Position numbers and translations under genes: made by a program
The notes under the pieces: model-generated
Database searches by the model: none
The model's input: the letters and a program-made list of their open reading frames with translations, nothing else
Told to the model about the DNA's origin: nothing
Assembly: GCF_030034735.1 (NCBI RefSeq)
Contig: NZ_CP125370.1
Coordinates: forward strand, 3,906,001 to 3,970,000
Direction of reading: 5' to 3'
Source of the DNA: Paenibacillus sp. RC334
GTDB lineage: Bacteria > Bacillota > Bacilli > Paenibacillales > Paenibacillaceae
Length of the DNA stretch: 64,000 nucleotides
Part shown: positions 1-64,000 of the stretch, one piece after another
Position numbering within the stretch: position 1 is the first letter of the stretch
Layout of the letters: the number at the start of each line of letters is the position of its first letter

Positions 1-1186
1 CGTGAGAAGACTGATTCAAGACTTGAGCTGAGCCACCCACCATTTGGAGCATGCCTTGAATTTTTTGAACCATGGTGTAAACTCCTTGAGAAATTTGCCC
101 GATTTCGTTGTTGGAATGCGTATCAAACTGAACGGTTAAATCTCCATCTTCAATCAGCTTGATTTTTGCGAGCAACTTCGGTATCGATCTCAACAGATAA
201 CGGAGCGTTATATAACAAATCACAACCAGCAGGATGGTGGCTGCGGCAAAACCGCCAATGGTAAGCCAAGTAAAGGCTTTTAATTCTGTGAGCACCTCTT
301 GCTCAGAAATGGTTAAGCCTACGGACCACCCGGTATCTTTACTGGTTGCATACCCGATATAACGACGTTCTCCATTGTCATTAATCAGCTGTACTCCGGA
401 CTCGCCGGCAATCATTTTCTTTCCGATCTCCCCAAGATCACCTGTGCTTTCGTTAATCTTTTCTTTCAACACTTTAGTCTGATCGGGGTGATACAAAATA
501 TCACCTGTTTTGGATGCAAGAATCGAATAACCAGTGCTTCCAAGCGAATAGCTTTGCATAAGGGCAGGGATATCTTTGAAGGCAATATCAGCTGCTGCAA
601 ATCCAATTAATTGGTTACTGTTATCTTTGATCGGATAGAAAATACCCATGAGCACACTACCCGTAGCGACGTCAATATAGGGATCCGAGTAGTATAAACC
701 GTTTGCTTCAACAGCTGGCTTGAAGAACGGACGTTTTTGGATATCGTAATCCGGTTTGGAAGCAGCACCATCATTCTGAAGAAAGAAGCCTTTGCCAGAT
801 ATTCCTGCAATCCAGGCGTCGGCAAAAGATGGCTCTGCCTTTACAATGGCTGCCAGAGTTGCTTCTGTTTCCGCAGCATATGGAGAAGTTTTCACCATTT
901 CTGACGATTGGGTTGTTTCTATGTATTGCTGAAAAAGGTTGTTCGTTGACATTTGTTTGACAAGCGATCCCTTTTCCTTAAACAACGCATCGAATTGACT
1001 GACGATGGCCTGCGTCTTCGTCTGGAGCATGGCCTCTTGCTGCTTGATAAGTATGCTTTGCGTGCTTGCAAACATGAACGTCCCCAAGGTTGCAAAGACG
1101 ACAACGATAATGACTAACAACACAATGGCTAATGTGTTCGCAATGCTGGATGATCTGAATACGCGCTTTTTAATATTTTGTGACAT
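1..1186 (-). CDS. Methyl-accepting chemotaxis protein, dCache type (3' end outside window)
   Basis: The reading frame is open from an ATG at 1186 to the window edge (395 codons), so the signalling domain lies outside. A membrane segment at about residues 15-37 is followed by an extracellular region with the look of a double-Cache sensor (tryptophan/glycine patch WIAGISGKGFF, then KRPFFKPA, YYSDPYID and a second lobe GYSILASKTGDILYHPD). A second membrane segment (VVICYITLRYLL) leads into a HAMP-like stretch (KLIEDGDLTVQFD). A G-rich Shine-Dalgarno (GGGGGGATGG) precedes the ATG. By family it would sense a small ligand such as an amino or organic acid and signal to CheA/CheW. The ligand is unknown. 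Confidence 0.88.
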   Translation of the reverse strand, partial: MSQNIKKRVFRSSSIANTLAIVLLVIIVVVFATLGTFMFASTQSILIKQQEAMLQTKTQAIVSQFDALFKEKGSLVKQMSTNNLFQQYIETTQSSEMVKTSPYAAETEATLAAIVKAEPSFADAWIAGISGKGFFLQNDGAASKPDYDIQKRPFFKPAVEANGLYYSDPYIDVATGSVLMGIFYPIKDNSNQLIGFAAADIAFKDIPALMQSYSLGSTGYSILASKTGDILYHPDQTKVLKEKINESTGDLGEIGKKMIAGESGVQLINDNGERRYIGYATSKDTGWSVGLTISEQEVLTELKAFTWLTIGGFAAATILLVVICYITLRYLLRSIPKLLAKIKLIEDGDLTVQFDTHSNNEIGQISQGVYTMVQKIQGMLQMVGGSAQVLNQSSH

Positions 1187-1440
1187 GCTGCCATCCCCCC
1201 GAGGAGTATTGAGCGAAAAGCTCTTAGATAATATGTCGGAAGTTTGCAGTTGTTTTAATAGGTTTTTAGTATACACAATTTAAAGTTTTGCTATCTTCGT
1301 CTTACTGCCACTGCTCCAGGCGCATCCACCTGTCCTAATCTATTGGCCATGAATGAAGCTGGGTTTAGTAATGTAAGGTGCTACCCAGGGAGCTGGAGCG
1401 ACGGGTTTAGCTGGCGAGGAGTGAGTAAGAGGATACAGCG

Positions 1441-1467
1441 AAAAGCCCGCGGGAGACGCGGGCTTTT
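1441..1467 (-). terminator. Rho-independent terminator
   Basis: An 11-bp perfect stem (AAAAGCCCGCG at 1441-1451 with its complement at 1457-1467) has a 5-base loop. It lies about 60 bp beyond the stop of the minus-strand siderophore-binding lipoprotein gene. The A/T ends provide a U-tract in either direction. The rest of 1187-1526 shows no gene I can support. Confidence 0.85.
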
Positions 1468-1526
1468 TGTGCTGCGGTTTTAGAGACTATGCCGATTCTA
1501 AACCGGACGGAATACTGGGACCTAGC

Positions 1527-2525
1527 TCATTTCGTAATCGCCGCAACAACCTGATCAACCAGCGCTTTCGATGAGATGGGACCGCCAAACGTCCATGTCT
1601 TGCTGTCCAATGCATAAATGCGTTTTTCTTTGACAAAATTCAGGCCGTTCCAGACCGAATTATTTTTCAGCGCTGCTCCGAAAACATCATCGTTCGGCTG
1701 CACAATATAGATGAAGTTGCTGTCCTGAACGGCAGACAACGCTTCAATGCCAACGGTTGAAAAACCATACTGTTCAAGCTTGTCCGGCTTCCAATCGTTA
1801 ATCAGCCCGCTCTTCGCCAGTGTCCCGGCGACCACCGAGTTATCCGAAAACATGCGCAGGCTGGCCGCATTTTGATAAGTGAACGCCTGTGTCAGAATGT
1901 AGTGGAAATCCGCTTTACCAGCAGCGGCGAGCTTTTCTTTGGCTTCCGCATAATGCTGATCCAACTCCTTCAGCACCTGCTTCGCTTTGTCTTCTTTTCC
2001 AAGAGCGACCGCGATGTTGTTGAAAATCTCTACCATTTTGTCATGATCGTAGCCGTTACCGCTATTCAGACTATATTCGACTGTCGGTGCAATGGCTCTA
2101 AGTTGATCATAGATAGCTTCATTTCCATCAGCATTGGAAATGATCAGATCCGGCTTCAATGCAGCAATCGCCTCCAGATTGGGCTCGTTGCGTGTTCCCA
2201 CATCGGTCACGCTGCTGTCCAGAGCCGCCTCTGGAGTCACATATTGCTTGTATCCAGCATTATCCGCATTACCAACGGGCTGAACACCCAGCGCAATCAT
2301 ATCCTCCGTAAATGTCCATTCCAGCACAACAACACGTTGTGCTGGCCGGTCGAGTGTGACCTCGCCACGATTATGCTTTACTTTCACAGGTCCCGCTGCT
2401 TCGGCTGGTGTGCTGCCGGAAGTTGACGCCTGACTTGTATCCGATACATTGCCTGCCGCTCCGCAGCCTGCCAGAACAAGCGCAAAAACCAGCAACACTA
2501 AAATCCCGCTCAAACCCTTCTTCAT
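1527..2525 (-). CDS. Iron-siderophore ABC transporter substrate-binding lipoprotein
   Basis: This 332-residue class III binding protein has a lipoprotein signal with lipobox LVLAGC (Cys21). Its mature part shows the iron/B12-binding-protein pattern: GEVTLDRPAQRVVVLEW, then ALGVQPVG, then LEAIAALKPDLIISNADG. The order resembles the FecB/YfmC branch (ferric citrate or catecholate complexes), but the exact ligand cannot be read. A GAGGAG Shine-Dalgarno precedes the start. A perfect Fur box lies 35 bp upstream, so expression should rise in iron starvation. No permease or ATPase gene adjoins it, so it must use a transporter encoded elsewhere. Confidence 0.9.
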   Translation of the reverse strand: MKKGLSGILVLLVFALVLAGCGAAGNVSDTSQASTSGSTPAEAAGPVKVKHNRGEVTLDRPAQRVVVLEWTFTEDMIALGVQPVGNADNAGYKQYVTPEAALDSSVTDVGTRNEPNLEAIAALKPDLIISNADGNEAIYDQLRAIAPTVEYSLNSGNGYDHDKMVEIFNNIAVALGKEDKAKQVLKELDQHYAEAKEKLAAAGKADFHYILTQAFTYQNAASLRMFSDNSVVAGTLAKSGLINDWKPDKLEQYGFSTVGIEALSAVQDSNFIYIVQPNDDVFGAALKNNSVWNGLNFVKEKRIYALDSKTWTFGGPISSKALVDQVVAAITK

Positions 2526-2559
2526 AGAACATATTCTCCTCGTGTATGTACATTTTATA

Positions 2560-2578
2560 GATAATGATAATCATTATC
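2560..2578 (-). promoter_or_regulatory. Fur box (iron repressor operator)
   Basis: GATAATGATAATCATTATC is identical to the classical 19-bp Fur consensus. It lies just upstream of the siderophore-binding lipoprotein gene that starts at 2525, which fits iron-dependent repression. Confidence 0.93.
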
Positions 2579-2690
2579 ATTTTTTTGAATTATGACGGAG
2601 AAATACAATTTTGTCAATGATAAAAGACAGTGTCGAATGGTCAACGGAAACACTGACATGCTTTGCTTTCCGGTTCAGCGCAACGCTGAC

Positions 2691-2725
2691 CCAGGCACTC
2701 CTACCACGGGGTAGTTGGTGCCTGG
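2691..2725. repeat. Two-step inverted repeat (stem-loop)
   Basis: Outer arms CCAGGCAC/GTGCCTGG (2691-2698 with 2718-2725) enclose inner arms CTACC/GGTAG (2701-2705 with 2710-2714). It lies about 95 bp beyond the cueP-like stop and 165 bp upstream of the siderophore-binding gene. No U-tract follows, so it is not a typical terminator. Its role is unknown. Confidence 0.55.
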
Positions 2726-2819
2726 TGTCGTTATATTTTCCGAATGTTAAGAGCTTTGTAAGCATTCCCAGTCCCTTTCCTGCACACAGGAATCCGGATA
2801 TAGATTTGAATTTATTGCG

Positions 2820-3359
2820 TTAACCCAATTGCATCGTGGTAATACAGGTATCGTCGTTTTCAAACGTGGAGATTTTGGATTTTGCAATTTTCCCCTCATG
2901 CTCCACCGTAACGCTATAGGTTTTGTCACGCGGCAGCCATAGATCAATAAATCCATTGGGCTGGGATTTTATTGAGGTTTTATTCATGACTGAATTTCCA
3001 TCAGAATCGTGAATCGTTACACTGAACTCTTCATCCTTCATTTCACCTTGACAACCGGTCAGGCTATGGGTTGCACAAGGGTGAGTCTGTTCCATATATG
3101 GGGCTATCGAAAGGAAAAACTCGTTATCAGGCAAAACGTAGGCCTTTGTTGTGGTACCATCCTCTGTTATGCTCAACTGACTGGAAGTGATGGAAGCGGA
3201 CTGGGCCGTTGCCTTTCTTGTACTGAAATCATGCACCAATTGCTTGATATTTGACGCTCCTTGGTTATCTGCTTCTTCTCGCTGGGCATTCCCTGCAATC
3301 AGGTATGTCCCTATGGCAACCGCAACTAACCCCGTAGCTATCAAGGTTATTTTTTTCAT
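2820..3359 (-). CDS. CueP-family copper-binding protein
   Basis: This 179-residue protein has one N-terminal hydrophobic segment (residues 3-23, no lipobox) and is probably secreted or anchored outside the membrane. The metal-site signature is HPCATHSLTGCQGE at residues 93-106 (His93, Cys95, His98, Cys103), followed by an NGFIDLWLPRDK stretch. Both are typical of CueP, known from Salmonella as a periplasmic copper-binding protein that helps copper resistance. The start is set by AAGGAG upstream of ATG 3359. It stands alone, with no copper ATPase or sensor next to it. Family assignment is firm; the copper role here is inferred. Confidence 0.82.
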   Translation of the reverse strand: MKKITLIATGLVAVAIGTYLIAGNAQREEADNQGASNIKQLVHDFSTRKATAQSASITSSQLSITEDGTTTKAYVLPDNEFFLSIAPYMEQTHPCATHSLTGCQGEMKDEEFSVTIHDSDGNSVMNKTSIKSQPNGFIDLWLPRDKTYSVTVEHEGKIAKSKISTFENDDTCITTMQLG

Positions 3360-3506
3360 CTTGAGTTCATCTCCTTGTCCCTTTTTTTACTATTATAAAC
3401 GAGTGCACATCAGGATGGCAGGATGAACTCTTTATGTCACCATATGCTCACATTCATCTCTGGTACAGGCCGAAAATTAAGCAACAGGCGGTTTTCACTC
3501 CATTTT

Positions 3507-4052
3507 TTATAGAAAATCCTGCACTTCACATAGCCACACCATGTGATCTCCATCCTTGCCCCAATAATCCTTCGCAATGGTGTAGGGTGCGCCAAATTTC
3601 CGTAGCCATTTGGTCTGGGCTATTTTGAAGCCGCTATCCAGGCAAAAATGCGTAACTTCCATTTCCTTCAGCCTGGTCATCAAAGCCCGAATTAGCGTCG
3701 AGCCTACTCCTTGTCCTTGGTAACCGGGCAGCACATATAAACTTCCCAATGTCCCCACATGTCCGAGTTCATCGTTGGTACATTTCCTGATAGTTTCTCC
3801 GCAAGGGCCATAAGAGATCGTTCCAACGACGTTATGGTTATGTTTGGCCATCAGGAAGAACAAGTCTGAATTCAAAGCTGACAAAGATGTACGCAGCAAC
3901 CGCTTTTTGTGCTCAATCTCCTGCTGCATGTCGTCGATTAAGGCTTCCAGACCCTCCTGTTCAAATGCCGCAGATATGGAACTTTCAAAAACAATATCCG
4001 CCGCCTCCAGATCCGAAGGAACAGCGAGTTGAATGCTGAACTGTTTTTTCAT
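3507..4052 (-). CDS. GNAT-family N-acetyltransferase
   Basis: This 181-residue acetyltransferase shows the GNAT acetyl-CoA motif LGSLYVLPGYQGQGVGSTLIRALM (residues about 117-140, core Q-G-Q-G-V-G). Its C-terminal part, HFCLDSGFKIAQTKWLRKFG, is usual for the fold. I place the start at ATG 4052 because AGGAG lies upstream of it; an earlier in-frame ATG at 4073 is possible. The substrate, whether a small amine or a protein N terminus, is not indicated by sequence or neighbours. Confidence 0.85.
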   Translation of the reverse strand: MKKQFSIQLAVPSDLEAADIVFESSISAAFEQEGLEALIDDMQQEIEHKKRLLRTSLSALNSDLFFLMAKHNHNVVGTISYGPCGETIRKCTNDELGHVGTLGSLYVLPGYQGQGVGSTLIRALMTRLKEMEVTHFCLDSGFKIAQTKWLRKFGAPYTIAKDYWGKDGDHMVWLCEVQDFL

Positions 4053-4221
4053 GATGTCAAAACTCCTGGTCATTAGTCTTTTTTTTGCATTTGGCCTGAT
4101 GTAGTGTCGCAACAAATGTCACTTAATGCCTCTTCCCAACCAAGGATTTAACGTCGTTGACGTTCTTTCCTTCACTTTTCAATCACCTCGAAAACAGAAC
4201 TAAAAGATTCTCCATACTCTG

Positions 4222-4525
4222 TTATCTTATAACACACCTTTGGCGGTATTTCAGGATATACTGTTCGTTTGCAAAGCTTGCTTGATCGATAAAAAATCTG
4301 ATTTCAAGCAATGCAGCTAATACTTTCATAAAGAATCCCGGCCTTTTCTTACACAATGCCTTAAAGTATGTAATCTCGCCCGGATTTCTTTCTTTTGAGT
4401 ACAAAATAGGAATAATTCATTAGTATCAAATGGGAAATTAACTGTTCTGTTGGAGATTGATACTCATTCACACAGTCGAGAAGAACCTGGAAAATCCTAT
4501 TTTTATCAGAGCTATAGGTCCTCAT
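4222..4525 (-). pseudogene. Unknown small ORF pair, possibly one frameshifted gene
   Basis: Two overlapping frames run on: a 54-codon ORF from ATG 4525 to 4361 (MRTYSSDKNRIFQVLL...) and a 60-codon ORF ending at 4222 (...KRPGFFMKVLAALLEIRFF). Joined, the span is one base longer than a multiple of three, so a single extra base could have split one gene of about 100 codons. I do not recognise the product. It directly follows another broken unknown gene. No clear Shine-Dalgarno site is visible. Confidence 0.25.
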
Positions 4526-4539
4526 AAATATCTTTGCAT

Positions 4540-5140
4540 CTACGAAGGCTTATTGAAATCATCGTATTGAAAATCATATAAATCATGACTGCCCATAATA
4601 AAATTGACTAATTGGCCTTGTAAGCATTTAATCTTTTCCAGTGCTGCTTGTACATCCATGTCCATCTTACTTTTGTGAATATGTTCATGCAAAACATCAA
4701 TAAGCATGTGCAAATCACATTTTTGTGAGTTTTCCATTTTGAACATCATTTTATTATTTTCAATCGTTAGACGTTCATAGATATCATCACCTAAACCCAA
4801 TTCAAATAAAAGATGATGAAGAAAAAACACCCTGTCTTGGGCAATCTCAAATCCATAGGATTCATCTCTAAGATGCGAAACTTGATGTTGATAATAAGAT
4901 ATCGAAAACATTAAAAGCTAATGATAGCAATCTAATCAGACGCTCAGCGTCAGCTTCGTTTAGAAAATCACGGTCTATTGGCACGAATGATGGCCCATTA
5001 AATAAATCATGCCAGCGCACCAACGAAATATCATCTTTATCGATCAGGATAGGAATAAAAAAATATTCATGATTTAAATCAGAAATGCGTTCGTTGAAAT
5101 AAGCTCTTAGTTGATAGTCGTACATTTTAGAAAATGACAT
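4540..5140 (-). pseudogene. Unknown protein, probably frameshifted
   Basis: An N-terminal frame starts at ATG 5140 behind a strong AAGGAGG (MSFSKMYDYQLRAYFNERISD...). It continues as natural protein in a second frame from about 4910 (...YYQHQVSHLRDESYGFEIAQ) to the stop at 4540. The switch point is at GTTTTCG near 4905; removing one T joins both into about 199 codons. The alternative is two overlapping coupled genes, since the second frame has its own ATG at 4911. The protein is acidic, with no signal or membrane segment, and I recognise no family. Confidence 0.45.
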
Positions 5141-5403
5141 TTTTCCTCCTTGCATAGGTAAGGCTTTTTCCTAAAGTTACATGTCGCCATCCCTTCTTTA
5201 AATAATCTATCCATTTCAACCTATATTGTAATATTAATCTGGCTGGATCAACAAGACTGCATAATGAATTAATCGTACTGCTTAAATATAGAAACATGTG
5301 CTCTTTATTTCTGTATTATGGTATCTTAGAAACGGATAATATGTAGGGGGTTCTGAAAAAAGGCGTATTTAAGTCTCCTGCAAGCAGAGAGGAATGAACA
5401 CAC

Positions 5404-5903
5404 ATGCAACAATTAAGCGGAGCTCTGGCCCGTTTTGTACAACAACAAAACTTGTATAATGAAGCCTACGGGCTGTTCTCTTTTTTGCTGCGCCGGAGCA
5501 TCTATATCGACAACAGCTAGGCTATCGCTGGATTGGAGCTGGCGAGCTTGTCCAGGAATCCTCCTCGTGGCCGCCCCATCATGTCGTAATCGCCACTTAT
5601 AATGACGATCCACTTATTGTCGATACTGGGGCAGCCCATTCCCCTGTATATGCTGCGTATGAAGGTGGCGCGCCACAGCAGGTTGCCGACTTTTTGGCTG
5701 ACTTCTTTACGGCTCTTTCCATCCTGATTGAAGCTGCCCGTACCTTTAAGGGAGAATTAAAAGACGAAGACACATACGAAACCAAAAATGAATTTATCGA
5801 GCACGTAGAACCATTGTTGCATCATTTGCTGGGCGAAAATCAAACCACGTATTTATTGCAGGATTTTGCAAAATCCTCATTTGAATACCTATCCCTGTGT
5901 TAA
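5404..5903 (+). pseudogene. SUKH/SMI1-like protein gene with frameshift
   Basis: The gene starts at ATG 5404 (MQQLSGALARFVQQQNLYNEAYG...) and meets a TAG at about 5518. One base over, the reading continues without break: QLGYRWIGAGELVQ, then DDPLIVDTGAAHSPVYAAYEGG, to the stop at 5901. The span is one base short of a multiple of three; a lost C near 5512 would explain it. The DPLIVDTG...PVYAAYEGG pattern is typical of SMI1/KNR4 (SUKH) proteins, often toxin-immunity or regulatory proteins. The last codons (QDFAKSS) come from a palindromic repeat shared with the element at 8650, so the natural C terminus may also be altered. Confidence 0.6.
5860..5877. repeat. 18-bp perfect palindrome, copy of repeat-element terminus
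   Basis: AGGATTTTGCAAAATCCT followed by CA matches the outer ends of the inverted-repeat element at 8650-8765. Here it lies within the last codons of the SUKH-like pseudogene, suggesting a solo terminus or excision scar. Confidence 0.6.
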
Positions 5904-5937
5904 TAAAATCCTTTTGTACAAGAGAGGTGGGCCTTAT

Positions 5938-6507
5938 ATGATTTATATTGCATTGCTGCGGGGCATTAATGTGGGTGGCAACAACAAGATTAATATGAAA
6001 AAGCTCAAGGAAACGTTTGAAAAGGCAGGCATGAGCCATGTGACGACTTACATCAACTCCGGAAACATCATTTTTTCCAGTAAAGTTCAATCCAACGAGG
6101 AGCTGTCGCTCCAACTGGAGCAGGCGATTCTGGAGGATTTTAGCCTGCCTATCCGGGTCATCGTTCGCAACATGGCGGAAATCCGGGCGATTGTGAAGGC
6201 ATTGCCGGAGGAATGGTCTAATGATACACAGATGAAAAGTGATGTATTTTTTCTGTGGGATGAAATTAACGATATCTCCGTTCTGGAGAAGCTTCCTTTG
6301 AAGCCGGGAATAGGCAATATAATGTATACGCCTGGGGCCATTCTGTTTTCTGTCAGCAGAGAATATATCACAAAAAGCGGGATGACGAAACTGGCCGGCT
6401 CCAGTCTGTATCAGCATATGACGGTGCGAAATGTGAACACGACCCGGCAGATTTATAAGCTGATGCAAGCAGCTGAGCAGGAAGAGTTACGTGCATTAGA
6501 CTCCTGA
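5938..6507 (+). CDS. DUF1697 family protein
   Basis: This 189-residue protein begins IYIALLRGINVGGNNKINMKKLKE and continues with TTYINSGNIIFSS. Both are hallmark blocks of the DUF1697 family, small cytosolic proteins of unknown biochemical function. The start at ATG 5938 follows AGAGAGGTGG at good spacing. It directly follows the SUKH-like pseudogene (35-bp gap) and may share its transcript. The length matches the family's usual size of about 180 residues. Confidence 0.88.
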   Translation: MIYIALLRGINVGGNNKINMKKLKETFEKAGMSHVTTYINSGNIIFSSKVQSNEELSLQLEQAILEDFSLPIRVIVRNMAEIRAIVKALPEEWSNDTQMKSDVFFLWDEINDISVLEKLPLKPGIGNIMYTPGAILFSVSREYITKSGMTKLAGSSLYQHMTVRNVNTTRQIYKLMQAAEQEELRALDS

Positions 6508-6586
6508 TTGGAAGCCTCCTTCCTAAGCATTTTGTTTTCGTTTAGTAGACAAATCCGAGAGCAACCGTAGAGGATAAAATCAAAAA

Positions 6587-6607
6587 GGGAGCCTACTTGC
6601 GGCTCCC
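6587..6607 (-). terminator. Rho-independent terminator of the chemoreceptor gene
   Basis: Stem GGGAGCC/GGCTCCC (6587-6593 with 6601-6607) is followed by TTTTT when read on the minus strand. It lies about 100 bp past the stop of the methyl-accepting protein gene. Confidence 0.75.
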
Positions 6608-6706
6608 CAACTGCATTTCTTGGATGTATTGTTCCCACTAGACTCTGCCTATCGAACTGGTGAAGTCAACCCTTCATATGGAATACCACTCACCAGACTA
6701 GCTTCG

Positions 6707-8452
6707 TCAAATAGTAAAACCTTCGACCAGTTTATTCAATCGGGTAGCGCTTTCCTTCACCTGATCAGACTGTTGTGCCACTTCAAGAGACTTTTCCGTC
6801 GATGAAACCATGTTCTCAGCAATGTGCTGAGTAGATACGGCAGACTGTTCGCTGGCTGTTGCAATCTCGTGGATAGCTCTCACCATGGTTTGGATCGTTG
6901 CATTCACCTGCTTAGATGTGGCGTTCAAATCATTAACTGTATTCGTATGCTCAACTACATCATTGTAATATTGTTCTGCCGTATCCTCAAGCAGCTGATA
7001 ATCCTTGCCCACCTTGGCATGCAGGAAATCCAGTAATTCCTCGGCATTGGTCGTCAGATTGGCTACAGATTGTACAACCTCTTGAGTAACATTCTGAATT
7101 TGATCTACCGCCTGCTTGGACCCATCTGCCAACTTGCGAATCTCGTTAGCCACAACTGCAAACCCCCGACCTGACTCACCGGCTCGAGCCGCTTCAATAG
7201 ATGCATTTAAAGCCAGCAAATTGGTTTGGGCCGTAATTTCCAGAATGGACTGGGAAAGTATACGAATTTGGTCTACCGCCTTGGCTTGTTCCAGCGCTTC
7301 CGTCATCTTTTCACTGGCCTTCCGGTAAATCTCTTTGGACGCTTTATTGGACTCACTCGCTTCATACTTCAACGCTTCGGCCTTTAGGCTTGTATCATAG
7401 GCAGACTGCGCTTTTTCTTGAGTTTTGTGCGAAATGTACTCTGCCGCCCGCTGCATTTCATCGGCAGAATGATTCATGTTTTCTGTATATGCCGAAGTCT
7501 CCTCCATCGCTGCTGATAGCTGTTCGACTGTAGCCGATACGTCTCTAATCCGCTCATTGAGATCGGTCATATTATGATTCGTCTGATCACTTAGCTGATT
7601 AATTTGGCGAGATTCATTGATAACTCCCGTAATAACCATTGAGGTTGCATCTGTCATTTGTTGAATGGCACGTGCAATGACAGCGATTTCGTTATTTCCC
7701 TTGAGCAGGGTCGGATCAAGTGCTGCCGTTAAATTGCCTTGGGTAATCTCTTCACAGTATTTCGTAATGGTGCTCATCCGAGAACGGATATTCCGAATGG
7801 CCGAAAAGGAGATCATACTAAGGACAGCCAGCACTAGAGCCAGAATCACGATCAAAACAATTGTGCGCATTTTTATCTCATTTTGCGTATTTTGATATAA
7901 GTTGGCCGATTGTTCATTGTTGTAATCAGAAATATCGGTCAGTATCTTAACAATTGCCGTACTGGATGTATTAATCCGGCCTCTCTCTTCCTTGTCATAT
8001 GTTCCGGTATTTTTTTTGATTGCCATGATCTGCTCAATATTCTGATAATATGTGTCTATGCTGCTTCTTAGTTCCTCGTACAATTTCTGTTCCTTCGGGT
8101 CCAGATTCTTTTGCGAAAATTTACTTAACCCTGATGCAACGCTGTCTTTTCCCTTCTGTACCTGCTTATATTGTTTATCTGTGTACTCCTCATTATCGAG
8201 TACTTTGGTGTAGTTGGCCCGCATGTTATAAAAATCACTTTTCACTTCCAGAATATTCGTTTGGTGTTGAAAGCGATCCATATACAAAATACCTTGTCCC
8301 TCTTTAGCTTGATACATGCCGAGAACCCCTACCAACGATACAATGAGCAAACCCACCAAGCTGATCATGATCATGGAGACCATCGTTGTCGTTACCTTTA
8401 AATCTCTAAATCCTTTTACTTTTTTAGTGCTGTCTGATAGTTTTGTTCTCAT
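6707..8452 (-). CDS. Methyl-accepting chemotaxis protein, four-helix-bundle sensor
   Basis: This is a complete 581-residue receptor. The first membrane segment is at about 25-47. A helical extracellular domain rich in Lys/Asp/Gln (about 48-195) resembles the 4HB_MCP sensor. The second membrane segment is at about 196-218, followed by a HAMP region ([20 protein letters not shown]). The cytoplasmic signalling domain has the invariant hairpin tip, here [38 protein letters not shown]. The start is ATG 8452 after GGAGGGG. It signals to CheA/CheW; the ligand is unknown. A terminator follows, so it is probably monocistronic. Confidence 0.93.
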
Positions 8453-8649
8453 CAAAACCCCTCCAGTCGTCTATGTATAATAGATCACGTTGCTCCCATG
8501 GATACTATCCCCCAAACCATAAGAATTAAGAGATTACACCGTGATGATATATATATCGGAAGAAAGCGCTTAATATTGTAACAAAAATAACAGTGCTGCT
8601 AAAATAAAGAATATTTATCCTGTGAAAGTGAGCTTGGGACAGACAAATC

Positions 8650-8765
8650 AGGATTTTGCAAAATTCGATTCCAGTCGCTCCGAAGTGCAATATATAGACG
8701 AACTAGACCATTTCGATCTATATATTGTTCATTGGAAGTCGCTTATTGGATTTTTGCAAAATCCT
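8650..8765. repeat. 116-bp imperfect inverted-repeat element (MITE-like)
   Basis: The left arm, AGGATTTTGCAAAA at 8650 running to AATATATAGA at about 8698, pairs with the right arm (TCTATATATT at about 8716 to the end CAAAATCCT at 8765). They enclose a short AT-rich centre. The arms are about 49 bp and roughly 75 percent complementary, with perfect ends. A terminus copy is at 5860. It encodes nothing. It sits in the 450-bp space between the chemoreceptor and hydrolase genes and looks like a dispersed palindromic element. Confidence 0.7.
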
Positions 8766-8900
8766 CAAATATGACTATTATTTTAGCTTCTCACGAGCTT
8801 GGAGAATTTGCTAAACTAAAACAGTAGTCTTTATACCAAACTGGGACATATATCATCAACAAATCAAGAACAATACAGGATAAATAGGAGAGAACCTATT

Positions 8901-9479
8901 GTGACAAACCTACAAAACAAAAAACAAGTGTATATCATCCATGGATACACTGCTTCACCGTCTGATCATTGGTTTCCTTGGCTACAAGACAAGCTACAGG
9001 AAGATGGCGTTTCTGTAGATATATTGGATATGCCCAATTCGCAAGCTCCCCAGCTTCATGAGTGGACCCAACATTTATTATCAAGTATTGAGGTTCTACA
9101 TAAGGATACCTATTTTGTTGGTCATAGCTTGGGGTGTGTTTCCATATTAAGATATTTGCAGCAAGTAAGTATCCCAGAGCAACTCGGTGGTCTTGTCTTC
9201 GTCTCCGGTTTTACCGATCCAGTGCCAACCCTGCCGTCATTAGATGAGTTTACAACTGATAAGTTGGATTATGAGCAAATCATGGACTCAGTAAAGATGC
9301 GTACAGTTATTGCTTCAAAGGATGACACGATTGTCCCCTTTGCACTCAGTAAGAAACTAGCGAAAGATATCCAAGCTGATTTCCACGAAGTAGAGCACGG
9401 AGGACACTTTTTAGAGCGTGACGGCTTTACTTCCTTACCCATTGCATATCAAGTTTTAATGGATATGATGAAGAGTTGA
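8901..9479 (+). CDS. RBBP9/YdeN-family serine hydrolase
   Basis: This 192-residue alpha/beta hydrolase starts at GTG 8901 behind TAGGAGAG. It shows VYIIHGYTASPSDHWFPWLQ near the N terminus, the nucleophile elbow GHSLGC (Ser about 75), an acid in SKDDTIVP and the catalytic His in EHGGHFLERDG. Length and motifs match the YdeN/RBBP9 esterase-like family, for which physiological substrates are mostly unknown. It appears monocistronic, with a strong hairpin terminator about 65 bp downstream. Confidence 0.9.
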   Translation: MTNLQNKKQVYIIHGYTASPSDHWFPWLQDKLQEDGVSVDILDMPNSQAPQLHEWTQHLLSSIEVLHKDTYFVGHSLGCVSILRYLQQVSIPEQLGGLVFVSGFTDPVPTLPSLDEFTTDKLDYEQIMDSVKMRTVIASKDDTIVPFALSKKLAKDIQADFHEVEHGGHFLERDGFTSLPIAYQVLMDMMKS

Positions 9480-9543
9480 AAAGCTTCGGGCCCGAATGAA
9501 TTCCATGGAGTGAGCGTAAAAGGTAACACTTAAATTCGTAAAA

Positions 9544-9574
9544 TACCCCATCGCTTATATTAAGCAATGGGGTA
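9544..9574. terminator. Bidirectional terminator between convergent genes
   Basis: TACCCCATCGCTTA (9544-9557) pairs with TAAGCAATGGGGTA (9561-9574) with one mismatch and a 3-base loop. TTTT lies beyond on the minus strand, and CCCCTTTTT follows on the plus strand. It separates the plus-strand hydrolase from the minus-strand prenyl synthase gene. Confidence 0.8.
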
Positions 9575-9583
9575 CGCCCCTTT

Positions 9584-12043
9584 TTAACGGTCCCGGGTTA
9601 CCATATAATTCATTAAATGCTTCAGAAAAGCGATGTTGCGGGGTACCTCTTTCAACGCTTCCATAGCAAGGCAGTAGTGTTCCCACATCTCTTTACCGGC
9701 ACCTTCCTGACCCAGGATGGATACGAAATTCGAATTGTTGTTCTCAGAATCCTGGCCAACAGGTTTTCCGAGTAAGAGCAGATCTCCCTCCACATCAAGT
9801 AAATCATCTTTAATCTGAAAGGCAATCCCCGCGTGATACGCGAATTTCTTCAAAGCAGCAATTTCCGACTCCTTGACCTGTGCGAGCATGGCAGGCATCA
9901 CCAGACAAGCCTCAAATGCCACTCCGGTTTTGAAAAAGCACACCATATTTAACTGCTCCAGTGTCAATTGCTTTCCTTTGGAATCCAGATCCATCGCCTG
10001 TCCCATACACATATCTTCTGCCTTTTGGGCCGAGTATTGTATCAAAGCAAGTACGGTTTCGGCATTGAACTGGTCAAGTGACGATTGTTCCCCAATCGCC
10101 TTCTGAATCAGATACAGACCGGTTAATTCCGCGGTAGCGCTATTATGCACCTGATGCAAGGTCTGACGCCCTCTACGGGTAGACGCATTATCCTGAGAAG
10201 GCAGATCATCGAAGATCAGGGATGCGGTATGCATATACTCCAATGATCTCAGAAGCGGCACGATTGCCGATGCGTCAAGTCCATATTCGTTCACACCCAT
10301 TACCCAAGTCAATATAGGCCGTATCCGCTTCCCATCCCCTTCGAGACTGTAATTTGCAGCATCAATAAGCTGCCCTTTCATCGCTGGAATCACATGAGGT
10401 TTGGTAATTTTTAATTGGTTGTTAATCTGATGGCGGATCATTTTGAACGTATTGAAAAAGTCTTCCTTTTCCTTGGAATCGTTTTTCAGACTGGTAATCA
10501 TCTGGTCCCGAAGCAGTTTATCGAAGAAATCTACATTGTCCGCTTTTCGCACCATCTCTTGGATAAGTCGATTGAATTCCGGATTTCCGGATGCAAAGAT
10601 CTCCATCATTTCATTATACTTTTCAGTACCTACACGTTCTTTATAACGTTTGAGTCCATTCATTGCACGATCCAGTATCACCTCACGGGCCATGGCATCG
10701 GAATCATATACGTTATGGATCAAATAGGAAATAACCGCCCAGTATAATTCAAAGGGATTGATAAGATCCGAACGCTGATCATGATATTTTAAATAGTAGG
10801 TATAGGGTGTTACCGCACCATCTCTCATATCGTCAACCATATCTGCAAAATCATCAGCCAACTGGTTATAGATACCATAAAAGAATGTTCGTTGCTCAAA
10901 GCCCTCATCCTCGGGAGCACCAATCACGGAACGGACAATCAATCGGGACGAAGAAGATTTTAAAATGACAGGTATATAAAGCTCTTCATTGGTGTAATTA
11001 GCACGCGTTAGGTCCTTGACACGGTCGATATCCTGGGAATGAAAAAAGACATAGGACTGCTCGAAAAATGTTTGCTGTGTATCCGGCCGCTGATGTTCCT
11101 TAATATACTCAAAAGCATCCGAGAGCTCTGAGTGTATGTATTGAATTAACTCCATATTATTTCCGGTCCAATCGCCCAACTCAGGCACAGATCCAGTGAG
11201 AAGCGCAGCACGTATCATACGGGAATATTGTTCTTTCTCTTGAGCGGTCAAAACCTGGGAATCGAGAAGATCGTCAATGAAAGGATAGGTTAGACCATAG
11301 GAATAACCAAGCCTGATGGCTTCATCCAGTCTGCGAGCACGTTCCACAGGTGACACTTTATCGTCCATCTCTTCCATCACATGCAGAATAACTCCGATAA
11401 TGATCTTAATCAGTTTGCGCTGGGCTTGCTCGGCATCCATTTCCTTTGGAATATGGGAGGATACGGACCTAAGTTTGTTGATCACCCAAATTGTGGCGGT
11501 TTCTATGCCTTCCTTCTGGGCCCACCGATACAACCCGGCCAAATTCATAAATTCTGGTTGGTCTCCCCCGTTTGCACTGGTGGATTGAATCAAGTGTTTT
11601 TTGATGTCAGCAATGGCACGCTGAATCCGGGTCTGTGTGTCAGGAGAATCCAGAGCTTTGCCTAGATCCCTCATATAAATATAGGAGACGCTTCGATCCA
11701 GGTAATCATCCAATTTGCCTGTATAATTCAGCCATTGAATGTATCTATGATAATCCCGAGTATCAGGTTTTCTCTTTGCCCTCGAAAAGAAGGATAGCCA
11801 TGAAGAATGATGAATATGATTCCTTTTCCACATTTGGATATCTTCCGTCAGGGTAGTTACATAAGTCTTGTCTACGACCTGTGCATAAAGTGATGCAAAA
11901 TACTGAACCGCCTTCTGCTCAGCCAGCTGATATCCTGTATTGGCTTGATTTATAAATTCCTCATTCATACGATGCATTACCTCAACTTCTATTTTTGTTA
12001 AACATGGTTGCATTTCTTCCCTGACGGGAATGGGGCGGATCAT
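9584..12043 (-). CDS. Chimeric isoprenoid synthase: terpene-synthase-like N half plus polyprenyl diphosphate synthase C half
   Basis: At 819 residues this is more than twice a normal prenyl synthase. The C-terminal 290 residues are a complete trans-prenyltransferase: GKRIRP at 571-576, first Asp-rich motif DDLPSQD at 612-618 followed by RRGR, and second motif DDLLD at 746-750. These are the metal and diphosphate ligands of FPP/GGPP synthases. The first 500 residues are all-helical by composition and contain DDLLD at 257-261 and a second Asp-rich run DDFADMVDDMRD at 397-408, as expected for another class I isoprenoid-synthase fold. No signal peptide is present. The start is uncertain (ATG 12043, or ATG 12013 with a nearby GGGAAG). 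The product is unknown, but a self-supplying terpene synthase is plausible. Confidence 0.75.
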   Translation of the reverse strand: MIRPIPVREEMQPCLTKIEVEVMHRMNEEFINQANTGYQLAEQKAVQYFASLYAQVVDKTYVTTLTEDIQMWKRNHIHHSSWLSFFSRAKRKPDTRDYHRYIQWLNYTGKLDDYLDRSVSYIYMRDLGKALDSPDTQTRIQRAIADIKKHLIQSTSANGGDQPEFMNLAGLYRWAQKEGIETATIWVINKLRSVSSHIPKEMDAEQAQRKLIKIIIGVILHVMEEMDDKVSPVERARRLDEAIRLGYSYGLTYPFIDDLLDSQVLTAQEKEQYSRMIRAALLTGSVPELGDWTGNNMELIQYIHSELSDAFEYIKEHQRPDTQQTFFEQSYVFFHSQDIDRVKDLTRANYTNEELYIPVILKSSSSRLIVRSVIGAPEDEGFEQRTFFYGIYNQLADDFADMVDDMRDGAVTPYTYYLKYHDQRSDLINPFELYWAVISYLIHNVYDSDAMAREVILDRAMNGLKRYKERVGTEKYNEMMEIFASGNPEFNRLIQEMVRKADNVDFFDKLLRDQMITSLKNDSKEKEDFFNTFKMIRHQINNQLKITKPHVIPAMKGQLIDAANYSLEGDGKRIRPILTWVMGVNEYGLDASAIVPLLRSLEYMHTASLIFDDLPSQDNASTRRGRQTLHQVHNSATAELTGLYLIQKAIGEQSSLDQFNAETVLALIQYSAQKAEDMCMGQAMDLDSKGKQLTLEQLNMVCFFKTGVAFEACLVMPAMLAQVKESEIAALKKFAYHAGIAFQIKDDLLDVEGDLLLLGKPVGQDSENNNSNFVSILGQEGAGKEMWEHYCLAMEALKEVPRNIAFLKHLMNYMVTRDR

Positions 12044-12252
12044 GTTTTTATCTTTATACGGGAAAGAATCTGTGAGGTTACGAAATTATTATGCTGCTTA
12101 CAAAAATACACTTATTGGCTTCATCAAGCAGATGTACCTTTACTGACTGGTCTGATACCGTTCGAATTATATAGTATAATCGATTTTAAACCGTCTGTTG
12201 ACTGGCTACCTAGTTATATTATGAATGTTATGAATAGGGGGTTGTGTGATTA

Positions 12253-12729
12253 ATGACAATGGAAGAAGTGCTTATGCTGGAACGTAATGAGACGAAGCTC
12301 GTTGGATACTCTGTAACCGCGTCGTTAAATCAAGATCTGGAAACCGGAATTGTCGTAAGATTACGCGAAGAACTCTTTGACAAGCGTCATGAAATTGCAA
12401 ATCGATTAGATGATGACGGGATTTACTTAGTCCAAGTTTACCCGGACGGTGAATGGACGCCCGATGTTCCGTTCGTAAGTATTGTTGCGGTAGAGGTTAG
12501 CGATTTTGCACATATTCCCGAGGGATTAGTTCGTCATACGATACTGGCTGGGAAGTATGTGAAGGTCACTCATAAGGGACCTGAATCCCAAATAGATGGA
12601 ACCTATGACTCAATCCGTGATAGGGGGATCAGCGCTTCTCGCTCTTTTGATTTCGAGTATTGGACTGATATTCATTCTCTGGAACAAAAGGACAGCACGA
12701 TAGATATTTATATGCCTTGGGAAGCTTAG
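12253..12729 (+). CDS. GyrI-like effector-binding domain protein
   Basis: This 158-residue protein has the pattern of the GyrI/AraC effector-binding fold: KLVGYSVTASL near the start, a central FVSIVAVEV, IPAGKY-like IPEGLVRHTILAGKYVKVTHKGP, and the ending FDFEYWTDIHS...STIDIYMPW. Such stand-alone domains bind small hydrophobic or cationic ligands. The start is ATG 12253 behind AGGGGG; an internal in-frame ATG lies two codons on. It is divergent from the isoprenoid synthase across about 210 bp and is followed 66 bp later by the AraC/lipoprotein ORF. Confidence 0.8.
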   Translation: MTMEEVLMLERNETKLVGYSVTASLNQDLETGIVVRLREELFDKRHEIANRLDDDGIYLVQVYPDGEWTPDVPFVSIVAVEVSDFAHIPEGLVRHTILAGKYVKVTHKGPESQIDGTYDSIRDRGISASRSFDFEYWTDIHSLEQKDSTIDIYMPWEA

Positions 12730-12795
12730 TCGATGTAACAAGAGCAGAATGTACTGCTACGCATGTGTTAATTTATATTATTTCGAGGTGTTTTT

Positions 12796-14673
12796 ATGGA
12801 GTGGCTGGAAACGATCAGATTATGGAACCAAACGCCGGTTAAGGTACTGGACATTCGTCATTTTACGATGAAGCCTGGAGAGAGATTGAGTTCCTATTCC
12901 CTGCCTTCAAGCGGATTTCTATTCGCCAATCAAGGAGAAGCCAGATTAATGCTTGATAGAATTGAAACCTCATTAGCCAAGTTTCAGGTTCTCCACGGCG
13001 GAAAAGGAGCACATCTGAATATCTGGTGCTTAAACCAGCCGTTTGAATACTACCTCATTTTATACAAACCCGTTCAAGAACAAGCGGGTCAAAGTCCGTT
13101 CGAACGAGAAGATCGGATGGCTCTATTTAGACAAAACTATGCGTTTCAGGCCCTCTATCCGCTCCCCCTGATATCGCTTGTCGAACAAATGAATCACCAG
13201 TGGTCTAATAGAAATGAACTGGACAAACTGCAAGTGAATGGATTGTTCTATCAATTCGTGCATGAACACTTTCGTCAACTACAGATGAAGGAGATCAAAA
13301 TATCCGAGCCGGATCTGGCTACACAAATAGCCCAATATATTCAAGAGCGTTTTCAAAAACCAATCGCTATGGAGACGATGGCTAAACAATTTCATTACAG
13401 TACCCACTACCTCGTAAAGGTGTTTAAGCGCAAATATGGATGCAGCCCTATCGAGTATGTCGTTCAAACCCGCATCAACAGGGCCAAATCCTTGTTAGCT
13501 GAAACAGATGCTTCCATTCGGGAAGTTGCCGAAAACGTTGGTTATACCAATTTTTATTACTTTAGTAGACTTTTCAAAAAGCAAACCGGCGAAACCCCAA
13601 CACAATTTAAAATGCATAGCCTTGTTATAAGAAGTTCAACGAATACAAATTTTACACTCAAATCATTCATTGCTCCCGGATCAGGACAACGTTATATTGG
13701 TAACAATGATAATCATTATCAACATAACGCTTGGAGAGTGGACGATATGAATGTTAGTTTTAAGCCTGCTTTTGCTGTTACCCTTTTGTTCAGCTTAACA
13801 TTGCTGCTGGCAGCTTGCAGTGGCACGAGTGACGTTGCGAAGCCAATTGAAACAAGATCGTATACCGATGCACTTGGACGGCAAACGGAAATTCCTGTTC
13901 AACCCAAAAGGGCTGTTGTTATTACATACGGCGGTTATTTGCTTCCATTAGGCTTAAAACCGGTAGGTGTCAATCAGGAGATACTCGACCTTTATCCTGA
14001 CAAGATGGCTGATGTCGCTAGCATAGGCAAAGGAACAGGTAATGTCGAGGCCATTTCCGCATTGGAGCCGGATGTGATTATACTGTCGGATTTTCACGAC
14101 AAAGCAACCTTTGAGCAGTACCAAAAAATCGCCCCAACCATTGCAGTAGCATGGGGTGGTGATCCAGACGTGGTGAATACACTACGGACGTTTGGCGACA
14201 TTATGAACCGGAAAACAGAAGCAGAATCCTGGATTGCTAAGTTCGAGAAAAAATTGCAGGGCATTCGGGAACAAACTCACATCCCCATTAAAGCAGATAC
14301 TACCGCAATCTCTTTCATTATTCACAAGGGAGAGGTACTGCTTGGAGGCGAGGGCGGTACGCTCGGAAAATTGATCTACCAAGATTTCGGTTTCCAAATG
14401 CCTGAGCAATTCAAACCATATGCCGATGGCGGAACTGCTCTTTCCATGGAAGCTCTGGTCCATCGTCCGGCTGACTATTTCTTTACTCAAATGACAGATC
14501 AAGAGTTGGAGCAAACCATGCAGCTATTCAGCGAGCCTGTGTACCAAACGATTCCCGCTGTGAAAAATAATCACATTATTAATGTTTCCCGTGATAAATG
14601 GAACAATGGCCCCTACCTGGTGGATGAGGCGGTCGATTCGTTGATTGAACAAATATCTCAAATTCAGCCATAG
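12796..14673 (+). CDS. AraC regulator fused in frame to an iron-siderophore-binding lipoprotein
   Basis: One open frame of 625 residues. Residues 1-165 are a ligand-type N-terminal region. Residues 175-272 carry two AraC helix-turn-helix units (MAKQFHYSTHYLVKVFKRKYG and IREVAENVGYTNFYYFSRLFKK). Residues 273-317 are a linker encoded by promoter-like DNA with a Fur box. Met318 then starts a lipoprotein signal (lipobox LLAAC, Cys341) and a class III iron-complex-binding domain (DALGRQTEIPVQPKRAVVITYGG). The domain order resembles Bacillus subtilis Btr, but Btr has no secretion signal between its domains. Met318 has its own GGAGAG at 8-nt spacing, so two products are likely: the lipoprotein alone (13747-14673) and possibly a membrane-spanning fusion. 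Confidence 0.8.
   Translation: MEWLETIRLWNQTPVKVLDIRHFTMKPGERLSSYSLPSSGFLFANQGEARLMLDRIETSLAKFQVLHGGKGAHLNIWCLNQPFEYYLILYKPVQEQAGQSPFEREDRMALFRQNYAFQALYPLPLISLVEQMNHQWSNRNELDKLQVNGLFYQFVHEHFRQLQMKEIKISEPDLATQIAQYIQERFQKPIAMETMAKQFHYSTHYLVKVFKRKYGCSPIEYVVQTRINRAKSLLAETDASIREVAENVGYTNFYYFSRLFKKQTGETPTQFKMHSLVIRSSTNTNFTLKSFIAPGSGQRYIGNNDNHYQHNAWRVDDMNVSFKPAFAVTLLFSLTLLLAACSGTSDVAKPIETRSYTDALGRQTEIPVQPKRAVVITYGGYLLPLGLKPVGVNQEILDLYPDKMADVASIGKGTGNVEAISALEPDVIILSDFHDKATFEQYQKIAPTIAVAWGGDPDVVNTLRTFGDIMNRKTEAESWIAKFEKKLQGIREQTHIPIKADTTAISFIIHKGEVLLGGEGGTLGKLIYQDFGFQMPEQFKPYADGGTALSMEALVHRPADYFFTQMTDQELEQTMQLFSEPVYQTIPAVKNNHIINVSRDKWNNGPYLVDEAVDSLIEQISQIQP
13670..13721 (+). promoter_or_regulatory. 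Internal promoter with overlapping Fur box
   Basis: TTGCTC (13670-13675) and TATATT (13693-13698) are 17 bp apart. A perfect 7-1-7 Fur box, TGATAATCATTATCA, lies at 13707-13721 where the transcript would begin. GGAGAG (13733-13738) and ATG 13747 follow. All of this lies inside the open frame of the AraC-lipoprotein ORF. Confidence 0.8.
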
Positions 14674-14720
14674 GGACATACGGCACCTTCATTGACGTTT
14701 TTCAGGGGTAAAATGATTAA

Positions 14721-14760
14721 AAATAGCGAGAAGCCCAAAAAAATCGGCATCTCGCTATTT
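14721..14760. terminator. Bidirectional hairpin terminator
   Basis: AAATAGCGAGA (14721-14731) pairs perfectly with TCTCGCTATTT (14750-14760). It separates the plus-strand siderophore-binding gene from the minus-strand SUKH gene that ends at 14762. Confidence 0.8.
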
Positions 14761-14761
14761 G

Positions 14762-15310
14762 CTATTCATAAAGTTCCCATGTTTCTGTACATAGCTCAAT
14801 GAAAGAATTTGCAGCATGTCTGCAATCGTCATACCCCAAACTACCAGAATGAGAAAAAAGAACAGGATATTCGTTGTTTCTTTTTTCTTCTCTCATATCA
14901 AATAAATAATGATTTCCTCTCCCATCCATCCCAAACGACACAGCATTCGGCATATACTCCGGCAGCTCATAAGCTAGATTCATTTCTCTCAAATCTTCGG
15001 TATCGAAAAACTGGAAATAACGTTCTCCATTTTGAAACTCCCCGCCGTTAGAGTATTTCAAAAAATGGATATAGCTGTCCGGAAATTGTCCTTGAGGCAG
15101 ATGCCAGCTAACAGGATTCAGAGGTTTATATTGATCGTAATATGGAGAAGACTTCGAAAAAGGGTTCACTTGTCTTTCTTTTATTTCATAAATCTCTTGC
15201 TCCGAAAGCTTTATGTTCCATGTGTTCAGAAAACGGGATAGTTGTTCATTCGTCACACTTGGACATTTTACAAATTGATGTTCAAAATGAATATTCCAGA
15301 TGATAGCCAA
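14762..15310 (-). CDS. SMI1/KNR4 (SUKH) family protein
   Basis: This cytosolic protein of about 182 residues has the SUKH pattern LPQGQFPDSYIHFLKYSNGGEF, then YFQFFDTEDLREMNLAYELPEYMP, and SFGMDGRGNHYLFDMRE. Members bind partner proteins and often serve as immunity proteins of contact-dependent toxins or as general regulators. No toxin gene adjoins it. The start is uncertain: the TTG at 15310 abuts CGGAGG, so initiation may be a few codons later. It is convergent with the AraC/lipoprotein gene. Confidence 0.82.
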   Translation of the reverse strand: MAIIWNIHFEHQFVKCPSVTNEQLSRFLNTWNIKLSEQEIYEIKERQVNPFSKSSPYYDQYKPLNPVSWHLPQGQFPDSYIHFLKYSNGGEFQNGERYFQFFDTEDLREMNLAYELPEYMPNAVSFGMDGRGNHYLFDMREEKRNNEYPVLFSHSGSLGYDDCRHAANSFIELCTETWELYE

Positions 15311-15489
15311 CCTCCGATGAATCAGTGTCTCTTAACCTAAATTATAACGGATATTATACTTGTTCTCCAGACTTCAGCTATTGACCCCTTCTACTCCTCG
15401 TCCCTTGCCGGGTTGAAGCTTGCGAACACAGTTCATCAACCGTTAAAGTATGCATGTTCATTCCCCTCTCATTGTCCTAATCTCAACCT

Positions 15490-15645
15490 TCAATCCACAT
15501 GCTGAGTCTTTAAGACCTGTGTTTGATCCAAAATCACCCACTGATTCAGCTCGTCGTATCCTTTTACAATTGCTGTGATCTCATGCTTTGGATACGTCCA
15601 CTCAGGTGGTACCTTTTCCCCATATGAACGATGTGTCTGCCAATC
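15490..15645 (-). pseudogene. 3' remnant of an unrecognised gene
   Basis: Within the 358 bp between the SUKH and kinase genes, one frame gives a protein-like C-terminal piece of about 50 codons ending at TGA 15490 (core PPEWTYPKHEITAIVKGYDE, then LNQWVILDQ). No start codon and no Shine-Dalgarno fit it, and a stop lies directly upstream. I take it as a gene fragment, family unknown. Confidence 0.3.
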
Positions 15646-15668
15646 TCCTCCTCATCTTGTGATAAACT

Positions 15669-16676
15669 TCATTCATACGCCATTCCCGCAAGAATCAACT
15701 CCTCCTGAATCCAGCTACTTCTGGTAGACAGTTCCAGCAAGTCGGCAGCGATCTGCTTGATCTGCTCTTGTAACACATGTGGCTGGTCAGTTCCTTCCAG
15801 AAAGCGACTCAAGAAATGAAGAAATACATCTACCTTCCTGAGCTGCATCAATACAGGTAAAGCATCAATCTCGGTTTGGGACAGATGAACTCGGCGGCTG
15901 AAGCCCTGGCAAAAATCCCGAACTGCTTGTGTCTCCTCCGGTTGTCCCAAAAATCCTGATAAGATGACCGCTGGTTCCATGACCCGAACGTCTAACGTAC
16001 AAAACTCAAAATCAAGCAATGCAGTCACTTGGCTATGATCGGTATCCTTTACTAACAAATTGGAAGCGTTCAAGTCCCCATGTACAAGCTGATGCGGCAA
16101 CTCTTCCAATGCATGAAGCGAATCTGTAATCTCTTCATATACTTTTCCTATCCATCGCAGCTCGTCATGCAAAGTTTTTAGAGGCTCAGGCGGATGCAGG
16201 CAAATCTCTCGAACGATCTCCTGGTTACACAATGGGTAGGATTGCTGCAAGGCGTAATACGGTCGGTAAACTGGAGCCATATCAAGATTGAAAGTCGCAA
16301 GTACAGCAGATAATTCACCCGTAGCCTCGCCAAAGGAATAGGCAAAGCTTGAATCCTGCTCCAGTGGTGATTTGCCTTCTATGTAATCGAACAGACAGAC
16401 ATATTTGCCGCTTTCCTTCTCAAGCTGAGCGAGTGTCTCTCCCGTCACTGTTCGAATTGGTATCGGCACCCTGAATGATAGAGAATGCATACTCAGCGGC
16501 TGCAAAACCGCATGCTCAAATTCAATTTTGTCCCTATCTCTGTGTGTATCGTAGACGCGCAGCACCCCGCTTCGCATACCACCCTTAACAAAATACGTCG
16601 TATTATTCCAACCCCCGGTTCGTTTCTGCAACGTTCCGTTCCACTCCGGCCAGTGCCGTCTTAGTATCGCTTCCAA
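15669..16676 (-). CDS. Aminoglycoside-phosphotransferase-fold kinase
   Basis: The APH/choline-kinase fold is shown by the catalytic loop HQLVHGDLNASNLLV and metal-binding LLDFEFC, preceded by an N lobe with TTYFVKGG...GVLRVYD. The pattern is close to homoserine-kinase-II-like and spore-coat-type kinases; substrate unknown. The open frame extends to TTG 16718. I prefer TTG 16676 because GGGAGG lies 9 nt before it, giving 335 residues. It is probably monocistronic, between the SUKH and AraC genes. Confidence 0.82.
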   Translation of the reverse strand: MEAILRRHWPEWNGTLQKRTGGWNNTTYFVKGGMRSGVLRVYDTHRDRDKIEFEHAVLQPLSMHSLSFRVPIPIRTVTGETLAQLEKESGKYVCLFDYIEGKSPLEQDSSFAYSFGEATGELSAVLATFNLDMAPVYRPYYALQQSYPLCNQEIVREICLHPPEPLKTLHDELRWIGKVYEEITDSLHALEELPHQLVHGDLNASNLLVKDTDHSQVTALLDFEFCTLDVRVMEPAVILSGFLGQPEETQAVRDFCQGFSRRVHLSQTEIDALPVLMQLRKVDVFLHFLSRFLEGTDQPHVLQEQIKQIAADLLELSTRSSWIQEELILAGMAYE

Positions 16677-16768
16677 GGATGTATCCTCCCTCTTGCCGGA
16701 AATAAAGGTATCCAGCAACCTATCATTTCATTAGCCTTGTGCTTATGAATTTGCAGATATTATAACAT

Positions 16769-16798
16769 ATAGACGCCCAATTAAAATTGGACGTCTAT
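16769..16798. terminator. Hairpin, probable terminator
   Basis: ATAGACGCCCAAT and ATTGGACGTCTAT form a 13-bp stem (one G-U/C-A position) with a 4-base loop. It lies 45 bp beyond the stop of the AraC regulator gene and just before the kinase gene. Confidence 0.6.
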
Positions 16799-16844
16799 TA
16801 CATCATGTAATGGTCATAGCGTTTACATGCTCCTTTGATATCCT

Positions 16845-17843
16845 TCATTTCCTCAACTGCTTGTTTCGGATATTTTGCGGGGTAGCACCATAAGCCATTT
16901 TAAATTTTTTATAGAAAAAACTCATGCTGTTATATCCAACTTGCTTAAATATCATTTCGAACGGCAGGTTGGTATTCACAACCAGAGAATAAGCTGCATT
17001 GAGTTTAATGTTGGCAATAAGCTGAGTATAAGTAAGACCAGTTACTTTTTTTAACTTATTACTTAAATACGTACTATTGTAACTGAAATGATTAGATAAT
17101 TGCTGCAAGCTTAAATGCTGATAATGCTCTTCCATGTAATTCAGAATAGATGTAATATTATTTTCCTGCTGGTTTAAGTGAATATTATGCTCGCTTTCCA
17201 ATACACGAACCAATTCTCCAAAAACAATCTGCAAATAAGCCTTGACCAATTCCATCGAATCCTCTTGACTGGAAAAATATTCGATTAAGATTCTGCGCAA
17301 TATATATTGAAGGTTTTCATTATGTTGCGACTCAAAAATAATAAAGTGATTATGGTGCTGATGCTGGAGGACAGAGTTGGCGAGAAATTCACCAATCAGA
17401 CTTTTTTTCTTAGATAACCGTTGTAAGAACAGGGAAGAAATCGTTTCTCTTTGCAGCAAGATATTAATAAGGATATCGTCTTCTCCCAAAGGAGCGATGC
17501 TGTGGGGCACATCCTTATCCAGGACACACACTTGGCCTTCACAAAGCTGAATTTCTTTGCCTGCTATGATTTGATTGCACTTACCTGAATAGACATAGTT
17601 TAATTCAATAAATTCATGCATGTGCTCCAGCATCGGAGCAAATCTATTGTGCTTGCTAATATAAATATCATGTTCTCCGAAGAAAAACAAAGCGGGCATA
17701 CGATACATGTTTTGATTTATATCATAGTATCGTTCGTCCTCCGCTTCTTCGGAAAGATCATTAATAACCTGGTTGTTTTGTTGTTGTAAAAGTTCAATTT
17801 CCGTTTTGATTCTCAGCAACTGGTCCAACTCATGAAGATTCAT
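16845..17843 (-). CDS. AraC-family regulator of the rhamnoside unit
   Basis: This 332-residue regulator has an N-terminal cupin sensor domain (APMLEHMHEFIELNYVYSG with the usual HxHxxxE-like pocket, then LCEGQVCVLDKDVPHSI). Two C-terminal helix-turn-helix units follow (LQQLSNHFSYNSTYLSNKLKK and FEMIFKQVGYNSMSFFYKKFKMAYG). The start at ATG 17843 suits the AAGGAGG upstream; the ATG at 17864 overlaps that site. It follows the MFS permease and rhamnosidase genes on the same strand. It is likely to activate them in response to rhamnose or a rhamnoside, which is inference. Confidence 0.88.
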   Translation of the reverse strand: MNLHELDQLLRIKTEIELLQQQNNQVINDLSEEAEDERYYDINQNMYRMPALFFFGEHDIYISKHNRFAPMLEHMHEFIELNYVYSGKCNQIIAGKEIQLCEGQVCVLDKDVPHSIAPLGEDDILINILLQRETISSLFLQRLSKKKSLIGEFLANSVLQHQHHNHFIIFESQHNENLQYILRRILIEYFSSQEDSMELVKAYLQIVFGELVRVLESEHNIHLNQQENNITSILNYMEEHYQHLSLQQLSNHFSYNSTYLSNKLKKVTGLTYTQLIANIKLNAAYSLVVNTNLPFEMIFKQVGYNSMSFFYKKFKMAYGATPQNIRNKQLRK

Positions 17844-17877
17844 AAACACTGGCTCCTCCTTCATTATATGATGGAAA

Positions 17878-17899
17878 AACGGGCGGTTCTCCGCCCGTT
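17878..17899 (-). terminator. Rho-independent terminator
   Basis: AACGGGCGG/CCGCCCGTT is a 9-bp stem with loop TTCT, then TTTTCC on the minus strand. It lies just beyond the MFS permease stop and upstream of the AraC start. Confidence 0.85.
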
Positions 17900-17929
17900 G
17901 AAAAAACTACCTATACCAGATGCCTCCCA

Positions 17930-19126
17930 TTAACTGTGAACTGCCGCCCGAACCTTACTGCCCTTTCCTCTAATAGCGATTCCCAGACAGATGAGTGCAG
18001 CAATCGTAAACACAATCGCAGAAACGAGGAAGGAAAATGAGGCGGTTTCATTTCCAAACAACATGCCAACTAACTTGATAACATAAGGCGAAGCAAACGC
18101 TCCCAAATTGGAGCCTACCATCGCAATTGAAATGGAAATCGTCTCACTGCCTTTAGGCACGATTTTAGTTAGTATGGTAAAAATATAAGGAATAAACAGC
18201 GCAAAACTAAAGCCAATGATAAGCATGGCAACGGTAACCATGGTAACATTCTGAGCAAACCACAGCAGTACAAAACCTGTTGCTGTTAATAGACTGGAGA
18301 TAAAGGGAGCGTAATTTCTAAACCATTTATAAATTTTACCAAACAAGAAGCCTGCAATCATAGTTGCCAGGGAGAACAGCGTTAACGCCGTTCCTAAAAA
18401 ACCAGGATTAGGCATATTCTTTTCAGCAATCATAATACCTGTTTTGGTATACACAATCATGATAAAGGTCATAAACAGGAAAAGTGCAGCTCCTAATCCA
18501 AGTACAGGTATGGATACTCCGCCGCTTTTGTGGCCCGTTCCTGTTGAACGCTCCACTGTAGGCTCCACACGCTCTGGTTCGGGAATAATAAGAAAGAATA
18601 ACGACGCAATAGGAATGGTGATAGCATAGCATAAAAAGGCAAACTGCCAGTCGATTAAGGCAAGCTGTCCTGCCACAAAAGTAGCTAAGCTACTTCCTAG
18701 CCCTTGAACGGCGCTTTGAAAGCCTACTAATTGGGCACGTTCGTCCCCTTCAAAAAAATCACTAATTAAGCTGACGGCCAGCGAATTGAACATCCCGAGA
18801 CCTGCACCTAATACCAGACGCAACGCGAGAATCCATGTAATGTTAGTTGTGAACATAGGTAGGATTCCGCCGATGACCACGAGCAAAAGTCCTAGCATGA
18901 CTGTATTTTTTTTGCCCAATCGGGAAGAGATCGGACCACTCAACAGCACAAACAGCATCATCGTGAAGGATGGAATAGTAACTACGCTTTCAATCAAGGA
19001 ACTAGAAACCCCTGATAATTGATTCAGCATCATCGGTATGATAGCCGAAATGGCACTCGCTGATGTCAGGACTAAGGAAATGGACAGCAACGCCGTTTTA
19101 AACCATACTTTGTTTTTTATATTCAT
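17930..19126 (-). CDS. MFS transporter, putative rhamnoside/oligosaccharide permease
   Basis: This 398-residue protein has 12 predicted membrane segments and the MFS loop signatures SRLGKKNTVMLGL after helix 2 and VLGAGLGMFNSLAVSLI. The ATG at 19126 has AGAGGTGAG at good spacing; the GTG at 19138 lies within that site. It lies 28 bp downstream of the GH78 rhamnosidase stop, so the two are co-transcribed. Import of rhamnose-containing oligosaccharide or export of a product is inferred from this linkage only. Confidence 0.85.
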   Translation of the reverse strand: MNIKNKVWFKTALLSISLVLTSASAISAIIPMMLNQLSGVSSSLIESVVTIPSFTMMLFVLLSGPISSRLGKKNTVMLGLLLVVIGGILPMFTTNITWILALRLVLGAGLGMFNSLAVSLISDFFEGDERAQLVGFQSAVQGLGSSLATFVAGQLALIDWQFAFLCYAITIPIASLFFLIIPEPERVEPTVERSTGTGHKSGGVSIPVLGLGAALFLFMTFIMIVYTKTGIMIAEKNMPNPGFLGTALTLFSLATMIAGFLFGKIYKWFRNYAPFISSLLTATGFVLLWFAQNVTMVTVAMLIIGFSFALFIPYIFTILTKIVPKGSETISISIAMVGSNLGAFASPYVIKLVGMLFGNETASFSFLVSAIVFTIAALICLGIAIRGKGSKVRAAVHS

Positions 19127-19154
19127 CAAGTTACTCACCTCTAGTCTATGTTAT

Positions 19155-21932
19155 TTAGCCTCTGGTTGCATGGGCAGGAACTTGGGTAGTCTGGCAGTAT
19201 CTGTACTGGAAGACATACTGCCCTGAACCGACCGTAAACGTAATTTCACGATCTTCGCTCCTTTGGAAAATCGCCTGCTCCCCCGTAATCCCCATTCTCC
19301 CAGCCAGCTCCTGTGGTATATAAACAGGCGGATTCTGAATCGACGGATATTGCATGGCAATGGTCTGCTGTAATGCATCCGGCTCCATAACTCCCGGAAG
19401 TGTAATCTCAGCCGTCGTATTATGCGGAACGCGAACCGTCATCTGCATTTCTTCATTCACGATTTCCCAATGGACTTCCAGCGCACCATATGGCGTTTCC
19501 AGTTCCCCGTGGGCCGAAGTAAGATTAGCAGGCGGTTTAGGAGCTAATCGTGATTTTTTATAACCCGCTTCAAGCACATCGATTCCGGCAATATTTTGGT
19601 ACATAAAGTCTCCAACTGAACCGTATGAATAGTGATTGAACGAGTTCATATCCGTACTCCAGAACGAGCCGTCCACTTTGATGCTGTCCCAATGCTCCCA
19701 CATGGTCGTTGCCCCCCGTTCAACCTGATAGAGCCATGAAGGATAATCATTTTGAAATAAAATCTTATAAGCTACATCCGTATAGCCATTGTCGGACAAA
19801 ACCAGACATAGATAGGGTGTGCCCACAAAGCCGGTATCCAGATGCATATCATTTTTTTCTATGAGCCGTACAAGCTCCTGGATCACTTGCGTTTTATACT
19901 TGTCCGGCACCAATCCAAAGTGCAGAGCAACAATCTGTGCAGTCTGGGTATTGGAGGTCAGTTGGCCAGCGTCATCGAAGTAGCGGTTCGCAAAAGCGGT
20001 TTTAATCCCCTCATGTAAGCTTTTATATGTGTTGTAATCGGTATAACGATTAAGCAGTCTGGCCGTCTGCGCCAAAATATGAGTCGAATACGCAAAGTAA
20101 GCAGTTGCGACCAGTGTTCCGTCGGTCGCCCCAAAATAGCTTCCTTCCTCGCTATCCAGCGCCAGCCAGTCTCCCAGCTGCAAACCGGTATCCCAAAGAC
20201 ATTCTTCGTTCCCCTGGGCACGGATGTAATCCACCCATGCTTTCATACTGTCATACTGCTGAGCTAAAATTTGCTTATCCCCATAGCATTGATACATGGT
20301 CCACGGACATATAACCGCCGCGTCTCCCCATGCTGCTGTCGTTTTGTCCATATTATCCGCAAAGGTTCCTTTGAGGACATCCGGCACTACAAAAGGCACT
20401 GCCCCATTCTCCAGCTGGTTATAAGCCAAATCCTTCAGCCACTTTCGGAAAAAGGAAACCGCATTCATATTGAAGCTGGCCGTTCTGGCAAAAATCTGTG
20501 CATCACCGGTCCAGCCTAATCGCTCATCGCGCTGCGGGCAATCGGTTGGAACATCCAGGAAATTCCCCTTTTGTCCCCACATAATATTGTGCTGTAATTG
20601 ATTGAGCTTCGGATCGGATGTCTCAAACACCCCGATATTCTCCATATCTGAATGCAGAACAACGCCCGTAAAATCTTCAATTGTAACGCCATCCGGAAAG
20701 CCCTCAAGCTTCACATATTGAAAGCCTTGAAAAGTGAAATGTGGCCGAAATATCTCCTTCCCCTTCCCACTGCAAATGTACGTAATCTGCTGTGCTGCAT
20801 CACGAATGTTATCTCTGTAAAAGTTCCCTTGCTGATCCAGCACTTCACCATGAACCAGCTTCAAAACCGTACCTTCAGGGGCTTCAACTTTAAATTCCAG
20901 CCAGCCTACCATATTTTGGCCCAAGTTAAGCACAAGCTCACCTTTGGGGGTTCGAATGAGCTCAACAGGCTTCAATCGGTTCATCACACGGACAGGCTCA
21001 TTCTCCTGAGCAACCAGATGACTTAATGGGAACGGGACGATCTGCATCATTTTCCGTTCGGTTAAAGAGCTATGTTCGGGTGCCCGCTGCTCAAGTCTGG
21101 CATCATAGATTTCGCCGTTATAAATATCCGACATTAAAATGGCACAGTTCGTTGCCTCCCAAGAAGAATCAGAGCAAATGAGTTCAGAACGGCCATCTTC
21201 ATAACTAATCTCCATTTGAAGTAGCAATGCATTCGTGTCCCCGTAGGTGTCCTTGCGCTTCTGCCAGCCCAGATAACCGCTATACCAGCCTTCTCCCACC
21301 GTTGCTGTGATTCGGTTATTTTGTTCTTGAATGGCAGAAGTCACGTCATACGCTTGCACCTGGACACGATCGTTATAATCCGTCCATCCTGGGGTAAAGT
21401 AGGCATCGCCCACTTTTTGCCCGTTTAACTCCAGTTCATATAGACCCAGGCTTGTAGCATAAATGACTGCTTTTTTCACTTTCCCCTCAACTGAAAAACA
21501 CTTGGAAGTGGCAAAAGGAGCTCTTGTCTGAAACTCTTCATTTATGCTCCGCTCCTTCACCGTGATCCATTGTGCTTTCCAGTCCTGCTCATGGAGCAAC
21601 CCCATCTCCCAAAAGCCGGACTCACTCCATTTCGATTCTTCTGGTTCTGTGTCACCCGCTCCTTGAGCCCACACTTTTACCCGATAATAATATCTTTGTC
21701 CTGATTCCAGTGGAGGGCCTTCATATGGAAACAGAATGGATTGATCCGAATAGGCAAAATGATTCCAGATCAGCGATTCAAAAGTGGGATTAACGGATAC
21801 TTGCAATTGGAACCGTTTTTGTGAAACATACATTTTGTCAGATTCAATCTGCCAACTGAGTCGCGGCTTTTTACAACCAAGTCCAATCGGATTATTTAAA
21901 TGCTCGCATCTAAGCGCTTTCAATTTTAGCAT
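19155..21932 (-). CDS. Alpha-L-rhamnosidase, GH78
   Basis: This 925-residue enzyme has no signal peptide and is therefore cytosolic. It shows the multi-domain GH78 layout: an N-terminal beta domain (KALRCEHLNNPIGL, PRLSWQIES), a second beta domain (LNGQKVGDAYFTPGWTDYNDR), and the (alpha/alpha)6 barrel with DVPTDCPQRDERLGWTGDAQIF carrying the acid residues. TTMWEHWDSI and a C-terminal beta domain follow. It hydrolyses terminal alpha-L-rhamnose from imported plant glycosides or oligosaccharides. GGGAGG precedes ATG 21932. It is first in a unit with the MFS permease; a cre-like site lies 45 bp upstream. Confidence 0.94.
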   Translation of the reverse strand: MLKLKALRCEHLNNPIGLGCKKPRLSWQIESDKMYVSQKRFQLQVSVNPTFESLIWNHFAYSDQSILFPYEGPPLESGQRYYYRVKVWAQGAGDTEPEESKWSESGFWEMGLLHEQDWKAQWITVKERSINEEFQTRAPFATSKCFSVEGKVKKAVIYATSLGLYELELNGQKVGDAYFTPGWTDYNDRVQVQAYDVTSAIQEQNNRITATVGEGWYSGYLGWQKRKDTYGDTNALLLQMEISYEDGRSELICSDSSWEATNCAILMSDIYNGEIYDARLEQRAPEHSSLTERKMMQIVPFPLSHLVAQENEPVRVMNRLKPVELIRTPKGELVLNLGQNMVGWLEFKVEAPEGTVLKLVHGEVLDQQGNFYRDNIRDAAQQITYICSGKGKEIFRPHFTFQGFQYVKLEGFPDGVTIEDFTGVVLHSDMENIGVFETSDPKLNQLQHNIMWGQKGNFLDVPTDCPQRDERLGWTGDAQIFARTASFNMNAVSFFRKWLKDLAYNQLENGAVPFVVPDVLKGTFADNMDKTTAAWGDAAVICPWTMYQCYGDKQILAQQYDSMKAWVDYIRAQGNEECLWDTGLQLGDWLALDSEEGSYFGATDGTLVATAYFAYSTHILAQTARLLNRYTDYNTYKSLHEGIKTAFANRYFDDAGQLTSNTQTAQIVALHFGLVPDKYKTQVIQELVRLIEKNDMHLDTGFVGTPYLCLVLSDNGYTDVAYKILFQNDYPSWLYQVERGATTMWEHWDSIKVDGSFWSTDMNSFNHYSYGSVGDFMYQNIAGIDVLEAGYKKSRLAPKPPANLTSAHGELETPYGALEVHWEIVNEEMQMTVRVPHNTTAEITLPGVMEPDALQQTIAMQYPSIQNPPVYIPQELAGRMGITGEQAIFQRSEDREITFTVGSGQYVFQYRYCQTTQVPAHATRG

Positions 21933-21976
21933 TCTTATGTCCTCCCTGAGTTCTTCTTTTGTATTTCTATACTTAA

Positions 21977-21992
21977 ATTAAAGCGCTTCCAT
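21977..21992 (-). promoter_or_regulatory. Catabolite-response element (cre)-like site
   Basis: ATTAAAGCGCTTCCAT fits the CcpA consensus (core AAAGCGCTT) with one deviation. It lies about 45 bp upstream of the rhamnosidase start, which fits glucose repression of this operon. Confidence 0.5.
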
Positions 21993-22128
21993 CGATTATG
22001 CGTCAATGTTGTATCCATGCATGTTATATGCTTGATTTACAGGTGTTGAAATTCCACCCCTTATATTGAATCTTAAAATGGATCTATTAGATAAATATGT
22101 ATGTTTTCAAAGCAGCGCTCATTAAAAA

Positions 22129-22160
22129 AGCCTGAATCCGTTTGGGGCGAATTCAGGCTT
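22129..22160 (-). terminator. Rho-independent terminator of ABC operon 1
   Basis: AAGCCTGAAT and ATTCAGGCTT form a 10-bp perfect stem, followed on the minus strand by a run of T. It lies 35 bp beyond the last gene of the operon. Confidence 0.88.
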
Positions 22161-22193
22161 GAATTTTACTATAAAGTATTTTTTTTAGCTAGC

Positions 22194-23195
22194 TTATGCC
22201 TGTCCGGCTATCGCTTGTTCCGGCGTGGAGGTCGGGTACAAGTGGCAGGCGACCTGCCGACCTGGTGCAGCTTCGGCAAAGATTGGCTGTACTTTGCTGC
22301 AAATGTCCATGGCTGCCGGGCAGCGGTTGTGAAACGCGCAGCCGCTGGGCGGATTTTCCGGGCTCGGCACATCGCCTTTGAGTACAATCCGGTCCCGTTC
22401 CGCTTCCGGATCGGCTACAGGTACCGCAGACATCAACGCCTTCGTATAAGGATGCAGCGGCTCCTTGAACATTTCTTTGGTCGGTGCGAGTTCGACCAGC
22501 TTGCCCAGGTACATCACACCAACGCGATCGCTAATAAATTTGACGACCGACAGATCATGGGAAATAAACATATACGTCAGGTCGTACTGTTTTTGCAAGT
22601 CCTTCATCAGGTTGAGCACCTGCGCCTGAATGGACACATCGAGCGCTGAGACCGGCTCGTCACAAACGATAAATTTGGGATTGAGCGCCAGTGCCCTTGC
22701 AATCCCGATCCGCTGACGTTGACCGCCCGAAAACTCATGCGGGTAACGATGAGCGTGATAAGGGGACAATCCGACCACTTCGAGCAGGTTTTCTACACGC
22801 TCCTTGAGCTGTGCTTTGCTCAACTTTTCATGGGTGATGAGCGGTTCTTCCAGCACCTGCTGCACCGTCCATCTTGGATCAAGTGAAGCAAAGGGGTCCT
22901 GAAACACCATCTGCATATCCGTTCTGAATTTGCGCAGTTGCTCGTTATTTAGCTTCCGTATATCCGTACCGTTAAACAGAACTTCTCCATCCGTCGGCTC
23001 GATCAGTCTGAGGATTGCCCGACCTGTTGTAGATTTGCCACAGCCAGATTCCCCCACAATGGCCAGAGTTTCGCCCTGCTGTACCGACAGCGTTATACCA
23101 TCCACCGCTTTGACTGCTCCCACTTCTTTGGAAAAAAGTCCCTTTTTGATCGGATAGTGTTTTTTCAGGTTACGTATTTCAAGCAGTGTACTCAT
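22194..23195 (-). CDS. Peptide ABC transporter ATP-binding protein (OppF/DppF type)
   Basis: This 333-residue ATPase has Walker [12 protein letters not shown], signature LSGGQ-type FSGGQRQRIGIARAL and Walker B KFIVCDEPVSALD. The C-terminal oligopeptide domain has conserved cysteines (GCAFHNRCPAAMDIC). ATG 23195 follows AGGAGGG; the open frame upstream of it belongs to the preceding gene, which it overlaps by 17 bp. With the DppD-type ATPase it would form the cytoplasmic motor for the two permeases encoded at 28215 and 29159. It is the last gene of the operon. Confidence 0.93.
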   Translation of the reverse strand: MSTLLEIRNLKKHYPIKKGLFSKEVGAVKAVDGITLSVQQGETLAIVGESGCGKSTTGRAILRLIEPTDGEVLFNGTDIRKLNNEQLRKFRTDMQMVFQDPFASLDPRWTVQQVLEEPLITHEKLSKAQLKERVENLLEVVGLSPYHAHRYPHEFSGGQRQRIGIARALALNPKFIVCDEPVSALDVSIQAQVLNLMKDLQKQYDLTYMFISHDLSVVKFISDRVGVMYLGKLVELAPTKEMFKEPLHPYTKALMSAVPVADPEAERDRIVLKGDVPSPENPPSGCAFHNRCPAAMDICSKVQPIFAEAAPGRQVACHLYPTSTPEQAIAGQA

Positions 23196-24168
23196 GATAT
23201 CCCTCCTGCTGTAGCAAGCAGCGGCTTTTGTGCCCAGCTTCCACTTCCACAAGCTCCGGGGCCTCTGCAAGGCAAATTTCTTTGGCAAACTGACAGCGTG
23301 GTGCAAAACGGCAGCCTTTTGGCATATCGAGCGGGTTGGGAACCTGGCCCGGAATAGAAGCCAGACGCTCCTGATCACTATTCAATTGCGGCAATGATGC
23401 TAACAGACTTTGTGTATACGGATGCTTGGGATCTTTAAAAAGCGTTTTGACATCCGTCTCTTCCACCACCTGCCCGGCGTACATAATAACTACCCGATCA
23501 CACATTTCGGCTACAACGCCAAGGTCATGGGTAATCATCAGAATGGAAGTTCCTTCGGACTTTTGCAGGTCACGCATCAAATCAAGGATTTGCGCCTGAA
23601 TGGTCACGTCGAGTGCCGTGGTCGGCTCATCCGCGATCAGCAGCTTCGGATTGCAGACCATTGCCATTGCAATCATAACCCGCTGGCGCATCCCTCCCGA
23701 GAGCTCATGCGGATAAGAAACGGCTACTTTCTCTGGGCGTGGGATGCCAACTTTAATCAGCATTTCCACTGCCATGTCCTTGGCTTTATGTTTACTTACA
23801 CCGTGATGGTATCTGGCAGATTCGGCAATTTGTTTACCGATTTTGAACACGGGATTCAGCGAAGTCATAGGCTCCTGGAAAATCATAGCCATCTCATTGC
23901 CTCGAATTGAACGCATTTTCCGTTCTGAGTAATCCAGTATGTTTTCGCCGTTAAACCGCACTTCACCAGCAGCTACTTTCCCAAGCCCTTTGGGGAGAAG
24001 CTGCATAATGGAAAGGGAAGTGATGCTTTTGCCACACCCGGATTCCCCAACAATCCCGAGTGTTTCCCCTTTGCCAACCGACAGATCGACGCCGTCCACT
24101 GCCCGGATGGTACCCGCCGCAGTCTTGAACTCTGTGCGGAGATTGGTTACTTCAAGCAATTGTGCCAT
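23179..24168 (-). CDS. Peptide ABC transporter ATP-binding protein (OppD/DppD type)
   Basis: This 329-residue ATPase has Walker [12 protein letters not shown], signature [15 protein letters not shown], Walker [13 protein letters not shown] and the cysteine-bearing C-terminal domain [16 protein letters not shown] use ATG 24168; the upstream ATG at 24192 lies just before the AAGGAGGGGG that serves the later start. It follows the DUF1177 gene and overlaps the DppF-type gene. Confidence 0.93.
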
Positions 24169-24228
24169 GTCCTCTTCCCCCTCCTTGTCCACAATGTATC
24201 TTCACGTTTTTATCTAAAAGGAACGAGC

Positions 24229-25164
24229 CTATTCGGACTTGCCCATCGTTTGCAAATGCTTCATGTCTCCGTACAGCTTGGTGATATGTTGAAATTCTTT
24301 TTCCGAATGAAAAGAGCATTGTCCGCGTCCATAGGCCTTGGCTGCTTCGACAGCCACTTTGGCTGCCAGCGCAATATCGCCTTCGTGGCTTGCACCCGTT
24401 GCACTGCCTGGTACGGGGGCGGCTGCGGTAATCGCTACACCCACAACCGGAGCCGATGTTGCTACTGCTGGCTGCAAAATGCTGTTGATATGATACAGAT
24501 CGTTGCCATAAGGTGTGATATCCTGTGTGGTCACGGCAAAAGTAACACACGGTTCGCCGGTTACGGTCTGCACAATATCGACAAGGTCTTCGCTGATCCG
24601 CAACACATAGCCCTCGCGTACAGTAGGGGAAATAGCAATACCTTTATGGTTGATGACACGATTCCCTTTTGTGGTATCAATCGACAGAATGGCTTCCATC
24701 TCGGGAGTCACTTCATACTGGTTCATAGTCAAAATATCTACTGGCGAATCCATAAATGGAACCGGATCATGCGGCTGGGTAGGTGCATCCGGACAAATGT
24801 GCGTACAGATAATCACGTCGCCGTCCAGCACATCACCTTTGGACTGCATAGTCAAAAGCTTGGCTGCTGTTGAAATCGCTGCTGCCGCGCCATCGCCATC
24901 AGATACAAATCCGATCATTTCCGGACGTGCTCCAAGTCCGCCAAGACGACCAATTACACCCAGAGTTGGGCAATTGCCACCGCGAATACGGCCGTTTTTC
25001 CCAGCAATAACCACTTTGATAAAATCTGTAGAGCCTTTTTCACCCTGAACAGTTGTGACGCTGATGTCCGCTTGACCCAGTTGTTCCAAATAAGCTTTTA
25101 CTTCCGTCCCGCTGGCGGACGGGCTATCCAAAAGATCATATACCTCGTAAACTTGTTTCATCAT
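24229..25164 (-). CDS. DUF1177 domain protein
   Basis: This 311-residue protein matches the DUF1177 family: YDLLDSPSASG at the start, GRIRGGNCPTLGVIGRLGGLGARP, a glycine/aspartate-rich VSDGDGAAAAISTAAKLL, and DVIICTHICPDAPTQPHDPVPFMDSP. No enzymatic function is established for the family, as far as I know. The conserved His/Asp/Cys clusters hint at a metal-dependent or hydrolytic enzyme. It has no signal peptide. It is 15 bp downstream of the M20 deacylase gene and just upstream of the ATPases of a peptide transporter, so a role in processing the imported compound is likely. Confidence 0.85.
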   Translation of the reverse strand: MMKQVYEVYDLLDSPSASGTEVKAYLEQLGQADISVTTVQGEKGSTDFIKVVIAGKNGRIRGGNCPTLGVIGRLGGLGARPEMIGFVSDGDGAAAAISTAAKLLTMQSKGDVLDGDVIICTHICPDAPTQPHDPVPFMDSPVDILTMNQYEVTPEMEAILSIDTTKGNRVINHKGIAISPTVREGYVLRISEDLVDIVQTVTGEPCVTFAVTTQDITPYGNDLYHINSILQPAVATSAPVVGVAITAAAPVPGSATGASHEGDIALAAKVAVEAAKAYGRGQCSFHSEKEFQHITKLYGDMKHLQTMGKSE

Positions 25165-25178
25165 ACGTCCAGCTCCCC

Positions 25179-26456
25179 TTAAGCTTCTGTTTTTGTAGTT
25201 TTCAGATATTTAAGCGCCGTCAAGGCGTATACTTTCGCGGATTGAATGATCTGCCATACCGGAGCTCTTTCGTTGAAGTTGTGGATGGTTCCCAGGTCGG
25301 CAGGTCCATATTGCAATACCGGAATATTATATTTGCGGAATGCACGTGCATCACTGGTTGCCCACTGCAACACGCCATAGGCTTCTTTACCGCTAACCTC
25401 AGCGATGGCATCCACAAGATCATGCACAATTGGTTCGGTTGGTGGGGTCCAGTTGGCATTACCGAAAAACCCGAACTGCTTGGGTTCAACGTGAATGTCT
25501 ACACTAGCAAGTAATTCTTTCGCTCTAGCCAGTACATCCCGGTGGTCTACACCAAAAGGAACGCGGGAATCCACTTGTACCGTACAACGGTCGGCAACCA
25601 CATTGACTTTGGTGCCCCCCTGGATCGTACCGATGTTCACTGTTACATGGTCAAAGGCTTGCCCATAAGCCGGGTTTTCCCGTTCGCTTACATAACGCTT
25701 GGAAATTTCAATGATCTCTTTGACTTCTTCCGGAATGTCCGGTTTGATATCCCACAGTTGTTGCAGGGCTTCAATTCCTCTGGCTGCTTTCAAAATAGCA
25801 CTTTCACCTGCGATCGGTTGCAGACTGCCGTGACCCGGCGTACCTTCAACGGTAAACTCAAACCAGCAGCTTCCTTTTTGACCGATCGTCGGATTTTGCG
25901 GGCCCGAAGGCTCTGCAATTACAGCAGCCGTTCCTTCAATCAGTTTTCTTTCCAGCACCCAAGGTACCCCAAGATGGCCCCCGGTTTCTTCGTCTGGAAC
26001 AACCAGCAGCGACAATGCGCCCTCAAGTGGTACACCGAGTTTGGATAACAGCGCCACTGTAAAAATCAATCCACCCAAGCCCGCCTTCATGTCCGAAGCG
26101 CCGCGGCCCAGCAAATATCCGTCACGGATTTCGCCACAAAACGGGTCAAAATCCCAGCGAGTGCGATCCCCGGCCGGAACAACATCCGTATGTCCGCAGA
26201 AGATCAGTTTTTTTCCATCTACGGATTCAGTTCCATAGTCGGAAATAAGATTCCACATATTTGGCCCGGATTCATGTACAGTTGTTTCAATCCCCGCTTC
26301 TTTAAGGTAGTCCATAATAAACTGGCTGATTTCACGTGAATCACCTGGAGGATTTTCCGAGGGAAACTGAATTAACCGCGAGCAAAGCTCAAGCAGTTCA
26401 TCCTGCCGTTTTTCTATTTCATCAAGAACTAACGTTTTCCAATCTGTCATTTCCAT
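25179..26456 (-). CDS. M20-family metallo-deacylase (ArgE/DapE type)
   Basis: This 425-residue two-domain zinc hydrolase has FCGHTDVVPAGD (zinc His and Asp), GRGASDMKAGLGG (bridging Asp), VVPDEETGG (catalytic Glu, zinc Glu) and AEPSG. The dimerisation domain has GTPGHGSLQP, and the final zinc His lies in LGTIHNFNE. It cleaves amide bonds of N-acyl amino acids or dipeptides in the cytosol. It lies in the middle of a peptide ABC operon, after the binding protein and before DUF1177, pointing to hydrolysis of the transported substrate. Confidence 0.9.
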   Translation of the reverse strand: MEMTDWKTLVLDEIEKRQDELLELCSRLIQFPSENPPGDSREISQFIMDYLKEAGIETTVHESGPNMWNLISDYGTESVDGKKLIFCGHTDVVPAGDRTRWDFDPFCGEIRDGYLLGRGASDMKAGLGGLIFTVALLSKLGVPLEGALSLLVVPDEETGGHLGVPWVLERKLIEGTAAVIAEPSGPQNPTIGQKGSCWFEFTVEGTPGHGSLQPIAGESAILKAARGIEALQQLWDIKPDIPEEVKEIIEISKRYVSERENPAYGQAFDHVTVNIGTIQGGTKVNVVADRCTVQVDSRVPFGVDHRDVLARAKELLASVDIHVEPKQFGFFGNANWTPPTEPIVHDLVDAIAEVSGKEAYGVLQWATSDARAFRKYNIPVLQYGPADLGTIHNFNERAPVWQIIQSAKVYALTALKYLKTTKTEA

Positions 26457-26536
26457 TCAACCCTTTCACGTTTTCCATATCGCTAACTGAACCCTTACTT
26501 TCCATACAGATCAGCTTCATACTTCAGGTGTAAAAT

Positions 26537-26569
26537 GATAGCCTTCGGCTGTAAGAAACCGAAGGCATC
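26537..26569 (-). terminator. Intercistronic hairpin after the binding-protein gene
   Basis: GATAGCCTTCGG and CCGAAGGCATC pair around a 10-base loop, with ATTTTA following on the minus strand. It sits between the abundant binding-protein gene and the M20 gene of the same operon. It probably acts as a partial terminator or mRNA stabiliser that raises binding-protein levels. Confidence 0.6.
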
Positions 26570-26586
26570 AGGGTAAGATGAGCAAC

Positions 26587-28179
26587 TTACTCTTTATTCA
26601 ATGAGTAGAATCGGATCACTTCATCCGGGTAGTAAACATATCCAGTGACGTCTTTGCCCATGCCAACAACCCGATTGTATTCATACAGGTACGCCCAAGG
26701 CGAATCTTGATTGATAAGTTCTTGTGCTTTGCCATACAGTTCTTTTCGTTTATTTTCATCTTGCTCTTTGCCTGCTTGCTCCCACAGCTTATCCACTTCT
26801 GGATTAGCGTAATGGATATAGTTCGAGGAACCACTGCTGTACATCAGGAATCCAAGATGGTAACCCGGGTCATTGACGAAGGAGGTCCATTTGGAGATGT
26901 ATGCTGTCAGGTTGCCTTCTCGTTGTTGTTCAAGGAACTGTGCACGGGCAACGTTGACAACGTTCATTTTCACGCCGATTTTGGCAAGTTCAGCTTGAAT
27001 CAACACGGCGTCATCCGCCCAGTCCTGGAAGCCCGAACCCAGTGTCAGGTCGAAATTAAACCCATTAGGGTAACCCGCTTCGGTAAGCAGCTGTTTCGCT
27101 TTGTTCAGATCATGCTTATAGCTGTAGCCCGCATCGGTGTAGCCCGGTGTGTTGCTCGCTACGGAACTCTTCATTTGCTTCGCTTGACCATACATGACAT
27201 CGTCGATTAATTGGTCGTAAGGAATGGCATAAGAGATCGCTTGACGTACTTTTGGATCATTAAAAGGTTTTACTTTGTTGTTCATGGCGAAATACAGAAT
27301 CCGGTTACTTGCGTTGGATTGAACCTTCAGATCAGCGTTGGTTTCAAGCTTCGCAACGTCCTTTGCAGGAATTTCAATCGCCATATCGACATCGCCTTTA
27401 TCCAGCAGGAGTACACGGTTGGAGGCTTCCTTGGTAAACTTCATCGTTACTTTACTCAGATTTGGCGCACCTTGCCAGTAGCTGGCATTGGCATTAAAGA
27501 CGGCTTCTGTCGCAGGGTCCCATTTTTCAAGCTTGAACGGACCGGAGCCTGCCGCATGTGTTTTCAAATACTCGCCATCGCCCTTCTCTTTGACAAGCAC
27601 GTCATCCACGATAGAAAAGTTATACAAAGACAGAATTTGCAGGAACATATGATTAGGCTGGGACAATGTAATGACAACGGTGTGCTCATCCGGCGCTGTA
27701 GCGGTTTTGATAGAGCTCATACCATAAAGGAAGCTACCGGAATCGGAATTTTTAAGCCGCTCCAAGGAATACAGCACAGAACTGGCGGTCAGCGGGTTGC
27801 CGCTTTGGAATTTAACGTCTTTACGCAGATGCATTGTATAGGTCATGTTATCAGCGGAAACATCCCATTTCTCAGCCAGCATGGGCTTGATTGCTTCCGT
27901 GTCTGCGACTTCACCACTGTCCGTAGATTTTTTGCCGTAGGTCACAAGCTGATCATAGAGCGCAAGCACAAGGGTGTCCGATGTAAGATCACTTGCTTCA
28001 GCAGGGTCCATGGTCGACCCTCCCTCCGAGTAGGCAAGCGTAATCGCCTTTGGCGGGGCTGAAGCTTCTGCACCCTTCTCGCCGGATGAAGCGGACGGGC
28101 TGTTGGCATTGCTTGCGCAGCCTGCCGTCCAAAGCAACGTAGACAAGACGACAATTAGAGAAAGACCTTTTTTCAACAT
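26587..28179 (-). CDS. Peptide ABC transporter substrate-binding lipoprotein (SBP family 5)
   Basis: This 530-residue extracellular binding protein has lipobox LLWTAGC (Cys21), then a linker of Ala/Ser/Pro. The class C oligopeptide-binding fold is shown by LAYSEGGSTMDPAEASDLTSDTLVLALYDQLV, KFQSGNPLTASSVLYSLERL, GSGPFKLEKWDP and NDPKVRQAISYAIPYDQLI. It would deliver a peptide-like or N-acyl compound to the two permeases encoded just upstream. It precedes the M20 and DUF1177 genes. Confidence 0.92.
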   Translation of the reverse strand: MLKKGLSLIVVLSTLLWTAGCASNANSPSASSGEKGAEASAPPKAITLAYSEGGSTMDPAEASDLTSDTLVLALYDQLVTYGKKSTDSGEVADTEAIKPMLAEKWDVSADNMTYTMHLRKDVKFQSGNPLTASSVLYSLERLKNSDSGSFLYGMSSIKTATAPDEHTVVITLSQPNHMFLQILSLYNFSIVDDVLVKEKGDGEYLKTHAAGSGPFKLEKWDPATEAVFNANASYWQGAPNLSKVTMKFTKEASNRVLLLDKGDVDMAIEIPAKDVAKLETNADLKVQSNASNRILYFAMNNKVKPFNDPKVRQAISYAIPYDQLIDDVMYGQAKQMKSSVASNTPGYTDAGYSYKHDLNKAKQLLTEAGYPNGFNFDLTLGSGFQDWADDAVLIQAELAKIGVKMNVVNVARAQFLEQQREGNLTAYISKWTSFVNDPGYHLGFLMYSSGSSNYIHYANPEVDKLWEQAGKEQDENKRKELYGKAQELINQDSPWAYLYEYNRVVGMGKDVTGYVYYPDEVIRFYSLNKE

Positions 28180-28214
28180 AGCTTACGTTCTCCCCTTTGG
28201 TGATCTATTTATTT

Positions 28215-29123
28215 TTATTTGCTAGAGCGCAGTCTGGGATCAAGCACATCCCGCAAACCGTCTCCAAGCAAATTGAAACCCAAAATAGCTGTCGCAATTC
28301 CAAGACCCGGGAAGGTCACAATCCACCACTCACCGGAAATGATATATGCCCGCCCTTCTGAAATCATCGCGCCCCACTCGGCAATCGGGGGTTTGACGCC
28401 AAGACCGAGGAAGCTGAGACTGGCAGAGGTCAGGATGGCAAAGCCCATCCCCAGCGTTGCATTCACAAGCAGTGGAGCAAGCGCATTGGGTAGAATGTGG
28501 CGAAACAGGATCGTTCCGTTCGTTACACCAATGGCCCGGCTGGCCTCAACAAACTCCTTTTCCCGCAGAGAAATGGTTTGTCCGTGAATCAGTCTGGCGA
28601 ATTCGGGTATGCCTACAATCCCCACGGCGATAAGTGCGCTCATCAGTCCTGGTCCCATGGCCGCAGCGATCGCCATAGCCAGTACCAGCGATGGGAAAGC
28701 AAGCAGAATATCCATGCAGCGCATAATAATGCTGCCCATTCGACCGCCGTAGAAGCCAGCGATGGCTCCAAGCGGTACGCCGATGATAAATGAGATCGAC
28801 ACGGCGATCATCCCGGTCCATATGCTGATTCTCGCTCCATAAATAACACGGCTGAGAATGTCACGTCCGTAATTATCGGTCCCAAACCAGTGTTCTGCAC
28901 TTGGCGGCAACAGCTTGTTAGCCGGGTCGGTTACGTAAGGATCATGTGGTACGATCCATGATGAGAGGATCGCGATCAGCGTCCATCCCACAATAAAGAT
29001 GAATCCGATTAAAGCGAGCTTGTTGCTAAACAACAATCGCCAAAAGGTCTTTCTTTTCGGTATAGCGGCTGCATTGGGCTGAGGTACAGCCGCTTTTGCT
29101 ACCAAATCACTTGCAGTGCTCAT
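28215..29123 (-). CDS. Peptide ABC transporter permease (DppC type)
   Basis: This permease of about 302 residues has an N-terminal OppC segment (NKLALIGFIFIVGWTLIAILSSWIVPHDPY), AEHWFGTDNYGRDILSRVIYGARIS, and the permease EAA loop EASRAIGVTNGTILFRHILPNALAPLLV that contacts the ATPases. I prefer ATG 29123, which has GGGGAGG at 7 nt; the frame extends to ATG 29159, which overlaps the stop of the previous permease gene. It forms the membrane pore with the DppB-type partner. Confidence 0.92.
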   Translation of the reverse strand: MSTASDLVAKAAVPQPNAAAIPKRKTFWRLLFSNKLALIGFIFIVGWTLIAILSSWIVPHDPYVTDPANKLLPPSAEHWFGTDNYGRDILSRVIYGARISIWTGMIAVSISFIIGVPLGAIAGFYGGRMGSIIMRCMDILLAFPSLVLAMAIAAAMGPGLMSALIAVGIVGIPEFARLIHGQTISLREKEFVEASRAIGVTNGTILFRHILPNALAPLLVNATLGMGFAILTSASLSFLGLGVKPPIAEWGAMISEGRAYIISGEWWIVTFPGLGIATAILGFNLLGDGLRDVLDPRLRSSK

Positions 29124-29158
29124 CCGAGTACCTCCCCTTACTTTTTTGCTTCGTGTCA

Positions 29159-30169
29159 TTATTCGTACCGGATACGCGGATCAATTAATCCGTAAACCAG
29201 GTCGACTCCAAGGTTGATAAAGCTGTAAATCAACGCACTCACTAAGGTAAAAGCTTGAATGGGCGCGTAATCAGCGGCCAAAATGGAATCCGTCACATAA
29301 CTGCCGACTCCCGGCCAGGTAAAAATGGTTTCCGTTATAACCGCCCCACCAATCAGATAGCCGACCTGCAAGCCAAGTACGGTAAGTGTCGGAATAAAAG
29401 CGTTAATCAGAGCGTGCTTGTAAATGACTACTCCCTCACGCAGACCTTTGGCTCTGGCCGTTCGGACAAAATCCTGCCCGATGACTTCCAACATGCTGGA
29501 ACGCATCATCCGTGCCACAATCGCCATCGTACCTGTGCTGAGGCAGATTGCTGGCAGGACTAAATGGGATAAACTGCTTTTTAAAGCTACAAAATCACCA
29601 GTCATCAAACTATCGATTACATAAAGTCCCGTAATGTTTGTTGGTGGATTGATGTCACCGCTGATTCGGCCCATTGGCGCAGGAGCAATGCCCCATTTGG
29701 CATAAAAAATATAAATGAACAACAGTCCAATCCAGAAGATCGGCATACATGCACCGATCAAAGAAAACACACGTGAAATGTGGTCAACAATGGATTCTTT
29801 TCGGGTTGCGGCCAAAATCCCAATCGGGATTGCCACCAGGATCGCAATAACCAAGCTTGCCAGCGCCAGCTCGATGGTTGCCGGAAACCGGGTAGCAAAA
29901 TCACTCGCCACTGATTGCCCGGTGTGATAAGCCTGACCCAGATCACCTTGAAACAATCCAACTACATAATGAAAAAATTGAATGTACTTCGGTTGATCCA
30001 GTCCCATGCTACTGCGAATATTTTCAATTGTCTCAGGTGTAGCCTGTTCCCCCGCAAGCATCACGGCAGGATCACCCGGAAGCACTCTCGAGATAATGAA
30101 TGTAATGACGATAATACCAAGCAGTGCCGGAATCATCTGTATTAATCTGCGTAGTGTGTAAACGGCCAC
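29159..30169 (-). CDS. Peptide ABC transporter permease (DppB type)
   Basis: This 336-residue permease is the first gene of ABC operon 1. It shows the DppB start MAVYTLRRLIQMIPALLGIIVITFIISRVLPGDPA, the loop GLDQPKYIQFFHYV, six membrane segments, the EAA loop RTARAKGLREGVVIYKHALINAFIPTLTVLG and the ending INLGVDLVYGLIDPRIRYE. GTG 30169 follows a run of G. The order is dppB-dppC-binding protein-M20-DUF1177-dppD-dppF. The 332 bp upstream (30170-30501) hold the promoter region, an ATGT tandem repeat and the terminator of the next operon; I cannot pin the promoter. Confidence 0.92.
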   Translation of the reverse strand: MAVYTLRRLIQMIPALLGIIVITFIISRVLPGDPAVMLAGEQATPETIENIRSSMGLDQPKYIQFFHYVVGLFQGDLGQAYHTGQSVASDFATRFPATIELALASLVIAILVAIPIGILAATRKESIVDHISRVFSLIGACMPIFWIGLLFIYIFYAKWGIAPAPMGRISGDINPPTNITGLYVIDSLMTGDFVALKSSLSHLVLPAICLSTGTMAIVARMMRSSMLEVIGQDFVRTARAKGLREGVVIYKHALINAFIPTLTVLGLQVGYLIGGAVITETIFTWPGVGSYVTDSILAADYAPIQAFTLVSALIYSFINLGVDLVYGLIDPRIRYE

Positions 30170-30444
30170 AGCCTGCCCCCCCTTGTTCTTATTCCCTTGT
30201 TTTCTTTTTTGTCATCTTTTTTATCATCACTTGTTATTTTGATTAATTGTACTAAGGAACAGGAGAAGGAACCACGTCCTGAATAACTAAAAATAATGAC
30301 GAATTTTGTCGTTTAAGCACTAAAGTTACATCATATGTAACTTTAATATTTGAATTCAGCAAAAAAATAATGTCACATAACTGACGTCACCACAGTGTAG
30401 CGATACTGTGTTATCAGATTAATGTATGTATGTATGTATGATGC

Positions 30445-30482
30445 AAAAAGATCCTTTATCCAACAGGACAAAGGATCTTTTT
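30445..30482 (-). terminator. Rho-independent terminator of ABC operon 2
   Basis: AAAAAGATCCTTT (30445-30457) pairs with AAAGGATCTTTTT (30470-30482), giving 13 bp around a 12-base loop. It lies 20 bp after the stop of the AhpD-like gene. Confidence 0.88.
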
Positions 30483-30501
30483 GAAATATTCATTTATTTG
30501 G

Positions 30502-31044
30502 TTACGATTTGGCCGGGAGAATATTTTTGTCAAATTCAACTTCAAATAAATACTCATCTAGGTCCACTTTCATCGCTTCGTTAAAAATATTGGAAGCGAT
30601 CATTTTGCATCCGACTGTTGTAATCAGTACAATTTCCTCATTGGAAAAATGACGCTTCAAATCTTCATAAATCCGGTCTTCGATATGGTTCGGATTATTA
30701 ACCAAACCTCTGCCATAGTCGATCAATATTTTTTCAATCTCTGTAAATTCAAATTGTTCAAAAGTAAGATTCAAATCTCTAAGCAGCTTGGCATGATAGG
30801 TGGAACAAACCAGGCAGTCATTTTCCGTGGAAATGGCATAGCAGTAAAAGTAAATGGCCCGGCTTCCGATAATTTTTTGCAATTCGTTTCGAACCGGGTA
30901 AAATTCCATCGCACGAAAGGACGGCATCGAATACAGCAAAGTTTTCACCATATTGGTGATTCTTCCGTTCTTGGATCTTTCCTCATAAAAGTCTTTGGCT
31001 TCCGGGGACATATCCTCCACCTGCAGTAAAGGTACAATGCTCAT
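30502..31044 (-). CDS. AhpD/carboxymuconolactone-decarboxylase-like protein
   Basis: This 180-residue helical protein has the AhpD-type active-site pattern E74-xx-C77-xx-C80-xxx-H84 (ENDCLVCSTYH), which in AhpD supports thiol peroxidase or disulfide reductase activity. The start is ATG 31044 behind AAGGAGG; the TTG at 31062 lies before that site. It is last in ABC operon 2, 22 bp after the ATPase gene. A redox role in handling the imported compound is inferred. Confidence 0.82.
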   Translation of the reverse strand: MSIVPLLQVEDMSPEAKDFYEERSKNGRITNMVKTLLYSMPSFRAMEFYPVRNELQKIIGSRAIYFYCYAISTENDCLVCSTYHAKLLRDLNLTFEQFEFTEIEKILIDYGRGLVNNPNHIEDRIYEDLKRHFSNEEIVLITTVGCKMIASNIFNEAMKVDLDEYLFEVEFDKNILPAKS

Positions 31045-31066
31045 AGGTAACTCCTCCTTCAAAATA

Positions 31067-31852
31067 TTAATTAAAATACGGAATTTGTATTTGCGGAATA
31101 GCGTTGATCAAAGACTGTGTATAAGCATGCTCGGGACGGTTGAAAATCTCGTCTGTCGCCCCAAACTCCACGACCTCCCCCTGCTTCATCACCATGACCC
31201 GATTGGAAATGCTATAAATAACCTCAAGCCCGTGCGCGATGAACAGATAAGAAATGCCCCATTTCTGCTGCAAGTCTTTTAACAGCTCCAAAATTTGAGA
31301 TTGAATTGTCATATCCAGGGCAGAGGTCGGCTCATCACAGACTATAATCGTTGGCTCAGCCGCCAGCGCACGGGCAATACCGACACGCTGGCACTGTCCC
31401 CCGGACAATTCCTTGGGATAACGCTCCCTGTACGCATTTGGTAATCCGACATCATTCAACAGACCATCAATACGGGTGTTTATCTCCTGCTTCGTGAGAC
31501 TAAAATATAATTTTAACGGCTCAGCCAAAATATCCTTAATTTGCAATCTCGGATTTAGGGAAGAAACCGGGTCCTGAAAAATATACTGAATATTCCGTTT
31601 CGTAGCCTTGGAACGGGTCCTCGTTCCGCTTAGACGCTCGCCATCCAGAGAGATATCGCCTGATGTCACAGGAATCATGCCTGCAATCATTTTGGCTACA
31701 GTCGTTTTCCCACTGCCCGACTCCCCAACAATGCCCAGTGTTTCCCCTTTCATCAAGGAAAATGAAACATCCTTTACCGCAGCAAAATCGGTATTGCTTT
31801 TCGTTCTGTAGCTTTTATTCAAATGCGCCACCTCTAAAATCGGCCGACTCAT
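31067..31852 (-). CDS. ABC transporter ATP-binding protein, short NikE/CntF size
   Basis: This 261-residue ATPase has Walker A GESGSGKTTVAK, signature LSGGQCQRVGIARAL and Walker B IIVCDEPTSALD. Unlike the operon 1 ATPases it lacks the cysteine-bearing C-terminal oligopeptide domain and ends shortly after VEFGATDEIFNRPEHAYTQSLINAIPQ. This short form is usual in nickel and metallophore systems but also occurs in peptide systems. It would pair with the upstream 272-residue ATPase. Confidence 0.9.
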   Translation of the reverse strand: MSRPILEVAHLNKSYRTKSNTDFAAVKDVSFSLMKGETLGIVGESGSGKTTVAKMIAGMIPVTSGDISLDGERLSGTRTRSKATKRNIQYIFQDPVSSLNPRLQIKDILAEPLKLYFSLTKQEINTRIDGLLNDVGLPNAYRERYPKELSGGQCQRVGIARALAAEPTIIVCDEPTSALDMTIQSQILELLKDLQQKWGISYLFIAHGLEVIYSISNRVMVMKQGEVVEFGATDEIFNRPEHAYTQSLINAIPQIQIPYFN

Positions 31853-31883
31853 GACTCCACTCCCCTTCCTTCTGTAACAGTCT

Positions 31884-32702
31884 TTACAACACGTCTTTAA
31901 AATAAATTCGCGGCATACTGTTCAACAGTTGTTTGGTATAGGGATGCTTGGGATCAGAGAAAATGTCTGTCTTGGTTCCTTCCTCCACCAATTCTCCCTG
32001 CTTCATTACGATGACCCTGTCCGCCATCTCATAGACAACGCCCAAATCATGCGTAATGAACAATATGGTCATGGCATACTGCTCCTTCAGCCTGCGGATC
32101 AGCTTCAAAATATGAGCCTGAACGGTCACGTCCAAAGCCGTTGTCGGCTCGTCCGCCAGCAATAACTGCGGCTTGGAGGACAGGGCCATCGCAATCATAA
32201 CCCGCTGTCTCATCCCGCCGGACAGTTGAAACGGATACTGATTTACCACTTCATCCACGTTACGGATTTCCACCTGCCGCAGCAGCTCTTTGGCCTGCTC
32301 CAGCGCAGCTTTTTTGCCCATTTTAGTGGATGCGTGTAAACGGATGACATCAACCATCTGCGTTCCGATGGTATAAACAGGATTCAGTGCGCTCAGCGCG
32401 TCCTGAAACACCATCGCCATCTGCTTCCCGCGGATTTTAACCATTTCCTTCTCGCTCAGCTTCAACAAATCTTGTCCGTTAAACAGGATTTGACCGCCTG
32501 AATATGTCACGGTGGGAATCGGCAGCAACTGCATAATTGCTTTGGCCGTTACACTTTTACCGCTGCCGGACTCGCCTACCAGACAAACAATTTCTCCCTC
32601 ATAGATGTCAAAGGACAAGCTGGAAAAAACGGAGGTCACTTGTTGATTTTTTTCAAAATCAATTTGTAAATGTTTTACTTCAACGATTTTATTTCCCGCC
32701 AT
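31884..32702 (-). CDS. ABC transporter ATP-binding protein, short NikD/CntD size
   Basis: This 272-residue ATPase has Walker A GESGSGKSVTAK, signature [15 protein letters not shown] and Walker [13 protein letters not shown]. The C-terminal cysteine domain is absent. AAGGAG precedes ATG 32702. It overlaps the end of the dehydrogenase gene by 14 bp, indicating translational coupling. Confidence 0.9.
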   Translation of the reverse strand: MAGNKIVEVKHLQIDFEKNQQVTSVFSSLSFDIYEGEIVCLVGESGSGKSVTAKAIMQLLPIPTVTYSGGQILFNGQDLLKLSEKEMVKIRGKQMAMVFQDALSALNPVYTIGTQMVDVIRLHASTKMGKKAALEQAKELLRQVEIRNVDEVVNQYPFQLSGGMRQRVMIAMALSSKPQLLLADEPTTALDVTVQAHILKLIRRLKEQYAMTILFITHDLGVVYEMADRVIVMKQGELVEEGTKTDIFSDPKHPYTKQLLNSMPRIYFKDVL

Positions 32703-33705
32703 GGTGTATCTCCTTGAACAAAGGGAATGTCGGCAAGGCAGAATGCTCCTGCGCTTGCAACTGCTTCAATGCGGCCTGAGCCAGAGCCAGATCGAATATG
32801 GACAAGCCAAATCCGTTGAACATTAGCTTTTGTCCGGCATTTTGCCTGAGCGCCGCCTTTTTCAACAAAATATCTTCCAGCAGCGTTACTTTACGCTCCA
32901 GCCCATCGTCCTCTCTGGCCAACCGGAAAAGCGACTGACTGCTCGTCATGACCCCTCCGCGAAAGTCATCACAGATAATTCCATCGAATTGTGCAACCGC
33001 CGGGGAATCAATATCCCGCATCCCAATGTGCAAATATAAATGTCCATTAACAAAATGGTGGGAATGCAAATAAGGGGTGGCCGCAGAAGTGGCGCCAATG
33101 ATAATCTGGGCAAAATCCAAACAGCCGGGCAGTTCCTTATGCACACGGCCGGTTATATTCAGGTCTTGGAGCAAATCCGCCACATCCCGGTTCATTTGAT
33201 CCGCATGTGCAGCATTCCGGCTCCATATGTGTACTTCTTTCAAATGAGGCAAAAAGGGTAGTACACCCTTCAACTGATGCTTCGCCTGAAACCCCGAACC
33301 GCAGATAAGCAGAGACGTTGCCATGGGGTCGGCCAAGTATTTGATGGCTGTCGCCGACACCGCTGCCGTCCTTAATCCGCTGACCAGCTCGCCTTCCAGC
33401 AAAGCTTCAGGTACGCCTGTCTGCAAATCATTCAATATAATAAGCGGATGCGTGTAAGGCTGGTTGCCAGAAGCTTTAGGAACATGCGAGGTCCATTTGA
33501 TGCCTGCCACACCTTCCTCTTTTAAATAAGCCGGCAAAGAATAAAAGGCTCCTGCTTCGAGACTGTCCGGAATCATGGCAATTTCCTGCGCACCCGCCGC
33601 ATTGCCAGCAGCCTTTTGTATAAAGGTGCGCTCAATGATGTGCTGTGCCGCCCTTGCATCGGTAATACCGCTTTGTACAATCTGTTCGCGGGAAATGATA
33701 ACCAT
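32689..33705 (-). CDS. Ornithine cyclodeaminase/mu-crystallin family dehydrogenase
   Basis: This 338-residue NAD(P)-dependent protein contains FYSLPAYLKEEGVAGIKW, LILNDLQTGVPEALLEGELVSGLRTAAVSATA, and the nucleotide-binding glycine loop LLICGSGFQAKHQ, followed by VHIWSRN. Relatives include ornithine cyclodeaminase, alanine dehydrogenase, ketimine reductase and SbnB, an opine-cleaving enzyme of siderophore synthesis. The sequence alone does not choose among them. ATG 33705 follows GGAGGG; the TTG at 33711 is too close to it. It is embedded between permease and ATPase genes, so a catabolic or processing step on the imported solute is likely. Confidence 0.85.
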   Translation of the reverse strand: MVIISREQIVQSGITDARAAQHIIERTFIQKAAGNAAGAQEIAMIPDSLEAGAFYSLPAYLKEEGVAGIKWTSHVPKASGNQPYTHPLIILNDLQTGVPEALLEGELVSGLRTAAVSATAIKYLADPMATSLLICGSGFQAKHQLKGVLPFLPHLKEVHIWSRNAAHADQMNRDVADLLQDLNITGRVHKELPGCLDFAQIIIGATSAATPYLHSHHFVNGHLYLHIGMRDIDSPAVAQFDGIICDDFRGGVMTSSQSLFRLAREDDGLERKVTLLEDILLKKAALRQNAGQKLMFNGFGLSIFDLALAQAALKQLQAQEHSALPTFPLFKEIHHGGK

Positions 33706-33726
33706 ATCCAATCCCTCCCTCCAGCT

Positions 33727-34563
33727 TTAAATTTCGGCCTTGTCTCTCAACCAGTCACTGAATAAATTGATAGTCAAGATTACGAAAGCAATGACGATAC
33801 CCGGCAGTGTAGAAAGCCACCATGCGGAGCTGATATAATTTTTGCCATCATTAATCATGCCTCCCCATGTCGGGGTTGACACATCTACACCCAGGCCCAG
33901 AAAGCTGAGCGATGCCGCCAACAAGATCATATGGGACATCTGGAGCGCGGCCTGCGTAACAATTGTAAATAAGGTGTTGGGAAAAATATGTCTGCGCATC
34001 ACCGTAAAGTCGGAGACTCCCATCGCCTTCGCCGCCTCGACATACTCCAGTTCCTTGAGCGACAGCACCTGACTTCGGACCACCCTCGCAAAAGTAACCC
34101 ATCCCGTAATAGAAAGGACAATAACGATATTCGTCAAGCCTGACCCGAGAACCGCAACCATAACAATTGCCATTAGCATACTTGGAATGGACATTTGAAT
34201 ATCAGCAAGCCGCATCATGAGAGCATCCACTTTGCCGCCGTAATACCCTGAAATAATGCCAATGACACTGCCCAATATACCAGCGATAAAAACAGCAAGA
34301 AAACTCATCCATAAGGAGAGTCTTCCTCCATAAAAGAGACGACTGAGTACATCCCTGCCCAACTGGTCAGTCCCCAGCAGGCTGATCCCCGATTGCGAGC
34401 TAAAATGACTAAACGGCGGGATCAGGATGTCTTGCAATGACTGTTTATAGGGATCAAATGGGGCAAAAAAAGGAGCAAAGATCGATAATGCAAAAATAAA
34501 ACAAAGTGACGTTATGCTGGCTACTCCCTTAACGTTCCCCCGAAGCAGAGATTTTCTCTTCAT
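33727..34563 (-). CDS. ABC transporter permease (NikC/DppC type)
   Basis: This 278-residue permease starts ATG 34563 behind AGAGAGGAAA. It shows LLGTDQLGRDVLSRLFYGGRLSLWM, five to six membrane segments, the ATPase-contact loop EAAKAMGVSDFTVMRRHIFPNTLFTIV and LAASLSFLGLGVDVSTPTWGGMI. The length is like NikC (about 277). It partners with the gene upstream. Confidence 0.92.
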   Translation of the reverse strand: MKRKSLLRGNVKGVASITSLCFIFALSIFAPFFAPFDPYKQSLQDILIPPFSHFSSQSGISLLGTDQLGRDVLSRLFYGGRLSLWMSFLAVFIAGILGSVIGIISGYYGGKVDALMMRLADIQMSIPSMLMAIVMVAVLGSGLTNIVIVLSITGWVTFARVVRSQVLSLKELEYVEAAKAMGVSDFTVMRRHIFPNTLFTIVTQAALQMSHMILLAASLSFLGLGVDVSTPTWGGMINDGKNYISSAWWLSTLPGIVIAFVILTINLFSDWLRDKAEI

Positions 34564-34580
34564 TGTGTTTCCTCTCTTCG

Positions 34581-35498
34581 TTATTGCACTTTAATTCTCG
34601 GATCAATCCAGAGATATATTAAATCGGTTATAAAATTGATCAGGATATAAATGATACTGACAACCAGGATACTGGCTTGCACCAGCGGAAAGTCCCGGTT
34701 GCTGACTCCCTGTATAATAAGCTGTCCCACACCCGGCCAGGAAAAGATCGTTTCGGTCACAACCGCTCCTGCGATCATCACACCGAACTCCAGGCTTATG
34801 ACGGTTACAACCGGCAGGAAGGCATTTTTCAGCCCCCGCCGGAGTATCCGTTGCCGCTTGGAAAATCCCTGCGCCTGACTGGTGGTCATATAACTTTGAT
34901 TCATAACCTCGATCAAAGAGGCTCGCATCGTCCGGGCAATCGGAGCAATGGGATAAGCCGCCAGCGTAACTGCTGGCAAAATTAGCGATGCCAGCCCCCG
35001 GTTGCCCGAGGTCGGCAGCAAATGCAGATTGACCGCAAAGATCATGATCAATACAATACCGATCCAGAATACGGGCAAGGACTGGGTGAGAAAAATCCAT
35101 ATGCTGATCACATAATCAATGAAGCTGTTCTTTTTGTAGGCAGATATGATTCCTGCTGCCAATCCGACAACGATCGCAATCACAATCGCCGAAACGGCCA
35201 GATCAACCGTCGCAGGCATTCGCTCCAGTACAAGCTTCAAGGCCGAATCCTTATAATATAAGGAGTTCCCCAAATCGCCGGTTACCAGATTTTTAATATA
35301 GTCCACATACTGCATCCATAACGGCTGATTGAATCCCAGGCTCTCCCGCAGCGCGGCTACCTGCTCCTCGCCGGCCTCCGGCGGCAGCATCAGACGAGCA
35401 GGATCACCAGATAGACGAATAATGAAAAATACGATGGTAGCCGCACCCAGCACAGCCAGCAGCGATTGTAAAAAGCGCCTAAACACATAACGTTTCAA
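34581..35498 (-). CDS. ABC transporter permease (NikB/DppB type)
   Basis: This 305-residue permease starts at TTG 35498 with GGGAGTG upstream. It shows MKRYVFRRFLQSLLAVLGAATIVFFIIRLSGDPA, LGFNQPLWMQYVDYIKNLV, six membrane segments and the loop TTSQAQGFSKRQRILRRGLKNAFLPVVTV. It follows the binding-protein gene after a 49-bp gap. Confidence 0.92.
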   Translation of the reverse strand: MKRYVFRRFLQSLLAVLGAATIVFFIIRLSGDPARLMLPPEAGEEQVAALRESLGFNQPLWMQYVDYIKNLVTGDLGNSLYYKDSALKLVLERMPATVDLAVSAIVIAIVVGLAAGIISAYKKNSFIDYVISIWIFLTQSLPVFWIGIVLIMIFAVNLHLLPTSGNRGLASLILPAVTLAAYPIAPIARTMRASLIEVMNQSYMTTSQAQGFSKRQRILRRGLKNAFLPVVTVISLEFGVMIAGAVVTETIFSWPGVGQLIIQGVSNRDFPLVQASILVVSIIYILINFITDLIYLWIDPRIKVQ

Positions 35499-35547
35499 TC
35501 AAAACACACTCCCATTCAAGCTCCCATATGTTCTGACAAAACATATT

Positions 35548-37077
35548 TTACTTGTTGTTGGCCGTGATGGTCGATACCGGCATAGAGCCGTCCACACGTC
35601 CATTCCAGTTCAAACGGTCGGATACGCCATAATATTGGTTCTCCTGGTACAGGAAAATTCTCGGCGCATCTTCCAGTACTTCCTGTTCAATTTCCTTATA
35701 CAGAGCCTTGCGGCGGTTTTCATCCGTTACCGATCTGGCTTCATCCAGCTTGGCATCCACACTCGGATTGGCATAGGTGGAGTAAGACTCCCCGGAACGC
35801 AGAATAGCATAGATCGCGGCATCGGCATCCAGCGTGTTCGTGCTGCTCCAGCCCAATACGTACATATCAGATTGCTTACCGGATGGAATCAGCGTGCGAT
35901 AAACCGAGCTTTCCACGTTATTTACCTTGACATTCACACCAACAGCCTTCAATTGCTCGGCAATCACCTGGGCCACATCCGTATTTTTGATGTACCAGTT
36001 TACCGTATCCAGCGTTATAGAGAACCCTTTAGGATAGCCCGCCTCAGCCAACAGCTGTTTGGCCTTCTCCGGATTATATTCATAAGCATCAAACTCGCCG
36101 GCGTATCCGAAATCTTTTGGCCCAATCAGACTGTTCGTTTCGACAGCCGCATCCTTCAATACATTTTTCACGATGGATTTTACATCAATAGCATAGTTCA
36201 GTGCCTGTCTGACCTTTTTATTGTTAAAAGGAGCCTTATCCGTTTTCAAGCCCACATACACGGTATTGCCTGCTCTTTCCACCGTGGACAGCTTGGCTGT
36301 GGAGGAAGAAGTCACCTTGTCCCGATCCTCAGGCGAAACTGCGGTAATAATGTCCACCTCGCCATTCAGCAGGGCGCTTACCCGTGTGGAAGCTTCCGGA
36401 ATCGAACGGAACGTCACCTTTTTCACCGCAGGCTCGCCGCCCCAGTAATTTTTGTTGGCTTCCAGCTCGACGCTGCTGCCTTTATCCCATTTCACAAATT
36501 GGTAAGGCCCGGTGCCAACCGGTTTTTGAGCAAATTGCTCCTGTCCGGCTTCTTCTGCATACTTCGGAGGAACCATTTCAGTCGGATAGCGGTTAAAGCG
36601 GGTCGGAACTAACGGGTCCGCTTTTTTCGTAATGACATGAACAGTATATTCGTCCACCACTTTAACTTCTTTAATTGTCGAAATGTAACTTGCGGTCGGA
36701 GCGTTATTTTTGGGATTCAGCACCCGGTCGATCGTATATTTTACGACGTCCGCATTAAACGGCTCGCCATTGGTAAACGTAACGCCTTTGCGCAGCTTGA
36801 ACTCCCAGGTCGTGTCGTTCACTTGACTCCAGCTTGTAGCCAGACCGGGAACCAATTGCTCCTTGTCATCCCGTTTTACCAAAGTGTCAAAAATATTATC
36901 TACAACTTGCGCATTTTCCGTCAGAAAGCCGGGATCAAGCCCGTTAATGTCAAACGCTCTCCCGATGGTAATTTCCAACTTCCCATCCTGTGCAGGTTGT
37001 GTCGTACTGGTCGTAGAACAGCCTGCAACGATGATGGATAACAGGGTCAAAATAACTAGCAGCTTGGACTTTTTCAT
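35548..37077 (-). CDS. ABC transporter substrate-binding lipoprotein (SBP family 5)
   Basis: This 509-residue binding protein starts at ATG 37077 (GGGGGTT upstream) with lipobox IIVAGC (Cys20). The fold is shown by GRAFDINGLDPGFLTENAQVVDNIFDTLV, VTFTNGEPFNADVVKYTIDRV, PVGTGPYQFVKWDKG and NNKKVRQALNYAIDVKSIV. The overall pattern is like dipeptide or glutathione binding proteins. The solute cannot be told; the short ATPases leave metal-chelate uptake open as well. It lies 25 bp after the aspartoacylase-like gene. Confidence 0.9.
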   Translation of the reverse strand: MKKSKLLVILTLLSIIVAGCSTTSTTQPAQDGKLEITIGRAFDINGLDPGFLTENAQVVDNIFDTLVKRDDKEQLVPGLATSWSQVNDTTWEFKLRKGVTFTNGEPFNADVVKYTIDRVLNPKNNAPTASYISTIKEVKVVDEYTVHVITKKADPLVPTRFNRYPTEMVPPKYAEEAGQEQFAQKPVGTGPYQFVKWDKGSSVELEANKNYWGGEPAVKKVTFRSIPEASTRVSALLNGEVDIITAVSPEDRDKVTSSSTAKLSTVERAGNTVYVGLKTDKAPFNNKKVRQALNYAIDVKSIVKNVLKDAAVETNSLIGPKDFGYAGEFDAYEYNPEKAKQLLAEAGYPKGFSITLDTVNWYIKNTDVAQVIAEQLKAVGVNVKVNNVESSVYRTLIPSGKQSDMYVLGWSSTNTLDADAAIYAILRSGESYSTYANPSVDAKLDEARSVTDENRRKALYKEIEQEVLEDAPRIFLYQENQYYGVSDRLNWNGRVDGSMPVSTITANNK

Positions 37078-37102
37078 GATGTATAACCCCCAAAATAAAT
37101 TT

Positions 37103-38086
37103 CTATTCAATAATCCCCAGCATGACGGCATAATCGTGTTGATGAACGACCGATGCCGTATGAATGGACAGGATAACAGCGTGATCTACGGGACAAATAA
37201 TCCGGTGCGTTTCGTATTCAGGGAAAGAAAGGACTTCGATCAGCGGATCGCCAAGCTTGACCTCGTCACCTGCCGACGCCCTGAATCTCTGTAAACCGGA
37301 AGCTTCAAACCTTAATTCTTCAATTTTGGTAACACGGTGCGCGTCGCCCTTCCCCACAACCGAAGCGGGCGTACCCGCCAGTATGTGCAGTTCAGCGAGA
37401 ATAGCATACAGAGACTGTTGGTGTGCGGCAACCCCTTCCTCTGTCCAATGCGAACCGCCTCCGCTTTCCAGCAGCACAGCAGGAATTCCATATTTACAAA
37501 CCTCATTGATCAGCATCCCCTTGGCCCGGGATTCACACGTATAGATAGCCGTCAGATTCACAGCCTTTAACGCTGCCAAAGCGGCTTCATAGGCCAAAGT
37601 CTGATCGCTGGCCACCATAGCAAACGGGCATACGTCCAGATATTTGCCTCCCCCGTGCAGATCAATGAAGAAATGGGCCGAAGACGTGATCTTCTGAGCA
37701 AGCCATTCTCCGTAACGATAGGAATACGTGTCTGTCCGTTCCTGCTGAAACACCCGGTTCAAATTAACGCCGTCCAGCGGACTTTCATTGGTTCCGGCCT
37801 GAAAAGCGCTCGGGTTGGTAATCGGACAAACGATAATATTCCCCTTCAAACAGTTCACATCAAGATGCTCTATTAGATGAATGCAAGCTACGATTCCATC
37901 GTATTCATCTCCATGCAGAGCAGCCTGAATCCATACTGTTGGGCCTTCTTCATAACCTTTAATCAGAAAAAAAATGGCGGGAACATCCTGGTAGGTATCG
38001 TCAATTTTTGCAACTGATTTTCTGGGCTGACTGGAGAGGGCTTCCTCAATCGAGGCATATTTCAAAACATGTGCTGGCTGAAACAT
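37103..38086 (-). CDS. Succinylglutamate desuccinylase/aspartoacylase-family deacylase
   Basis: This 327-residue M14-like zinc enzyme is the first gene of ABC operon 2. Zinc ligands are His58 and Glu61 in QAALHGDEYDG and a later His in FFIDLHGGG. NPSAFQAGTNESPLDGVNLNRVF carries the substrate Arg region. The C-terminal beta domain has ASAGDEVKLGDPLIEVLSFPEYE. It removes acyl groups from N-acyl amino acids in the cytosol. ATG 38086 has AAGGAG; the frame reaches 38131 but without a ribosome site. Confidence 0.87.
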   Translation of the reverse strand: MFQPAHVLKYASIEEALSSQPRKSVAKIDDTYQDVPAIFFLIKGYEEGPTVWIQAALHGDEYDGIVACIHLIEHLDVNCLKGNIIVCPITNPSAFQAGTNESPLDGVNLNRVFQQERTDTYSYRYGEWLAQKITSSAHFFIDLHGGGKYLDVCPFAMVASDQTLAYEAALAALKAVNLTAIYTCESRAKGMLINEVCKYGIPAVLLESGGGSHWTEEGVAAHQQSLYAILAELHILAGTPASVVGKGDAHRVTKIEELRFEASGLQRFRASAGDEVKLGDPLIEVLSFPEYETHRIICPVDHAVILSIHTASVVHQHDYAVMLGIIE

Positions 38087-38353
38087 AAGCGACGACTCCT
38101 TGATTCTACCAAAAGGTGGATATTCACTCATATCATAGTATTCTGCTTTGTTTAATTGTTTTTACGATTCTAGCAGTCTTTTGTCGATTTTGTCAATGTA
38201 ATAAACTTACTTTTTCACTGTAAATATACCTTCAGGAATCTACCTGCAAAAAACGTAAGCCATATAAAAAGTAAGGTATGACACTATACTATATCCAAGG
38301 GTAGCAGATAAACCAAAAAATGGACAAAAGAGAGAGACTTATTAGCGGAATAT

Positions 38354-38534
38354 ATGACAAAAACCCCGGAGCAGCAGCATACGGCTGAAGCGGTTTCTTT
38401 TAGGCTATATTTGCGATAATTATGCTACAATTTATTTCCTCCCTGAAGGATCTTACCAAGATGTACGAGTAAACTTCAGACCTTTTGTTCCTGAAAATCT
38501 CCAGCCTTCCCCATCACTATCGTTAAAAAAATAA
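38354..38534 (+). pseudogene. Possible small frameshifted ORF in a 560-bp gap
   Basis: ATG 38354 opens MTKTPEQQHTAEAVSF. After a shift near GGTTTC a protein-like run follows (GYICDNYATIYFLPEGSYQD, then VRVNFRPFVPENLQP) to TAA 38532. The span is one base more than a multiple of three. No homology is recognised and the ribosome site is weak. The rest of 38087-38605 is AT-rich and probably contains the promoter of ABC operon 2. Confidence 0.25.
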
Positions 38535-38605
38535 TGACAAAGAGCCCGCGTGGATTATACAGTGATGAATAGGAACATTAAGACTTTTTAGCTACAGTGC
38601 AAGCG

Positions 38606-38644
38606 AAATAGGCTTCCCGCTGGTTGCCTACGGGAAACCTATTT
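38606..38644 (-). terminator. Hairpin terminator of the MFS exporter gene
   Basis: AAATAGGCTTCCCG and CGGGAAACCTATTT form a nearly perfect 14-bp stem immediately past the stop at 38650. U-tract support is modest. Confidence 0.65.
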
Positions 38645-38649
38645 GCTGA

Positions 38650-39834
38650 TCACATCATCTGATCACTTTTTCCTTTTCTTACCCCCAACATAATGATAGC
38701 CATAACAGCTACCAAAACCGCTATGAGAGCAAAGGGAATGTATTTGTCTACCCGGTACAAGGTGGTCGTCAAAATAGGAGCAATGATCGCAGAAATGCCC
38801 TGAACAGCAGCCACTAAACCAGCGGCTCCCCCCTGCTGTTCTTTACTGACAGACAGAGAAGCACCAGCCATAAAGCCGGGCATTAGCAAGCCCGTACCTA
38901 TACCAAACATAAAGAACGCTGCATAGTAAACGATCAAGCTGGTTGACACCAGAAATAATCCCATTCCCGTAATCAGGAACAGAGAACCGAGCAAAATCAT
39001 CGGCTTAGGCTGCCATTTAAGCCATTTCATCTGAACGATCTGTACGATCAACATGGCTGCCCCGGAAAACATGAGCCCAAAGGAAACGACTCTTGCTGTT
39101 TCTTTGGATGAAAGGCCTAATTGATCTTGAAAATAAAATCCTCCTATAACCTGGATGGTCACAATACTAATCATCGTAACCAAACCTGCAAACAAATACA
39201 TCCGTAGTCCAGACTGAAATGGGTTAATCCGAGCCGGCTTTTGCTGAATAACGGGTTTGGCAGCGGGAATCGCCAGCAGAGCCACTACAAATGCAACAGC
39301 GGCAATCACGATCCCAAAATATAAGGGCCATAACAGCCCTATTAAAGTAAAGGCACCTGCAATAGCGGGCCCAAATACCAGTCCAAGCCCATTGGCTGCG
39401 CTAATGATAGCCATCCCAGTACCTCGATCTTCTCCCTCCGTCACATCTCCCATATAGGCTTGGGAAGATGACAATACCGCCGGGATAAACCCGCCTATCA
39501 AACCGCGTGTAACAATCAGCAGGACTAATAACAGCCACCCGCTGAGCCATCCATTTAACCCGCCAAAAAGAGTAAGCGTAAACAGCAAGCAACTTACACA
39601 CATCCCTATGAACCCAATCAGGATTACAGGTTTGCGTCCTTTTGCATCACTCAGATTTCCCCATACTGGAGCCATTAAGGCCATGGTAATGGAACCCAGC
39701 GATATGATTAACCCGGAATGGCTTTCCCTTAATCCTAATTCACGAATAAGGGGCGGCATAATTGGAGCAATAAGCATGAGCCCTAGCATAGCCACAAATA
39801 CACTAAAAAAGATGCTCCCTTTTATTCTATTCAT
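38650..39834 (-). CDS. MFS efflux transporter, DHA1 type
   Basis: This 394-residue protein has 12 predicted membrane segments. It shows motif A VWGNLSDAKGRKPVILIGF after helix 2 and motif C-like GLGLVFGPAIAGAF in helix 5, the marks of drug/H+ antiporters. GGAGTG precedes ATG 39834. It is about 100 bp downstream of the broken AraC regulator gene. Relatives include multidrug and siderophore exporters; I cannot choose. Confidence 0.87.
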   Translation of the reverse strand: MNRIKGSIFFSVFVAMLGLMLIAPIMPPLIRELGLRESHSGLIISLGSITMALMAPVWGNLSDAKGRKPVILIGFIGMCVSCLLFTLTLFGGLNGWLSGWLLLVLLIVTRGLIGGFIPAVLSSSQAYMGDVTEGEDRGTGMAIISAANGLGLVFGPAIAGAFTLIGLLWPLYFGIVIAAVAFVVALLAIPAAKPVIQQKPARINPFQSGLRMYLFAGLVTMISIVTIQVIGGFYFQDQLGLSSKETARVVSFGLMFSGAAMLIVQIVQMKWLKWQPKPMILLGSLFLITGMGLFLVSTSLIVYYAAFFMFGIGTGLLMPGFMAGASLSVSKEQQGGAAGLVAAVQGISAIIAPILTTTLYRVDKYIPFALIAVLVAVMAIIMLGVRKGKSDQMM

Positions 39835-39936
39835 CCTCGTGCACTCCTCTGTTATAAATTCTCTCTATGCAGAAGTATACGAGTGATAGCAAAACCCTGC
39901 TGCCTATATACGGATTATTCTACGGTTAAACGGATT

Positions 39937-40722
39937 TTAGTTTAAAAATACTTTCTTTATGGATGATGGCTTCACTCCGTATTCGCGGAAAAATTGCTCT
40001 GAAAATGCACTCACATTACTGTATCCTACAGCCATCGCTGCTTCTGTCACATTGCTTTCTTGACTTCGTAGCAGCTTCATCGCATAGTCCAGACAAATGT
40101 GACGCAAATATTCAAATACAGTAGTTCCAAAACAAGCCTTGAACCCCTTTTTTAATTTAAAATCGTTTAGGCCAACTTTCTTGGATAATGTGATCAGTGA
40201 GGGAGGATCAATCATGCTGGATTCAAGGATTTGCCGGGCCATATGCAGCTCCCTTAAGAATTTGATTAAATTCAATGGCTACCTGCTGACGAGCTACCAA
40301 CTGTGAGGTCGCATAGTTAAACAACGAAACAGGGATGCCGAGTGCAAATGATGTATATTGCTCATTAAATGGAGGATGAAACCAGGCTTTGAAATCCTGC
40401 AGAAAAATAAGTGCCCCTTGCCCCTTCGGGAGTGTATAATCCAGACCAGCCACATCCACATGACGTTGACCTGAAAGCGCAAACTGTAGTTCAATCATTT
40501 GTCCACTGGAAGAAAACTGGGTCGGATATGGCTCATAGTAATGAAGAAGAGTATTGTTTTCAAGACCTTCCTGTTGCATAACACTTGCGCATTAGGCCGT
40601 CCGAGCAATTCACTACGGTCATAAAGTAGCATATCCAAAAAAGTTTGATTCACCGATTAAATGAGGCCTGAGTCCGAGATCGAAAAATATCCACAGGGGG
40701 CTTTATCTAATTGAATATCCAT
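39937..40722 (-). pseudogene. Broken PAS/AraC (PchR-like) regulator
   Basis: Pieces in three frames line up. A PAS-like start from ATG 40722 (MDIQLDKAPCGYFSISDSGL) is broken by TAA at 40657 and resumes as SVNQTFLDMLLYDRSELLG. A middle part from about 40579 (IELQFALSGQRHVDVAGL, then GQGALIFLQDFKAWFHPP) resembles the PchR sensor domain. The C-terminal AraC domain from about 40275 (PPSLITLSKKVGLNDFKLKKGF and VTEAAMAVGYSNVSAFSEQFF) ends at 39937. At least one nonsense and two frame changes are needed, so it is not a functional full-length regulator. The domain identity is clear, the ancestral start less so. Confidence 0.7.
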
Positions 40723-40825
40723 TTCATGACTGCCTTTCTTTCTTCTTTTATCCTTTCTCTATACTAACTCACATCCAAGTAAAATGAAGACTGGAGAGTC
40801 AGATTTATAACTTTTAGTCAGGTTA

Positions 40826-41377
40826 TCAATCTAGATGGAAATGTCTTTTTATCGGTAAGGGCATCGCTGAGAATATTAGTTCACCCAATTCTTCCGGAGA
40901 TTCCTTCATGCCATTCTCAAGCCAGTCTTTCGTCACATTCACTCCCCCATATGCGTTGAATCTGATAGCGAAAAGGATGTCTGGAGGCAACGAAGTACTA
41001 TTGGTTTTCTTAAGTATATATTTGGTGTGGCATTCAACAGTATAGTCAAAAATATTATTATAAAAAGACAAATGGGTATCATCGTCAAAAGCTTTTTTAA
41101 AATAGATATAATCCTCTTTAATAAACTCTACAATTCTCCCGGCAACACGTCCCCAAGACTCTTTCTCTATATATTGTTCAATAATTTTATCTGCCTTATC
41201 ACTATAAATCCATGAAATTAAATCATATTTACTTGAAAAATGATAATAGAACATCTGCCTGCTGACCTGGCAATTATCAGTAATATCCGTTACGGTGATC
41301 GACTGGATCGGATGTTTTTTGGCTAAGTCTATCAAGGATTCAGCAAGAAGTTCCTTAGGAGTTGTTTTTCGAATCAT
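40826..41377 (-). CDS. TetR-family transcriptional regulator (DhaS-like)
   Basis: This 183-residue repressor has an N-terminal helix-turn-helix of the TetR type (ITVTDITDNCQVSRQMFYYHFSSKYDLISWIY) and a C-terminal domain of the TetR_C_8/DhaS kind (IYFKKAFDDDTHLSFYNNIFDYT). ATG 41377 has GAGGG upstream; the frame extends to TTG 41392. It is divergent from the SDR/SnoaL gene pair across 156 bp and most likely controls it in response to their substrate. Confidence 0.87.
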   Translation of the reverse strand: MIRKTTPKELLAESLIDLAKKHPIQSITVTDITDNCQVSRQMFYYHFSSKYDLISWIYSDKADKIIEQYIEKESWGRVAGRIVEFIKEDYIYFKKAFDDDTHLSFYNNIFDYTVECHTKYILKKTNSTSLPPDILFAIRFNAYGGVNVTKDWLENGMKESPEELGELIFSAMPLPIKRHFHLD

Positions 41378-41533
41378 GTTAGGCCCTCGCAAGATGTTTT
41401 ATTTTATATTGTACACTATTGAGCATCTGTCTAAATTTTTAACACTCTCAAAAATCAGTCTATTATTATTTAATTACCTATATTTTATACTAATTATGTG
41501 AATATAATCACGAATAATTAAGGAGGCGTTCCG

Positions 41534-42376
41534 ATGAGCAGTAACTTGACAGATTTGGGCTACAACGGAAAAGTAGTAGTCATTACAGGATGTGCAACTG
41601 GAATCGGTAAAGCAACGGCACAAAAATTAATTGGACTGGGCGCACAGGTTTACGCGCTGGATATCAAGGAACCTCAGTTTAAAGTAAAACAATACATCCC
41701 TATCGATATGGGAAGTAAAACATCAATTGAACAAGCAGTAGGCGCATTACCTGATACAGTCGATTTCGTTTTTAACTGTGCGGGCATTGCTGGAACCTCT
41801 TATGCTGGAAAAACATTTACCCCTAAACAAGTCATGAATATTAATTTTGTTGGAGTCAAGCATTTTGTTGAGCTAATTAAAGAAAAATTAAATCCACATT
41901 CCGCCATTGCTATTGTAGCTTCTGTAGCTGCTTTTGCTTGGGAAGCAAAAAAGGAAATTTTGCTGCCGCTTATTTCTTGTAAGACCTATGAAGAAGCACA
42001 AAACTGGCTGGATAGCCATTTGTCTGATGAAAAGGTAATGGCACAGAAACCGGAAGAAAACGGAGTTTACTTTTTATCAAAAGAGGCACTCGTGGCCTGG
42101 GTGAAATATGTGGCAATGGCTTATTCAGAGCAGCATATTAGAATAAATACAATATCTCCAGGTGCAACAAACACAGCCATGACTGAAGATTTTAATATCA
42201 TATTTAAAAAAGTGATATCTGAAGATTTTACCTCCGTCGCAGGAATTGCTACTCCCGAGGATCAAGCAAATGCGTTATTATTAATAAATAGTAGCTTATC
42301 CAGCTATATTAGCGGGCAAGATATACAAGTAGATTTTGCTGGAGCCACTCAATATCTTTTTCATAAAGGAGAATGA
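41534..42376 (+). CDS. Short-chain dehydrogenase/reductase
   Basis: This 280-residue oxidoreductase has the NAD(P) loop TGCATGIG, an NNAG-like FNCAG, the active-site Tyr/Lys pair YFLSK and SPGATNTAM. An insertion of about 35 residues between the catalytic Ser strand (VASVAAF) and YFLSK resembles the 3-alpha-hydroxysteroid dehydrogenase/carbonyl reductase subgroup. AAGGAGG at 41520 precedes the ATG. It is followed 4 bp later by a SnoaL-like gene, and both probably act on a common small cyclic or hydrophobic ketone. Confidence 0.9.
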   Translation: MSSNLTDLGYNGKVVVITGCATGIGKATAQKLIGLGAQVYALDIKEPQFKVKQYIPIDMGSKTSIEQAVGALPDTVDFVFNCAGIAGTSYAGKTFTPKQVMNINFVGVKHFVELIKEKLNPHSAIAIVASVAAFAWEAKKEILLPLISCKTYEEAQNWLDSHLSDEKVMAQKPEENGVYFLSKEALVAWVKYVAMAYSEQHIRINTISPGATNTAMTEDFNIIFKKVISEDFTSVAGIATPEDQANALLLINSSLSSYISGQDIQVDFAGATQYLFHKGE

Positions 42377-42380
42377 CAAA

Positions 42381-42875
42381 ATGAATCCAAAAAAAATTAA
42401 AAATGTAACTATTAATGCTTCATTCAGCAGCGAAAATGAAGTTGCTAAAAAGAATATGGATGTCATTATCGACTTTTTTTCTTTATACCTAGGGGACACG
42501 GACAAATTTTATTCTCTGTGGGTTGAAGATAATCCGGTTGTCATTACCCCATTTACGACTGATGATGTGGCTGTTTTGCACGATTCTGTTCAAGAAGGCT
42601 GGGATGCCGTAAAAGGTTTCTTTAATCCCATTTTTAATGATATGAAAGGGACATTCGAATGGACCATTGATGAGTTTATGGTCGGAGAAAATCCTAACAC
42701 GATTGTGACAAAAACACGCAGCCACATTGATATCACAGCGAATGGAGCATGGGGAGAAGACAAAAAAATAAAATACAACGGAATCTATGTACAGATCTTT
42801 AAATTTGAAAACAATAAAATTAAATCTTTCGAAGAGTATTATGATACTGCACTGTTAAACAAACATTACTCATAA
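42381..42875 (+). CDS. SnoaL-like/NTF2-fold protein
   Basis: This 164-residue cone-fold protein has VIIDFFSLYLGDTDKFYSLWVEDNPVVITPF, then GWDAVKGFFNPIFNDM and NGIYVQIFKFENNKIKSFEEYYD, the layout of NTF2/SnoaL enzymes and ligand-binding proteins. ATG 42381 follows AAAGGAGAATGAC at the end of the SDR gene, giving tight coupling. Its reaction is unknown. Confidence 0.82.
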   Translation: MNPKKIKNVTINASFSSENEVAKKNMDVIIDFFSLYLGDTDKFYSLWVEDNPVVITPFTTDDVAVLHDSVQEGWDAVKGFFNPIFNDMKGTFEWTIDEFMVGENPNTIVTKTRSHIDITANGAWGEDKKIKYNGIYVQIFKFENNKIKSFEEYYDTALLNKHYS

Positions 42876-42889
42876 TGACTGACTATTAG

Positions 42890-42957
42890 AAAAAAGTCTC
42901 GGCCTGTGATCTACACTTCCATTACGGAATGCACATTTCACAGACCGAGACTTTTTT
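42890..42957. terminator. Long bidirectional terminator
   Basis: Arms of 20 bases (AAAAAAGTCTCGG... at 42890-42909 and ...CCGAGACTTTTTT at 42938-42957) pair with one mismatch. They enclose a loop with a smaller TTCC/GGAA hairpin. It serves both the SnoaL gene (plus) and the chemoreceptor gene (minus), 15 and 7 bp from their stops. Confidence 0.9.
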
Positions 42958-42963
42958 CATGCT

Positions 42964-43800
42964 TTATTCTGCGTCAACATCATCCGTTATTTTTTCTACT
43001 AACCCTCTCAAGCCGTGGTTGGTTACATTTAATTGATCAATAACATTCATAAATTCCGTTACAAGCTTGGCTTGCTCTTGGGAGGAAACTGCAATCTGCG
43101 TGATCTCTTGTTCCATGTTATAAACCGATTGTCTGACAGCTTGCAAGGACTGTTCAATTCGTCCAGTTGCTTCCTTTGTGCCCGTAGACATTTTGCGGAT
43201 TTCTGTAGCGACAACGCCAAAACCCGCTCCTGCCTCACCCACCCGGGCTGCTTCAATTGCTGCATTTAATCCAAGCAAGTTTGTCTGCTCTGAAATTTCC
43301 TTAATGTAGCCGGCCACTTCAGTCACGTTACCGGAATCTTCAACCGCCTGTTTCGTATTGCTCAAGATTTCTTCGGCTGTCGCACTAAGCTCCTCCGAAT
43401 GGGCCGCCACATGCTGAATCCCTTCAACTAGCTTGCTGGTAACCTCCTCAGCTTGAGTCATCAACTTCTTCAATTGATCTTGATTATCCATACTATAGGT
43501 AATACACATTACAGCCGCAATTTCATTCTGTTCATTCTTAATCGGATGAAAATATGAATCAGCAGCGATTCCAAAAACTTCAGCAGCATAACGCTCTCTG
43601 GTCTTTTCACCACCCACTAACATTTTGAAGTTTCTGTGGACGTCAGGAAGAGGGTCGCCTGCTTTGAAGTCATACACTAAACTTTTACCTGATTGAAAGA
43701 ACAGAAACTTTTCTCCATCCATTACAGAAATTGAAACATCTTGTCGTGCAGCTTCTTTGATAAACGGCATAGCGGCCAAAACAGCTTCTACTTGATTCAT
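42964..43800 (-). CDS. Soluble methyl-accepting chemoreceptor
   Basis: This 278-residue protein has no membrane segment. Residues 1-115 form a compact sensor domain ([23 protein letters not shown]... and [23 protein letters not shown]) that looks PAS- or Cache-like. It is followed by a short signalling hairpin with the conserved tip [37 protein letters not shown]. Small cytosolic receptors of this layout (YfmS-like) occur in Bacillus. The signal is unknown; an intracellular metabolite is likely. AGGAAGTGG precedes ATG 43800, and the gene is monocistronic. Confidence 0.87.
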
Positions 43801-44024
43801 AATATGTATCCACTTCCTTTTATTTTGATATATGCCCTATCTTATATTTCGACATTTTCATCCAATGTGTTTAGTCAATTTAAAAATACAATTCATTTTC
43901 TTCATACGTATACCATGTTCATTTTCTTTTAGGTAGTTTCATGTAAGTTATCACTGCCGAGAATTTTCGCATGTTTTCTGTTACTACTGGAAAAAGATTG
44001 TTTTCGTTTCATAATAAATTCAAA

Positions 44025-44057
44025 CAGCGCGTACCGATTGAACATTGGCACGCGCTG
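44025..44057 (-). terminator. Hairpin, probable terminator of the beta-glucoside operon
   Basis: CAGCGCGT and ACGCGCTG (44025-44032 with 44050-44057) pair; TTTGAATTTATT follows on the minus strand. It lies 70 bp beyond the phospho-beta-glucosidase stop. The remainder of the 327-bp gap 43801-44127 holds the promoter of the soluble chemoreceptor but no visible gene. Confidence 0.55.
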
Positions 44058-44127
44058 GCTGTATATATTTTTTAAGACCCGTTTTTGGGTTCTCTCCACT
44101 CGCAAATCAGGCATTAGGATTTAAGAT

Positions 44128-47632
<3,505 letters not shown>

Positions 47633-47660
47633 CTATTCAAAATAATGGTATTTATAAAAA

Positions 47661-47724
47661 AGGCGAAACCAAATAGATCAAATTCGATCTAGGTTGGTTT
47701 CGCCTGCTTTACCAGTAACAATCC
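47661..47724 (-). promoter_or_regulatory. RAT antiterminator site with overlapping terminator, bglP leader
   Basis: On the minus strand the conserved RAT start GGATTGTTACTGG (ending 47724) runs into GCAGGCGAAACC (to 47696). That overlaps the left arm of a 12-bp terminator stem (47694-47705 with 47661-47672) followed by TTTTTTAT. Binding of the BglG/LicT-type protein should block terminator formation and allow EIIBCA expression. Confidence 0.93.
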
Positions 47725-47733
47725 AAGAATTAT

Positions 47734-48567
47734 TTAATTTTGCCTTTGGGTCAAACGCTGAATATGAATCGTTATATACAGCTTCTCCTCATCTGACAAT
47801 ACCGTGTTCAAGTATTTTTCGATCTTCAGCATACAGCCGTAAGCCTTTTTATACTTGGCTTTCACTTGCCTCCACAAAAAATCGTCTTCCAGTTCTGTTT
47901 TTTCTTTTTTATTTAATCGCTGAAAGAAGAATCTTAAATGTGTAATAAATCGCTCATAACTGATTGAGTGTTCATCTATGGTGTTATTATAAGAGTATTT
48001 AATAATATTTAAGATATCCTGTATTTTTTGAGTTTGCTGAGCAACATCTGCTACCTTATTGTAGGAGCTGTTTACTTGAGCATTTATTAAATGAAGGGCT
48101 ATATTACCTGCTTCATCTTCTGACAAGCGTTTGCCTGTTTCGTCTTCAATGAACTCCAGTGCTTTTAATCCAACCCCAAATTCTTTGGGATAAAATTTTT
48201 TAATTTCCCAGATTAACGGATTTGCATTTTTAAGCCCAACGTCAAACATTTTAAATGCATTGTTCATGTGGTCTGTAAGCGAAACATATATATAATCGCT
48301 CAATTGTGCTTCTAATATGCTTTTTCCATATTCAATGATGTCATAGCATAACGAAACATATTCTGAAGGAACATCCTCTAACAATAATTTAAATTTCTCT
48401 GAAGCATCTTTCTGTTTAAGCACAAAGACCTTTTCAATTAAATGCTCTTCTACTTGTTCTCCTGCACTCTTTTTGAATGCAATACCACGACCCATAACAA
48501 CAAACTCATCCCTTTTTGAATCTTTGGCTATTATAGCGTTATTATTAAATATTTTCGTTATGATCAT
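47734..48567 (-). CDS. licT: BglG/LicT-family transcriptional antiterminator
   Basis: This 277-residue protein has the RNA-binding domain at 1-60 (IITKIFNNNAIIAKDSKRDEFVVMGRGIAFKK). Two PTS regulation domains follow with conserved His (YVSLTDHMNNAFKM; EAGNIALHLINAQ; YERFITHLRFFFQRL; LYITIHIQRL). Phosphorylation by the PTS sets its activity so that it binds RAT RNA when beta-glucosides are present. AAGGGGG precedes ATG 48567. It lies in front of its target operon, and another RAT about 460 bp upstream implies autoregulation. The symbol follows the family; bglG would serve equally. Confidence 0.92.
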   Translation of the reverse strand: MIITKIFNNNAIIAKDSKRDEFVVMGRGIAFKKSAGEQVEEHLIEKVFVLKQKDASEKFKLLLEDVPSEYVSLCYDIIEYGKSILEAQLSDYIYVSLTDHMNNAFKMFDVGLKNANPLIWEIKKFYPKEFGVGLKALEFIEDETGKRLSEDEAGNIALHLINAQVNSSYNKVADVAQQTQKIQDILNIIKYSYNNTIDEHSISYERFITHLRFFFQRLNKKEKTELEDDFLWRQVKAKYKKAYGCMLKIEKYLNTVLSDEEKLYITIHIQRLTQRQN

Positions 48568-48982
48568 CTAACTGCCCCCTTATCCCACAAAAATTTAAAA
48601 AAGGATTTAGTTGCTGGGCGAAATTTCAGATAGGTCACAAGACGGTAATAGCCGATCAAACCTTCGTCATAAATCAAATTAAAATGTATTTGATTTACAA
48701 CTTCGTGTTATGAAAACGCATTCATATTAAGAGACAAAAGCCTTACGTTTTCCCTGAATGATCTTGAGTGCTCTCAAACCGATCTGATATTCCGTTTTGC
48801 AAATGGATATAGTCGGTTAACCACGTCCTATGACATCATTTTTCGGATGTCGATTCGTTGGTTGACGTCATCATCTTTGTTGTTCAGCACTTGTAAGGCT
48901 TTATATCACTCACCTTTCTGCGTTATGGCTGGGCCAGATATTCATATCGTGCAGGATATCACAAATCTTGTATTTCTAAAAG

Positions 48983-49052
48983 AAAAGGCAAAACCCAACA
49001 CATGGAAATATTAATTCCATGCCTCGGGTTTTGCCTTTTCAGTAACAATCCC
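48983..49052 (-). promoter_or_regulatory. RAT site with overlapping terminator, antiterminator-gene leader
   Basis: The minus strand reads GGGATTGTTACTG then AAAAGGCAAAACC (49052 to 49027). This overlaps a 14-bp terminator stem (48983-48996 with 49026-49039) that has an inner CATGGAAT/ATTCCATG hairpin and is followed by TTCTTTT. It is the first switch of the operon. Between it and the antiterminator start lie about 415 bp without an intact gene (see findings). Confidence 0.92.
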
Positions 49053-49058
49053 AACATC

Positions 49059-49107
49059 ATAATAACATCGAATTTAAGTTTTGCCAACAAAAATGTTTGC
49101 GCTTTCT
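49059..49107 (-). promoter_or_regulatory. Sigma-A promoter and cre-like site of the beta-glucoside operon
   Basis: On the minus strand, TTGGCA (49087-49082) and TATTAT (49064-49059) are 17 bp apart, directly upstream of the RAT. A CcpA-type site AGAAAGCGCAAACA overlaps 49107-49094, just above the -35 box. Its two deviations from consensus make it a plausible rather than certain operator. Confidence 0.75.
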
Positions 49108-49156
49108 TTTTTGGGGCAGTCACGACAAATACAGCACTTTTTTCTGGTATAAAATG

Positions 49157-50173
49157 TTAACCGCCAATGTAGGACATGCTAATCTTTTTTCTGTTTTTTG
49201 CTGTCTGTTCAGTACGTTCATCGGAATACCGATCTGTGCGTTGTTCCCATACTGAAGTAATCACAGCAAGCAGCTCTTCGTCATTTGTCCCGTTACGAAG
49301 CATCTGACGTAGATCCAATCCGCCTGAAGCAAACAAGCACGTATAAAACTTGCCATCAGACGATAAGCGGGCACGTGTGCAGGACGAGCAAAATGATTCA
49401 GAAACCGAAGTAATAAAGCCAACCTGCGCGTCGCTGTCTCTATAACGATAACGCTTTGCCACTTCTCCAAAGTAATCCCGATCCATCGGCTCCAGCTCGT
49501 ACACATTCTTAAGTCGTTCAACGATTTCTTTTTTGGTTAGTACCTTTTTGAAGCTCCATCCGTTGTCATTACCTACATCCATAAACTCGATAAAGCGAAG
49601 GGTTATTCCCTGCTCCTTAAAATAAGCGGCCATCGGCAAAATCTCCGAGTCATTAACACCTTTTTGAACTACCATATTGACCTTGATTTCAAAGCCGATT
49701 TCTCTTGCATATTCGATCTGCTTCAAAATAACATCAGGCTTAATCCCCCGCCCATTCAACCGCCCAAACAGCTCGGGGTCCAGAGCGTCCAGACTGACGT
49801 TAAGCCGTCGTAGCCCCGCGTCATAGAGGGGCTTAGCCTGCTGTCCTAGCAGCACACCGTTGGTGGTCAAGCCGACATCTTCCACTCCGTCAATGGACAG
49901 GATTTGGGAGACCAGGTCAGGTAGATTCCTGCGCATTAATGGTTCGCCGCCCGTGAGTCGGATCTTTTTTACACCCAGGGATACAAAGAGCTTCGTCAGC
50001 CGGTGAATCTCTTCAAACGACAGACATTCATTTTGGGGAAGAAAGGCGTAATCGTCACCGAAAATTTCTTTGGGCATGCAATAGGAACAGCGAAAATTGC
50101 AGCGGTCCGTAACCGATATACGCAGGTCACGAATCGGCCGCTGCAACGTGTCTTTCAGTGGATGAAAATTCAT
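49157..50173 (-). CDS. moaA: GTP 3',8-cyclase MoaA
   Basis: This 338-residue radical SAM enzyme makes the first step of molybdenum cofactor synthesis from GTP. Its N-terminal cluster motif is Cys25-xxx-Cys29-xx-Cys32 (CNFRCSYC). [16 protein letters not shown] and LTTNGVLL follow, with a second cluster motif [20 protein letters not shown] near the C terminus. The usual C-terminal GG is present in MSYIGG. ATG 50173 follows AGGAGGGGG; the longer open frame upstream overlaps moaD. It is last of the moeB-moaE-moaD-moaA series. Confidence 0.95.
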
Positions 50174-50210
50174 ACGCCCCCTCCTTTCTAGTTGTTTAGC
50201 ATCATTATCA

Positions 50211-50444
50211 TTAGCCGCCGCTGACTGGGGGAATGAAGGCTGCAATGTCTCCATCCTGTAATACATCCGTAGACAACGCATACTCCTCATTTATCGCAAT
50301 TCGCACAGACTTGATCGGCATATCTGGATATTGATCTGTTATCCAATTGGATAAATCGCCTACCGTTTGGCCCGCCAAATCTGCCAATTCTTCTGTTTTC
50401 CCCGTCACCTCACGGAGTCCCGCAAAGTAGTACAGCTTAATCAT
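50211..50444 (-). CDS. moaD: Molybdopterin synthase sulfur carrier subunit MoaD
   Basis: This 77-residue ubiquitin-fold protein ([19 protein letters not shown]...) ends in PPVSGG, the double Gly that MoeB adenylates and a sulfurtransferase thiocarboxylates. The start codon ATG 50444 overlaps the final codons of moaE (CATGATTAA), so moaD translation depends on ribosomes finishing moaE. That matters because moaE is out of frame here. Confidence 0.93.
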
Positions 50445-50879
50445 GACTGATCTCCCCCGGCTTTTTCTTTTGATCTCCGACCCACTGCGTTCCATCTTCC
50501 CAAATCTCTCGTTTCCAAATAGGAACTATTTCTTTGATTCGTTCGATCGCGTATTCATTCGCCTCATACGCATCCGAACGGTGAGGTGAAGAAACGGCAA
50601 TGACAACGGCGATATCACCGATTTGAAGCTCGCCAATGCGGTGCGCGATCGCCACTCGCGTTCCTTCCCATTTCTGTTCGATTTCGCGACCAATCTCTGC
50701 GAGTTTTTTTGAGCCATAGGGACATAGGCCTCATAAGCAAGGTATAAGGTCCGTACCCCTTGAGTCCATTCTCGTACGTGCCCTGTAAAAACAGTCACCG
50801 CTCCTGCTTCCGGCCTTAGGACATAATCCGCATAAGCCTGCGGGATAATGGGCTCCGTCACGATTTCAAATACACTCAT
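50437..50879 (-). pseudogene. moaE: Molybdopterin synthase catalytic subunit MoaE, frameshifted at A7
   Basis: The N-terminal half (MSVFEIVTEPIIPQAYADYVL, then AGAVTVFTGHVREWTQGVRTLYLAYEAY) starts at ATG 50879. It ends its correct frame at CAAAAAAACTC. After the run of seven A at 50704-50710 the true sequence continues one frame over: LAEIGREIEQKWEGTRVAIAHRIGEL, then SSPHRSDAYEANEYAIERIKEIVPIWKRE and DGTQWV. With eight A the gene would be 147 codons, the normal MoaE length. All key residues, including the Lys/Arg in VPIWKRE, are present. Sequencing indel, real inactivation or slippage are all possible. Confidence 0.85.
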
Positions 50880-50964
50880 CTTATCCACCTTCCAGCCACC
50901 GGACAAGCCACTCTCCGGTGACAGACTCTTATAAATATTTCTGCTTTTTGTATCTACATCTCAT

Positions 50965-51984
50965 TTAACCGAACAGCTGATGATATAGTTTTTGACCGTT
51001 GGCAACACTTCGTACACCGTGTATGAGAAGCCTTCCGTTTTTGAATAAAATCATTCGATGCTTAAAAGCATAAAATTCAACGAAATAAGGAGTTCTTTTT
51101 ACGCTATCTGCTATAAGCCTGCCCATTTTCTCTGCATCATCGAGCGTGATCGGACGATGGGGGTCCGGAAGAACCTGTACCACATCCCGTCCACACAGGG
51201 CAGCATACGCCGAGCGGCGTGATGCTGTCAGTGCAGGAAACGTAGGATGTTCTCCACAGGTTGGACAATCTTGGTTACGGATGCGGGAAATCCCTATGTC
51301 CATCTGCGTGTTTTCCCATAAATCAAATAGATGAACCTTGCGGCGCATCTTATCACGTCTGCCGCTCAGCCACTTCATGGCTTCTGTACATTGGAGAGCG
51401 GCCGTCACCTGGACTGCGGGTGAGATGATTCCAGCCGTATCGCAGGTCTGATTGATCGCTGGCAGCGATGGCAGAAGGCAGCGAAAACAGGCTGACTTGC
51501 CCGGCACGAAAGGAAAAACGACGCCTGTGCTTCCAACACAGGCTCCGTAAATCCATGGAATTCCAGCCTTCAATGCGGCATCGTTGATAAGTAGACGAGT
51601 TTCGAAATTGTCCGTAGCATCCATCAGCAATATACTTTTGCTGGCAAGTTCTTGAACAAGCTCGGCATCCAAATTATCGAGATATGTGTGCAACCGTACG
51701 TCTTCTCGTATGGCTTTCAGCCTTTTTTCGGCTGCCATAACCTTGGGCTGCATTTCCGCGGCGTCCTGCTCCGTGAACAGTTGCTGGCGTTGCAGATTCG
51801 ACATCTCTACATAATCCCTGTCAACAAGATGAAGCTCCCCAACGCCCGCTCTTACCAGTGTTTCGGCAATGGCGGAACCCAGTGCCCCGCAACCGATAAT
51901 GGTGACGACAGCAACGGATAGATTACGCTGCCCTTCGCCACCAATGGGTCTAAATAAGATTTGTCTGGAATAACGCTCATTCAT
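50965..51984 (-). CDS. moeB: Molybdopterin-synthase adenylyltransferase MoeB/ThiF family
   Basis: This 339-residue E1-like enzyme has ATP loop IIGCGALGSAIAETLVRAGVG, the EMSNLQRQQLF block, DATDNFETRLLINDA and structural zinc cysteines CFRC and CPTC. A C-terminal extension of about 85 residues (YAALCGRDVVQVLPDPHRPITL...) is common in Bacillus-type MoeB. It activates the MoaD C terminus. Its start overlaps the narK stop by 8 bp. Context in a Moco and nitrate cluster favours MoeB over ThiF. Confidence 0.9.
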   Translation of the reverse strand: MNERYSRQILFRPIGGEGQRNLSVAVVTIIGCGALGSAIAETLVRAGVGELHLVDRDYVEMSNLQRQQLFTEQDAAEMQPKVMAAEKRLKAIREDVRLHTYLDNLDAELVQELASKSILLMDATDNFETRLLINDAALKAGIPWIYGACVGSTGVVFPFVPGKSACFRCLLPSLPAINQTCDTAGIISPAVQVTAALQCTEAMKWLSGRRDKMRRKVHLFDLWENTQMDIGISRIRNQDCPTCGEHPTFPALTASRRSAYAALCGRDVVQVLPDPHRPITLDDAEKMGRLIADSVKRTPYFVEFYAFKHRMILFKNGRLLIHGVRSVANGQKLYHQLFG

Positions 51985-53131
51985 TAGATTGTGTCCCTTG
52001 ATAATACAGCCATATGACGAGGATCAGGCTAGCCAGCGCCACTTGGGAAAGTAGCATGAATCCAATGGAATAATGGCCAGTAACGGCATGAATCGTCGAC
52101 AACAAGATCGGAGGGAAAAAGCCACCGAGACCGCCCATCATGGATACAATTCCGTTAACTATACCTGCTTGTTTATTAAAATAAAATGGAACTAGCTTGA
52201 AAATGACGCCGTTCCCCACTCCAGCACATACAGCGATCGCCAAGCAGCCTACTGTATAAAGGGTGATCCCTGGTGAAAAAGCCAAAAGAATCGCAGCGAC
52301 CGTATAAACAGAGAACGTACCTACCAGCAGGAACAGGGGCTGAAGCCGATCCGCCAGCCAGCCACCGATGGGGCGGAAGAAAGTGGCAATCGCAATGAAG
52401 CCTGCTGTACGCATCCCTGCATCCACTTTAGTCAGCTCAAAATTCGATACCAGGAAATTCGGCAAGTACACCGTGAACGCTACAAATGAGCCAAATGTAA
52501 TAAAATAAAAGAGCGAGAAAAACCAAAGCTTCTCATTTTTGTAAACGCCTTTAATCTGCTCCATAATTGGCGTCTTTACTTTAGCTTCATGACGATCCCC
52601 TAAGAAGAAATTCAAAACGATAAAAACAAGCAGCACAATGAGATATAGCTTCACTGTAGGGGCCCAGCCAATTTGGGTAGCCACAATAGGGGCCGAGAAG
52701 GTAGTGATGGCTGTTCCCAAATTTCCTATACCATACATCCCATTTACAAACCCATGCTTTTCCTTTGGGTAATACTTCGGCAGCGAAGTCACCCCAACCG
52801 AGAACACAGCTCCTCCAATCCCAAGGAACAAGCCACCGATAATTAAATCCATCATCGTAGAAGCTTCACTGATATAGTAGACGGGAAACAAAAGCAAAAT
52901 AAAGCTAACGAGAAAAACGATTCTTGCTCCGAAGATGTTGGCATAATAACCAAGCGGAATGCGCAGAATCGAACCAAGTACGACCGGAATCGCCGTGACC
53001 ATAGCCAATTTTCCGGGTGGAATCACAATATCCTCCGTAATGAACGGCATAAGAGAAGAAATGATAACCCATACCATGAATCCAAGAATCAAGTTCAATG
53101 TTTGCAACGGCAACTGCATTTTTCTAATCAT
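51977..53131 (-). CDS. narK: Nitrate/nitrite transporter NarK
   Basis: This 384-residue MFS protein of the nitrate/nitrite porter family has 12 membrane segments, the first-helix block NLILGFMVWVIISSLMPFI and GIGGAVFSVGVTSLPKYYPKEKHGFVNGMYGIGNLGTAITTFSAP. The latter carries the nitrate signature glycine-rich helix. A second such helix is GNGVIFKLVPFYFNKQAGIVNGIVSMMGGLGGFFPP. AGGTGAG precedes ATG 53131. It exchanges nitrate and nitrite for respiration. An NreC-like palindrome lies about 90 bp upstream. Confidence 0.93.
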   Translation of the reverse strand: MIRKMQLPLQTLNLILGFMVWVIISSLMPFITEDIVIPPGKLAMVTAIPVVLGSILRIPLGYYANIFGARIVFLVSFILLLFPVYYISEASTMMDLIIGGLFLGIGGAVFSVGVTSLPKYYPKEKHGFVNGMYGIGNLGTAITTFSAPIVATQIGWAPTVKLYLIVLLVFIVLNFFLGDRHEAKVKTPIMEQIKGVYKNEKLWFFSLFYFITFGSFVAFTVYLPNFLVSNFELTKVDAGMRTAGFIAIATFFRPIGGWLADRLQPLFLLVGTFSVYTVAAILLAFSPGITLYTVGCLAIAVCAGVGNGVIFKLVPFYFNKQAGIVNGIVSMMGGLGGFFPPILLSTIHAVTGHYSIGFMLLSQVALASLILVIWLYYQGTQSNE

Positions 53132-53219
53132 TTAACTCACCTTTTCAACGTTTTTTCTGTCGAATTATTGATTTGAATTTTCTGTCCCCATTGTAGCCGC
53201 TAGCCGATCTTATCGAATA

Positions 53220-53252
53220 TAGGGGACTCCCCTTTCCCTAACGGGGGAGTCC
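53220..53252 (-). promoter_or_regulatory. GC-rich palindromes upstream of narK, candidate NreC sites
   Basis: A GGGGACTCCCC palindrome (53222-53232) lies inside a larger inverted repeat GGACTCCCC/GGGGGAGTCC (53224-53252). It resembles the published staphylococcal NreC pattern TAGGG-N4-CCCTA with two deviations. It stands about 90 bp upstream of narK, in an otherwise AT-rich region. It could also act as a hairpin. Confidence 0.45.
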
Positions 53253-53267
53253 CTGAAAATAAAAAAA

Positions 53268-53289
53268 GACGCCTCTATTAAGAAGCGAC
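53268..53289 (-). terminator. Terminator after nreC
   Basis: On the minus strand GTCGCTTC and GAGGCGTC pair (one mismatch, one G-U) around TTAATA, followed by TTTTTTT. It lies about 50 bp past the nreC stop. Confidence 0.7.
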
Positions 53290-53336
53290 TTGGTTTGTTC
53301 AAGAGATTTTTTCTTTAAAATGTTCTTCTTCATCAC

Positions 53337-53987
53337 CTAAAAGTCCAGCATTTTTTTCTTTAATGCATATTGGACCAGTTCAGGCCGGCTTCTTAAATTC
53401 AATTTCTCCATGATTTTCGCTTTGTTCGCTTCCACCGTCTTGACAGAGATGAACAGCTTTTCTGCAACTTCCTTGTTACCGTAACCCTTTGCGACCAGAG
53501 GCAGAATCTCCAGTTCCCGCTTGGACAGGATCTCATACGGATCTTCTGATTGTGACGTCGTATCTTTTTTGATGAACTCACGAACGAGAGAAGTAGCCAT
53601 TTTAGGATGGATATAGGTCCCGCCCCCATGAATGGTTCGTATAGCAAGCAATAGCTCCTCATCTGGAGCATTTTTCAAAACATAGCCTGAAGCACCATTC
53701 TTCAAAATATGAAATAGATATTCTTCATCGTCATGCATGGTCAGAATCAGAATTTTAGTATCAGGGTGGTCCTCTTTAATCTTGCCTGTGGCGATCAATC
53801 CACTTTCGCCTGGGGGCATGCTGAGGTCCATGATTAGAATATCCGGACGATATTTAGCTACCATCGTATACGCTTCAATGCCATCTGCAGCCGTTCCGAC
53901 AACCTCCATATCCGATTGGAAGTTCAAAATCATGGAAAATCCGCTTCGTACAATAGCATGGTCATCCGCTAACACAATTTTGATCAA
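53337..53987 (-). CDS. nreC: Response regulator NreC (LuxR/NarL type)
   Basis: This 216-residue regulator has a receiver domain with acidic pocket DDH, phospho-acceptor Asp in [13 protein letters not shown] and Lys in [13 protein letters not shown] LuxR-type helix-turn-helix follows ([43 protein letters not shown]). The start is TTG 53987, 9 nt after AGGAGG inside the end of nreB. Phosphorylated by NreB when oxygen is absent, it activates narG and narK in staphylococci; the same is expected here. Confidence 0.93.
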
Positions 53988-53991
53988 GTCT

Positions 53992-55056
53992 CTATTCCTC
54001 CTCTTGGCCAATCGGAATTTGTAAAAAGACTTTGGTTCCCTGACCAACATTTGAAAGGACGCCAAAACTTCCGCCTACCAGCTCTGCTCGCTCCTGCATA
54101 CCATATAAACCTAATCCCGTTCCAATAGGATTGCTCCCCTTTTCAAAGCCAATTCCATCGTCCTCTACAGTCAAACGAAGCATATGATCGTGCTCAGTCA
54201 AAGAAACTTTAACCATGTCTACCTGGGCATACTTCAAGGCATTGAGAACAGCCTCTTGGCAGACACGGTAAATGACCGTTTCCTTTTCACTTCCATATCG
54301 CTTTTGGGGAAGATCCGACACAAATTCAACTACCAGACCAAAGCTTTGTTCAACCCTCTTAAAGTGAGAACGAAATGCCGCTTCAAGTCCAAAATCATCA
54401 AGTGTGGCGGGGCGTAGTTCCACAGACAGGTTGCGGATATCATCCAGCAACCGCGTCATGGATGCTTCGGTCTGCTTCATATTTTTTAGGAGCTGTTCAT
54501 CATTCGTCATGTATTTTAACACCCGTAGTTCAACAACCGCGCTCATCAATTCCTGGGCGACGCTGTCGTGCAGTTCCCTGGAAAGCCGTTTACGCTCATT
54601 TTCCTGCGCTTCAATGACATGCTTCATCATTTTGTTTTCATACAATTTTTCCTGCGTCTGAAATTGCGGGGTCAAATCTCTCAACATCAACACCCGTGTT
54701 CCATGTTCATAATCAATCGTGTGAAAAGAAGCTGCATAGGGAACCATTCCGTTGCTCTTTGTTTCCAGATACACCTGAAAAGAAGCGAAATCCTTGGATT
54801 CTGGCATATTGAAATAACAGTTAAGGCAGGTACGGGGATCCGTTTCGCTTGTATAGCCCCTGCATGTTCCACATAAAGCTCTGTTCTTCCCTTCATAGAG
54901 TTGAATGAGGACGTCATCGCCCACAATCTCTTCAGCTGCCGGGTTCATGGCTAGGGTATTCCCTTGCCTATCAAAAAAGAAAATGGCTTCCGTACTGTTC
55001 TCAAACAACTTCACCATTAGCGCACTCAAAGAGCCAGTCCCTACAGACAATGTCAA
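53992..55056 (-). CDS. nreB: Oxygen-sensing histidine kinase NreB
   Basis: This 354-residue soluble kinase has an N-terminal PAS domain that holds four cysteines, Cys62-x2-Cys65-x11-Cys77-x2-Cys80. This is the exact spacing of the oxygen-labile [4Fe-4S] site of staphylococcal NreB. The HisKA_3 domain has His163 in [11 protein letters not shown], and the ATPase domain has [11 protein letters not shown] and DDGIGFEKG, then [13 protein letters not shown]. The start is TTG 55056. It lies between nreA and nreC in one transcript. Confidence 0.95.
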
Positions 55057-55057
55057 T

Positions 55058-55510
55058 TCACATCACTTCCTTCCCGTTCAACTCTCCAATTCCCCTATGC
55101 GCCAAGGCTTCCAAATCACGCATCATGGCTTCGGTCATCAGCTGTTCTTCCCGAAATCCACCAAGCAGTACGCCCGCGACGCGAGCATCATTCCATAGGG
55201 GAACAGCCCCGAGACTCTTGAGTTTCTCGGATTGAACGATCGGATAGTTAAACAGGTTGTCTGCCCCCACATATTGATAAACAGATGGAATGAAAACGGA
55301 TTTCCCGGTTTTAAACACGATTCCTGCTATGCCCTTACCGGATTGCAGCACAATCCGCTTAAAGCGATCATTTAAATTACCGGCTGCATTTTTCCATTTA
55401 ATTACGTATTGATATTCGGCCGGTTCAACCAGAGCAAGCGCCATGAAATCATAACCGAAATGTTCGCGTATTCGCTCAAGCTCCCTTTGATAATCCATCC
55501 TATTATTCAT
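55058..55510 (-). CDS. nreA: Nitrate receptor NreA (GAF domain)
   Basis: This 150-residue GAF-domain protein (FGYDFMALALVEPAEYQYVIKW, then QSGKGIAGIVFKTGKSVFIPSVYQY and LGAVPLWNDARVAGVLLGG) matches NreA. NreA binds nitrate and inhibits NreB when nitrate is absent. ATG 55510 follows AGGAGAG; GTG 55513 is an alternative. It lies 45 bp after narI and immediately before nreB, so one operon covers structural and sensory genes. Confidence 0.9.
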   Translation of the reverse strand: MNNRMDYQRELERIREHFGYDFMALALVEPAEYQYVIKWKNAAGNLNDRFKRIVLQSGKGIAGIVFKTGKSVFIPSVYQYVGADNLFNYPIVQSEKLKSLGAVPLWNDARVAGVLLGGFREEQLMTEAMMRDLEALAHRGIGELNGKEVM

Positions 55511-55555
55511 CACTCTCTCCTAATAAAATTAGGAAAGAAGGCAGAGCCCGCTTTC

Positions 55556-56242
55556 CTAATTCGATTTATGTCTTCTGTAAAGGATATAACTTCTGCGCAC
55601 ATAATTCAACGGAACACTCCACACATGCACAAGCCGGGTAAAGGGCCAAAATGCAAAAATGGCAAAGCCCATAAGTACATGAAGCTTGAAAGATATCGGT
55701 ACGTCTCTCATGAGTGTTGGGTCGACACGGAATATGAACAAACCGCGGAACCAGATCGAGATGGTCTCCCGATAATCGAATTCCGGCTGTACCGCATTCG
55801 TTACAAGAGTCGCAAACATCCCCATGCATACAATGGCCAAAAGCAATACGTTTACAATCAAATCAGACGCTGTACTTAAACGGCGCACATTGCGTATTGT
55901 AAAACGGCGAGATGTGAGGATCAACATACCGAGAAACGTTATGGCTCCAAATATTCCACCAATATAAACTGCTCCAATGTGATACAGATGATCGTTTACA
56001 CCCAGTGCATGCATCCAGGTTTTTGGAATACCCAAACCGGACACGTGACCGAAAATAACCGGGATAATTCCCAGGTGGAATAAAAGGCTTCCGATCATCA
56101 ATTGTTTCTTTTCAATAAATTCGCTCGATTTCGCTGTCCAATTGAACTGGTCAGTTCTGTAGCGGAAAATATGGCCTACAATAAAGATGACCACACACAT
56201 ATACGGGAAAATGACCCATAAAAACTGCTCTAGCATCATCAT
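55556..56242 (-). CDS. narI: Respiratory nitrate reductase gamma subunit NarI
   Basis: This 228-residue cytochrome b has five membrane segments. They contain the expected heme His residues (IVGHIFRYRTDQFNW; LFHLGIIPVIFGHVSGL; LHVLMGFAIFAFWPFTRLVHVWSVPL). It takes electrons from menaquinol and passes them to NarH. ATG 56242 overlaps the narJ stop (ATGA). GGAGGC lies about 10 nt upstream. Confidence 0.95.
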   Translation of the reverse strand: MMMLEQFLWVIFPYMCVVIFIVGHIFRYRTDQFNWTAKSSEFIEKKQLMIGSLLFHLGIIPVIFGHVSGLGIPKTWMHALGVNDHLYHIGAVYIGGIFGAITFLGMLILTSRRFTIRNVRRLSTASDLIVNVLLLAIVCMGMFATLVTNAVQPEFDYRETISIWFRGLFIFRVDPTLMRDVPISFKLHVLMGFAIFAFWPFTRLVHVWSVPLNYVRRSYILYRRHKSN

Positions 56243-56806
56243 TGCGCGGCTGCCTCCTGTTCTACGCAAGCTTTAAGCGTTTCGCGCAGTCCCTTGACCA
56301 GATGAAAATACGGGCTTTTCATTTTTTCCAGCGCTATAAGCAAATGATAGGTGCCGTCTTCCAAAATCGCAACGGGCATGCGGAGGTTTTCTGTCGTCTT
56401 CGGATCTTGCACCCATTCGGCGGCATACAGAAATTCACACATGAGCGGTAAGTAATCCGGAAGCTCCCCATCCGACATTTCAAGGCCGTACATCTCATAC
56501 AGAACCTTTAACTTGACTAGCATTTGTCCTCTTTCTTTTGCATCTTCAAACTTGAAGTAAGTCATATATAATGCGCAATTTTTTTTGAAAATCGAAGGTT
56601 TCCGTATACATCTCCTGAATCTCTTCGATGCTGAACTCTTGCATAAGAGACCAATACATATTAGCGTGCGTATACGCAGGATGGTCCGGATCAAATGATG
56701 CTTCCAGAAAAGCCGGATGAAAATCCAGCTTTTCCGGGTACATGAGTTGTTGGGCGAAAAACCCGAATGAAGGCTTGCATTCATACAGCTTCGCTACATT
56801 AATCAC
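56239..56806 (-). pseudogene. narJ: Nitrate reductase chaperone NarJ, frameshifted at A8
   Basis: GTG 56806 overlaps the narH stop (GTGA) and opens MINVAKLYECKPSFGFFAQQLMYPEKLDF to about TFDFQKK. At the run of eight A (56579-56586) the frame runs to a stop at 56546. One frame over, the chaperone continues (NCALYMTYFKFEDAKERGQMLVKLK, then LPDYLPLMCEFLYAAEW) to 56239. With seven A the gene would be 188 codons, the usual NarJ length. NarJ is needed to insert the molybdenum cofactor in NarG, so a true null would stop nitrate respiration. Error, decay or slippage are open. Confidence 0.87.
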
Positions 56807-58377
56807 GCCAAATACCCCCCGTAGAAGTTTTCTTCAACCATTTCCTTGCCTGTTTTTGAAGGCTCTTCCATCCCCATTGAGCTTGCCAGGCTACAACCGC
56901 TACAGCCAGAGCCAGAGCCCATATTTCCCAGAGTGTCGCCATAACCGGCAGATCCTTGAGCCCGGTATGGATTGGCATACCCCTCTTTATGCGACGTCGG
57001 AATGACGAAACGGTCCTCATATTTGGCAATTGCCAGCAGTCGATACATCTGCTCGGCCTGCAGTGGTGTCATGCCGGTACGTTCAAGACGGCTTTCATCA
57101 AAAGATTGTCCTGTGGACTGGGCACGCATATAGGAGCGCATCATAGCCATCCGCTGCAAGGATTCCTTCACCGTCTGCGTATCACCCGCCGTCAGCATAT
57201 TGGCAAGGTACTGAATGGGGGTACGCATTTCTTCGATAGCTGGAAAGACCATATCCGGATTCTCGATCGAGTCTTTCCCTTCAAAGTAATTCATGATTGG
57301 GCTAAGTGGCGGTACATACCAGACCATAGGCAGCGTGCGATATTCCGGATGAAGCGGGAATGCCAGCTTGTACTCAATGGCAAGCTTGTAGACCGGCGAG
57401 TTCTGCGCTGCCTCAATCCAGTCTTCCGAGATGCCGTCTTTTCTCGCCTGAGCAATCACCGCCGGATCACTTGGGTCCAGGAACAGGTCGCACTGTGCTT
57501 TATACAGTTCTTTCTCATCCTGCGTAGAAGCAGCCTCGTGAACTCGATCCGCGTCATACAGCAGAACGCCGAGGTAACGAATTCGTCCTGTACATGTCTC
57601 GGAACAGACTGTTGGCAACCCGGCTTCCACACGCGGGAAACAGAAGGTACATTTCTCCGCTTTGTTCGTCTGCCAGTTGAAGTACACTTTTTTGTATGGA
57701 CAGCCTGTCATGCAATACCGCCAGCCGCGGCATGCTTCCTGATCCACAAGCACGATTCCATCCTCATCCCGTTTGTACATGGCGCCTGAAGGACAGGATG
57801 CGACACAACTCGGATTCAGACAGTGTTCGCAGAGCCGAGGGAGATACAGCATGAATGACTTCTCGAAATTGAATTTGATCTCTTCTTCAATTTTCTGAAT
57901 ATTCGGATCAAGTGGACCCGTCACATGGGTACCCGCCAAATCGTCCTCCCAGTTTGGGCCCCAATCCAGATTCATTTTTTTCCCCGTTACCGCAGAATGC
58001 GCGCGTGCTACCGGAGAATGCTTCTGCTCTTTGGCATTGGTCAAATGCTCATAATTGTAGGTCCAGGGCTCATAATAATCTTTCATTTCCGGCATGTCGG
58101 GATTGTAAAAAATTTTGCCAAGCGCTATCTTGGATAGCTTGCTCCCTGACTTCAGTTCGAGCTTCCCTTTGCGAAGCTGCCAGCCGCCCTTATATTGCTC
58201 CTGGTCTTCCCAACGCTTCGGATAACCGATGCCGGGTTTGGTTTCCACGTTGTTGAACCACATATATTCCGCGCCTTTGCGGTTTGTCCAAGTTGTTTTA
58301 CATGTCACGCTGCACGTATGACAGCCAATACATTTATCCAGGTTCATGACCATGGCAATTTGAGCTTTAATTTTCAA
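56803..58377 (-). CDS. narH: Respiratory nitrate reductase beta subunit NarH
   Basis: This 524-residue iron-sulfur subunit has four cluster-binding groups: CIGCHTCSVTCK, CEHCLNPSCVASCPSG, CRGWRYCMTGCPYKKVYF (Trp marks the [3Fe-4S] site) and CTFCFPRVEAGLPTVCSETC. It relays electrons from NarI to NarG on the cytoplasmic face. The start is TTG 58377, 9 nt after GGAGG, overlapping the narG end by 11 bp. The tail has an extra Cys pair (GSGCSGCSL) and a Gly/Ser-rich stretch. Confidence 0.95.
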   Translation of the reverse strand: MKIKAQIAMVMNLDKCIGCHTCSVTCKTTWTNRKGAEYMWFNNVETKPGIGYPKRWEDQEQYKGGWQLRKGKLELKSGSKLSKIALGKIFYNPDMPEMKDYYEPWTYNYEHLTNAKEQKHSPVARAHSAVTGKKMNLDWGPNWEDDLAGTHVTGPLDPNIQKIEEEIKFNFEKSFMLYLPRLCEHCLNPSCVASCPSGAMYKRDEDGIVLVDQEACRGWRYCMTGCPYKKVYFNWQTNKAEKCTFCFPRVEAGLPTVCSETCTGRIRYLGVLLYDADRVHEAASTQDEKELYKAQCDLFLDPSDPAVIAQARKDGISEDWIEAAQNSPVYKLAIEYKLAFPLHPEYRTLPMVWYVPPLSPIMNYFEGKDSIENPDMVFPAIEEMRTPIQYLANMLTAGDTQTVKESLQRMAMMRSYMRAQSTGQSFDESRLERTGMTPLQAEQMYRLLAIAKYEDRFVIPTSHKEGYANPYRAQGSAGYGDTLGNMGSGSGCSGCSLASSMGMEEPSKTGKEMVEENFYGGYLA

Positions 58378-61300
58378 GCCAGTTTACCTCCTTCATTTTA
58401 CGTACCGCTACGTACACATCACGCTGGTTGCCGATCGGACCGTAATAGTTGAACCCGTAGCTAAGCTGAGCGTATCCGCCAACCATCTGGGTTGGTTTGG
58501 GATGAATTCTTGTTGGCGCATTATGGCTGCCCCCGCGCGTATCCGTGATTTCGGAGCCCGGCACTTGAATGTGTTTATCCTGAGCATGGTACATAAACAT
58601 CGTTCCTCTTGGCATCCGGTGGCTGACAACGGCCCGGGCGGTTACAACACCGTTACGGTTGTACACCTCTACCCAGTCATTGTCGGCAAGATCGTGGGCC
58701 GCTGCGTCTTCGTTATTGATCCATACCGTAGGACCTCCGCGGAACAGCGTAAGCATATGCTGGTTATCCTGGTAGGTGGAGTGAATATTCCATTTACCGT
58801 GCGGAGTCAGATAACGTAGGACAAGTGAATCTTGTCCGCCTTTTATTTCCCGATCACGCGTGCCGAACACCATCGGCGGCAAAGTAGGTTTATAGATTGG
58901 CAATGACTCCCCAAACTGCTGGAAAATTTCATGATCTATATAGAAGTGCTGTCTTCCTGTCAAAGTACGGAACGGAACGAGACGTTCAATATTCGTTGTA
59001 AATGGTGAATAGCGACGTCCTTTCTTGTTCGATCCAGTAAATACCGGTGTCGGTATAACCTCACGCGGCTGTACCGTGATACTTTGGAAAGTGATCTTTT
59101 CCGCTGCCCGGTCGGCCGAGATGTCTTTGAGTTCAACACCGTGAAGCTTTTCTGCCTGCTCATAAGCCTTTTGTGAGACCTGTCCATTGGTCGCGGATGA
59201 AAGGTGAAGAATAGTATTGGCCACTTGACGAGCTGTCTGTATTTTAGGCAAACCATCTTTAATGGAATCATCGTAATAAACTCCGTTCAGCCTTTTCAAT
59301 TCCTCATATTCATCCGCTACGGAGAAGCTGACGCCATGCGCACCTGTTTTCCCAGTAGCCAAATTCGGACCGAGTGAGATAAATTTATCGTGAATCTTAG
59401 TATAATCGCGTTCGATGATGCTGAAATTCGGCATGGTTTTACCCGGAGTCGCTTCAATCTCGCCCTTCGTCCAATCCTTTACAAGACCCATCGGCTGTGA
59501 AATTTCGCCTATACTATCGTGTGAGAGCGGCGCGGTCACAAGGTCTTTATATATTCCTGGTAGGTACTCTTTTGCCATATCCGAAAAGACTTCGGAAAGC
59601 TGGCGGTAAATATCCCAGTCCGCGCGAGATTCCCACAGTGGATTAACAGCCGGATTAAACGGGTGCACGAAAGGATGCATGTCTGTTGACGACAAGTCTG
59701 TTTTTTCGTACCAGGTTGCCGCCGGAAGCACGATGTCCGCGTACAATGGAGTTGTTGTCATCCGAAAATCAAGTGCAACCATCAGATCAAGCTTTCCTTC
59801 TACATCTTCTCTCCAGACGATTTCCTCAGGTTTCTGTTCTTCGTTCGGCCGGGCAAGCAGGGCATCAGATGCTCCGAGTAAATGTTTCATGAAATACTCT
59901 TGTCCCTTCGCCGAACTTGAAATCAGATTTGACCGCCAAACAAAGAGTGAACGCGGGAAGTTCTCGGCTGCCCCAGGATCTTCTACAGCGAAGCGTGTCT
60001 TACGTGATTTAATCTCTTCCACAGAATGATTAATGATGTCCTCGTTGGACTTCTTGCCTAATTGCGCAGCCTCTTCGGCGAATAGCAGACTGTTTTTATT
60101 AAACTGTGGATAAGAAGGCAGCCAACCCAGACGCGCTGCGAGCACGTTGTAGTCTGCTGGATGTCTGTAACTGACATCCCCGCCAATCGGTGACTTCAAG
60201 GTGTCTGTTCCACTTTCTTCGTAACGCCACTGCTCTGTTGCAAAGTAGAAAAACGATGTAGCATTTTGCTGTCGAGCCGTCCCTTGCCAGTCTTTTGCAA
60301 AGGCAATCGATGACCAGCCTTCGATGGGACGGAGCTTTTCTTGACCAACATAATGCGCCCAGCCTCCACCGTTTACGCCTTGGGAAGCTGTCAACATGAC
60401 CAGGTTCAAGATGGACCGATAGATCGTGTCACTATTGAACCAATGATTGATCCCCGCACCCATAATAATCATGGAGCGCCCTTTGGTATCGATAGCATTT
60501 TGAGCAAATTCCCGAGCAATCTGCACCACAACAGATGCCTTCACTCCTGTGATCTTCTCCTGCCAGGCAGGGGTATAATGCGAAGCTGCATCGTAATAAT
60601 CTTTGGCGTTATGAGGGCTGTCACTGCGCGCGACACCGTACTGGCTCATCATCAGATCGTACACGGTTGCAACGTAACGCTCCGAACCATCTGCCAGGCG
60701 CACTTTTTTGGTCGGAATTACACGTTTGAACGTTCCATTACCGGCGTTATCAAAGTAAGGGAATACGACTTCTTCCCATTGCTCGCCACGACCTTCCACA
60801 GTAAGGGCAGGCTCAACCTTCGTTCCGTCTTCTCGCTCCAGGATCAGGTTCCATTTCTTATCCTGTTCCCAGCGCTGTCCCATCGTACCGTTCGGGACCA
60901 GCATCTCCCCTGCCACTTCGTCATATATGACCGGTTTCCAGTCCGCATGCTGAGAAACATCCCCAAGGTCACTCGCCCGTAGAAAACGCCCACCTTTCCA
61001 GACTCCTTCGTGTGGATCAAGCAGAATCATGAACGGCATATCTGTATATTGTTTGGCATAGTTAATGAACATGGGTTCTTGGCGTTCTTTGTAGAACTCA
61101 TCCAGAATGACATGCGTCATAGCCTGGGCCACGGCAGCATCTGTACCCGGATTCGGTGCGAGCCAATTGTCAGCGAACTTCACATTCTCCGCCAAATCGG
61201 GAGCCACCGATACGACCTTTGTCCCCTTATAACGTACTTCCGTCATAAAATGCGCGTCCGGCGTCCGGGTAAGCGGTACGTTCGATCCCCACATGATCAG

Positions 61301-62041
61301 GTAACCCGCATTGTACCAGTCAGAAGATTCCGGCACGTCCGTCTGCTCACCCCAAATTTGAGGAGATGCAGGCGGAAGGTCTGCATACCAGTCGTAAAAA
61401 CTCAACATCTGCCCACCGAGTAGCGAAATGAACCGGGCTCCCGAAGCGTAGCTTATCATTGACATCGCCGGGATTGGCGTAAAGCCCGCGATCCGGTCGG
61501 GACCGTACTTGCGGATGGTATAGATGAGCTGCGCCGAGATCAGACGCAGGACATCGTCCCAGCCGACACGGACATGCCCGCCTTTTCCGCGAGCCGATTT
61601 GTAGAGCTTGGCTTTCTCAGGGTCTTCTACGATGCTTGCCCATGCGTCTACTGGATTCGTATGCTCCTTAATGGCGGCTAACCAAAGCCGCAATAACTTA
61701 CCGCGCATATAGGGGTATTTCACGCGTAATGGACTGTATTCATACCAGGAAAATGTAGCGCCACGCGGGCATCCACGCGGCTCAAATTCCGGCATGTCAA
61801 CGCCGCAGGAAGGATAATCGATCTGCTGATTTTCCCAGGTAATGATGCCGTTTTTCACAAAAACCTTCCAACTACAGGAGCCGGTGCAGTTAACACCGTG
61901 CGTCGTCCGAACCACTTTGTCGTGAGACCAACGCTGACGGTACACGTTTTCCCATTCTCTATTTTTTTCCTCAAGGATTGACCAATTTCCGGAATAACTC
62001 TCGATCGGTTTAAAAAAGTTGAGGCTGTATTTTTTCTTCAT
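58367..62041 (-). CDS. narG: Respiratory nitrate reductase alpha subunit NarG
   Basis: This 1224-residue molybdenum bis-MGD catalytic subunit has an N-terminal [4Fe-4S] site His48-x3-Cys52-x3-Cys56-x34-Cys91, the same spacing as in E. coli NarG. No twin-arginine signal is present, as expected for the cytoplasm-facing enzyme. Molybdopterin-binding blocks include IMWGSNVPLTRTPDAHF, GAGINHWFNSDTIYRSILNL and the C-terminal HSTYQDNQHMLTLFRGGPTVWINNEDA. It reduces nitrate to nitrite. AAGGAGCG precedes ATG 62041. The frame is intact throughout. Confidence 0.97.
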   Translation of the reverse strand: MKKKYSLNFFKPIESYSGNWSILEEKNREWENVYRQRWSHDKVVRTTHGVNCTGSCSWKVFVKNGIITWENQQIDYPSCGVDMPEFEPRGCPRGATFSWYEYSPLRVKYPYMRGKLLRLWLAAIKEHTNPVDAWASIVEDPEKAKLYKSARGKGGHVRVGWDDVLRLISAQLIYTIRKYGPDRIAGFTPIPAMSMISYASGARFISLLGGQMLSFYDWYADLPPASPQIWGEQTDVPESSDWYNAGYLIMWGSNVPLTRTPDAHFMTEVRYKGTKVVSVAPDLAENVKFADNWLAPNPGTDAAVAQAMTHVILDEFYKERQEPMFINYAKQYTDMPFMILLDPHEGVWKGGRFLRASDLGDVSQHADWKPVIYDEVAGEMLVPNGTMGQRWEQDKKWNLILEREDGTKVEPALTVEGRGEQWEEVVFPYFDNAGNGTFKRVIPTKKVRLADGSERYVATVYDLMMSQYGVARSDSPHNAKDYYDAASHYTPAWQEKITGVKASVVVQIAREFAQNAIDTKGRSMIIMGAGINHWFNSDTIYRSILNLVMLTASQGVNGGGWAHYVGQEKLRPIEGWSSIAFAKDWQGTARQQNATSFFYFATEQWRYEESGTDTLKSPIGGDVSYRHPADYNVLAARLGWLPSYPQFNKNSLLFAEEAAQLGKKSNEDIINHSVEEIKSRKTRFAVEDPGAAENFPRSLFVWRSNLISSSAKGQEYFMKHLLGASDALLARPNEEQKPEEIVWREDVEGKLDLMVALDFRMTTTPLYADIVLPAATWYEKTDLSSTDMHPFVHPFNPAVNPLWESRADWDIYRQLSEVFSDMAKEYLPGIYKDLVTAPLSHDSIGEISQPMGLVKDWTKGEIEATPGKTMPNFSIIERDYTKIHDKFISLGPNLATGKTGAHGVSFSVADEYEELKRLNGVYYDDSIKDGLPKIQTARQVANTILHLSSATNGQVSQKAYEQAEKLHGVELKDISADRAAEKITFQSITVQPREVIPTPVFTGSNKKGRRYSPFTTNIERLVPFRTLTGRQHFYIDHEIFQQFGESLPIYKPTLPPMVFGTRDREIKGGQDSLVLRYLTPHGKWNIHSTYQDNQHMLTLFRGGPTVWINNEDAAAHDLADNDWVEVYNRNGVVTARAVVSHRMPRGTMFMYHAQDKHIQVPGSEITDTRGGSHNAPTRIHPKPTQMVGGYAQLSYGFNYYGPIGNQRDVYVAVRKMKEVNWLEN

Positions 62042-62145
62042 TGATGATCAACGCTCCTTTTCAGAATGAAAAATCCCAACGCAGTTGCTAGGGCAAGATT
62101 CATTCGCTTATTCTCATTATGTAATTCATTGATTCCTGTTCCCAT

Positions 62146-62159
62146 TAGGGAATGTCCTA
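62146..62159 (-). promoter_or_regulatory. Candidate NreC box upstream of narG
   Basis: TAGGGAATGTCCTA fits TAGGG-N4-CCCTA with one deviation. It overlaps a second dyad TTCCCATTAGGGAA (62139-62152). It is 105 bp upstream of narG, a position similar to the palindrome before narK. Direct NreC binding is inferred. Confidence 0.5.
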
Positions 62160-62201
62160 TAGCGCTACAGGAAATCCCTCGTTCTATGGAAAGATACAAA
62201 A

Positions 62202-62228
62202 AAGCCTCCCTCTGCCAAAGGGAAGCTT
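62202..62228 (-). terminator. Terminator of modAB
   Basis: AAGCCTCCCT and AGGGAAGCTT pair with one mismatch around a 7-base loop, followed by TTTTTTGTA on the minus strand. It lies 12 bp beyond the modB stop. Confidence 0.85.
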
Positions 62229-62239
62229 ATATGAAGTGA

Positions 62240-62917
62240 TTAATTGTTCTTTTGGCCCGTTAACAGGAGCATGATAAAAGAAATGAGTATGATGGAGCAT
62301 GTCCAGGCCCAGGCCATAGGAAGATGACCAGAATCCACCGCAACATAAATGGCCGTCGGAATGGTCTGGGTTTTGCCCGGAATATTTCCGGCAATCATCA
62401 GCGTAGCACCAAATTCGCCCAGACCGCGGGCAAAACCGAGTATAAAGGCCGCTTTAAAAGAAGGGAAAATTAAAGGGAAGGTGATATATCGGAAAACCTG
62501 CCATTCACTTGCACCCATCGAACGTCCCGCGTTTTCCAAGTCCCGGTCAACAGAAGACAATCCCATTCTCAGCGTCCGATAGACAAGAGGAAAAGCCACT
62601 ACCACCGCTGCCACAACCCCAGCCCACCACGAGAATACAATTGGTTCGCCAAACCATTGTTCTACAATACGTCCCAATCCACTTTTTCGTCCAAGCAATA
62701 TGAGCAGTAAAAAGCCAACAACGGTCGGTGGGAGTACCAAAGGCAGCATAAGCAAGGTTTCAACGGCCGTTTTCCCTCTAAATAGCCCCAAACGAGACAT
62801 TGACCATGCCGCAAACAGGCCTATTATGATTACCAGAATGCTGGATAACAGTGCCACCTGCAACGATAACAGGATAGGAGGCCAATATTCATTCCAATCT
62901 ATAGCTTGCATGCTCAC
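62240..62917 (-). CDS. modB: Molybdate ABC transporter permease ModB
   Basis: This 225-residue permease with five membrane segments has PTVVGFLLLILLGRKSGLG and the ATPase-contact loop ENAGRSMGASEWQVFRYITFPLIFPSFKAAFILGFARGLGEFGATLMIAGNIPG. That loop is the ModB signature. The start is either GTG 62917, overlapping the modA stop (GTGA), or ATG 62911. No modC ATPase gene follows; the operon ends at a terminator, so the ATPase is encoded elsewhere or another one is shared. Confidence 0.93.
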   Translation of the reverse strand: MSMQAIDWNEYWPPILLSLQVALLSSILVIIIGLFAAWSMSRLGLFRGKTAVETLLMLPLVLPPTVVGFLLLILLGRKSGLGRIVEQWFGEPIVFSWWAGVVAAVVVAFPLVYRTLRMGLSSVDRDLENAGRSMGASEWQVFRYITFPLIFPSFKAAFILGFARGLGEFGATLMIAGNIPGKTQTIPTAIYVAVDSGHLPMAWAWTCSIILISFIMLLLTGQKNN

Positions 62918-63765
62918 TTCGGTATGGTAAATCCATACTTAGCCATAATATTCAGAGATTCTTGTGATTGAAGGTATGCATAGAAATCCTCGGCCTCTTG
63001 AGTGTGCTTTGAAGCTTTGACAATTCCGATGGGGTACTCAACAGATGAATAGGTTTTAGGGTCCATCTCAAAGGCGATTTTCGCCTTTTGCGAAGTCAAT
63101 GCATCTGTTTTATATACAAATCCGACATCAGCGTTTCCAGTCTCCACATATTGCAGCACTTGTCTAACATCTTTTGCCTGAACCAGCCTGCTCTGCAATA
63201 CGTCCCATAGCTTCGTGTTCGTCAGCGCTTCCTGTGCGTATTTGCCTGCAGGGACACTTTCAGGAATGCCAATCGCCACTTTTTTTACCCCTTCCTTGGT
63301 TAAATCCGTTACACTCGCAATGTTCATCGTCCCGTCTGCAGGAATAACCGTTACCAATTCGTTCGTCAGCCATGTTTTTTGTTTATCGCTCTCTATTAGC
63401 TGCTGATCTACGAGAGACTTCATGTTTTTCTTCGAAGCGGACAAAAACAGGTCTGATGGTGCTCCTTGCTCAATCTGCTTTTCCAGCGCACCAGAGCCAC
63501 CAAAGTTGAAATTCAATTTGACATCTTTATGAGTTGGCTCGTACAAATTCTGGATTTCTTTGAGCGCATCTGTTAAGCTCGCAGCTGCGGAAATGGTCAG
63601 TTCAACAGTTTCAGCCTTTTTCGAAGAATCCTGGCTGGAAGACTCGTTCTGGACCGTGCTGCTAACATTTGAAGCTGATTGTTGCTCCGCACCGCACCCT
63701 GAAAGTAATAACACAATGGAAAAAACAAAAAAGAGCGTCTGGCTATGTTTAATAATTTTTTTCAT
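62914..63765 (-). CDS. modA: Molybdate-binding lipoprotein ModA
   Basis: This 283-residue binding protein has lipobox LLLSGC (Cys24). The ModA fold is shown by LTISAAASLTDALKEIQNLYE, LNFNFGGSGALEKQIEQGAPSDLFLSASKKNM, VAIGIPESVPAGKYAQEAL and GNADVGFVYKTDAL. It captures molybdate for cofactor synthesis. AAGGAG precedes ATG 63765. With modB it lies directly upstream of the nitrate reductase operon in the same orientation. Confidence 0.95.
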   Translation of the reverse strand: MKKIIKHSQTLFFVFSIVLLLSGCGAEQQSASNVSSTVQNESSSQDSSKKAETVELTISAAASLTDALKEIQNLYEPTHKDVKLNFNFGGSGALEKQIEQGAPSDLFLSASKKNMKSLVDQQLIESDKQKTWLTNELVTVIPADGTMNIASVTDLTKEGVKKVAIGIPESVPAGKYAQEALTNTKLWDVLQSRLVQAKDVRQVLQYVETGNADVGFVYKTDALTSQKAKIAFEMDPKTYSSVEYPIGIVKASKHTQEAEDFYAYLQSQESLNIMAKYGFTIPK

Positions 63766-63807
63766 TTTGTTTGACTCCTTAAGTTTAGTCTTTCTTGATA
63801 TGATGGA

Positions 63808-64000
63808 TTATATTTTGAGCTGCGCCTGTCTCGTACGTTCGATTAATGTGCAATTCTCAAGAAGAATATGATTAAAAATATCTGCTGTACCGGCTCAAAG
63901 CCGTTTGTGATCAAGCGTAATTCCTTTAGTATCTCTATCACAGCCTGATGCTCGTCTTGCAGTTTGGATACATACGGATTCAGCGTTAACTGGATCATGT
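63808..64000 (-). CDS. Unrecognised partial gene at the window edge, frame break suspected
   Basis: From ATG 63998 (or beyond the edge) one frame reads MIQLTLNPYVSKLQDEHQAV then IEILKELRLITNGFEPVQQIF and meets TAA at 63843. One frame over, NHILLENCTLIERTRQAQLKI continues to 63808, only 42 bp from modA. The change falls at a run of five T, so an added base would join them. Helical and His/Glu-rich, it recalls small hemerythrin-like proteins, but this is a weak guess. Confidence 0.35.

Follow-up and report, generated by a model that had tools for sequence, protein, structure and literature searches.

The 64,000-nucleotide stretch of the Paenibacillus sp. RC334 genome analysed here (the window) carries an open reading frame (ORF) in which an AraC-type regulator appears to run without interruption into a siderophore-binding lipoprotein, through DNA that itself looks like an iron-regulated promoter. 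To our knowledge, the means by which Gram-positive bacteria signal to their genes which siderophore is present are known for few systems. The locus raises the question of whether one short stretch of DNA serves both as protein linker and as promoter and, if so, which products such a gene would make.

One frame from regulator to lipoprotein

The full-length ORF (12796..14673, plus strand) begins with ATG and continues through 625 open codons with no internal stop, as the first-pass annotation had claimed for the passage from the AraC part into the lipoprotein; every other landmark that it had placed on the locus was also found at its position. A Shine-Dalgarno-like GAGG (12785..12788, plus strand) can be read in the sequence 7 bases 5' of this ATG. 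The encoded protein has the same layout as its relatives, namely an AraC regulator, a linker, a signal anchor with lipobox and a siderophore-binding domain. The N-terminal domain of the regulator (residues 1-170; 12796..13305, plus strand) is beta-rich and then helical in the model, is without a Pfam match and had no fold match among the 50 rows that Foldseek listed, which were all binding proteins. The AraC-type DNA-binding domain (residues 171-272 by our own profile; 13306..13611, plus strand) matches Pfam HTH_18 at residues 195-272, and is followed by a linker of 45 codons (residues 273-317; 13612..13746, plus strand). Next come a predicted hydrophobic helix (residues 324-340) and Cys341 of a LAAC lipobox (together 13765..13818, plus strand), and finally the binding domain (13819..14670, plus strand), which was assigned by Pfam and by fold, with Peripla_BP_2 matching residues 411-595. 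The PF01497 score was 79.2 bits for the whole ORF and 81.3 bits for the short product described below, both above the cut-off of 27.5.

An AlphaFold2 model built from 74 sequences (mean pLDDT 83, pTM 0.46) was mostly confident for the regulator and binding domains, rendered residues 324-340 as a helix and left residues 279-326, including most of the linker, disordered at a pLDDT of about 30-50. Hydropathy and the model thus agree in predicting one membrane helix with a lipobox between the AraC and binding parts, which is where a signal anchor had been proposed. The solved structures nearest to the binding domain by fold are FhuD2, YfiY and FtsB, and its resemblance to these in fold and sequence marks it as a predicted ferric-siderophore binder.

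The joint also holds a complete set of candidate expression signals, all on the plus strand. A -35 hexamer TTGCTC (13670..13675) is separated by a 17-base spacer from a -10 hexamer TATATT (13693..13698), and 8 bases 3' of the latter lies a Fur box (TGATAATCATTATCA, 13707..13721) that agrees with the consensus at 14/14 positions and encodes (N)DNHYQ, so that the promoter and the perfect operator announced for this joint are both present. A GGAG (13733..13736) stands 10 bases before the internal ATG of Met318, from which a short product of 308 codons would be read (13747..14673); this ribosome-binding site, described earlier as good, is there in the window but only of moderate strength. Between Met318 and Cys341 the short product has the hydrophobic N-terminal segment and lipobox cysteine of a lipoprotein. 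Fur-controlled promoters typically carry a 7-1-7 operator at a sigma-A-type promoter, and the window has this combination in the form of a perfect operator and a weak promoter. The promoter by itself matches only 8/12 hexamer positions and was absent from a generic promoter scan of the stretch, which found 9 sites where 8.4 were expected; what makes it credible is solely that such a site is retained in relatives. For the operator, shuffling gave an expectation of 0.54 Fur boxes with at most two mismatches in the 64 kb window, compared with 3 matches found at two places, and a chance origin is ruled out by this shuffling together with a coding-window control and the in-frame recurrence of the box in relatives. 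The second place in the window is another perfect Fur box (2565-2579, within a site at 2559-2579), just 5' of a gene on the minus strand (1527-2525, 332 aa) that resembles an ordinary siderophore-binding lipoprotein by sequence.

The arrangement recurs in many related bacteria

Each of the first 59 genomes searched gave some match, often through single domains only, and many full-length, stop-free matches were among those listed. A class-wide search of 398 genomes, in which three matches per genome were scored, yielded at least 87 matches across the joint among those listed, 84 of them without an internal stop and three with stops (G301, G431 and G258); the G301 copy is an intact ORF of 662 residues when read from its DNA. 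Organism names among the best 120 of 207 protein matches included Paenibacillus, Cohnella, Brevibacillus, Lysinibacillus, Psychrobacillus and Sporosarcina. The annotation of family members varies between 'AraC family transcriptional regulator' and 'ABC transporter substrate-binding protein', an inconsistency that serves as a warning.

We defined a family ORF as one matched by both the N-terminal and the DNA-binding profiles, and after identical proteins had been dropped, 146 such ORFs were obtained from 181 loci, which group into 120 clusters at 95% identity and into 91 at 90%. These ORFs comprise 135, including that of the window, with a membrane segment, a lipobox and a binding-domain match (TM-type), six that are full length without a membrane segment and five without a binding-domain match. 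In two TM-type ORFs the binding half is truncated (L057, 430 aa; L091, 523 aa), which leaves 133 full-length ones from 60 genomes, window included; counts made on the joint take in all 135. The TM-type and signal-less ORFs together number 141, from 63 genomes in five coded families. The loci were picked from best hits, so that none of these counts describes a random sample, and near-copies are counted separately except where representatives are named.

Could the continuous frame simply reflect a lost stop codon or a sequencing error in this one genome? No supporting evidence was found for such an artefact, which we consider to have virtually no chance of being correct. The two nearest protein clusters are also 625 residues long (96% identity with 20 member sequences, and 89% with 7 members from Paenibacillus polymyxa), and these, together with the 133 full-length ORFs of the same layout, refute it. 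Interruption of the frame at the joint in relatives, by a stop or a break, had been named as grounds for refutation; the only copies in which it was seen carry further damage elsewhere. Only 7/146 family ORFs are short or broken: in L050 the frame is broken at the joint and the binding half is also cut short, L051 has breaks in several positions, several stops interrupt the matches to which L167 and L170 correspond, and L171, L057 and L091 end inside the binding half. Outside this set, the G007 genome holds a copy 95% identical over residues 423-625 from which the AraC part and the joint have been deleted along with the front of the binding part; such a remnant of the window gene is found at L052 2903-3649 (L006). 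The recurrence of the layout in so many related bacteria argues that the arrangement is real and selected, and it is confirmed as something other than the quirk of a single genome.

The joint is constrained both as protein and as DNA

Selection on the encoded protein was estimated from 46 disjoint pairs of sequences. The part of the linker before the -35 hexamer gave a dN/dS of 0.48 (bootstrap 0.38-0.62) and the promoter stretch 0.61 (0.40-0.90), while the stretch from the Fur box to the start, at 0.63 (0.41-1.02), is not clearly below 1. The signal segment is far more constrained at 0.13 (0.08-0.18), and the N-terminal, DNA-binding and binding domains gave 0.20, 0.09 and 0.07, respectively. 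The ratio for the Fur box itself (1.46, 0.25-2.44) is uninformative because synonymous change there is so low (0.010, as against 0.27-0.30 in the domains).

The AraC frame was open in 133/133 joints tested, whereas the other two frames contained stops in 117/133 and 133/133, and a shuffled joint remained open in 3.5% of draws. Pairwise comparison showed no stop in the joint frame where about 32 were expected from 534 substitutions, a test that is weakened because both members of each pair had been selected as open ORFs; the 7/146 short or broken members provide a fairer one, since family membership did not demand a binding domain on the same ORF. The open AraC frame and the dN/dS below 1 rule out that the joint is ordinary intergenic DNA. 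They bear equally upon the idea that read-through of the joint is incidental and that nothing matters beyond a soluble AraC part and a lipoprotein under Fur control. The promoter, operator, ribosome site and start within the joint are what such an idea would predict, but it is at odds with the stop-free joints, even allowing for their selection as open, with the constraint on the linker before the -35 hexamer and with the retention of the whole frame in members that have no signal peptide, and we regard it as very improbable.

The same DNA carries a second layer of constraint. An in-frame Fur box scoring 11-14/14 was present in the joint of 133/135 TM-type ORFs, always in the same codon phase (frame 2), and in 126 of those 133 it lies 35-42 codons before the lipobox cysteine. 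The two remaining members, L089 and L172, have the helix and the lipobox, but their joints contain no real Fur box; in L089 one lies upstream of the ORF. Each box was placed by its best match, which biases the scores upward, and at a threshold of 12/14 or better 119/135 joints contained a box, compared with 13/719 control coding windows of 250 bases. Within the box, the third bases of its NAY codons were T in 262 cases and C in 2 among 79 members less than 90% identical, against a background of 0.690 T in the rest of these ORFs. The third codon of the box, in turn, varies among CAT, GAT, TAT and AAT (H, D, Y or N), so that the first base, which is free of the palindrome, changes the amino acid. 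Fixed wobble bases beside a variable palindrome-free base are the opposite of what protein constraint alone would produce.

The remaining signals are kept as well. A promoter score combining hexamer matches at a spacing of 16-18 with small bonuses reached the threshold of 8.5 in 63/79 representatives, compared with about 9% of 1302 control windows drawn from these ORFs, and was missed by the other 16. The -10 hexamer ends 5, 8 or 11 bases before the Fur box in 60/63 of these promoters, that is, at one-codon steps. A start codon matching that of Met318 occurs in the expected stretch of 79/79 representatives (ATG in 73, TTG in 4 and GTG in 2), and 58/79 have a Shine-Dalgarno of at least 4 bases, compared with about 10% of 2860 other in-frame start codons, a difference favoured by the choice of each start by its Shine-Dalgarno. 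As had been proposed, then, the linker doubles as a putative Fur-controlled promoter, and both the DNA-level and the protein-level constraints can be measured in its sequence.

The membrane segment, the lipobox and members without a signal peptide

Cys341 is invariant and Ala340 nearly so in an alignment of 74 members, and this conservation, along with the strong selection on the signal segment, is compatible with a split precursor. The long form would be inserted, lipidated and cut before Cys341 by signal peptidase II, leaving the AraC part anchored in the membrane or later released and the binding part as an ordinary lipoprotein; the fusion would then couple only the amounts and the place of the two parts. 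However, the short product needs a lipobox in any case, and conservation of the membrane segment exceeds that in free lipoproteins. At a binding-domain identity of 0.25-0.45, segment identity was ~0.30 among 50 TM-type representatives and ~0.16 among 29 free lipoproteins, the latter being a small set in which one cysteine call (L038) looks wrong; at a binding-domain identity of 0.45-0.60, the gap was smaller (0.37 versus 0.25). Identities expected by chance are 0.14 and 0.13.

Six members have neither lipobox nor membrane helix (L104, L110, L162, L168, L175 and L176), and in each of them a single frame of 612-665 codons stays open. Export of the binding part would require a signal peptide, so that in these members it should function within the long protein; it is the long frame that has been kept. 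That these six keep both halves in one chain suggests that the covalent link itself matters, which again speaks against a split precursor, and we consider this explanation to be unlikely, at somewhere near one chance in five.

The joint Fur boxes of the six score 8-12/14, some of them still identifiable as remnants in the proper position, and the best box upstream of each scores 11-14. A tree of 72 rows put them in two clades nested within the TM-type, on starred branches, although this was a quick method without bootstrap, with long branches among the Btr-like rows and a position for L043 inside the family that we do not trust. This topology argues that the signal-less forms were here derived from membrane forms and not the reverse. 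The first-pass annotation had suggested that Btr-like proteins might arise by loss of a stop between neighbouring genes; no intact two-gene form occurred among the loci read, and the signal-less form branching twice from within the membrane forms points in the opposite direction.

Upstream control and genomic surroundings

A Fur box both in the joint and upstream (at least 12/14, within 250 bases) was found in 84/135 TM-type ORFs. Such double occurrence would be in keeping with a gene that makes the full-length protein only, whose embedded box either has no regulatory role or forms a roadblock for the long transcript. Against this, promoter hexamers, Shine-Dalgarno and start codon are kept along with the box, and the box is weaker in the members that lack a signal peptide; we judge the explanation improbable. 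No clear Fur box precedes the full-length start of the window gene, where the best candidate scores 11/14, and the upstream scores of seven orthologues read were 8-10 in six and 13 in one. A gene for a GyrI-like/Cass2 effector-binding protein (12253-12729, plus strand) ends 66 bases 5' of the fusion gene, with which it may be cotranscribed.

The three TM-type genes of this genome all lie apart from FecCD permease genes, the nearest of which is ~6 kb from the TM-type gene at 1838547. Three other fused genes of the same genome that have no lipobox (L042, L043 and L048) adjoin separate binding-protein genes, and L042 and L048 are also near FecCD genes. When 17 fetched stretches of 13-19 kb were searched with two FecCD seeds, a FecCD gene was found near the TM-type gene in two, L053 and L067. 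In L067 (8980-11956), the end of the TM-type gene overlaps a FecCD permease gene by 23 bases, as if the lipoprotein half served the importer. Tandem pairs of TM-type genes were observed in L055, L056, L061, L079, L083, L090, L092 and L097, with an embedded Fur box of its own in each copy read. Another recurrent order, seen in L106, L107, L109 and L111, is a TM-type gene and then, ~45-50 bases further on, an AraC-binding-protein fusion of 533-535 aa that has no lipobox.

A proposed mechanism with two products

The genes share a conserved open frame, an embedded Fur promoter and start, a hydrophobic segment with lipobox, and purifying selection on linker and domains. The reading that we favour, at a probability of roughly 60%, is that one gene gives rise to two products that share a binding domain, one an AraC receptor tethered to the membrane and the other a free lipoprotein under Fur control. 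We infer that both are made, and the topology, the sensing outside the cell, the target genes and the sign of regulation would be as follows. Transcription from upstream would yield the full-length protein, with a cytosolic AraC regulator, a flexible linker, one membrane helix and the siderophore-binding domain outside. Upon iron starvation, Fur would leave the box in the linker and the embedded promoter would fire, and translation from Met318 would supply a free siderophore-binding lipoprotein for uptake. In the presence of its siderophore, the tethered regulator would increase the transcription of uptake genes. With a single binding domain common to receptor and uptake protein, specificity drift between the two would, we propose, be impossible.

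The main doubt about this two-product reading comes from the invariant lipobox cysteine, since signal peptidase II may cut the long form as well and leave no intact receptor. In addition, the disordered linker and single helix of the model offer no evident route from binding to the DNA-binding domain, which counts against a receptor. Extending the proposal to the whole family, we see about even odds that these proteins are widespread one-component membrane receptors in which a lipoprotein gene has been permanently fused to its own regulator, the linker is the Fur promoter, promoter switching sets the ratio of sensor to uptake protein, and the binding domain is shared.

A protein linker that is also an iron-controlled promoter would be a simple means of keeping sensor and uptake protein matched. 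The many natural sensor genes with linked receptors lend themselves to tests of siderophore specificity, and in the joint, constraints on DNA and on protein overlap within a short stretch that several families of Bacilli have kept.

Comparison with known systems

Btr of Bacillus subtilis is reportedly cytosolic, with no signal peptide or membrane helix between its domains. The window protein resembles it in having an AraC-type DNA-binding part and then a siderophore-binding part in one chain and in the same order, and differs from it in the helix at residues 324-340, the LAAC lipobox and the embedded Fur promoter in the joint. Btr (YbbB) has been described, in an iron and siderophore context, as an AraC regulator with a FeuA-like sensory domain (PMC9609785, PMC3896406). 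Against the Btr equivalog model NF049932, the window protein scored 106.2 bits in two stretches, far below the curated NCBIfam cut-off of 900, which is likewise missed by the Btr-like proteins L048 (160.6 bits) and L043 (132.5 bits) of the same genome. None of the three Btr-like fusions examined in this genome (L042, L043 and L048) has a lipobox after the DNA-binding part, where L048 has a short hydrophobic stretch without cysteine.

Membrane regulators of the ToxR/CadC kind have a cytosolic N-terminal DNA-binding domain, which is a winged helix, a single membrane pass and a C-terminal sensor outside. The predicted layout of the window protein is like theirs; it is unlike them in being AraC-type, in the lipobox within its membrane segment and in the internal promoter that would give the sensor domain alone. 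CadC has been described as a regulator of this kind (PMC5430869). Such proteins, termed transmembrane transcription regulators (TTRs), have been defined by a predicted DNA-binding domain and a predicted membrane region in one protein (PMC10269533), a definition that by hydropathy and model also covers the window protein; the word 'AraC' has no occurrence in the main text of that paper. The co-occurrence of HTH_18 with Peripla_BP_2 has been counted in the only open-licence paper in which both Pfam names turned up, whose passages on the subject mention no membrane segment or embedded promoter (PMC13293324), and a detailed Paenibacillus transcriptome with named transcription start sites has been published (PMC5670726). 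Within the open-licence PMC literature, we found no description of a regulator-receptor fusion with an embedded promoter.

The short product, for its part, is like the lipoproteins of FecCD-type ABC importers (FhuD2, YfiY and FtsB) in predicted fold, lipobox and a Fur box before its start, and unlike them in being the 3' half of a regulator gene that lies apart from the FecCD genes in this genome. Overall, the window protein resembles membrane one-component regulators in its layout, and it falls outside the Btr equivalog.
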